Of a stretch of DNA of 34,257 bases, positions 1 through 34,257 are shown one piece after another. The DNA is taken from the NCBI GenBank assembly GCA_949288455.1, contig CASEKF010000054.1:1-34257 (forward strand). The letters are read 5' to 3'. This stretch comes from an uncultured bacterium. GTDB taxonomy: Bacteria > Vulcanimicrobiota > CADAWZ01. Under the pieces are notes generated by a model that saw only the letters and a program-made list of their open reading frames with translations, did not search any database and was not told the origin of the DNA. Position numbers and translations under genes: made by a program. Within the stretch, counting starts at the first letter, position 1. Every line of letters begins with the position of its first letter.

Positions 1-19
1 CTTCTTTTATACGGTCTGT

Positions 20-832
20 TTAAGCTTTATTTGCGGATTGAGATTGTTTATACCATTCCCAAGCGGCTATAGCTGCGGCTGAAGAAACGTTTAACGATTC
101 TGTTTGCCCGGTCGTAGGTATTTTAACTACTCCTTTAGCAATAGAGAGCGTATTCTCAGAAATACCTTTTCCTTCGTTGCCTAATATTATGCAAGACGGT
201 TGAGGAAAAGCGAAGTTTTCTATGGAAATACCGTTATGAGAACTTGAAGCATATAAAGAGATACCTGTGTCAGTTTGGAGAGTTAGCAGTTGTTTTCGAT
301 CTTCTGCATAGAGAATAGGAATTAAAAGAGTTTGTCCCGACGATGCTCTTATCGTTTTGGGTCCGAAGGGATCCGCATTATTGCCGTAAAGTATTATTCC
401 TGATATGTTAAAGGCCGCCGCAGTTCGAAAAATAGTTCCTAAATTTCCCGGATCTTGTATTGTGTCGCAACATAGGAAAAAACCTTTGCGATCGATTTCG
501 TATTCAATTGAACGCATATATGGAGTTTCCGCCGCCGCAATAAAACCTGCTGGAGTATCCGCTCCGCTTAAGACCTTCATAATCTGCTCAGAGGTTATAA
601 AGTTATAGGCGGAACGTTTAGCTATTTTTTCCGCTTTGTCAGGGGATTGAGACAGAGCTTTTTCCGTCGTAAAAAAAAAGCGGAAAGGATACTGTTTATC
701 AGCGAGATCTGAAAGTATTTTTTCGCCTTCAATGAGGCAGGTTTTTTCTCTATCTCTTACTTTTTTCTCTTTTAGAGATAACATGTATTTTATAAAATGA
801 TTTTGTCTGCTTGTTATTTGTTTAAAAGCCAT
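20..832 (-). CDS. TrmH/SpoU-family RNA 2'-O-methyltransferase
   Basis: Predicted SAM-dependent methyltransferase acting on the ribose 2'-OH of rRNA or tRNA. The three SpoU motifs of the knotted SPOUT fold are present in order: QDPGNLGTIFRTA mid-protein, ILGNEGKGIS, and SLNVSSAAAIAAWEW near the C-terminus. The N-terminal part, starting FKQITSRQNHFIKY, matches the substrate-binding domain usual in RlmB/TsnR-like members. I chose the ATG at 832 (270 residues, a normal length) because the family normally begins close to this motif. A GTG at 859 would add nine residues but lies in the loop of a strong hairpin, although AGGG-type purines sit upstream of it. It is the last gene of the minus-strand run, 51 bases after glgP. 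The target nucleotide cannot be deduced. Confidence 0.9.
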   Translation of the reverse strand: MAFKQITSRQNHFIKYMLSLKEKKVRDREKTCLIEGEKILSDLADKQYPFRFFFTTEKALSQSPDKAEKIAKRSAYNFITSEQIMKVLSGADTPAGFIAAAETPYMRSIEYEIDRKGFFLCCDTIQDPGNLGTIFRTAAAFNISGIILYGNNADPFGPKTIRASSGQTLLIPILYAEDRKQLLTLQTDTGISLYASSSHNGISIENFAFPQPSCIILGNEGKGISENTLSIAKGVVKIPTTGQTESLNVSSAAAIAAWEWYKQSQSANKA

Positions 833-842
833 ATTTTTTATT

Positions 843-874
843 TTATAGGGAAAAGACACTTCTTTTCCCTATAA
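843..874. other. 14-bp perfect inverted repeat between glgP and the RNA methyltransferase gene
   Basis: Arms 843-856 and 861-874 are exactly complementary around a 4-base loop (core TAGGGAAAAGA / TCTTTTCCCTA). It lies just after the glgP stop. In the minus-strand transcript the stem is followed by an A-rich rather than U-rich tail, so it is not a canonical intrinsic terminator. It may stabilise the glgP 3' end or limit read-through into the methyltransferase gene. Confidence 0.6.
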
Positions 875-883
875 TAGCGTATT

Positions 884-3394
884 TTATTTTTGTGATTTGT
901 GTTCTTTTAATAGATGTAATATAGGTTTTACGTTCCAAATTTCTTTAGCGTATTCTAAAATGGTGCGATCGCTGGAAAATTTACCCATATTAGCAGCATT
1001 TATTATTGATTTTTCTATCCATGAACTTTGATCTTTAAATTGTCTAGAGACTTCTTCCTGACATTCTATATAAGAATTATAGTCAAGAGTTAGCATATAT
1101 TTGTCTCCGCCATATAAGAGGGAACCGATAATAGGCTTGAAAATTTCTCTATCGCCGTTAGAGAAATAACCTGAGACAATCATATCGAGACATTGTTTTA
1201 ATTTTGGGTTATGCTGGACTTCTTCCATTGGATTGAAGCCTTTGATTTTTATAGAATCTACTTGTTCCGCCCTCAGGCCGAATATGAAAATATTGTCGTC
1301 TCCGACTTCTTCTTTTATTTCTACGTTAGCTCCGTCAAGCGTGCCTATAGTTAAGGCCCCGTTTAAAGCTAATTTCATATTCCCGGTGCCGGAAGCTTCT
1401 GTTCCTGCGGTGGATATTTGTTCAGAAAGATCGGCAGCCGGAATAATTAGTTCGGCAAGAGAAACGGAATAATTTTCCAGAAATATAACTTTCAGCTTAT
1501 CGCCGATGTCAGGATCATTGTTGATTACATCCGCTACGGAATTTATAAGCTTGATTATTAGTTTCGCTTGATGATAGCCTGCCGCGGCTTTTCCGGATAT
1601 AATTATAGTACGAGGAACTACGTCTATATTTGGATTTTCTTTTATTGCGTTATATAGCGTTATTACATGAAGAACATTGAGAAGCTGTCTTTTATATTCA
1701 TGAATGCGTTTTATTTGACAGTCGAATAATGAATTCTCGTTTATTTTTATGCCTAATGTCCGATAAATATAATTGGCAAGCTTCTTTTTATTATTCCGTT
1801 TTATATTATGCCATTTATTTTTAAAATCTTCGTCTTTTGAATATTTTAAAATCTTTTTCAATTCGTCTAAGTCAGTTGGCCATTTATCTCCGATTTTTTC
1901 AGTTATCAATTCTGATAACCCCGGATTGCTCATAAGAAGCCATCTTCTTGGAGTTATTCCGTTTGTTTTATTGATGAATTTTTCAGGATTCATCTGGGCA
2001 AAATCTTTAAAAGTGCTTTCAACTAGAATTTTAGAATGAAGAGCCGCGACTCCGTTTACTTTATGGCTTCCTACGACGGCTAAATGAGCCATTCTTACCG
2101 ATTTTTCGCCGTCTTCTTGAATAAGAGACATTCTGCGCAGACGTTCGGTGTCATTTGGATACATTCGCTCTACTTCGTCGAGAAATCTTTTATTTATCTC
2201 ATATATAATCTGAAGATGTCTTGGAAGCATTGATTGAAGCATTCTTACCGGCCATTTTTCCATTGCTTCCGGCATAACGGTATGGTTTGTATATGCGAAA
2301 GTATTGACGGTTATCTCCCATGCCTTATCCCATCCGTACCCATATTGATCGATGAGCAGTCTCATAAGTTCGGGTATGGCTAAAGCCGGGTGAGTGTCAT
2401 TCAGCTGTATGGCCGCTTTTTCATGGAGATTATCGAGAGTTGCGTTAGTAGCTTTATGCCTTGTTATAATATCCTGTATTGTCGCCGATACGAAGAAATA
2501 TTCCTGCATCAGTCTTAGAAATTTTCCTCTTTCCGAGTTATCGTTAGGATATAATACTTTTGATATGGTTTCCGCTAGTCCCTGTTGTTCTACCGCTTTA
2601 AGATAAAAACCGTCGTTAAATGCCTCTAAATCAAATTCATGTTTCGCTTTAGCCGTCCAAAGCCTTAGGTTATTTGCCACGTCGTTGTGATAGCCGGGAA
2701 TGAGCATGTCGTTGGCTACCGCTATTACTTCGTTCCTGTTTACCCATTCGTAGTAAATGCGGCCGTCTCCGTCCATATATTCATTTACGTTTCCGTTAAT
2801 GCCTACCTCATATGACAAAGTAGGTTTGCTTATTTCCCAAATATTTCCATATTTTAACCATTCGTCAGGCGATTCGACCTGATATCCATGTTCGATTTTT
2901 TGAGAAAAGATGCCATATTCGTATCTGAGGCCATATCCATAGCAAGGAATTCCGAGAGTCGCCATAGAGTCCATAAAACACGCGGCCAGTCTTCCTAATC
3001 CGCCGTTTCCTAATCCTGCGTCAGATTCGTCTTCCAAAAGAGTATCTAAATCTATTCCTAAGTCGTCAAGAACAGATTTTACTACCGGATATAGGCCTAA
3101 ATTTATCATTGCGTTACACATCGCTCTGCCCATTAAATATTCCATTGAAAGGTAATAGACGCGCTTTACGTTATTCTTATAGGAAATATAATTTATGTCG
3201 TTTCCGTTCTCAACAAGATAGTCTCTTATGGCTAAAGCTGACGATGAATAAAAATCTCTTTCTTTGTGTATTCTTTCATGTACGGCTAAATTATATTCCA
3301 GGTGAGCAGCCATAGTTTCTAAAAAAGTTTCTTTATCTCTAGGACGTCGTTTTTCTATAAGTTTCCATAGTTTTTGTATCGGCGCTTCTGTCAT
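884..3394 (-). CDS. glgP: Glycogen/starch/alpha-glucan phosphorylase
   Basis: Full-length GT35 phosphorylase (836 residues; the family is about 800-840). It releases glucose-1-phosphate from alpha-1,4-glucans using pyridoxal phosphate in the cytoplasm. The PLP-lysine motif EASGTGNMKLALNG is intact (Lys about residue 674). The substrate-site blocks YLSMEYLMGRA and DAGLGNGGLGRLAACFMDS, and the segment QLNDTHPALAIPELMR, are also present. A GGAGG Shine-Dalgarno sits about 10 bases before the ATG at 3394. It follows the UDP-glucuronate decarboxylase gene by 18 bases, so the two are probably co-transcribed. No other glycogen gene (glgA, glgB, glgC) is in the window. The identification is secure; the physiological glucan is not shown. 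Confidence 0.97.
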   Translation of the reverse strand: MTEAPIQKLWKLIEKRRPRDKETFLETMAAHLEYNLAVHERIHKERDFYSSSALAIRDYLVENGNDINYISYKNNVKRVYYLSMEYLMGRAMCNAMINLGLYPVVKSVLDDLGIDLDTLLEDESDAGLGNGGLGRLAACFMDSMATLGIPCYGYGLRYEYGIFSQKIEHGYQVESPDEWLKYGNIWEISKPTLSYEVGINGNVNEYMDGDGRIYYEWVNRNEVIAVANDMLIPGYHNDVANNLRLWTAKAKHEFDLEAFNDGFYLKAVEQQGLAETISKVLYPNDNSERGKFLRLMQEYFFVSATIQDIITRHKATNATLDNLHEKAAIQLNDTHPALAIPELMRLLIDQYGYGWDKAWEITVNTFAYTNHTVMPEAMEKWPVRMLQSMLPRHLQIIYEINKRFLDEVERMYPNDTERLRRMSLIQEDGEKSVRMAHLAVVGSHKVNGVAALHSKILVESTFKDFAQMNPEKFINKTNGITPRRWLLMSNPGLSELITEKIGDKWPTDLDELKKILKYSKDEDFKNKWHNIKRNNKKKLANYIYRTLGIKINENSLFDCQIKRIHEYKRQLLNVLHVITLYNAIKENPNIDVVPRTIIISGKAAAGYHQAKLIIKLINSVADVINNDPDIGDKLKVIFLENYSVSLAELIIPAADLSEQISTAGTEASGTGNMKLALNGALTIGTLDGANVEIKEEVGDDNIFIFGLRAEQVDSIKIKGFNPMEEVQHNPKLKQCLDMIVSGYFSNGDREIFKPIIGSLLYGGDKYMLTLDYNSYIECQEEVSRQFKDQSSWIEKSIINAANMGKFSSDRTILEYAKEIWNVKPILHLLKEHKSQK

Positions 3395-3412
3395 TTCTTA
3401 ATATCCTCCAAA

Positions 3413-4363
3413 TTAGTTCTTTGTTATCTCTTTCCGTAATTTTTCTTTAAAGTAATCTCTGGTTTTTAAAAGTCCTTCGTCTAAAGGTATTTTAGGAAAC
3501 CATTCAAGTTTTTCTCGAGCTAAAGATATATCCGGCCGCCGTTTTTTAGGATCGTCTTGAGGAAGTTCTTTATAGATTATTTTTGATTTCGAGCCGCATA
3601 TCTCGATCGCTTTTTCCGCCAGTTCCTTGATAGCGTATTCACCCGGATTTCCAAGATTAATAGGCCCCGGAAAATCATCCTGATTCATCATTTTAGTCAT
3701 ACCTTCGACTAAATCGGATATATATTGAAAACTCCTAGTTTGAGAGCCGTCTCCGTATATTGTTATGGGTTCGTTTTTCAGGGCTTGAATTAAAAAATTA
3801 GATATTACTCTTCCGTCGTTTATAGCCATTTTTGGTCCGTATGTATTAAAAATGCGCACAATTTTAACTTGAACGTTGTATTCTCTGTAAAAATCCATAC
3901 ATAAGCATTCCGCAGCTCTTTTCCCCTCGTCGTAACAAGCTCTTATTCCTAAAGGATTAACATGTCCCCAATAGCTTTCTTTTTGAGGGTGCTCAAGAGG
4001 ATCTCCGTATACCTCCGACGTCGATGCATGAAGTATTTTCGCGTTAGTTTTCTTAGCTAAAGTCAAAAGATTTAAAATTCCCAATACCGAACATTTCATA
4101 GTTTGTACCGGGTTGCTTTGGTAGTGGACTGGCGACGCCGGACAAGCTAGATTATAAATTTGATCGGCTTGAAACATTATCGGCTCTACTATATCATGTT
4201 TGATAAATTCAAAATTAGGATTAGGTAATAAATCCTCTATATTTTCTTTGGATCCCGTATAAAGGTTATCTATGCATAAAACCTTGAAATTTTGTCGCAA
4301 TAATTCTTTGCATAAATGCGAACCTATAAAACCGGCTCCTCCGGTTACTGCTGCTTTAATCAT
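3413..4363 (-). CDS. UDP-glucuronate decarboxylase (UDP-xylose synthase), SDR family
   Basis: NAD-dependent extended short-chain dehydrogenase of 316 residues. It has the Rossmann motif GGAGFIGSH (residues 8-16), the catalytic set STSEVYG (114-120) and Y144-x3-K148 in [12 protein letters not shown], and the blocks [17 protein letters not shown] and [13 protein letters not shown]. These blocks are typical of UDP-xylose synthases rather than GalE-type epimerases. The family decarboxylates UDP-glucuronate to UDP-xylose, a donor for surface glycans. A GGAG ribosome-binding site precedes the ATG at 4363. No UDP-glucose dehydrogenase or glycosyltransferase is adjacent, so the glycan is unknown. A dTDP-glucose 4,6-dehydratase-like activity is less likely. 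Confidence 0.92.
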
Positions 4364-4399
4364 AATTTTATTCTCCGAGATAGCGATGTTTAACGGTAA

Positions 4400-6157
4400 C
4401 TATTTACTATTTTTCTTTTTTGCCGTTTCGTAGAAAAATTTCAAATATTTGGCTACCCGTTGCTTCATTTCACATCGGCTTGATAGTTCGTCAAGACCAT
4501 GAATTGACGCAACGTAGTCGGCTATAGTCACCTCGGGATCGACTTTAATTCCGGCCAGTTGAGTAACTCTAGGCCCGGCAAAGCAGATTAACGCGTTTTT
4601 CTCGCCGATATTGATAGTGCCCTGAGTCGCGAAACTTGCTAAGGCTCCTCCGGTACTAGGATGAGTCATAATAGAAATAAAAGGAAGACCGGCTTCTTTC
4701 AGTATTCCCAGAGCCATATTAGTCTTAGCCATCTGCATAAGCGATAGAGTTCCTTCTTGCATTCTTGCTCCGCCTGACGAGCATACGGATATTAAAGGAA
4801 GCCTATTCGTTATGCAGAACTGTACCGCGCGATAAAATTTTTCTCCCATTGCCGAGCCCATTGAACCGCCTATAAAATTAAAATTAGAAATTACTAGCAC
4901 CGCTCTATATTTGTCAATTTTTGCTACTCCCGTTGAAATAGATTCTCCGCATCCGGTCTTGATTTCCATGGAATTTAAAGTCTCGAGATATTCAGCCGTA
5001 AGGTCTTCTTTATTAAGCATTTCTCTCGCGGTAATTTTAGAATTAAATTCCGTAAACGTATTTCTATCGCAGAGAATGTCGATCCATTCGTCTGACATTA
5101 AGCTTTCGCCTTTGCCACATATAGGACATGATTTGAAATTTTTTTGATATTCGTCAAGCGGGATATAATTTCCGCAACCTCTGCCGTCTTTTTTTTCACA
5201 GAGAACATGAGGTTTAGTGATATCCATATTTTTACTTTCAAGATAAGCCCGTTCAAGCGAATCGGAAAGCTCTTGAGCTTCTATGATTTTTACGCGCGAT
5301 TTTCTGCTGACTTGCGCGGTGTCGCTTCTATGAAAGAAATCGACCACTTGAGAAAAAAAACTCTGTTTTTTCAGGACTCCGTAACCTAAGACTTTTTTTC
5401 TTCTTCTTTCAATAATTCTGTCGATATCGTATTTCGTTACTTCTAATACGGCTTTTGTCAGAGCCGTTTTTATCGACCTAATATATCCTGAATAATCTTC
5501 TATGTCGTTAGGCTCTTTTACTATTTCGTCGCATATGCCAAAATAGATCATATCTTTACTAGTAGGACGCAGCAGAGTTAAGGATTCTTCTATTTTTGTA
5601 TTGTCTCTAAAAATAATGGCTCCGCAGCTTTCCGGAGCTATCGTATAATACATCGCGTCTTCCATGATGAGTCGCTTGTCGGTTACTTGAAGAGCTAACG
5701 CTCCTCCGGAACCTCCTTCGCCTAAAATTAAAGAAATAGTCGGCGTTTTTACTTCGCAGAATTTGCTTATACAATCTGATATAGCCCAAGATTGAAGTCG
5801 TTTAGCGGATTCTGAGCTTGGATCGGCCCCTGGAGTGTCTACAAAAGTTATTACCGGGAGATTATTAGTTTCCGCATATTCTAATAATTCTACGACTTGC
5901 CTGTATCCTTCCGGCTTCATCATTCCAAAGTTAACCTTATTTGCATATGCTAAATCGTTGCCTTTTGGCTTCTCTTGTCCCATAAAAAGTATTTCTTTTT
6001 TATTTATAAATCCTGAACCGCTTATGAGAGCCTGATCTTTTGATTTAAAATAAGTTATGTCGCTGAATATGCTGTTTATAACGTCAGAACTTCGTATTCT
6101 CTGAGGATTCCTGGTTTTTTCTTTAAAAATTTCAGTTATTGTTTTTTTTTGTTTCAT
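4400..6157 (-). CDS. Fused acetyl-CoA carboxylase carboxyltransferase, alpha part then beta part (AccA-AccD)
   Basis: A single 585-residue protein carrying both halves of the carboxyltransferase that moves CO2 from carboxybiotin to acetyl-CoA in fatty-acid synthesis. Residues about 40-275 are AccA-like (FVDTPGADP at 105-113, LGEGGSGGALAL at 145-156). Residues about 315-585 are AccD-like, with a zinc ribbon (C320, C328, C344, C347), GGSMGSAMGEKFYRA, SSGGARMQEGTLS and HPSTGGALASFA. The first zinc cysteine is five residues further from the second than in the usual CxxC. The AccA helix-rich N-terminus is shortened. The 36-residue junction is charged. Order is alpha before beta. accB and accC are not in the window. 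An AAGG ribosome-binding site precedes the ATG. A propionyl-CoA-type carboxyltransferase is less likely given the AccD zinc ribbon. Confidence 0.93.
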   Translation of the reverse strand: MKQKKTITEIFKEKTRNPQRIRSSDVINSIFSDITYFKSKDQALISGSGFINKKEILFMGQEKPKGNDLAYANKVNFGMMKPEGYRQVVELLEYAETNNLPVITFVDTPGADPSSESAKRLQSWAISDCISKFCEVKTPTISLILGEGGSGGALALQVTDKRLIMEDAMYYTIAPESCGAIIFRDNTKIEESLTLLRPTSKDMIYFGICDEIVKEPNDIEDYSGYIRSIKTALTKAVLEVTKYDIDRIIERRRKKVLGYGVLKKQSFFSQVVDFFHRSDTAQVSRKSRVKIIEAQELSDSLERAYLESKNMDITKPHVLCEKKDGRGCGNYIPLDEYQKNFKSCPICGKGESLMSDEWIDILCDRNTFTEFNSKITAREMLNKEDLTAEYLETLNSMEIKTGCGESISTGVAKIDKYRAVLVISNFNFIGGSMGSAMGEKFYRAVQFCITNRLPLISVCSSGGARMQEGTLSLMQMAKTNMALGILKEAGLPFISIMTHPSTGGALASFATQGTINIGEKNALICFAGPRVTQLAGIKVDPEVTIADYVASIHGLDELSSRCEMKQRVAKYLKFFYETAKKKNSK

Positions 6158-6193
6158 CGTTTTGTTCTACCTTGTTTTAAATTTACGATAACA

Positions 6194-8377
6194 TTATATG
6201 CTGCAGATAAGTTTACTTGCTGTTTCCGCGATATTTTTATTGGGATGTTTAATCATTATACTAAGCGTTTCTTTCGTTTTCTCAGTTTTATACGACGCCA
6301 AATATCTCATTGCCGCGATAATCAGAGCCTCGTCTTTATCAGTAGTTATAATATCGATTAATACGTTGTAGCTTTCTTCTTTAGCTAATTTACATAAACA
6401 TTCAAGCGATTCTTTTCTTATTTTCGAAGAATTAGCTTTGTTCGTAATAATACTCCACAGCATTCTAAGCATTTTTTGCTGATATTGTCCGAAGTCGAAT
6501 ATGCCTAGCCTTACTTGCGCGACTAAAGCGTAATAGACTATTCTCATATCGCTATGTTGCATATATTGTTTTAATGCCGCAAGCGTTTTGCCGAGATATT
6601 CTTCTTGGTTAATCTTTCCTATTGTCTCCAAAATAGCAAAGATAATTTCCGGTTCAGCCTCAGGCAGCATGGATATTAATTTTGTGGTTATATGTTTTCC
6701 GTATATCTGAGCGGCTAATTTGATATATTCTATTCTATTCCCTATATGCTTATCCGACTGTAACGCAAGGACTATAAGTTCATAATAATCTTTGTTGTTG
6801 TATTCGTAAATAGCTTTTGCCGTCTGAAGCCTTGTATAGTCCGATAAATCCGTGATCATCGAAGATAGATACGCTTCTCCTTGCTTAGATTTCATCTTCG
6901 CTAATAAAAAAATGCTTTTGCCTCTTAGTATCGTATTTTTTGTCTGAAGGTTTTGAATCAGATATTCTTCGGCTATGATAGAAGAACAATTTTTTAAAAA
7001 TCTGCCTATTTCCGCATATATATATTCGTTATTTCGCATAATTAACGCGGGAAGAGCCAGAACGACAAGGTCGCTGTATTTAGAAGGCAGTCTATCAAAA
7101 ATAGATATAATGGATTCGTCGGAAGATTCCGGATTTTGTAAAATTTTATTTAAATATTTTTTTGTTTCTGAGATATCTAATCTGGTAAGAAGCGACAAAG
7201 CTAATACTTTTTCCTGTTTGCTGCCGTTAGTTATTTTAGAATAAATATAATCGGTAATTTCTGTCCCCGTATTATTTGTAAAGTAACTTACCGCGAATTT
7301 TTTAAGCTGCTCGTCATCGCTGTCTAATAAAGGGAAAACCGCTTTAGCCACGTTAAGATCATATGTGTTTAGCAATGGGATAAGTCCTTGTAGAGCCGCG
7401 CGCGGATCGTCGCTTGTTAGTTTTCGAAGAAATACGGGCAGAAATTTTGTAGGCGAATTTAAAATAGCGAGAGCGTGAAGCGCCTGCAACGAAACGGCGT
7501 AATCTCCGTGATCTGCCTTAAAACAAAGATTTCGTTCCGCATCGTCGTCGTGCGATAAATAAGCGTTTATACAATTCTCAAGAATTTCTTGATCCGGTTC
7601 GGAGTTTGAAGCCGTTTTTAAATGATGAGCCAGCATTTCTTTTAAGCCTGAGTCAATTTGTTTGGCTTTTAAAGAGTTCTCAGCTGAAATTTCTTGATTT
7701 TCGGCGGTTAAATACGGCGAATTTATCTCTTCTTCTTTTAATGTCGTATTTTTTCTTTTAGCGTCGTCATGAAAAATATAGTTAAATGGCAGAGACTGTA
7801 TGTCGTCTTCGTCGTCAAGTATTTCATAAGAAAGCTTTGTTTGCGTATCAGAGCCGTCATACGCTATAATATTGTTTTTTGAATTGAAGTTATCCGTAGG
7901 CTTTTTTAAAGAACCAGTAGCTACGTCCAAGTCGTCGTCTATTTTTAATTCTTTGCGCATTTGTTCAAGAGAACGTTTAACCGATTGCTGAAATTCAGGC
8001 CGTATCGTTTTGCAAGTTTCTTTTAAAGCGTAATAAGCCCTTACTGAATTCATTTTGGCAAGTACGGATATCGCTTTGGCTCTAACCCATTGATCTGGAT
8101 TTGAGACCATATAAGCCAGTTCGTCTATACATTCTTGAGAGCCTACTTTTCCCAGAATCTGCATGGCGAGCTCTTGGGCGTCTAAATTATCGTCGTTGCG
8201 CATGATAATTCCGAAGGGCTCTATGTTTGTTATGTGTTCTATATAGTTATCCAGTATATTTTTAAGAGCGTTTTTCCTGACGGTAGGGTCGTCATATCTA
8301 AGAGCGTCTAGGCAATCTTGAAAGGAATCTGAATCGGGACGTTCGTCTTTTGACCTAAAAAAGAACGGAGTTTTCAT
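6194..8377 (-). CDS. HEAT-repeat protein, function unknown
   Basis: A 727-residue all-helical solenoid protein. Residues about 20-145 contain clear HEAT repeats (for example VRKNALKNILDN, and a block around AMQILGKVGSQECIDELAYM). Residues about 150-240 are acidic and low in complexity. Residues about 245-727 return to repeated paired helices of 30-40 residues, with phrases such as LQALHALAIL, VLALSLLTRL and GKSIFLLAKM. No signal peptide, membrane segment or enzymatic motif is seen, so it is probably a cytoplasmic scaffold. It lies 36 bases upstream of the fused carboxyltransferase gene and is likely co-transcribed with it. GAGAGGA upstream of the ATG serves as ribosome-binding site. I do not recognise a named family. 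Confidence 0.85.
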   Translation of the reverse strand: MKTPFFFRSKDERPDSDSFQDCLDALRYDDPTVRKNALKNILDNYIEHITNIEPFGIIMRNDDNLDAQELAMQILGKVGSQECIDELAYMVSNPDQWVRAKAISVLAKMNSVRAYYALKETCKTIRPEFQQSVKRSLEQMRKELKIDDDLDVATGSLKKPTDNFNSKNNIIAYDGSDTQTKLSYEILDDEDDIQSLPFNYIFHDDAKRKNTTLKEEEINSPYLTAENQEISAENSLKAKQIDSGLKEMLAHHLKTASNSEPDQEILENCINAYLSHDDDAERNLCFKADHGDYAVSLQALHALAILNSPTKFLPVFLRKLTSDDPRAALQGLIPLLNTYDLNVAKAVFPLLDSDDEQLKKFAVSYFTNNTGTEITDYIYSKITNGSKQEKVLALSLLTRLDISETKKYLNKILQNPESSDESIISIFDRLPSKYSDLVVLALPALIMRNNEYIYAEIGRFLKNCSSIIAEEYLIQNLQTKNTILRGKSIFLLAKMKSKQGEAYLSSMITDLSDYTRLQTAKAIYEYNNKDYYELIVLALQSDKHIGNRIEYIKLAAQIYGKHITTKLISMLPEAEPEIIFAILETIGKINQEEYLGKTLAALKQYMQHSDMRIVYYALVAQVRLGIFDFGQYQQKMLRMLWSIITNKANSSKIRKESLECLCKLAKEESYNVLIDIITTDKDEALIIAAMRYLASYKTEKTKETLSIMIKHPNKNIAETASKLICSI

Positions 8378-8432
8378 ATATAAATCATAATCCTCTCTAT
8401 TTTCGTTTTAATGTAGATTCAAAATGTAAATC

Positions 8433-9047
8433 TCAGCTCTCGCTTTGTTCGAAGCATCCGCTGCAATTCGTTTTTAGGGTGTTTCCTAATATTTCGGCTA
8501 AATTTTCTATAATCATATTGACTAATTTAGTTTGAATTTCCTTGAAATGCTGAGAATCTTCAAAAGATCTATGACGTTCTGATTTCGAAAGAATTATAGG
8601 TTTATCATATATTACTTCGTTGTGCTTTTTGCTGTAGATTTTGATATTTCCCACTGAATTTACAGCAAGAATCGAATAAGTTATTCCCGCGTTTACGACG
8701 CTGGTATTTGTTTTCCTTAAATTAAGATTTCCCCAGACGATAAAATCTCCGTCGGTAGTTTTTAGAATTTCGTTTAGTTCTAAGACGGAAGGTTCGTAAA
8801 AATCAACGTTTTGCAAAGCTGAATCTTTGGGGGATAATACGGCGAAATGCAAGTTAGGGTAGGAGGTTTTTAAGTAAGTTTCAAAGATAGCTTGCGTATC
8901 TGGGTATTCGGCGTTTAATTCTGAGTTTATTTTTAAGGGTAATATCAACGTTTTTTCCTGTTTTTCATCGGCAAAAGCGACTTGAATAATGATGAAAAAA
9001 ATAATAACTGTCAATAAGCCGCTCGTTTTAATTTTTGCCAATTTCAT
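8433..9047 (-). CDS. Exported protein of unknown function
   Basis: 204 residues with a Sec-type signal peptide: charged N-terminus, then a hydrophobic run around residues 11-26 ending VAFA, with cleavage predicted before DEKQ. No lipobox cysteine is present. The mature part has a beta/alpha pattern (TLILPLKIN, DFIVWGNLNL, ILAVNSVGNIKIYSK) that loosely recalls periplasmic TolB-N-like or LpoB-like assembly factors; this is only a fold impression. Two cysteines close to the C-terminus (NCSGC) could form a disulfide. AAGGAG precedes the ATG. It is the first gene of the minus-strand run and is divergent from the permease at 9218. Confidence 0.8.
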   Translation of the reverse strand: MKLAKIKTSGLLTVIIFFIIIQVAFADEKQEKTLILPLKINSELNAEYPDTQAIFETYLKTSYPNLHFAVLSPKDSALQNVDFYEPSVLELNEILKTTDGDFIVWGNLNLRKTNTSVVNAGITYSILAVNSVGNIKIYSKKHNEVIYDKPIILSKSERHRSFEDSQHFKEIQTKLVNMIIENLAEILGNTLKTNCSGCFEQSES

Positions 9048-9059
9048 GTTTTGTACTCC

Positions 9060-9081
9060 TTTTTATTTGATTAAATAAAAA
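9060..9081. repeat. AT-only 9-bp inverted repeat in the divergent intergenic region
   Basis: Arms TTTTTATTT (9060-9068) and AAATAAAAA (9073-9081) around the loop GATT. It lies immediately upstream of the ribosome-binding site of the 8433-9047 gene. Being purely A/T it may be fortuitous in this AT-rich sequence, but it is followed by two longer palindromes in the same interval. Confidence 0.4.
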
Positions 9082-9116
9082 TTCTATAGAAAGCTTCCTT
9101 TTCCCTACAGGAGTCT

Positions 9117-9142
9117 CATTATTTCTTGAATAAGAAATAATG
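9117..9142. repeat. 11-bp perfect hairpin, first of two back-to-back hairpins
   Basis: Arms CATTATTTCTT (9117-9127) and AAGAAATAATG (9132-9142) with loop GAAT. The next hairpin begins at the following base (9143). It is in the leader of the permease gene. Confidence 0.7.
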
Positions 9143-9183
9143 AAGGTAATAGCGTTTATTCAGCGAATAAACGCTATTACCTT
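9143..9183. repeat. 19-bp perfect hairpin with 3-base loop in the permease leader
   Basis: Arms AAGGTAATAGCGTTTATTC (9143-9161) and GAATAAACGCTATTACCTT (9165-9183) are exactly complementary around loop AGC. A stem of this length with no mismatch is unlikely by chance. It ends 22 bases before the GGAG ribosome-binding site of the permease. There is no U-tract, and it sits between divergent starts, so a simple terminator role is unlikely. An operator for a dimeric regulator, an mRNA-stability stem, or a REP-like element are possible. Confidence 0.8.
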
Positions 9184-9217
9184 ACTAGCTTGTAGTTGTT
9201 ATTTGGAGATATTTATT

Positions 9218-10522
9218 ATGATAGCGGCTATTTTAATTATATTGATTTTTATCGTTTTATCCGTTTTGATGGTTTTAAAAAAAATTTCGGCTTTAATGGC
9301 TATGCCTATTATGGCTGTTTTTATCGCTTTAGCCGCAGGCTGTTTTTCTGGCATGCCTTTGTGGGGCCGCAAAGGATTTTGCGTCGCTGATTTCATATTT
9401 TCAGACGTTATAGCTTCCGGTTCTTTTCGTTTGGCTGAAGCTATGACATATGCCATATTTGGAGCAGTATTGTCTCAAATTGTGCAAAAAACCGGAATAG
9501 CCGAGCAACTTGTTAGGACTGCGGCTGAACTTGCGGGAGATCGGAAATTTACGGTAGCCGTAGTTTTGACGTTTGCCTCCGCAATAGTATTCGGTTCTTT
9601 GACCGGATTAGGAGGTTTTATTATGGTCTCGTCTCTTGTCTTGCCAGTTATGACGGCAGCCGGAATTTCTCCTGTTTTAGCTTCTTCTTTAGTTTTGTTT
9701 AGCCTTTCTATCGGAGGTATTTTTAACCCTTCTAATTGGGGGTTTTATAAAAACGCTCTTAGCATAAGTTTAGATACTATAAAACATTTTAGTATATCGT
9801 ATGCCGTTTTATTGTCGATATGCTGCGCAGTTTTTTTAATATGTGAATACGCTAAAGAAAAAAAGAAATTTTTTTGGGCCGTAAGCCGTTCCGGACAAGA
9901 GCGAAATTTAACTCCGTGGGCTTTAATAACTCCTATTTTGCCTATTTTGCTTATTGTAAATCCTTTGTATCCCATGCCTGTTGTTCCCGCTTTTATTATA
10001 GCTTCTTTATATGGCGCGCTTATCGTAAATTTTAAGAAGAGCATAAATTTAATCACTTCTTCTTTTATTGAAGGCATTAAAGATATAGCTCCAGTTATAG
10101 GGCTTTTTATAGGAATTGGCATGCTTTTAAACGCAGTTTCTTCAGAAGTCGTGTCTTTATTGATGAAACCATTCCTTCAGTCTGTTATTCCTTCTTCAAA
10201 AACAGGATATGTTCTATTCTTTTTTATCTTAGCTCCTTTAGCTTTATATAGAGGTCCGTTTAATTTATATGGTTTGGGAAGCGGTTTTGCCGCTGTCGCA
10301 GTCTCTACGGGAATATTATCTCCGCAAGCTGTTATGGGAGCTTTTCTGTCGGTTGGACAAATACAGGGAATATGCGATCCTACTAATACGCACAACGTAT
10401 GGATAGCTCAATATATGAAAATTTCTGCCGAAGACATATTGCGAAAAACTATCGCTTATGTCTGGGGATTTGTATTGATTTCTTTAATTTATTCGGTTTT
10501 TTTTCTAGGAGTTTTAAAGTAG
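9218..10522 (+). CDS. Ion-transporter-superfamily permease (GntP/CitMHS-like)
   Basis: Polytopic inner-membrane protein, about 434 residues with roughly eleven or twelve hydrophobic segments. Conserved features are a glycine/serine-rich re-entrant-like stretch (FGSLTGLGGFIMVSS), SLSIGGIFNPSNWGF, and a second-half counterpart around AFLSVGQIQGICDPTNTHN. Such paired motifs are typical of secondary carboxylate or gluconate symporters. I place the start at ATG 9218, with GGAG at 9205-9208. An upstream in-frame ATG at 9140 would add 26 residues encoded by the hairpin and has no ribosome-binding site. The aldolase follows after a 198-base gap. Substrate unknown; an organic acid is the general expectation. 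Confidence 0.82.
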   Translation: MIAAILIILIFIVLSVLMVLKKISALMAMPIMAVFIALAAGCFSGMPLWGRKGFCVADFIFSDVIASGSFRLAEAMTYAIFGAVLSQIVQKTGIAEQLVRTAAELAGDRKFTVAVVLTFASAIVFGSLTGLGGFIMVSSLVLPVMTAAGISPVLASSLVLFSLSIGGIFNPSNWGFYKNALSISLDTIKHFSISYAVLLSICCAVFLICEYAKEKKKFFWAVSRSGQERNLTPWALITPILPILLIVNPLYPMPVVPAFIIASLYGALIVNFKKSINLITSSFIEGIKDIAPVIGLFIGIGMLLNAVSSEVVSLLMKPFLQSVIPSSKTGYVLFFFILAPLALYRGPFNLYGLGSGFAAVAVSTGILSPQAVMGAFLSVGQIQGICDPTNTHNVWIAQYMKISAEDILRKTIAYVWGFVLISLIYSVFFLGVLK

Positions 10523-10655
10523 TCGTGATAGGTTGTAAAACGGAATTTTAAGGAAATTTTTCTGCAAAAATTATAAAATTTTTTATATCGTAGCGAATTT
10601 TTATATTAATAAAAAAGCTTTATGAGAAAAAGTTTTTTAAAAGGTTATATCGGCT

Positions 10656-10661
10656 TATAAT
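10656..10661 (+). promoter_or_regulatory. Possible -10 element for the aldolase gene
   Basis: TATAAT lies 59 bases before the GTG start of the transaldolase-like gene. Only a T-run occupies the expected -35 position (about 10633-10638), so the promoter call is weak. Confidence 0.3.
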
Positions 10662-10720
10662 AGAAATGATATTGTGTAGAACTCTTAATTATATTAAGCT
10701 TTTTGGAGGATTGAATTTTA

Positions 10721-11392
10721 GTGAAATTATATATTGATTCGGCTGATTTTGAAGAGTTGTCTAATTTAAAAAATTCTCCTTTTGTCGACGGAGTGACTAC
10801 TAATCCTCTTTTAATTGCCAAAGGTATGAAAAAAAGCGAAGTTGGCGACGGAGAATATTTTGAATATCTTCAAAAAATTAGAAAACTTAGTCCGGGAGAA
10901 CTTTTTATTCAACTAGCTTCATCTGAGCGAGATAGCGCCGTTTACGAAATTGCGAAAATAAGAGAATTAATAAGATGGCCAGTCGTTATAAAAGTTCCGG
11001 CTACTCCGGACGGTTTTTACGCTATAGCTAAGCTTTCTAAAGAGGGAATCGCTTCGGCCGCTACCGCAGTATTCTCTCCCGGACAGGCATGCTTAGGACT
11101 TGCCGCAGGAGCTAAATATATTATTCCTTATTATTCTAGGATAGAGCAGATGGAACAGGGCAAAGGATTAGACGTTATAAACGAAATTATGCGAATTACA
11201 AGCCCTGATAGACTTTTAGTCGCTTCAATAAAAACAGAGCAGGATTTTTGTATTCTTTTAAAAGAAGGAGTTAAAAATTTTACCGTCCCGTATTCTCTTT
11301 TTTGTGAAATGGGCAAAAATAGTAATACCGAAATGGCTGTTGCAAATTTTGCTGAAAATTTAAAAGTTAACTGGAGCAGGAGAAGAAAATAA
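10721..11392 (+). CDS. Transaldolase/fructose-6-phosphate aldolase-like protein (TalC/FSA group)
   Basis: A 223-residue class I aldolase barrel of the short transaldolase group (usual length 210-225). It begins MKLYIDSADFEEL with the Asp of the family at position 6. It has TTNPLLIAKG (26-35) and the Schiff-base lysine K91 in VVIKVPAT, followed by a QACLGLAAGAKYIIPYYSRI block. The family transfers dihydroxyacetone units or cleaves fructose-6-phosphate in the cytoplasm. Deviations from typical TalC include PYYSRI where PFVGR is usual and a C-terminal half that is more divergent, so specificity may differ. The start is GTG at 10721, supported by GGAGGA at 10705-10710. It may share a transcript with the upstream permease, but a separate promoter is possible. 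Confidence 0.88.
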   Translation: MKLYIDSADFEELSNLKNSPFVDGVTTNPLLIAKGMKKSEVGDGEYFEYLQKIRKLSPGELFIQLASSERDSAVYEIAKIRELIRWPVVIKVPATPDGFYAIAKLSKEGIASAATAVFSPGQACLGLAAGAKYIIPYYSRIEQMEQGKGLDVINEIMRITSPDRLLVASIKTEQDFCILLKEGVKNFTVPYSLFCEMGKNSNTEMAVANFAENLKVNWSRRRK

Positions 11393-11420
11393 ATATTTAG
11401 TCGCTTTTATAATATATCGA

Positions 11421-11630
11421 CTAGCAGGTTATATCTAAATTTTGGCCTATAAATTTAGACTGTCGTATTTTTTTAACGATTTCGTCGGGAAGCTTAATCT
11501 GTTGTCCGCACTCCGGACAACAGATGATATTTTCGTTTGCTAGAGAGTTTATATCTAAATCGTTTAAAATTTGTCTGCAATTTGGACAGGCCATTTTTTG
11601 AGAACTTTCAATTTTTCCTAATTCTGTCAT
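11421..11630 (-). CDS. Small zinc-ribbon protein
   Basis: 69 residues with two CxxC pairs, CPNC (about residues 14-17) and CPEC (about 38-41), spaced about 20 residues apart. This is the classic treble-clef or ribbon arrangement for one structural zinc. A further cysteine pair element (CC before PEC) and a terminal Cys are present. No signal peptide. Similar small ribbons serve in nucleic-acid binding or as adaptors, but no specific family is recognised. It is a minus-strand singleton, convergent with the aldolase gene (28 bases between stops) and divergent from the FHA gene. Confidence 0.72.
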   Translation of the reverse strand: MTELGKIESSQKMACPNCRQILNDLDINSLANENIICCPECGQQIKLPDEIVKKIRQSKFIGQNLDITC

Positions 11631-11869
11631 GTTTTTGTTCTTTCTTTTTTATAAAATTACGAATATTATTTTTAGCTTTTATACGGTAAGATTATTTAAG
11701 TTTGATTATGTCGCTCGTTGAACCGTAGAAGCCTTTAGATAATATAATTATTTTCTTAGCTTATGTAATTAAACCTTTTTTGCGTTTGCTTTTATAGAGG
11801 TATTTAATTTTTTTTAACAAATATTAGATAATATATTAAAAAATATTATAGAATTCAGAGAAGAATACT

Positions 11870-14800
11870 ATGGACTTTAAAAACTTCGTTCTTGAAGTTT
11901 TAAATGGCAAAAATAAGGGCAATATATTTAATTTAGAGGCAGATAAGATAACTGTCGGACGAAGGTTAGCTCCCGGAGAAAAAAAGAAGGATTGGATTCT
12001 TATCGACGATTTGTCTCTTGCTAGAATACATGCGTTTCTTTTGTGGGACGCAAGTAAAATGCTATATAAAATAGTATTAAAAACTTCGAAATTTGAATCT
12101 GTCTTAATTAATGGAAAACCGGTCAAAGAAGGATATCTTTATCATCTTGATAAGGTTCAGCTTGGGAACGTTATTTGTCGCGTTTGGGATGGTCCAGTAG
12201 ATAAAAATATTGTTTTTGATGATGAAAAAGACGATATTTTGCTTGAAGACGAAGATCTTGATAAACCTCCTTCATATTCTCCGCCTAAAAGCTCAAATCA
12301 ATCGCTGCACGCTGATAAAGTATATGAAGATTTAACAGAACGAGCGACAGTAAATCATGGCTTTGTAGAGCATAACGGTCATAATAGTAATATTAAAGAT
12401 AAAAAAAAATTTTTGCAAAAAAATGAAGATTTAGAGATAAAGCCTTTTTCATTTTTTACCGCTAATGAAGAGAATGCGTCAGAGAGTTTTTCCGCTTCTC
12501 AGAATGATAAAAAACATAAAATTTTAGGCGGACGCTCTGATGAATCAAAAGATAAATTAACGGAGTTTAAGCCGATCGATTTGACTTCGGCTTTTAAAAA
12601 TGAACCTGCAAACGTTCTGCAAAAATCTATTTCTTCTAAGTTTAATTTAGAACGTTCGGCTATTGACGACATTCGTTCCAAACGCCGGGTTGAAGACGAT
12701 TCCGGTTATTCCTCTTCTTCTCGTTCCAAACGCCGGGTTGAAGACGATTCCGATTATTCCTCTTCTTCTCGTTCCAAACGCCGGGTTGAAGATAATTCCG
12801 ATTCTTCTTCTTCTCGTTCCAAACGCCGGGTTGAAGACGATTCCGATTATTCTTCTTCTCGTTCCAATCGTCGGGTTGAAGACGATTCCGATCTAAATTC
12901 TGCTCGATTTATGAGAGAAAGCAGATTTATGTCAGCTTTGTCTATTCAGGGAACTACTAGCGATAGCGGGATTGTTAAAGCTAGAGTAAAGTCGAAACAA
13001 GATCTTAATAAGAAAGACGATTTAGTTTTATCGCTTCCGGCCTTTGAACATAAAACGCCGGAAGAAGAGATTGACACGGAACCTTTTGACGTTGTCTTAC
13101 CATATATTGAAGAACATAATTCGAATAAAATAAAATTGAATTCTAATTTGTCAAGAGATTTTATAGGTAAGGAACTGTTTCCAAAACAAGAGGAGCCGGA
13201 TTCCTCTCTTTTGCCGGAATCAATTTTAGAACATAATTCTGCTAAAGAAACTTTATTGTCTGGATATCAAAATTTTCTTACGTCTTCAGTAAATGATAAT
13301 AAAAATTTTGACATAATACAATATAGACGAGTTCCGTTAAAACATAAGCCGTCTTCCGTAAAAAAAATCGATAAAATTCAATTGCCTTTAAAGCGGAGCA
13401 AAGAGAATAAGAGTCCTTTATCTTCTCAATCCGAATCTTTGACCTTATCTAATGAGACTAGTTTGCCTTCTAACGAGTCTGTTTCGAATTTAATTAGAGA
13501 TTTATCATCAAGTTCTTCGCTTACGGCAAATTCTTTTGAAAATACGTCTCTCTCAGAAGATTTTATATCAGCTAAAACAACTGTAAAACAAATACAAGAA
13601 GTTAAAAAACAGGATATTCATACTGAGAATGAGAAATCGGATAATAAAGCGAATATTGTAAATTTTTTGGGGAGCAAAGAGCCTTCTGTTCTTCCTTCTT
13701 TTACCGGTAAAAAGAAACGGGTAGAATCTGAGACTTTTGACAAAGACGCTGCTTCGGCTAATTTTGGTTTGTCATTGCCTGAATTAATTATTCCTGAGGC
13801 AACTGCGTCGATAAACGATTCTTCTAGTATAGATCTTCCTACTTTGGAGCAAGATTCTTCCTCAAAACCTACCGAGCCTGTTTCCGCATCATTGGCCGAT
13901 TCTGCTCCATCCTTATTTTCGAATCTTCCTTCTTTAAAGAAAGAACTTTCTTCAAAGCCTACCGAGCCTGTTTCCGCATCATTGGCCGATTCTGCTCCAT
14001 CCTTATTTTCGAATCTTCCTACTTTGGAGCAAGATTCTTCCTCAAAGCCTTCCGAGCCTGTTTCCGCATCATTGGCCGATTCTGCTCCATCCTTTGAACA
14101 ATTGAACGATACTCATATTAAAGACGATAAACATTTTGATTTACAGCCTTTGGTAGATTCGCATGATTCTAAAGATAGCGATAATATGGCTACCAATTTT
14201 AAAAGTAAACCTTTAAAAAATTTGAATCAAAGATTTGGAACTTTAACTAAAGAGAGCAAAAGAAATGAGAAAAACGCAGAAAAACAAGAATCTTTATCTT
14301 CAGAAGATTTAAATTTCGAAAATAAGAAAAAATCGAGGTCTTTTCGTTCCGGAAATATTAGATTTGCAGGGGATAATGTATTTCGTAAAACAGTAATGTC
14401 GTCTGCCGGTTTTACCAATGCAGTTGATTCTGATTTGAAAATTTCAGACGACGAGATGGAAAAATTTTTAGAAGTTATTGAGCAGAGCCGAGAAGAAGAT
14501 ACTTTACCATCTGAAGATTCTGTCTTTGACGTTTTAAATAATGCTAAATCCGCGTCCGTTTCAGATACAGGAAAAGCCAATCTGTTTGGTCCGGCTAGTT
14601 CAATAGATTTACCTTTGGTCAATTACAAGATAAATCCTAAGCAAAAACAGCGACAAAAAACAACGGAAAAAACTTATGATATAGACAAAAAAATCTCGTC
14701 TAAAAGTGAAGCGTGTTTGGACGACGGTAAAAACATAAAGACCGATACCGATACGAATATCAAGGATGATATAAATTTTAAAGCTCCTTCAGATCCGGTT

Positions 14801-15433
14801 ACGTCAATATCTTTACCTCCTTTGGAAGAAAGCGGGGGCGAAGTCGTAGAGTCGTCTAAATCTGAAGGAAAACCGAAAAAACCTTATTTTGGAGCTTTTG
14901 ACATTTTAATCGACGATTATCAAGAGCCGATTTCTTCATCTGATTCGATAGACGCTAGTTCCAAGATTAACGATTCTTTGTTCGATTGGTCTTATGAAGT
15001 TTCTTCAGATAAAAAGTCCCTATCCTCGGCGGTTGGTGAACCGTCTGATAAAAAAGACGCCATTTCCGTATTTTTTGGCGAACCTGATATTCCGGATGTG
15101 GAACTTCCCGATTTTAGCGATTGGACATTGCATTTTGTAAAAATGCCCGGCATTAATAATTTTGAATACTTTGATCTTAATAAAGATGAAATTATTATTG
15201 GCAGAAGCGGGGCAGTTGATCTTACCTTGAAAGATATAGCTCTAGCAGATAGGCATGTTAAGCTTTATATGGCCGACGGACAGTTGTATCTTCAAAAGTT
15301 AGATAGAAAAAAGCAAATTTTTATCAATGGAAGCCCTTTAATATCTTCCGCAAGCAGATTATTAAAGGAGGGAGATAGAATTCAGCTGAGCGATTTAACT
15401 GTTTTTGAAGTGAAAAGAAAGACGAAAGGATAA
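11870..15433 (+). CDS. Two-FHA-domain protein with long repeat-rich linker
   Basis: 1187 residues, with an FHA domain at each end and an apparently disordered Ser/Asp/Lys-rich linker of about 970 residues. The N-terminal FHA spans about 5-108 (GR at 30-31, NG at 81-82). The C-terminal FHA spans about 1084-1185 (GR at 1111-1112, NG at 1153-1154). FHA domains normally bind phosphothreonine through an SRxH motif. Here the N-terminal copy reads ARIH (51-54) and the C-terminal one ADRH (1126-1129), so the contacting serine is Ala in both. The linker holds five copies of a 15-16-residue RSKRRVEDDSDYSSS unit (269-346), three copies of a 30-residue unit (about 656-741) and recurrent xLPx motifs. No membrane segment or catalytic domain is seen. 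It is probably a cytoplasmic scaffold. The next gene starts 10 bases downstream. Confidence 0.88.
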   Translation: MDFKNFVLEVLNGKNKGNIFNLEADKITVGRRLAPGEKKKDWILIDDLSLARIHAFLLWDASKMLYKIVLKTSKFESVLINGKPVKEGYLYHLDKVQLGNVICRVWDGPVDKNIVFDDEKDDILLEDEDLDKPPSYSPPKSSNQSLHADKVYEDLTERATVNHGFVEHNGHNSNIKDKKKFLQKNEDLEIKPFSFFTANEENASESFSASQNDKKHKILGGRSDESKDKLTEFKPIDLTSAFKNEPANVLQKSISSKFNLERSAIDDIRSKRRVEDDSGYSSSSRSKRRVEDDSDYSSSSRSKRRVEDNSDSSSSRSKRRVEDDSDYSSSRSNRRVEDDSDLNSARFMRESRFMSALSIQGTTSDSGIVKARVKSKQDLNKKDDLVLSLPAFEHKTPEEEIDTEPFDVVLPYIEEHNSNKIKLNSNLSRDFIGKELFPKQEEPDSSLLPESILEHNSAKETLLSGYQNFLTSSVNDNKNFDIIQYRRVPLKHKPSSVKKIDKIQLPLKRSKENKSPLSSQSESLTLSNETSLPSNESVSNLIRDLSSSSSLTANSFENTSLSEDFISAKTTVKQIQEVKKQDIHTENEKSDNKANIVNFLGSKEPSVLPSFTGKKKRVESETFDKDAASANFGLSLPELIIPEATASINDSSSIDLPTLEQDSSSKPTEPVSASLADSAPSLFSNLPSLKKELSSKPTEPVSASLADSAPSLFSNLPTLEQDSSSKPSEPVSASLADSAPSFEQLNDTHIKDDKHFDLQPLVDSHDSKDSDNMATNFKSKPLKNLNQRFGTLTKESKRNEKNAEKQESLSSEDLNFENKKKSRSFRSGNIRFAGDNVFRKTVMSSAGFTNAVDSDLKISDDEMEKFLEVIEQSREEDTLPSEDSVFDVLNNAKSASVSDTGKANLFGPASSIDLPLVNYKINPKQKQRQKTTEKTYDIDKKISSKSEACLDDGKNIKTDTDTNIKDDINFKAPSDPVTSISLPPLEESGGEVVESSKSEGKPKKPYFGAFDILIDDYQEPISSSDSIDASSKINDSLFDWSYEVSSDKKSLSSAVGEPSDKKDAISVFFGEPDIPDVELPDFSDWTLHFVKMPGINNFEYFDLNKDEIIIGRSGAVDLTLKDIALADRHVKLYMADGQLYLQKLDRKKQIFINGSPLISSASRLLKEGDRIQLSDLTVFEVKRKTKG
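12674..12906 (+). repeat. Five tandem 45-48-bp coding repeats in the FHA protein
   Basis: Units start at 12674, 12722, 12770, 12815 and 12860, each opening CGTTCCAAACGCCGGGTTGA with few substitutions (the fifth has CAATCGTC in place of CAAACGCC). Units 1-2 are 48 bp and units 3-4 are 45 bp, so length varies by whole codons in the serine run. Encoded unit: RSKRRVEDDSDYSSS. High nucleotide identity points to recent expansion. Confidence 0.93.
13835..14092 (+). repeat. Three tandem 90-bp coding repeats in the FHA protein
   Basis: Units start at 13835, 13925 and 14015 (exactly 90 bp apart). Each contains an almost identical block encoding EPVSASLADSAPS, preceded by LPTLEQD or LPSLKKE. Units 1 and 3 are closer to each other in their first third than to unit 2. 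The frame is preserved. Confidence 0.92.
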
Positions 15434-15443
15434 AATTTAATTT

Positions 15444-15899
15444 ATGCGTACATATTTAAAAAAAGTTTCTATATTTCTATGTGCATTTTTTTTGTTATGC
15501 GGAGTATCACATGCAGATTTTATTTCTGAAATTACGGAAATAGCTTTCCCTTCTGCCGTTTTGAAAAGCAGCGAACCTGTATTAGTTGTTTTTTATTCAG
15601 GATCTTTCGTTGGAAAATTTGCAAAAAGCGTCGATGAATACGCGAGGAAAAATTCTGCCGTAAAGATATTAAAAATGGAAATTGGTTTAAATACGGTAAC
15701 CGTGTCAAAGTATAAAATAAAACGTAATCATACGTTCGTATTTTTTGCGGATGGAGAGGAAATAGAACGTACTACTAGTATCAATACATGCGATGATTTG
15801 ACCGAATTTATAGACTATTGTTTAGAGAAGCATCGTGAAAAGTTGAAAGAGGAAAAAAAGAACGAATGGGTGCCTGAAAGAAATCGAGAAGATTCGTAA
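15444..15899 (+). CDS. Exported thioredoxin-fold protein lacking the CxxC active site
   Basis: 151 residues with a signal peptide (hydrophobic run about 8-22, predicted cleavage after SHA). The mature protein follows a thioredoxin pattern. EPVLVVFYSGSF matches the beta-3/active-site strand, AVKILKMEIGLNTVTVSKYKI matches the next strand and helix, and NHTFVFFADGEEI occupies the position of the usual cis-Pro PT-F strand. Where thioredoxins have WCGPC this protein has GSFVGK, and the cis-proline position is H-T, so redox activity is not expected. A charged C-terminal helix (KHREKLKEEKKNE) follows. Two other cysteines (CDDLTEFIDYC) are late in the protein. It starts 10 bases after the FHA gene, with AAGGA overlapping that gene's end, so it is co-translated. 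Role unknown. Confidence 0.72.
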   Translation: MRTYLKKVSIFLCAFFLLCGVSHADFISEITEIAFPSAVLKSSEPVLVVFYSGSFVGKFAKSVDEYARKNSAVKILKMEIGLNTVTVSKYKIKRNHTFVFFADGEEIERTTSINTCDDLTEFIDYCLEKHREKLKEEKKNEWVPERNREDS

Positions 15900-15925
15900 G
15901 ATAATTCTAACGCAAAAGCTTGTTC

Positions 15926-15955
15926 TTGACATGTTCGTATATCTTTTATTATAAT
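15926..15955 (+). promoter_or_regulatory. Sigma70-type promoter of the PepSY-like gene
   Basis: Consensus -35 TTGACA (15926-15931) and consensus -10 TATAAT (15950-15955) are separated by 18 bases. They lie about 40 bases before the TTG start at 15995. Confidence 0.85.
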
Positions 15956-15994
15956 TACTTACGTTTTATATATCTAGTCTAGGAGGTTTGTATT

Positions 15995-16420
15995 TTGAAG
16001 AAAAAAATATTATTTTTAACCGTTTGTTTTATTTTATCATGTTTTTTTGCAGTTTCATATGCTTCTGATAGAGCCGTATCGGGTAAAGATTTGCCCGGAA
16101 ACATAAAATCTTTTATTTCTTCGAATTTTAAAAACGTTCAAGTAGCTTCGGCAGAACAAGATATGGACGACGGAGATTACGACGTATATCTCAGCAATGG
16201 AATTAAAGTTGAATTTTCATCTGAGGGAAGTTGGCAGAAAATTGACGGCAACGGTAATTTTCTCTCAGGTTCATATATTCCGGCAGGTATAAAAAATCAT
16301 AAGCCTGCGGCTTCTATAAAAGAAATTGAAAAAAAATATTCCGGATACGAAGTTAAATATAGCGACGGTTCCGAGGCTAAGTTTGACGGTAACGGCAAGT
16401 TTCTTCGTTATGATGATTAA
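15995..16420 (+). CDS. Exported PepSY-like (DUF2874-type) protein
   Basis: 141 residues with a signal peptide (hydrophobic run about 4-20, cleavage after SYA). The mature part contains two tandem copies of a PepSY-like module. The first is LPGNIKSFISSNF followed by YDVYLSNGIKVEFSSEGSW. The second is IKEIEKKYSGYEVKYSDGSEAKFDGNGKF. Such proteins are small periplasmic proteins, proposed as inhibitors or binding partners; no specific target is known. The TTG start at 15995 is chosen because a full AGGAGG lies at 15981-15986, eight bases upstream. It has its own promoter and ends at a strong hairpin, so it is a monocistron. Confidence 0.85.
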   Translation: MKKKILFLTVCFILSCFFAVSYASDRAVSGKDLPGNIKSFISSNFKNVQVASAEQDMDDGDYDVYLSNGIKVEFSSEGSWQKIDGNGNFLSGSYIPAGIKNHKPAASIKEIEKKYSGYEVKYSDGSEAKFDGNGKFLRYDD

Positions 16421-16448
16421 CGCAATACGGTAATTTGACGTTTGATTC

Positions 16449-16484
16449 AATTCCTATTGTTAAATTTTTTTAACAATAGGAATT
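16449..16484 (+). terminator. 15-bp hairpin terminating the PepSY-like gene
   Basis: Arms AATTCCTATTGTTAA (16449-16463) and TTAACAATAGGAATT (16470-16484) are perfect complements around ATTTTT. On the plus strand the stem is followed by TTATTT, giving an AT-rich intrinsic terminator 28 bases after the stop at 16420. The palindrome also encodes the last codons and stop of the convergent ABC ATPase, where its downstream side has no U-tract. Confidence 0.7.
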
Positions 16485-17221
16485 TTATTTCCGTCATAAG
16501 TTATAATATCTGAGTTTATACCGAAGACTGTACTTAGAATAGATGTCGATAGAATTTCTTTTGTTTGTCCTTCGGCTATTTTAAATCCGCTTTTCATAAA
16601 GATAAGGTAGTCGCAATAACATGCGGCGAGACTTATATCGTGTATAGATATGATCACCGCTATGTTTTTTGTTTTGACGTTGGATTTTAGATAATGCAAT
16701 ATTTCGTTTTGACATAGTATATCTAAATGTGACGCCGCTTCGTCAAATATCATAATTTTAGCCATTTGAACCGCCGTTTGAGCGATCATTATTTTCTGGA
16801 ATTCGCCTCCTGAAATTTGTGACACTTTTCTATTTTCAAGGTATTTAATATTCATTTCTTCCATTATCCGAATATAAGCTTCATGATCTGATTTTTTAGG
16901 AAGAAAATTTGAATAACCATATCTTCCAAATTCTACTACTTGTCCGCAGGTATAATCGAATTCGCAAGATATCGTTTGTGGAAGATAGGAAACGTATGTT
17001 ATTTTTTCTGCTTGTTTAAGTTTATGTAGATTTTTATCGTCTATTAAAACTTTTCCTTGAGAAGGAGTTAAATTTCCCGACAAGATTTTTAGCAACGTAG
17101 ATTTTCCGGCGCCGTTAGGACCTAGTAAACCATACATTTTCCCTAGTTGAAAGTCTGCGGAAAATTGAGTAATTCCTCCGCCAGACGCGTACCTATACGA
17201 ACATTCTAAACATTTTAGCAT
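16460..17221 (-). CDS. Orphan ABC transporter ATPase, FecE/BtuD-like
   Basis: A 253-residue nucleotide-binding subunit with Walker A GPNGAGKST (about 35-43), Q-loop region VSYLPQT, signature ISGGEFQK, Walker B IMIFDEA and H-loop IISIHD. The arrangement and the closing gene order are those of ATPases serving iron-siderophore, cobalamin or zinc importers. Walker B is followed by A-S-H-L-D, an acceptable D-loop. No permease or substrate-binding protein lies nearby, so its partner must be encoded elsewhere. It follows the kinase gene by 26 bases and probably shares its transcript. The last codons lie inside the terminator hairpin of the convergent gene. Confidence 0.9.
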   Translation of the reverse strand: MLKCLECSYRYASGGGITQFSADFQLGKMYGLLGPNGAGKSTLLKILSGNLTPSQGKVLIDDKNLHKLKQAEKITYVSYLPQTISCEFDYTCGQVVEFGRYGYSNFLPKKSDHEAYIRIMEEMNIKYLENRKVSQISGGEFQKIMIAQTAVQMAKIMIFDEAASHLDILCQNEILHYLKSNVKTKNIAVIISIHDISLAACYCDYLIFMKSGFKIAEGQTKEILSTSILSTVFGINSDIITYDGNKIPIVKKI

Positions 17222-17247
17222 TTTATATTGACCTAGATAGTTATAAG

Positions 17248-17892
17248 TTAAACGTTAAAAACCATATCGCTGTTTTCAGGTATTGAGAAATGACTGAAAT
17301 ATAGTTCTTCCATTGGAATCCACTTATTTTGAAATACTTTATATCGTTCGTAGCCATTTCTTTTGATTATTCTGTCCAGTTGTTTGTTCTTATTTATATT
17401 GAGAAATATCTTAAAGTTGTTCTCTGTTTTGAATAACGGATGATGACTGTAAGAGCCTTCTATAATATTTAGATTTTTGAGCTTTATTTCTATTTCGTTA
17501 TAAAAAGAGTCTGACGAACATCTATATGCGCGATAGATAAATTCTTTTTTATTGACAAGAGGCGTTAGCACTTCTTGTCGAAATCTTTCATAATCTATAT
17601 TCCCTCCAGGTTCAGCTAGCCTTTGTTCCGTTCGTTGTTTTTTTGTAAGAAAAAAATCGTCGGTATGAAATACGTTACAATTATAATGGCTGCTTATTAG
17701 GGAAGCCAGAGTCGTTTTCCCGGCTCCGCATCTTCCATCGATTGATATAATATACAGTTTATCCTGTTTTAATTGTCGTATATACCTAAAAATTGGCTTA
17801 TAAAAATCTAATAAAAATTTTTCTTCTATAATTGATGCGGACGATGAATTTCTAGTCGTTATATTTTTGTTATGCTTTAAATATTTCGTCAT
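17248..17892 (-). CDS. Uridine-kinase-like P-loop kinase
   Basis: About 214 residues. Walker A is GRCGAGKTT in the segment IISIDGRCGAGKTTLASLI. It is followed by HTDDFF, the acidic substrate/metal motif of uridine kinase-like proteins, then GNIDYERF, IIEGSYSHHP and a lid-like region around IIKRNGYERY. This is the short uridine kinase/phosphoribulokinase-like group found in many bacteria, often of uncertain substrate. The ATG at 17892 is used; a TTG at 17907 would add five residues, and neither has a convincing ribosome-binding site. It is divergent from the SGNH hydrolase gene, with 54 bases between starts. Confidence 0.8.
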   Translation of the reverse strand: MTKYLKHNKNITTRNSSSASIIEEKFLLDFYKPIFRYIRQLKQDKLYIISIDGRCGAGKTTLASLISSHYNCNVFHTDDFFLTKKQRTEQRLAEPGGNIDYERFRQEVLTPLVNKKEFIYRAYRCSSDSFYNEIEIKLKNLNIIEGSYSHHPLFKTENNFKIFLNINKNKQLDRIIKRNGYERYKVFQNKWIPMEELYFSHFSIPENSDMVFNV

Positions 17893-17946
17893 GTTTTTTG
17901 TATTCAATTTGTCGTTTTGAAATCCTTTAAAGATAGAGGAGGGGTT

Positions 17947-18573
17947 GTGAAGGAAAAAGTAATTTTATGTTACGGGGATTCTAATACTTTTGGATATAAT
18001 TGTGAAAATGGATGCCGTTTCAGCAAAAAAATGAGATGGAGCGGATTAGTAGGCGATTATTTATCTGCTTTTAAAATTATCGAGGAAGGGCTTAATAATA
18101 GAACTTTATGTTCTTTAAATTCCGACGGAGAAAAATATTGCGGAGACAAATATTTTTTTGATATAATTTCACGGATTGAGCAAGTTGATATTTTGATTTT
18201 ATCTCTGGGAATAAACGATTTACAAAGTCGTTATAACATTTCAAACATTGAGTTTCAAACAGGGCTGGAGAATATATGTAGTACGTTTATAAGTTTTAAC
18301 TCGTCCGGAAAAATTGTCATAACGCTTCCTCCTGTTTTAACTGAAAATTTATTTATAGGTAGTTTTGGCAGTTTATTTGCAAAAAGTTCTCTTGAAAGAT
18401 CGAGAGAAATTCGAGAAATATATCTTGACGTCGCTCGTAAGTTAAATTGCGTAATTTTTGATCCTGAACAGTTCGTTTCCGTTTCAGAGATAGACGGACT
18501 TCATTATGATAAAAACGCTCATCTTAGAATAGCGAAAGAGTTGTCGTCTCTTATAAAAAACTATTTATTATAA
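17947..18573 (+). CDS. SGNH/GDSL-family hydrolase
   Basis: About 208 residues. The family blocks are visible: block I VILCYGDSNTFGY with the nucleophile Ser in GDSN, block III LGINDLQ with the oxyanion Asn, and block V DGLHYDKNAH with the Asp and His of the triad. The family hydrolyses esters of lipids, acetylated sugars or similar substrates. No signal peptide is evident, so it is probably cytoplasmic. I chose GTG at 17947 because GGAGG (17938-17942) is just upstream, although the spacing of four bases is short; an upstream in-frame TTG at 17917 lacks a site. It lies alone before a 413-base gap. Confidence 0.88.
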   Translation: MKEKVILCYGDSNTFGYNCENGCRFSKKMRWSGLVGDYLSAFKIIEEGLNNRTLCSLNSDGEKYCGDKYFFDIISRIEQVDILILSLGINDLQSRYNISNIEFQTGLENICSTFISFNSSGKIVITLPPVLTENLFIGSFGSLFAKSSLERSREIREIYLDVARKLNCVIFDPEQFVSVSEIDGLHYDKNAHLRIAKELSSLIKNYLL

Positions 18574-18986
18574 TTTTGAAGTTAGCCGTTAAATTTTATT
18601 TTCTGTATTATAAAAGACGAATATATAGTTTCAAGAAGGATTAAAATAAGTAGATATAGAAAAGAAAAATACAAATAACATAATATATTGTTGCGATATG
18701 CGGCTGTATTGATATTAATTTTTATATTTTGTTTTTACTCCGATAAAAGTATGGCGTATTTTAATTTGTAGATATAGAATCAATAAACTAAATTACGTTG
18801 CTGCATTGAAACATTAGCGGGGAAAATGATTTATCCTTTAAGCAAGATTATAGCGCGTATTTTTACGCTTGGGGATAGTTTTTATATTTAAAACGAAAAG
18901 GGCCCGTTTGACGACTCAAGATTTTTCGTATAACACTTACAAGAAGTGTTGCTTTAATTAAATACACCTATGAGGAATCGATATTT
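18574..18986 (+). other. 413-base intergenic region without a recognisable gene
   Basis: AT-rich, with no credible open frame. It contains a direct repeat GTAGATATAGAA at 18651 and 18769. It also has a small hairpin, AACACTT/AAGTGTT with a 5-base loop near 18932-18950, and a GC block GGGCCCG near 18900. GAGGA at 18972-18976 is the ribosome-binding site of the next gene. It could hold a long leader, a promoter region or a small RNA; I recognise no Rfam-type family. Confidence 0.5.
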
Positions 18987-21503
18987 ATGATTGACAGCGC
19001 AGTAAAAGAAGTTAACGGTTTTATGTCTATAAAACGCTGGGAAGACGCTCTTGCGACAGTTCGTAGACAGCCTGCCAGATATGCTTCGAAGGAAGATATA
19101 CAGATAGAAGCGTACCTGCTTTATAATTTGAAGTATTTTGAACTTTGCGGCGATTTATGTCTTGAACATCTTGAAAAAAACGATGATTTTGATTTTAAAT
19201 TTATTTTAAAAAGCTGCGAAGACATGCAGTGCGTCAAATCTGCGCTACTTTCTCAGATTCGCGCTTGCAAACGTTTAGATTTTAAAGGAGCGTCTTCTAG
19301 CATAGGTTTTTTACTTAGCGTTTTCTGCGACATTAGAGACGTTACTTATTATTTAACTTCTATTCTTACGGTAGATAAAGATCCTATATTTACATACTTG
19401 CTGGCTTGCATATATCGTATTTCCGGAAAACTTCAAGAATCAATCGCTTTGCTAGAACAGATCCAGTCCGTTTATCCTGACGCTTCTAAGCTTTTGGAAA
19501 AGGTAAAAATTGAATACGAGGCTTTTTTAAAATTAGGACGTTTTGGATCCGGAGGAAAGCTGCAAATGCCTAACCTTGAAAATATGAATGGGGAAGACTT
19601 CATGGTTAGAGGATTTTGGAGCATAGCCGAAAAGGATTACCAATCTGCTTTTTCTTATCTTGCTGAGGCTATAAAGATGGATTCTTCATTAGCCGTATGC
19701 TGGTATTACGTCGGCAAACTGCAGACTACGTTTGGAGCTAAGGAAAGAGGAGAAAAATGTTTTAAAAAATTTCTTGAGTACTTCCCGTTTTCAAGCGGTT
19801 ATTACAAATCGCTTGCGTTTTCCAGAGTAGAATCTGAAGAAAAGAAAAAAGAATATTATGAAAAATGGATAGGTTGTTTTCCTTCGGACCCCAGATCGTG
19901 GATATCTTACTTATCGTATCTTTATTCTAAAAATGATTATTTTAGTATTCGTCTTATAGCTGCGGAAGCGCTCGAACGTTATGAAAAAGAGTGGTTCGTA
20001 CCTCAGGACAGTCCTATTAAACAGATTTATTTGGGTATGTTAAATCTTTGTTTGGAAAGAACTTCAACAGCGTTAGAATATTTCAAAAACGCAGTGAAGT
20101 TCGAACACTACAAGACGGTGGCTTTGCTTGGCATAGGAACCGCATTTGACAATCAAGGCGTAGTAGTTGACGCTATGTCTAATTACGAAGAAGCTATGAA
20201 GGATCCTAAGGCGGAAGCTATATCGAAATACTTTATGACGAACGTTTATCTGAAACGTAAAAATTATAAAAAAGCTTTTGCCACGATAGACGAATTACTG
20301 GCTAAATATCCTGAGTCTCCCAGCGCGATATGTAAAAAAGCGGAGATTTACGTACAATTATCCGATATAAAAGGTTTCAGAAAATACGTATCAGAGCTAA
20401 GCAATAAGCAAATGTCTCCGGAACTTTATATCTTAGCCGCTATAGTGGAATTGAAAGAGCAAAATCAAAAAGAAGCCGTTGATTATTTAAATAAAGCTTT
20501 AGAAGAATATCCGGATTTAAAATCAGTTTTGACTAACGCCGCAACTTTGGCAATAATTACGGAGGATTATGGCAGAGCTGAAGAAATAGCGGATAAATTG
20601 ACAAAATCTTACATAGATCCTTACGTCAGCTTTATTAAAGGTTTCATTTTTATGAAGAAAGAATCTTTTGCGGAAGCTAAAGTATTCATAGAAGACTACT
20701 TGACCGCGTTTCCTTTTGATTTTAAAGCTTGGTTAATTTATGGCATTATTTCTGTTAAGCTTAATAATATTAAAGCCGCTAGATTGGCGTTTGAAAAAGC
20801 GGTTCTGTTATCTGAAGGAAAACCTATTTATCGCTTGAATCTTGCTGTTTTTTATGCTTCTCAAGGTATGTATAAGGAAGCGCTGGAATATTTTAAGATT
20901 TCTCCTATGGAGAATAATTCTTACTATACTCTTTTAAACGTTTGGTTGTTAGCTCTTTCTACTCCCGACGAAACCATAGAATTTTCAACCGAAATAGATA
21001 AGATGATTAATAACGGCGAATATAAACCTGAAGCCTATAATTTAAAAGCGTATAAAGCTTTTGAGATAGGCAAATTAGATAGAGCGGCTTCGACGATAGA
21101 GCAGGGTCTTGAAAAATTTCCTGATAATAAAGTTTTATTATATAACAAAGTATTTATTAAACTTCATTTGAAAAAATATGAAGAGGCAGGATCCATCTTA
21201 TCTGTTTTATTAGAGAAATATCCTCAAGATTATCAAGCATGGCTGGCGGAAGTAGTGCTTCAATGGATAAGGAACGATCAAGAAGCCGTTAAAAACGCTT
21301 TGACCGGAGCTAAAAAATTAAAGCATCCTGACTTTAATTCTTGGCTTAAAACCGCCTCTTCAATGAAAGAACCTTTAAGCTCAATTTCTTTTTCTGTAGA
21401 TATAGATTTTAATTTCTATCTACCTGAAATTTTTTCTCTTAATTATAATGATCCGATAGGAGTTTTTGCCTTTGATAAGCTTGACGCAGTTTTTCATAAA
21501 TAA
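18987..21503 (+). CDS. Large TPR-repeat protein
   Basis: 838 residues of repeated helix pairs with TPR character through most of the length. Examples are SAFSYLAEAIKMDSSLAVCWYYVGKL, cut by charged turns, then TALEYFKNAVKFEHYKTVALLGIG, KAFATIDELLAKYPESPSAICKKAEI, EAVDYLNKALEEYPDLKSVL and EALEYFKISPMENNSYY. No signal peptide, membrane helix or catalytic motif is visible, so it is probably a cytoplasmic scaffold. GAGGA sits ten bases before the ATG. A hairpin terminator follows at 21539. It is not obviously an O-GlcNAc-transferase-type TPR enzyme. Confidence 0.9.
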   Translation: MIDSAVKEVNGFMSIKRWEDALATVRRQPARYASKEDIQIEAYLLYNLKYFELCGDLCLEHLEKNDDFDFKFILKSCEDMQCVKSALLSQIRACKRLDFKGASSSIGFLLSVFCDIRDVTYYLTSILTVDKDPIFTYLLACIYRISGKLQESIALLEQIQSVYPDASKLLEKVKIEYEAFLKLGRFGSGGKLQMPNLENMNGEDFMVRGFWSIAEKDYQSAFSYLAEAIKMDSSLAVCWYYVGKLQTTFGAKERGEKCFKKFLEYFPFSSGYYKSLAFSRVESEEKKKEYYEKWIGCFPSDPRSWISYLSYLYSKNDYFSIRLIAAEALERYEKEWFVPQDSPIKQIYLGMLNLCLERTSTALEYFKNAVKFEHYKTVALLGIGTAFDNQGVVVDAMSNYEEAMKDPKAEAISKYFMTNVYLKRKNYKKAFATIDELLAKYPESPSAICKKAEIYVQLSDIKGFRKYVSELSNKQMSPELYILAAIVELKEQNQKEAVDYLNKALEEYPDLKSVLTNAATLAIITEDYGRAEEIADKLTKSYIDPYVSFIKGFIFMKKESFAEAKVFIEDYLTAFPFDFKAWLIYGIISVKLNNIKAARLAFEKAVLLSEGKPIYRLNLAVFYASQGMYKEALEYFKISPMENNSYYTLLNVWLLALSTPDETIEFSTEIDKMINNGEYKPEAYNLKAYKAFEIGKLDRAASTIEQGLEKFPDNKVLLYNKVFIKLHLKKYEEAGSILSVLLEKYPQDYQAWLAEVVLQWIRNDQEAVKNALTGAKKLKHPDFNSWLKTASSMKEPLSSISFSVDIDFNFYLPEIFSLNYNDPIGVFAFDKLDAVFHK

Positions 21504-21538
21504 CATTAGATAAATTATGCGTCTTATGCAGTGTTAGG

Positions 21539-21571
21539 CAGGGATCCTTATGCGATCCCTGTTTCAGTTTT
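21539..21571 (+). terminator. Intrinsic terminator after the TPR gene
   Basis: Perfect 8-bp stem CAGGGATC (21539-21546) / GATCCCTG (21554-21561) with a 7-base loop, followed by TTTCAGTTTT. It lies 35 bases after the TPR stop. hisS starts only 31 bases after the stem, with no promoter visible between, so some read-through or a promoter before the stem is likely. Confidence 0.7.
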
Positions 21572-21592
21572 ATGCGAACGAAAGGGGAATTT

Positions 21593-22849
21593 ATGAAAAT
21601 ATCGGCGCCTCGCGGAACCTCCGACGTGCTTCCGCAGGATTCATATAAATGGCATTATATTGAAATGGCAGCGAGACGTATTGCCGCTACTTTTGGTTAC
21701 AAAGAAATTCGTACGCCTATTTTTGAACATACGGAACTTTTTACGCGCGGAATCGGAAAAGGCAGCGATATTGTACGCAAGGAAATGTATACCTTTGAAG
21801 ATAAAAAAGGTAGGAGTATGACTTTGCGCCCGGAAGGAACCGCTACGGTTATGCGTTCTGTTTTGCAAAATAATCTTTATTTAAAGTCGCCTTTAAAGCT
21901 ATTTTACTTAGGGCCTTTTTTTAGGTATGAACGTCCTCAAGAAGGTCGTTTTAGGCAGTTTAATCAATTTGGACTGGAAGCTATAGGGCTTGATGACGCG
22001 TCTATTGACGCTGAAATCATTCTTGCCGCTTGTTCTTTATTTACTTCGTTGGATCTTAAACATCTGCAAGTGCAATTAAATTCTTTGGGATGTTCGAGTT
22101 GCCGTCCAAAGTATCGAGAAGCGTTGATTTCATTTTTTGACAGTAGGATAGATAAATTATGTTCAGATTGCCAAGAACGTTTTAAAGTTAATCCCTTAAG
22201 AATTTTGGACTGTAAGAATCCCGACTGCAAAAATATAGCCGATTCTGCTCCTTCGACTCTTGAGTTCTTATGCGAGTCTTGTAAAAATGATTTTTTGGAT
22301 TTAGAACAGATATTAAAAATTTATGAAATTGATTTTACGATAAATCCTAAAATAGTTAGAGGTCTTGATTATTATACTAAAACTGTGTTTGAGATAACTT
22401 CCGGGCAGCTGGGAAGCCAAGACGCTATTTGCGGCGGAGGCAGGTACAACGGCTTGGCAGAAGAAATAGGCGGAAAGTCTATTCCTGCAGTCGGTTTTGC
22501 CGCCGGTATAGAAAGACTTTTAGCTCTTATGCAGAAAACCGGCAGTTTTAGCGGAATACCTGTAGAACCTAGAGTTTTTGTAATATCTATAGAGGATTCA
22601 TGTCGTTTGAAAGCTTTAGAAATTTTATATGCTTTGAGAAAAAATGGAATACATTCCGAATTTAGTTACGGAAAGAAAAATATAAAAAAGATTTTAGGTT
22701 CTTTGGGAGAGGGGACTGAATTCGTTTATATTATAGGCTCAGACGAATTAGCCGCCGGAACTATAAGCGTTAAAAATATGAAAACAAAATGTCAAGTTGA
22801 AATACCGGCTTTAGATGCGGTAAATTTTATTTCTAGAGGTAATCTCTAA
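21593..22849 (+). CDS. hisS: Histidyl-tRNA synthetase
   Basis: Class II aminoacyl-tRNA synthetase charging tRNA-His in the cytoplasm; 418 residues, normal for bacterial HisRS. It starts KISAPRGTSDVLPQD and has motif 2 FYLGPFFRYERPQEGRFRQF, the histidine motifs RGLDYYTKTVFEI and GGGRYNGL, motif 3 VGFAAGIERLL and a C-terminal anticodon-binding domain. Four cysteine pairs in the insertion (GCSSC, LCSDC, DCKNPDC, CESC) suggest a zinc-binding element, as in many bacterial HisRS. The start is ATG 21593, with AAAGGGGA just before; an in-frame ATG at 21572 lacks a site and would add seven non-conserved residues. The stop abuts the next ATG without a gap. Confidence 0.97.
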   Translation: MKISAPRGTSDVLPQDSYKWHYIEMAARRIAATFGYKEIRTPIFEHTELFTRGIGKGSDIVRKEMYTFEDKKGRSMTLRPEGTATVMRSVLQNNLYLKSPLKLFYLGPFFRYERPQEGRFRQFNQFGLEAIGLDDASIDAEIILAACSLFTSLDLKHLQVQLNSLGCSSCRPKYREALISFFDSRIDKLCSDCQERFKVNPLRILDCKNPDCKNIADSAPSTLEFLCESCKNDFLDLEQILKIYEIDFTINPKIVRGLDYYTKTVFEITSGQLGSQDAICGGGRYNGLAEEIGGKSIPAVGFAAGIERLLALMQKTGSFSGIPVEPRVFVISIEDSCRLKALEILYALRKNGIHSEFSYGKKNIKKILGSLGEGTEFVYIIGSDELAAGTISVKNMKTKCQVEIPALDAVNFISRGNL

Positions 22850-25090
22850 ATGATTGCTAAATGGCTGAAAGGCTGTTTGTCTCGATTTCGGGAATCGCAT
22901 CTTATGCTTGACGACGTTTTTCGCCGTAGGAGCGCGTCGAAAAAAGAGGGCCCGACTTTGACAGACGGAGAATTCTATTCTTGTTTTAATTATAATAAGG
23001 TCGCGTTAAAAGACTTAAAGGACGTATATAGAGATAGAGACTTTGAGTCAGCCGCGGACGAATTGATTCGATATTACAGAACTAAGCGGCATCTTTCCGT
23101 CAAGCTTTGTCTTGAACCGGCGTTTAAAAAACGCATAAAGGCTTTTTCGCCTTCTCAGCGCAAACTTATTCGTATTGCCGATATGATTTGCGCGCATAAT
23201 ATAATTATGCCTACCGGACATAGCGCGGAGTTTGGAACTTTTATTAACTGGCACTCGGATTTTTGTGGAAAAAATTGGATGTATCTTCATATATCCGATC
23301 TTTTGAAAAGTATTCATGATAGAACTCTTGCAAAACAATATGATATAAAAACTTTGCCCATATCTCTTGAATTTAACAAGCATCATCATTTTGTCGTTTT
23401 AGCTAGAGCTTTTGCTTTAACTTTGGACGAGAAATATACTCAGGAATTTACCATACAATTAGAAGATTGGATTCAAAGAAATCCCGTAAATTTTGGAATT
23501 AGTTGGATTGATCCTATGACAGTAGCGCAAAGACTAATATCATGGATCTTTGCCTTAGCTATATTTTTAGAGCTATCTTCCTATTTGCAAGGCGAGCATC
23601 TTCAAAAAATTATGAAAATGATGCTGCTTCATGGAGCTTATCTTACAAATTGTTTGACAGATAAAAATCAACGTTCTTCATCTTCTATTGCCGCGGCTTC
23701 GGCTTTATATATGGCAGCTTCTTTTTTTCCAGAATTTGAATGTGCTGAAAGATGGAAAAATAAAGCGGTTAGAATGTTGGAGACCGAATCTTCCGCAGAG
23801 TTTTTGCCGGATGGAGTTTATAAAAAGCGTTCTATGGGGATGCAGGTTTTGCTTACCGAGTTTTTGATGCTTCCTCTTATATGCGATAAATTATTTGGAA
23901 TTTCGTCGTCTCCGGCAATCTTATCTATCGTAGAGCGTTCTTTAGAATTTTTGATGTACGCACAGGCTCCTTCAGGTTTGTCCGTAAATTTTGGGGACTC
24001 TCCGGCAACTCATGTCTGGTATTTTTCCAACGTTCAAAATGAAGATTATAGGAATCTTCTATGTATAGGAGCTTATATTTTTAATAGAGGAGACATGAAG
24101 TTTCTTGCTGGAAAAATATCGGAAGATTTTTTATGGTTTTTTAAAACTCAAGGCGAAAAAAAATATGAAGAAATTGTTCCAAACGCTCCGGTAAATATTT
24201 CGCAAGCTTTTGTCGACAGCGGATATTTTGCATTTAGGAATTCTTGGAATCAAGACGCTACGTATTGTTTGTTTTATGGGAATCCTAAAAAGCCTGTTCC
24301 TTTTATCGATAAAGGCTTAAATATTATTTGCCCTCATAGAGATTTATTGAGTTTTGCTCTTTTTGTTAGAGGCGAGCCTTTTATTATAGAAACCGGATCC
24401 TATAAAGGAGTAAAAAAAATTGGAACGGCTGATCCCGCGGATTATTTCTCCAAGACTTCGGCGCATAATTCCCTTATTGTTGACGGTAAAGAACAGTCGA
24501 TAGCTAAAAATATAAAGAGTTCGCGCAAATTTATGCATTTATTAAAGACAAGGTGGTTTTTTTCAGAAGAATTTGATTACGTAATGTCTTGTAATTTTGG
24601 CTTTGAAGATTTAAAAGGCGTTCTTGTGCATAAAAGGGAGATTCTTTATTTAAAAGAGAAAAAATGGACGTTGATAAAAGACTCGCTTGAGGGAAGTGAA
24701 GAATTTAACGTAGCCAATCTTTTCCATCTTGCTCCTGAATTAGATATAAGTTTGAGAGGAGATTACGGTTGTCTGATTCATGCCAGAAGAGAGTACATAA
24801 GATTAAATATGTATTATCCCGGTCCTTTCGAATGCCGTCCGTCTAGAGGTAAAATAAATCCGATATCCGGATGGCATGCAAAGGATTTCAGCAGATTGGA
24901 ACCCTGCCACAAAATTGAATATACAAGTAAAGTTAAACTTCCAGCCCAGATTTACACTTGGATAAGCTGGGCAAGAAACGAATATAGAATCCCCCCGAAA
25001 GACGTTTTGGAAGAAGCGTTTATAACGGCTTCTCAAATTAGAGGAATAAAAGAGGGCGAAGTGCAGTTTGAAGTGCCGGCAGCTAAATAA
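22850..25090 (+). CDS. Heparinase II/III-family protein (polysaccharide lyase-like)
   Basis: 746 residues. The N-terminal two thirds are helical, as in the alpha/alpha toroid of heparinase II/III and alginate lyases (for example KHHHFVVLARAFALTL and the Asn/Gln-rich DKNQRSSSSIAAASALYMAAS). The C-terminal third is beta-rich and carries PHRDLLSFALFVRGEPFIIETGS with H496 and D498, then YFSKTSAHNSLIVDGKEQS with H539. These match the heparinase C-terminal hallmark H-x-D-x-LSF and AHN-x-VDG. No signal peptide is visible, so it may be cytoplasmic, as for proteins of this family encoded beside capsule genes. Its ATG follows the hisS stop directly, suggesting translational coupling. The substrate is unknown. 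Confidence 0.85.
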   Translation: MIAKWLKGCLSRFRESHLMLDDVFRRRSASKKEGPTLTDGEFYSCFNYNKVALKDLKDVYRDRDFESAADELIRYYRTKRHLSVKLCLEPAFKKRIKAFSPSQRKLIRIADMICAHNIIMPTGHSAEFGTFINWHSDFCGKNWMYLHISDLLKSIHDRTLAKQYDIKTLPISLEFNKHHHFVVLARAFALTLDEKYTQEFTIQLEDWIQRNPVNFGISWIDPMTVAQRLISWIFALAIFLELSSYLQGEHLQKIMKMMLLHGAYLTNCLTDKNQRSSSSIAAASALYMAASFFPEFECAERWKNKAVRMLETESSAEFLPDGVYKKRSMGMQVLLTEFLMLPLICDKLFGISSSPAILSIVERSLEFLMYAQAPSGLSVNFGDSPATHVWYFSNVQNEDYRNLLCIGAYIFNRGDMKFLAGKISEDFLWFFKTQGEKKYEEIVPNAPVNISQAFVDSGYFAFRNSWNQDATYCLFYGNPKKPVPFIDKGLNIICPHRDLLSFALFVRGEPFIIETGSYKGVKKIGTADPADYFSKTSAHNSLIVDGKEQSIAKNIKSSRKFMHLLKTRWFFSEEFDYVMSCNFGFEDLKGVLVHKREILYLKEKKWTLIKDSLEGSEEFNVANLFHLAPELDISLRGDYGCLIHARREYIRLNMYYPGPFECRPSRGKINPISGWHAKDFSRLEPCHKIEYTSKVKLPAQIYTWISWARNEYRIPPKDVLEEAFITASQIRGIKEGEVQFEVPAAK

Positions 25091-25116
25091 TTAAACGTTG
25101 CAATTGGCATAGTATT

Positions 25117-27177
25117 TTACTTTTTCTTTTCTTGCTCTTTTTCACATCGCTTTAAATATTCGTATATCTCTGTGAACCCTTCTAGTTGCGCAAGTTCGGC
25201 TGGCGTATATCCCGAATCTGTTTTTACGTTGAGATCTGCCCCGGATGTAACTAATAGTTTTACTATATTAAGATGTCCTTGTTGTACCGCGCTATGTAGA
25301 GGAGTCTTATTAGTGATCGATTTTGCGTTTACGTCCGCCCCATGTTCAATAAGGAGTCGGCATATTTTTATACAGCCTCTGTTGGCCGCTTTAGCCAGAG
25401 GACGCCATTTGTCGATATATGCGGCGAAATTTGGATCTGCTCCGGCTCTAAGAAGTATTTCAGCGCTTGCATGCTTGCCTTGAGAAGCGGCTAAATAAAG
25501 CGGAGTTATGCCTTCTAACGTTGGAATGTTTATATTCTCTCTTTCTCTTATGCACTGTTTAAGTATTTTAGTGTTATCCCAGAATACCGCAAAATGTGGT
25601 ATTGTCCATTCTGCAAAAGCATATTTGCCTATCATATTACGGTATGAAGAATATACTTCTTTTATTGTTTTTAAATCATTTGTTTGGAACGCTTGCTTTA
25701 TATCCTTGAAAAATATATAGTCTAAAAAAATGTTATTTAAAGTATATAAATTAGAAAAATCAGTTATATTTAGTATATAATCCGCAATATGAGGAGATTG
25801 CATGATAAGCGAATGGCCTATAAGATTATTCCAATTCATTCTTACTTTTAAATATTCGAATATTGCGGAGATTCTTGCTCTTTGATGCTTGTTATATTCT
25901 TGATATGCGTCGGCTAAGTCAAGTTCGCTTGCTGTTTGATTTTTAAATTTATTTTGAGTTTCTACTAAATATTCCCAAGATACTAGAGTCTGTTCCGTAT
26001 GTATTCTTATAGTTTCGATAGAGGTATTCATAGTTTGAAATGCCGATCTTATTTCGTAAGTTCTATCTGAAATAAAAAGTTCTTGGTTTATTTTAGATTT
26101 ATTCAATTCTTCTTTTTTTATTTTTATTTCTTGCCAATCCTCAGGGTTTAGAAAGTTATATGTGCCTGTAATGCCGAGTCTCCAATACGTATTGTGAGAA
26201 TCGTCTTCTCTTTCAAAATAAGCGGAAGCGTTGATTTTAGGGTATAGAAGAGTTTTTGAAAGCTGTGACGCATATTCGGCTTGTCGAATGGCATAATTAG
26301 TTTTGAGCCAGTCAGGAGAATACTTGGAAGCATAGTTTATTATTTCTTCATTGATCTCTTGATCTGTCATCTGTTGTTTTAGCTTTTTTATAAGGTGCAT
26401 TGAAACGTCGTAAGCTTCTATCGTTTCGTATGTTAGAAAGACAGAATCCTTAGGAACCGATATGTTTGTAATTCTGCTTAGATTAAATATAGCGGTATTA
26501 TATTGATTTTCAGCTTCTATATATTCTCTATCAAGATTATGTATAAATACTTCAATTCTTGTAAGTTTCTCGGAGTCTTTTTGCGCAACTTCTTTTAAAA
26601 AATTTTCCGCATAATATTTAAGCGATTTTATATGTTTTTGTATCCTTTTAGCTTTCAGTAGATCTATATAAATATTATATGTGTCTCTTTCTACATTTAG
26701 ACTTTGCTGAAGTAAGTTTAACGTTTCATAGTAAATTTTTGTTCTCTCTAAATCGGAATTGTATTTATTTGCTCCAAAATATATGAGAGGTTGAATTATC
26801 TCGAAAAAATAATTGTTGTACTGCTGAGTTCCTAAGTCATGTTGACGATATGTCTTATTAGAAAAATTGAATTCTCCGCTTCCTTTTGGAAAATATCCCA
26901 TAAAAGCTTTTTGATATCTGCTCTTTTGGATTTTAACGTTTGATTCTTCTATTTTAATAGAAAGATTATTGTTTATAGCGTCGTCTAAGGACGATTCTAA
27001 GGTTTGAGTATGGTTACATTCTTCATTGGAGTCTTCAATATATATGAGTTTATTTTCAGAGCGGTTTTCTATTTGCCGTTTTTTGTTTTGAGCTTCCTCA
27101 GAGCCGAAAATGGCGACGAATGGTAAAGATATAGCGATATATAAAATCAGGGTTAGAAAAATTGCAGTTTTATTCAT
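25117..27177 (-). CDS. TolC-type outer-membrane efflux protein fused to ankyrin repeats
   Basis: 686 residues. A signal peptide covers about 1-25. Residues about 60-460 resemble the OEP/TolC family: coiled helices with duplicated halves, strand-like stretches SGEFNFSNKTY and NASAYFERED, and QNKFKNQTASELDLADAYQEYNKHQ near the end. The family forms trimeric channels across the outer membrane. Residues about 525-680 are ankyrin repeats, four clear (starting near 556, 590, 623 and 656, with TPLHSAVQQGHLNIVKLLV as the best) plus a degenerate one before. In a TolC topology this tail would be periplasmic. The reading frame is continuous. It is the last gene of the operon, 26 bases after Nif3, and convergent with the heparinase-like gene. 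Confidence 0.85.
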   Translation of the reverse strand: MNKTAIFLTLILYIAISLPFVAIFGSEEAQNKKRQIENRSENKLIYIEDSNEECNHTQTLESSLDDAINNNLSIKIEESNVKIQKSRYQKAFMGYFPKGSGEFNFSNKTYRQHDLGTQQYNNYFFEIIQPLIYFGANKYNSDLERTKIYYETLNLLQQSLNVERDTYNIYIDLLKAKRIQKHIKSLKYYAENFLKEVAQKDSEKLTRIEVFIHNLDREYIEAENQYNTAIFNLSRITNISVPKDSVFLTYETIEAYDVSMHLIKKLKQQMTDQEINEEIINYASKYSPDWLKTNYAIRQAEYASQLSKTLLYPKINASAYFEREDDSHNTYWRLGITGTYNFLNPEDWQEIKIKKEELNKSKINQELFISDRTYEIRSAFQTMNTSIETIRIHTEQTLVSWEYLVETQNKFKNQTASELDLADAYQEYNKHQRARISAIFEYLKVRMNWNNLIGHSLIMQSPHIADYILNITDFSNLYTLNNIFLDYIFFKDIKQAFQTNDLKTIKEVYSSYRNMIGKYAFAEWTIPHFAVFWDNTKILKQCIRERENINIPTLEGITPLYLAASQGKHASAEILLRAGADPNFAAYIDKWRPLAKAANRGCIKICRLLIEHGADVNAKSITNKTPLHSAVQQGHLNIVKLLVTSGADLNVKTDSGYTPAELAQLEGFTEIYEYLKRCEKEQEKKK

Positions 27178-27203
27178 TGTATTTTTTTTGTGTAAATATA
27201 TAA

Positions 27204-27977
27204 TTAAAGACCTGTTGGAAGATCAAAAAATTCTGTTTCTATATCGTATTTTTTCTTTAAGTAGTTCATTAAAGCTTTTATGCCTGTAGTTTCCGTGGCG
27301 TAATGTCCTGAACATAACATTGAAGAGCCGCATTCCAAAGCTTGATGATAATAAGCATGCGACGTTTCTCCGGTGATAAATAGATCTAATTTTTCTTCCG
27401 CCGCTTCGCTTATGCTTGAAGCCGAACTTCCGGAAATAATGCCTACAGTTTGAATTTTTTTATTTTTACAAGGCGAGATCATAACGCTATCGGTATTTAA
27501 AGCTTTATCTATTATCCTTTTTATGTCTAGAATAGTCGCGGCTGTTTTAAGACGTCCTTTAACTCCGATAGCGTGTCCTTTATAAATATGGAACCCTCCT
27601 TCGATTGTAAAGTCGGGTATTAAAGAAGCTATGATTTTGTTGTTCCCTATCTCAGGATGAATATCAAGCGGAAGATGCGCAGCGTAAAGAGATATATCTG
27701 CGGAAAACATTGTTTTAATTCTTGTCTTTGTCGCTCCTGCGATTGGAAGAGGAGCTTTCCAAATCATTCCATGGTGACAAATCAACATTTGACATTGCGA
27801 TTTTATCGCCGCTTCTATAGACGGCATACAAAAATCTACTGAAAACCCTATTTTTGATATTTCGCCGCAGCCTTCTATTTGTAATCCGTTTAACGCATAA
27901 TCTTCTATTGAAGCTACGTTTAAATATTCGTTTAAAAATAATATTAACTCGTCTCGGTTAATTTTTTTTCGCGTCAT
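27204..27977 (-). CDS. Nif3-like dinuclear metal-centre protein (DUF34/YbgI family)
   Basis: 257 residues, usual for the single-domain family. The metal ligands are in place: CHHG (H68, H69), AAHLPLDIHPEIGNN with H101 and D105, and the C-terminal SGHYATETTG with His and Glu. A glycine/serine block IISGSSASSISEA also matches. The family is widely conserved and was formerly annotated GTP cyclohydrolase I type 2, but its biochemical role is unsettled. The start at 27977 overlaps the end of the preceding gene by 20 bases, supporting translational coupling. Confidence 0.93.
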   Translation of the reverse strand: MTRKKINRDELILFLNEYLNVASIEDYALNGLQIEGCGEISKIGFSVDFCMPSIEAAIKSQCQMLICHHGMIWKAPLPIAGATKTRIKTMFSADISLYAAHLPLDIHPEIGNNKIIASLIPDFTIEGGFHIYKGHAIGVKGRLKTAATILDIKRIIDKALNTDSVMISPCKNKKIQTVGIISGSSASSISEAAEEKLDLFITGETSHAYYHQALECGSSMLCSGHYATETTGIKALMNYLKKKYDIETEFFDLPTGL

Positions 27978-28665
27978 TTTTTTCGCCTTCTTTACGTTGC
28001 ATTATATGAAGAGAGCCTTTATCGTCGTTTTTTGGAAGCGTTTTCAAGTATTCGTTTAATTCAAATTGATAAAATTCAGCTTTTTCGCTTTGACCAATAT
28101 GTTCCAGAGAATCAATTATTCTGGAGTTTACCCAAACTACCTTCATAAAATCATCGTAAGAAGGAGTTTTTTGTTCTCTTAATTCTCGAGCTTTTAAAAG
28201 ATAGGGCAGAGCTTCCGAGTAATTTTTAGCCATATAAAGCAAAAAACCGTATTCCCAGTTTAATTCAAACGAATTTGGATTGTAAGTTAAGCCTTCTTTT
28301 AAAAAATTCATGCTTTCTTTATACATTCGTAAGTTTACGGCCAGATGATACGCTCCAAAGTCATAGGCTTGTACAAAATGAGGATCCAGAAGCGTGATAA
28401 GACGAATTAAAGGCATGATAGGCTCGTTTATATTTAAGGGTTTGCCTGCAAATTCATATTCATGATGATAATAATCTGTTTTCATCCAAAGAAGAGCCGC
28501 GGCAGTATATCTCAATTCTCCTAATATATCTAAAAGCGCGGAAGCAGAGTAGTCGACGGTCGTTTTGGCTTTGAAATTTTTGTCTGCGTAATCGTCTAAT
28601 AACGTAGCCGAGAAAATTATTACAATTAAAAGCGCGGCAAGTAAAGCTATGGTTTTTGTCTTCAT
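27958..28665 (-). CDS. Membrane-anchored TPR-like protein
   Basis: 235 residues. An N-terminal hydrophobic segment (about 5-22) acts as an uncleaved anchor or signal. It is followed by helical repeats: FVQAYDFGAYHLAVNLRMY, SMNFLKEGLTYNPNSFELNW, YGFLLYMAKNYSEALPYL and SRIIDSLEHIGQSEKAEFYQ, giving about three TPR-like pairs in the periplasm. It is encoded seven bases after the small membrane protein and directly after an ABC-2 exporter pair, so a partner role in that exporter is plausible (inference). No enzymatic motif. Confidence 0.8.
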   Translation of the reverse strand: MKTKTIALLAALLIVIIFSATLLDDYADKNFKAKTTVDYSASALLDILGELRYTAAALLWMKTDYYHHEYEFAGKPLNINEPIMPLIRLITLLDPHFVQAYDFGAYHLAVNLRMYKESMNFLKEGLTYNPNSFELNWEYGFLLYMAKNYSEALPYLLKARELREQKTPSYDDFMKVVWVNSRIIDSLEHIGQSEKAEFYQFELNEYLKTLPKNDDKGSLHIMQRKEGEKNDAKKN

Positions 28666-28672
28666 TTCACCG

Positions 28673-29059
28673 TTATTCTTTCTTTGTTGTTTTCTTTAAC
28701 TTAGGTTTGTATATTCTAAATAACGAAGCCGTTATAAAAATAGCCCAGACCGCGTAGCTTTGTTTTTGCATAGTTTTAATAGTTTCGGGAGTCCTCCATG
28801 CCGTATGAAAAAATTCGTCGCATTCTAGGCATTCTTCGCCTTCTTCATGGCTATGCCCTTTTTGGCCGAACGCCGCTTGAACTTCATACTGTAAATCGTC
28901 GTCTATATAATTGTTTCCGTTGTTGCCGGAAACGTTATGTTGACTGTCATTTTGTACGGAGACGTTGGAAATAGGCTCCGCTTTTGATAAAGGAGCTGAT
29001 AAAATTGGTTGCGACGAGATTATAATTATAGCTATAATTATAAGATGAAATTTTATCAT
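28673..29059 (-). CDS. Small membrane protein with His/Cys motif, function unknown
   Basis: 128 residues from ATG 29059. It has a signal peptide or anchor (IIIAIIIISS, cleavage after LSA possible), a polar middle and a C-terminal membrane helix (YAVWAIFITASLFRIY) followed by a lysine-rich tail. The segment HSHEEGEECLECDEFFH combines His, Glu and CxxC and could bind metal. A TTG at 29089 would overlap the permease gene by 20 bases and would spoil the signal-peptide pattern. It lies between the ABC-2 permease and the TPR-like protein. Confidence 0.68.
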   Translation of the reverse strand: MIKFHLIIIAIIIISSQPILSAPLSKAEPISNVSVQNDSQHNVSGNNGNNYIDDDLQYEVQAAFGQKGHSHEEGEECLECDEFFHTAWRTPETIKTMQKQSYAVWAIFITASLFRIYKPKLKKTTKKE

Positions 29060-29069
29060 AAAAAATATA

Positions 29070-29843
29070 TCACAGATCCTTTCTGTCAAAAGTGAAGGCA
29101 GCTAAGATGATAATGACGGCTATATAGGCGAGACCGTATATTAAGCACCATAAAAAATAACCGGGAAGCAAATTATGAGAATGAACTATAGCGTCTTTTA
29201 TATTAAAACAGTCGAATTTCGGAAGAATCAGTTTTAAAATAACTATTCCGTTGATTAAAGTTTCAGGAAGTTTCCCTGACAAGTATTTTACGTAAGGACT
29301 GGATATGCCGCCTACGATAAATAAAAAAATGGTCGTCGATAACGCTAGGGGGTATGAAGTTATCAGTGAGAAAAGAAGCATTATAGCTCCCAATATGCCG
29401 CATTGGAGTATATTTAAGACTATAGCTTGCGGCACCATCCAGTTCCAGCCGTCTCCGTAGATAAATAAAACTATCATTAGTTCTGCGCCTAGAATTATTA
29501 AATTTGCCGCTACAAGAAGCATCATTCCTATATATTTTCCCAAAATGTAGATTCCGCGCGTTATCGGTTGGGTAACTATCGGGTAAATCGTTTTATGTTC
29601 TATTTCATTTGGAATTACGTTTAAAAATATACTCAAAGTGAAAATTATTCCAAACAAAGATATTCCTGATAACGAAATATCTTTCATTATAGGCAATTGA
29701 GCTCCTAAGTTAAACGAAGTGAATGATGCGGAGAAGGCTATTAATAAAAATGAAAAAAATAAAAGAATATACAATATTTTTTTTCTGATATTTTCTTCAA
29801 CGGCTAGTCTTGCTATTATTAAAACTTGCTGTAAAGTGTTCAT
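29070..29843 (-). CDS. ABC-2-type transporter permease
   Basis: 257 residues with six hydrophobic segments. The topology is that of ABC-2 permeases: N-terminal helix after RLAVEENIRKK, then IIFTLSIFLNVIPNEIEHKTIYPIVTQP, with the conserved amphipathic E-x-x-x-T-I-x-P-I-V-T-Q-P element. Its ATG overlaps the ATPase stop by four bases, so the two form an exporter pair. The group resembles NosY/GldF-type permeases. Substrate unknown. Confidence 0.88.
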   Translation of the reverse strand: MNTLQQVLIIARLAVEENIRKKILYILLFFSFLLIAFSASFTSFNLGAQLPIMKDISLSGISLFGIIFTLSIFLNVIPNEIEHKTIYPIVTQPITRGIYILGKYIGMMLLVAANLIILGAELMIVLFIYGDGWNWMVPQAIVLNILQCGILGAIMLLFSLITSYPLALSTTIFLFIVGGISSPYVKYLSGKLPETLINGIVILKLILPKFDCFNIKDAIVHSHNLLPGYFLWCLIYGLAYIAVIIILAAFTFDRKDL

Positions 29844-30808
29844 ATCGTTACCTTTTCTATTTTTGTCGATAGATTTTCAGAGTTTGCTTTTTCAGGCATA
29901 ATTAGATTAAAGAAAGTTTCTTCTAAATCGGAATAACCCGGGAATAAGTCCGTTATTGTTTCTTCTGCTTCGGCTATCATTTTAAAAACTTCAGAAAGAT
30001 TTTCCTGCGCCGTAGTTAATCTTAAGAATCCGTCTTTTTCTTCTCGAATCTTAAATCCTTTTTGCGTAAGGATAGAATTGATCTTTTGATTTTTATTTGT
30101 AAAAAGCAATGTATATACTTTTTTATCATAATTAAGCAGATCCGCAAGTTTTTTTATACAGACCATTTTCCCTTTGTTTATTACGCCTATCGTATCGCAT
30201 ACTGTTTCTACTTCCGATAGGTGATGGGAACTTAAAAAAATCGTAATGCCTTTATTTTTTAATCGCTTTATTATGTCTTTTACTTCTTTCCTTCCTATTG
30301 GATCTAATCCGCTAGTAGGCTCGTCTAGAATAAGAAGCTTTGGATTGCCTATAAGCGAAAGGGCTATGCCAAATCTTTGCAGCATACCTTTTGAAAAACT
30401 TTTTAGTTTTTGCTTTTTTCGATCGTCTAAACCTACAAGTTTTAAGTTTATATCAATTCTATCTTTTATTTCGTTCCTAGGTATGAGTTTTAGCGAGGCA
30501 TAATAACGCAAAAGCGTTTCAGCTTCCATAAAGGTATAATAATAAGCTATTTCAGAGAGATAGCCGACTTCTTTTTTAGATTCGGGGCTGCCGGCTTCTT
30601 TTCCCATTATGGAAACTTTGCCTGAAGTAGGGGAAATAAGCCCCATAAATAATTTAATTGCAGTAGTCTTACCTGCTCCGTTTGGACCTATGAATCCAAA
30701 GACGTTTCCTTCTTCAATTTGTAAATTGAGATTTTCAAGAGCATATATTTTTTTTCTCTCGGAAGAATAAATTTTTGAAAGTTGTTCCGTTTCTATTGCA
30801 AGAGCCAT
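29840..30808 (-). CDS. ABC-2-type transporter ATPase
   Basis: 322 residues. Walker A GPNGAGKTT, Q-loop VGYLSE, a signature-like FSKGMLQR, Walker B LLILDEPTSGLD and H-loop SSHHLSE. The C-terminal extension of about 100 residues ending in ETFFNLI is typical of ABC-2 exporter ATPases (CcmA/NatA/NosF-like). The usual LSGGQ is replaced by FSKGM, which is common in this subfamily. GGAG precedes the ATG. It pairs with the overlapping permease gene. Confidence 0.93.
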   Translation of the reverse strand: MALAIETEQLSKIYSSERKKIYALENLNLQIEEGNVFGFIGPNGAGKTTAIKLFMGLISPTSGKVSIMGKEAGSPESKKEVGYLSEIAYYYTFMEAETLLRYYASLKLIPRNEIKDRIDINLKLVGLDDRKKQKLKSFSKGMLQRFGIALSLIGNPKLLILDEPTSGLDPIGRKEVKDIIKRLKNKGITIFLSSHHLSEVETVCDTIGVINKGKMVCIKKLADLLNYDKKVYTLLFTNKNQKINSILTQKGFKIREEKDGFLRLTTAQENLSEVFKMIAEAEETITDLFPGYSDLEETFFNLIMPEKANSENLSTKIEKVTI

Positions 30809-30825
30809 GTCATATATCTCCGTAA

Positions 30826-31698
30826 TTATTCAAATTTGCATATAGGCTCGGCAAAATTTTCCGTAATTTCTCCCTGAGCCATTCTTATAAGTTGGGCATC
30901 CAACTCTTTAAGACTTTGTTCCGGGATGTAACTAAATTCTATCCAGCCTTTTTTTTCACCCGATTCTTTCGTTTGTTCGCATAGGAAAGACGCTCCTACC
31001 GCAATAGGCTTTTCTCTTTGGTTAAAGAAAATTTTCATTAGAAATTCATTTTCCCTATCCGTAGCTATCGGAGTTTTTGACGAATATTCGAGTCCTTTAT
31101 TAGATAAAACAGTAATACAAGGAAAATAGGTATTCCATTCTTCATTTTCTTCGCTATATATTTGAACGTTGAAAAATTTTTTAGGATATAGCGTTCTTCT
31201 TTTAGTTCTAGCGCTAATAGCGTAATTTCCGGCTATGCAAGTGATTATTATGCCGGCTTCAGGGGATAGATATTCGTACGAAAGAATATATTTTTTCAAG
31301 CTGTTTTGGCCTATTTTTTTTTCTTTAACTTTTACCGTGCATTCTCCAAAGTCGCCGTTATACAGGAATTTAATGGAAATAGGGAGATTAAAGGGAAGTT
31401 CGGTTTTAGTTATTATAGTAAATTCATCGTCTCCTATTTCGTCAATATAAACGTATTCTTTAGCGGGATATTCGCTGCCTGAAAAAAATTCTATTGGAAA
31501 AGTCTGTTTTAAAGTTATTCTTTGCGGCAGAAGTATTTCTATATCTTGATTATCTAAAGGCATTTCAGATGAATTTTCGTTATTGTCTCGCATATCGGCG
31601 GTTGATTCTTGTTCGACTGAGTTTTTTTGCGAAGTTCCAGGGTCCTCATTGTCTTGATTGTCTTGCCGGTTTTCCGATATATTGTCTGCCGAACACAT
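30826..31698 (-). CDS. PilZ-like domain protein
   Basis: 290 residues. About 50 N-terminal residues are acidic and Asn/Gln-rich. A beta-rich domain (about 55-160) resembles a YcgR-N/PilZN-type barrel. Residues about 163-250 resemble PilZ: R164-T-K-R-R168 fits the RxxxR c-di-GMP motif, and V-L-S-N-K-G-L (about 196-203) aligns with (D/N)xSxxG but has Val in place of the Asp/Asn. No membrane helix. If functional it would be a cytoplasmic c-di-GMP receptor, but the missing acidic residue makes binding uncertain. AAGGAG precedes the ATG. The assignment rests on motif pattern only. Confidence 0.6.
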   Translation of the reverse strand: MCSADNISENRQDNQDNEDPGTSQKNSVEQESTADMRDNNENSSEMPLDNQDIEILLPQRITLKQTFPIEFFSGSEYPAKEYVYIDEIGDDEFTIITKTELPFNLPISIKFLYNGDFGECTVKVKEKKIGQNSLKKYILSYEYLSPEAGIIITCIAGNYAISARTKRRTLYPKKFFNVQIYSEENEEWNTYFPCITVLSNKGLEYSSKTPIATDRENEFLMKIFFNQREKPIAVGASFLCEQTKESGEKKGWIEFSYIPEQSLKELDAQLIRMAQGEITENFAEPICKFE

Positions 31699-31713
31699 AT
31701 TATTGTCTCCTTT

Positions 31714-32802
31714 TCAGTTCATTTTCTCTTTAATTTCTTCTCTTAATTTTTGCGTATATATTTTCGAAGGACCAAAAGCGTTCTTTTTGGGAGAGTATGC
31801 GTCCGGATATTCGCTGTCGTTTAAATCCATATATTCTTGGGCCGTTTTGTTACCCTCGGCCGCTTCTATTTGAGAGTAAATTTTATCCGGCGATATTTCA
31901 AATTTTTTACATAATTCAAATAAAAGATCGGTAAGGCTTTCTTTTTGAATTTCATTATTTTCTAATTGTTGCGACGATACGCCTATTAACTCTATTGTGA
32001 ATGCCTTATGTTCTAATCCTTCGCATCCTCGTGTTTTAAGATTGAGCGGCATAGTTTGTATTATCATACCGTTTATATCTATAACGAAATGCGACGAAAG
32101 GTGTCCGTACATGCCGCCGTCGTCTCCTTCGTCATATACGGAGCCCAGCGTATACATATTTAGCAGAGTTCCCAACGACGGCGCTTTTAAACAACGAATC
32201 GTTATCAGAGACGGATTGTCTAAGTTTGTCGAAGGATCGTCATAATGTACTTCAAAGTATTCTGAATATTCTCCCTCCCATTCTTCATAAGGAAGTAGTT
32301 TTTCCATGATTCTAAGAGTTCTGGGAAGAGTATAGTCTATTTCCCCTTCGGCATCTTTGTCAAGTTTTGAGTCATTTGTCCGACTATAACCTTTTATTAC
32401 GATATTTACGCTACGGTCGTCGCCGTTTATTCTTACTAAAGGCTCGGGTTCGACCATAGAAGAAGCGTCGGTTTGAGGAGTCGAGTCAGGCGAAGGCGAT
32501 TGTGCTTGTTTTGCGTTAGAATCTGTAGAAATATTTTTTTTGTCAAAGCTTTCTTTTTTCTTTTTAAGAGAAGAGGATGGAAAATTAATCGTTTTTGCTT
32601 TTTGTTTTAATCGTTCTACGTCTTTATTTGTTATAACTTTAGAGTTTGTATCGCTATATGTTGTCCGTTTCAAAGCTTTTATGTTTTCGTTGGTTATCGT
32701 TTCTCTTCCGTATATCGACGCATATAAAGTCAACGCGAAAATAACGCTTGCCGTAAACATAAAAAATATGTAGTTAAAGTTGTATTTTTTGTTTGTCGTC
32801 AT
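31714..32802 (-). CDS. Membrane-anchored amidase_2/PGRP-like protein, probably inactive
   Basis: 362 residues. A membrane anchor spans about 11-30, then a charged Ser/Thr/Pro-rich stalk to about 150. Residues about 185-330 follow N-acetylmuramoyl-L-alanine amidase type 2: SSHFVIDINGMIIQTMP (236-252) and KAFTIELIGVS (266-276) are well conserved. The first zinc histidine expected before this block falls at R203-C204, and the last (usual HxxxA...K) reads Q311-I-E-A-A-E-G-N-K319. It may thus bind peptidoglycan without cleaving it. It would sit at the inner membrane facing the periplasm. It lies 33 bases downstream of the SMR gene. Confidence 0.72.
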   Translation of the reverse strand: MTTNKKYNFNYIFFMFTASVIFALTLYASIYGRETITNENIKALKRTTYSDTNSKVITNKDVERLKQKAKTINFPSSSLKKKKESFDKKNISTDSNAKQAQSPSPDSTPQTDASSMVEPEPLVRINGDDRSVNIVIKGYSRTNDSKLDKDAEGEIDYTLPRTLRIMEKLLPYEEWEGEYSEYFEVHYDDPSTNLDNPSLITIRCLKAPSLGTLLNMYTLGSVYDEGDDGGMYGHLSSHFVIDINGMIIQTMPLNLKTRGCEGLEHKAFTIELIGVSSQQLENNEIQKESLTDLLFELCKKFEISPDKIYSQIEAAEGNKTAQEYMDLNDSEYPDAYSPKKNAFGPSKIYTQKLREEIKEKMN

Positions 32803-32835
32803 TCCAATAGCTCTTTCCTTTACTGATATTCTCTA

Positions 32836-33186
32836 TTATGAATGCGCAGTTCCGATTAAAGCTACTCCGGCTATGATAAATATTATCCCTATTATTTTAT
32901 TTCTATTTATTTTTTCTTTCAAAAAAATTTTGGCAAGTATTATAGTCCATATATAACTTAACGAAACGAATGGATATAGAACCGTTATATCGGCGCTTTT
33001 TACCGCGATTAAGAAAGGTATTGTCGAAATAAAAAAACAAAAGCCTCCCATCCAAAATTTAATATTAAGAAATAATCCTAGTCCGGAACCTTTACCGTCT
33101 AACGAAGCGTATTTAAAAAGTAACGATCCCCAAGCGCTTATCATTGTGCTAAGAATTACTAAAAGTACGGCGTAGAGATACGTCAT
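32836..33186 (-). CDS. SMR/EamA-type small membrane transporter, subunit 2
   Basis: 116 residues with four transmembrane helices. Motifs include ISAWGSLLFKYASL in the first helix and VLYPFVSLSYIWTIILAKIFLKEKI leading to the last helix. This is the small multidrug resistance/EamA half-transporter type, and resembles ArnE/ArnF-like lipid-carrier flippase subunits more than EmrE, as the EmrE membrane glutamate is not evident. The start overlaps the upstream partner gene by four bases. Confidence 0.82.
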   Translation of the reverse strand: MTYLYAVLLVILSTMISAWGSLLFKYASLDGKGSGLGLFLNIKFWMGGFCFFISTIPFLIAVKSADITVLYPFVSLSYIWTIILAKIFLKEKINRNKIIGIIFIIAGVALIGTAHS

Positions 33187-33548
33187 TTATTTTGAGTCTC
33201 CGTTCCATATCCTATAATTGTTACTCCGGTAATTATCAAAACTGTAGCTATCCATTTGTAAATATGTATAGTTTCCTGTAAAAAATAAGAAGCGAATAAG
33301 TTCACCCATATATAAGAAAGAGACAGCAGAGGATATATAGTAGATAAATCGTTATCTTTCATAGACGTAGTCATTAGAATAGAACTTATAATATACAGAA
33401 TTAATCCTAACAAAACATAGAAGTTTGAGGCTATCGCGGCAAGATTCATTTCCAAGGCCGGAGCGCCTTTTTTGTATAATATTTGAGCAAAGCCTATAAT
33501 TATAGTCGTTATGACCATAAGTAAGATAGAACGTTTTGTTTTAGACAT
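33183..33548 (-). CDS. SMR/EamA-type small membrane transporter, subunit 1
   Basis: 121 residues with four transmembrane helices and a layout parallel to the next gene: GFAQILYKKGAPAL in the first helix and TIYPLLSLSYIWVNLFASYFLQETI before the last. The shared YPxxSLSYIW block shows both genes derive from a duplication. They probably form a heterodimer, as ArnE-ArnF does. It starts two bases after the stop of the preceding gene with no clear ribosome-binding site, so translation is probably coupled. Confidence 0.82.
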   Translation of the reverse strand: MSKTKRSILLMVITTIIIGFAQILYKKGAPALEMNLAAIASNFYVLLGLILYIISSILMTTSMKDNDLSTIYPLLSLSYIWVNLFASYFLQETIHIYKWIATVLIITGVTIIGYGTETQNK

Positions 33549-33550
33549 AT

Positions 33551-34257
33551 TTAGAAGTTCACTTTAAATCTTGAATACATATCGGATAGTAAGTTTTGAA
33601 AATTTATAGACGATATTGCGTTCGAATGCGTAACATGCATTAGTTTTGTAAGAATTATCTTTTCCTGTTCTTTGTTTAATTGTTCGATGGAAATCAGATC
33701 CGAAATTTTGTTGAGATTAACAATATAAACGACGGAAGCCTCGTTTACCCGAAGCTTTGGAGTTTCGCTGCCGCCTAAAATAGAGTAGATTTTATTTCCC
33801 GCTATGTTGCCTTGGATTAATTCTATTTCAGGAGTAGCGGAAAACGAAAGACTTCCGCTTTCAATTATTATTACGTCGTTAGAATTTAAAATTTCCAATA
33901 CGTCTCCTGAGTCCAATTTATATTTTATAGATTCTACATCCGAAGTATCTGCTATATTAGGAAATATTCTTTTTAAACAAATATTTATATTAGAAACTAT
34001 AAAAGGCGACGCTTCTTCTTCCGCTTTCTTTCTTGCTTCTTCTTCCGCTTTCTTTCTTGCTTCTTCCGCCGCTTTCTTTCTTGCTTCTTCTTCCGCTTTC
34101 TTTCTTGCTTCTTCTTCCGCTTTCTTTTTTGCTTCTTCTTCCGCTTTCTTTTTTGCTTCTTCTTCCGCTTTCTTTCTTGCTTCTTCTTCCGCTTTCTTTC
34201 TTGCTTCTTCCGCCGCTTTCTTTCTTGCTTCTTCTTCCGCTTTCTTTCTTGCTTCTT
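33551..34257 (-). CDS. Coiled-coil protein with cNMP-binding-like C-terminal domain (5' end outside window)
   Basis: The frame is open from the stop at 33551 to the window edge; the start lies beyond 34257. The visible 235 residues have two parts. The upstream part is about ten copies of the octamer ARKKAEEE, predicting a long charged single helix or coiled coil like the TolA stalk. It is followed by ASPFIVSNINICLKR and a domain of about 130 residues. In that domain GDVLEILNSNDVIIIESGSLSF and KLRVNEASVVYIVNL resemble the beta-roll of cyclic-nucleotide-binding domains, without the full phosphate-binding cassette. A TTG at 33916 is just an internal Leu codon. It is upstream in the envelope operon, two bases before the SMR pair. 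The domain call is tentative. Confidence 0.7.
   Translation of the reverse strand, partial: EARKKAEEEARKKAAEEARKKAEEEARKKAEEEAKKKAEEEAKKKAEEEARKKAEEEARKKAAEEARKKAEEEARKKAEEEASPFIVSNINICLKRIFPNIADTSDVESIKYKLDSGDVLEILNSNDVIIIESGSLSFSATPEIELIQGNIAGNKIYSILGGSETPKLRVNEASVVYIVNLNKISDLISIEQLNKEQEKIILTKLMHVTHSNAISSINFQNLLSDMYSRFKVNF
34011..34257 (-). repeat. 24-bp coding tandem repeat, ten full units plus a partial one
   Basis: Plus-strand unit types: A GCTTCTTCTTCCGCTTTCTT+TCTT, B with TCTTCCGCCGC, C with TTTTTT at the end. From 34011 the order is A A B A C C A A B A and a partial unit. The 24-bp period keeps the frame and encodes ARKKAEEE, ARKKAAEE (B) and AKKKAEEE (C). It continues beyond the window. 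Confidence 0.95.

What the first reader, a model, noticed from the sequence alone, without database searches (positions are those of the whole stretch)
25117..27177. TolC-type channel protein with a C-terminal ankyrin-repeat array
One uninterrupted frame joins a signal peptide, a full-length OEP/TolC-like region (about 60-460) and four to five ankyrin repeats (about 525-680). Ankyrin arrays are normally intracellular adaptors. In TolC topology both termini are periplasmic, so this would put a protein-binding platform at the base of an export channel. It ends an operon that also encodes an ABC-2 exporter pair. I know of no described family with this order.
Basis: partly seen in the sequence, partly recalled or inferred. 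Interest (0 to 1): 0.72.

Follow-up and report, generated by a model that had tools for sequence, protein, structure and literature searches.

The report
TolC-type channel with periplasmic ankyrin domain
This bacterium, and at least three of its relatives, make an outer-membrane export channel whose tail is a built-in protein-binding domain; the fusion is real, old and so far undescribed, but what it binds is unknown.

Summary
One 686-codon frame (minus strand, 25117-27177) encodes a signal peptide, both halves of a TolC/OEP protein, a short linker and about six ankyrin repeats. It is not a sequencing or assembly error: five further full-length proteins with the same order occur in three other genomes of the phylum (4 of 149 genomes held), at 20-33% identity. 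Their OEP parts form one clade (support 100/100) apart from 26 ordinary OEPs, and no member found lacks ankyrin repeats. The fusion probably arose once and was kept.

Exported ankyrin proteins are common in this phylum, so a periplasmic ankyrin domain is less odd than implied. The link to the ABC-2 pair is local: the cassette exists elsewhere without the fusion, and other fusion genes stand alone; only NIF3 adjacency recurs, in one genome.

New here: the window protein has lost both pump-tip glycines that all 26 ordinary OEPs and four fused proteins keep, and its first tip loop is six residues shorter. Docking of a normal adaptor is therefore doubtful.

Best reading: a TolC-type trimer carrying ankyrin domains near its periplasmic belt to recruit a partner. 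Partner and structure remain unshown.

The parts
25117..27177 (-). OEP-ankyrin fusion gene, 686 codons
   Evidence: same fusion in five homologues
27100..27177 (-). putative signal peptide, about residues 1-26
   Evidence: hydrophobic N-terminus read by eye; homologues have comparable N-termini
26464..27000 (-). first OEP half
   Evidence: PF02321 positions 1-187, 36.7 bits
26563..26601 (-). first tip loop (H3/H4), residues 193-205: shortened by six residues, tip glycine (TolC G147) replaced by Ala198
25816..26349 (-). second OEP half
   Evidence: PF02321 positions 2-187, 64.5 bits
25924..25956 (-). second tip loop (H7/H8), residues 408-418: tip glycine (TolC G365) replaced by Gln414
25696..25809 (-). 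linker, residues 457-494, just after the clade-invariant G454 and S456 and containing invariant P462
   Evidence: invariant in all six fused proteins
25129..25695 (-). ankyrin array, about residues 495-683, roughly six repeats including degenerate caps
27204..27977 (-). DUF34/NIF3 gene directly upstream; the only neighbour also found next to the fusion in another genome (G001)
27958..30808 (-). TPR/TM protein, 138-aa protein, ABC-2 permease and ABC ATPase: a cassette conserved in the phylum, elsewhere without the fusion beside it

Best explanation
It is an outer membrane factor (TolC superfamily) of a distinct clade in which a formerly separate exported ankyrin-repeat domain became fixed to the C-terminus. 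After Sec export and outer-membrane assembly it should form a trimeric beta/alpha-barrel. The three C-termini, and so the three ankyrin domains, should sit around the equatorial belt in the periplasm. There they would most likely bind and hold a specific periplasmic or envelope partner, helping to choose which machine or cargo uses the channel. Shown: the domains, the one-frame fusion, the single clade, the conservation, and signal-peptide-like N-termini. Inferred from known OMFs: trimer, barrel, periplasmic position. Inferred only: partner binding and its role. In the window protein the usual adaptor-docking tips are altered, so the ankyrin belt may matter more for docking than the tips do.
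For: Both OEP halves and the ankyrin repeats are above Pfam cut-offs. Six proteins share the order, in four genomes from three families. The OEP parts are one clade, 100/100, against 26 ordinary OEPs, and none found lacks ankyrin: below the six fused proteins the OEP profile finds only ordinary OEPs. Ankyrin identity between fused proteins (26-47%) is higher than OEP identity (19-34%), so the domain is kept. The ankyrin domains of G000, G001 and G004_C3 score the other fused ones (except G004_C54) above all standalone ones. Exported ankyrin proteins are frequent in the phylum. The organism is diderm: Omp85 and other OEPs are present. Published: the OMF equatorial domain and C-terminal tail govern partner recruitment (OprM, AatA; PMC8277102), and E. 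coli lipoprotein YbjP binds TolC between the equatorial domain and the membrane (PMC13082787). Periplasmic AnkB-type proteins act by binding another protein (PMC10294975).
Against: No usable structure model was obtained (pLDDT 34 and 40), so trimer, barrel and ankyrin placement are untested. No partner gene travels with the fusion across genomes. Distribution is sparse, 4 of 149 genomes. Higher ankyrin identity partly reflects the strong repeat consensus. The ankyrin parts of G012 and G004_C54 are as close or nearly as close to standalone ones.
Confidence: 0.6

Rival explanations
1. The OEP part no longer acts as an export duct. In the window lineage it mainly anchors and displays the ankyrin domains in the periplasm, for example to hold an enzyme or scaffold at the outer membrane.
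For: Both tip glycines are lost in the window protein and the second in G001, with six-residue shortening of the first tip loop in both. Changing the equivalent glycines to alanine abolished MdsABC pump function (PMC4069162). No HlyD-type adaptor gene in the window.
Against: Four other fused proteins keep both glycines. Both OEP repeats remain full length. Loss of tip docking does not show loss of transport.
Confidence: 0.2
2. The fusion works as the outer-membrane exit of the ABC-2 exporter encoded in the same operon, with the ankyrin or TPR protein replacing an adaptor.
For: Same strand, tight spacing or overlaps from 30808 to 25117. NIF3 lies directly upstream of the fusion in G001 too, where the contig ends. 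No adaptor gene in the operon.
Against: The same cassette is complete in G002 with no fusion in that genome. In G004 and G012 the fusion genes and the ABC-2 gene lie on different contigs. The neighbours of those fusion genes are unrelated.
Confidence: 0.13
3. The ankyrin domain is an autonomous periplasmic AnkB-like helper (for example stabilising an enzyme such as catalase) that is merely tethered to an OMF, with no role in transport.
For: Standalone exported ankyrin proteins are common in these genomes, and AnkB-type proteins promote catalase activity (PMC10294975).
Against: All members of the OEP clade found keep the tether, and in three of them the fused ankyrin domains are closer to each other than to standalone ones. 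No catalase-like neighbour was seen.
Confidence: 0.12
4. Assembly or sequencing artefact joining two genes.
For: The window is from a 70-contig draft genome.
Against: The same fusion occurs in five other proteins in three separately assembled genomes.
Confidence: 0.01

Closest known systems
TolC/OprM outer membrane factors (OEP, PF02321)
   Same: Two full OEP repeats, signal-peptide-like N-terminus; best solved-structure matches are TolC, OprM, CusC and kin
   Different: About 220 extra C-terminal residues with ankyrin repeats; a separate clade; tip glycines lost in the window protein; far below the NCBIfam TolC cut-off (41.5 against 225 bits)
Bucl8 of Burkholderia (OMF plus C-terminal collagen-like region; PMC7682875)
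   Same: Tandem OEP domains followed by a C-terminal binding extension
   Different: Collagen triple helix that its authors place outside the cell, in an efflux operon; the extension is not ankyrin
AatA and OprM C-terminal extensions or tails (PMC8277102)
   Same: C-terminal region at the equatorial domain affects partner use or export
   Different: Short, not a repeat domain
TolC-YbjP (PMC13082787)
   Same: An extra protein sits at the TolC equatorial belt
   Different: Separate lipoprotein with a DUF3828 fold, not fused
AnkB-type periplasmic ankyrin proteins (PMC10294975)
   Same: Exported ankyrin repeats that bind a partner protein
   Different: Free-standing and tied to catalase

Membership tests
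Outer membrane factor (TolC superfamily) | Two OEP repeats | tested here: met
   PF02321 twice over positions 1-187 and 2-187, both above cut-off
Outer membrane factor (TolC superfamily) | Sec signal peptide or lipobox | tested here: inconclusive
   Hydrophobic N-terminus by eye in the window protein and all homologues; no predictor available
Outer membrane factor (TolC superfamily) | Trimeric beta/alpha-barrel fold | tested here: inconclusive
   Single-sequence AlphaFold2 model has pLDDT 34; homology to TolC and OprM structures only
Outer membrane factor working with a tip-docked adaptor | Conserved glycine in each periplasmic tip loop (TolC G147, G365) | tested here: not met
   Both absent in the window protein; present in 26 of 26 ordinary OEPs and both in 4 of 6 fused proteins; same result in four alignments
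Tripartite ABC exporter (MacAB-TolC or type I secretion) | HlyD/MacA adaptor gene in the same operon | tested here: not met
   HlyD_3 matches lie on contigs C15, C25, C48 and C53, none in the window
Type I secretion TolC (TIGR01844) | Score above the curated cut-off | tested here: not met
   41.5 against 225.15 bits
Ankyrin-repeat proteins | Several consecutive Ank repeats above Pfam cut-off | tested here: met
   PF12796 145 bits, PF00023 85 bits
Bucl8-type OMF | C-terminal collagen-like (GAS)n repeat | tested here: not met
   C-terminus is ankyrin repeats

The most novel reading that the evidence does not exclude
A TolC-type channel that has given up adaptor docking at its tip and instead assembles with its partner through a belt of built-in ankyrin domains, a new way of coupling an outer-membrane duct to an inner-membrane or periplasmic machine.
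Probability: 0.15. Interest if true: 0.8.

Novelty: new variant of a known kind. Interest (0 to 1): 0.5.

Why it matters
How outer membrane channels choose their partners is largely explained by tip docking of periplasmic adaptors. A clade that carries its own likely binding domain, in some members with the docking tips altered, offers a natural test of whether a channel can be recruited another way. It also shows that bacterial exported ankyrin domains can be built into an outer-membrane protein, which extends the known range of OMF architectures beyond Bucl8.

Tried and rejected
Artefact or frameshifted pair: rejected by five homologous fusions. Plasmid-borne relatives: tblastn of a homologue gave no record covering 80% of the query, and the listed best hits covered only ankyrin regions. 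Named-genome scans: two pattern scans of the GTDB collection found no relative, and alignment A1 was too diverse to scan with, so the phylum could not be named and chromosomes outside it were not surveyed; an E. coli locus was not accepted as a search centre. Structure: the window protein alone, and its C-terminal part alone, folded without alignment gave pLDDT 34 and 40. Conserved Phe532 in repeat 2 (five of six fused proteins) was considered as a binding residue, but aromatic residues are common at that position in standalone repeats too, so no weight is put on it.

Full report
The observation. The frame at 25117-27177 is open and lies on the minus strand. It starts with a signal-peptide-like stretch. 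Pfam OEP matches twice over nearly its full length, at 26464-27000 and 25816-26349, with a whole-protein E-value of 2.4e-24; Ank_2 matches with E 1e-42. A profile of the OEP part finds TolC, OprM, CusC, MtrE and SilC among solved structures. The ankyrin array begins near residue 490-495 and holds about six repeats, of which the first two and the last are degenerate.

Not an artefact. A search of 58 related genomes found full-length relatives in G001 (same family, 35% identity over residues 55-684), G004 (same order, 32%) and twice in G012 (another family, 27%). A second, more distant hit in G004 also proved to be a full fusion. A profile search of all 149 genomes held for the phylum found these six proteins and no more, in four genomes. 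All six have an N-terminal hydrophobic segment, two OEP halves, the pattern G-x-S followed by P six residues later after the last OEP helix, and ankyrin repeats. Two same-family genomes that are 97% and 89% complete lack the fusion.

One origin. With the OEP part alone as a profile, the six fused proteins score 565-625 bits and the next protein, an ordinary TolC-like OEP, 121 bits. The six were in the profile, so the gap itself is expected, but single-sequence comparisons show the same preference. In a maximum-likelihood tree of 32 OEPs the six form one side of a branch with support 100/100. Caveats: the ordinary OEPs were those closest to the fused profile plus some from the window's genome, end branches are long, and amino-acid composition varies. 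The ankyrin parts tell mostly the same story. Those of G000, G001 and G004_C3 prefer fused partners; those of G012 prefer each other but are nearly as close to standalone ankyrins of the same genome; that of G004_C54 prefers standalone ones. So exchange of the ankyrin part in some lineages is possible. Ankyrin identity between members (26-47%) exceeds OEP identity (19-34%).

Context in the cell. The genome encodes an Omp85 protein and several other OEPs, so it is diderm. Many standalone ankyrin proteins of the phylum carry signal peptides, some with lipobox-like ends. The fusion therefore probably joined two exported proteins and did not move a cytoplasmic one outside (inference).

Neighbourhood. 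The gene is the last of a tightly packed minus-strand run: ABC ATPase, ABC-2 permease, 138-aa protein, TPR/TM protein, NIF3, fusion. The same cassette from the 290-aa protein to NIF3 is complete in G002 without any fusion gene. G004 carries most of it on contig C8, preceded by the same ArnE/F-like pair and amidase, while its fusion genes lie on C3 and C54; in G012 the ABC pair is on C21 and the fusion genes on C30 and C2. Genes beside those fusion genes encode unrelated products. In G001, NIF3 fragments lie immediately upstream of the fusion, where the contig ends. Linkage to the cassette is thus at most a family-level trait and weak evidence of joint function.

Altered tips. In tripartite pumps the adaptor docks on the periplasmic tips of the channel, at a conserved glycine in each repeat (TolC G147 and G365). 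The backbone of G365 contacts AcrA (PMC5404916), and changing the equivalent glycines in MdsC to alanine abolished pump function (PMC4069162). In an alignment with E. coli TolC, all 26 ordinary OEPs and four fused proteins keep both glycines. The window protein has Ala and Gln instead. G001 keeps a glycine at or near the first site, has lost the second, and shares with the window protein a six-residue shortening of the first tip loop. Four alignment settings agree. No HlyD-type adaptor gene lies in the window. I infer that ordinary adaptor docking is weakened or absent in this family's version.

Mechanism. By homology the protein should be an outer-membrane trimer with its C-termini at the equatorial belt. 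Known OMF tails and extensions there affect partner choice (OprM, AatA; PMC8277102), and a separate lipoprotein, YbjP, binds E. coli TolC in the same zone (PMC13082787). Exported ankyrin proteins such as AnkB work with a bound partner (PMC10294975). The simplest reading is a built-in recruitment domain. The partner is unknown, and the structure was not confirmed: both AlphaFold2 jobs without alignment were uninformative.

Novelty. Literature searches for an ankyrin-bearing OMF found none; the library holds open-licence papers only. The nearest described architecture is Bucl8, an OMF with a C-terminal collagen-like region (PMC7682875). I file this as a new variant of the outer membrane factor family.

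Noticed in passing
window 27204-33548 (-); L094; L095: A conserved cassette: ArnE/F-like pair, N-acetylmuramoyl-alanine amidase-like protein, 290-aa protein without Pfam match, ABC ATPase, ABC-2 permease, 138-aa protein, TPR/TM protein, NIF3. Most of it is kept in G002 and G004; its function is unknown.
   Followed up: partly
L010, L015, L031, L050, L052, L053 and others: Many standalone ankyrin proteins in this phylum have signal peptides or lipobox-like N-termini; G004 and G012 have very many ankyrin stretches (132-270 first-look candidates).
   Followed up: partly
G001:C104:3190-3568 (L105, L106): The NIF3 homologue upstream of the G001 fusion appears split between two frames near a contig end, perhaps a frameshift or assembly error.
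   Followed up: no
window 11870-15433 (+): 1187-aa protein with a C-terminal FHA / YscD-cytoplasmic-like domain, next to a small thioredoxin-like protein.
   Followed up: no
window 4400-6157 (-): Single 585-aa protein matching both AccA and carboxyl-transferase profiles, apparently a one-chain acetyl-CoA carboxylase carboxyltransferase.
   Followed up: no
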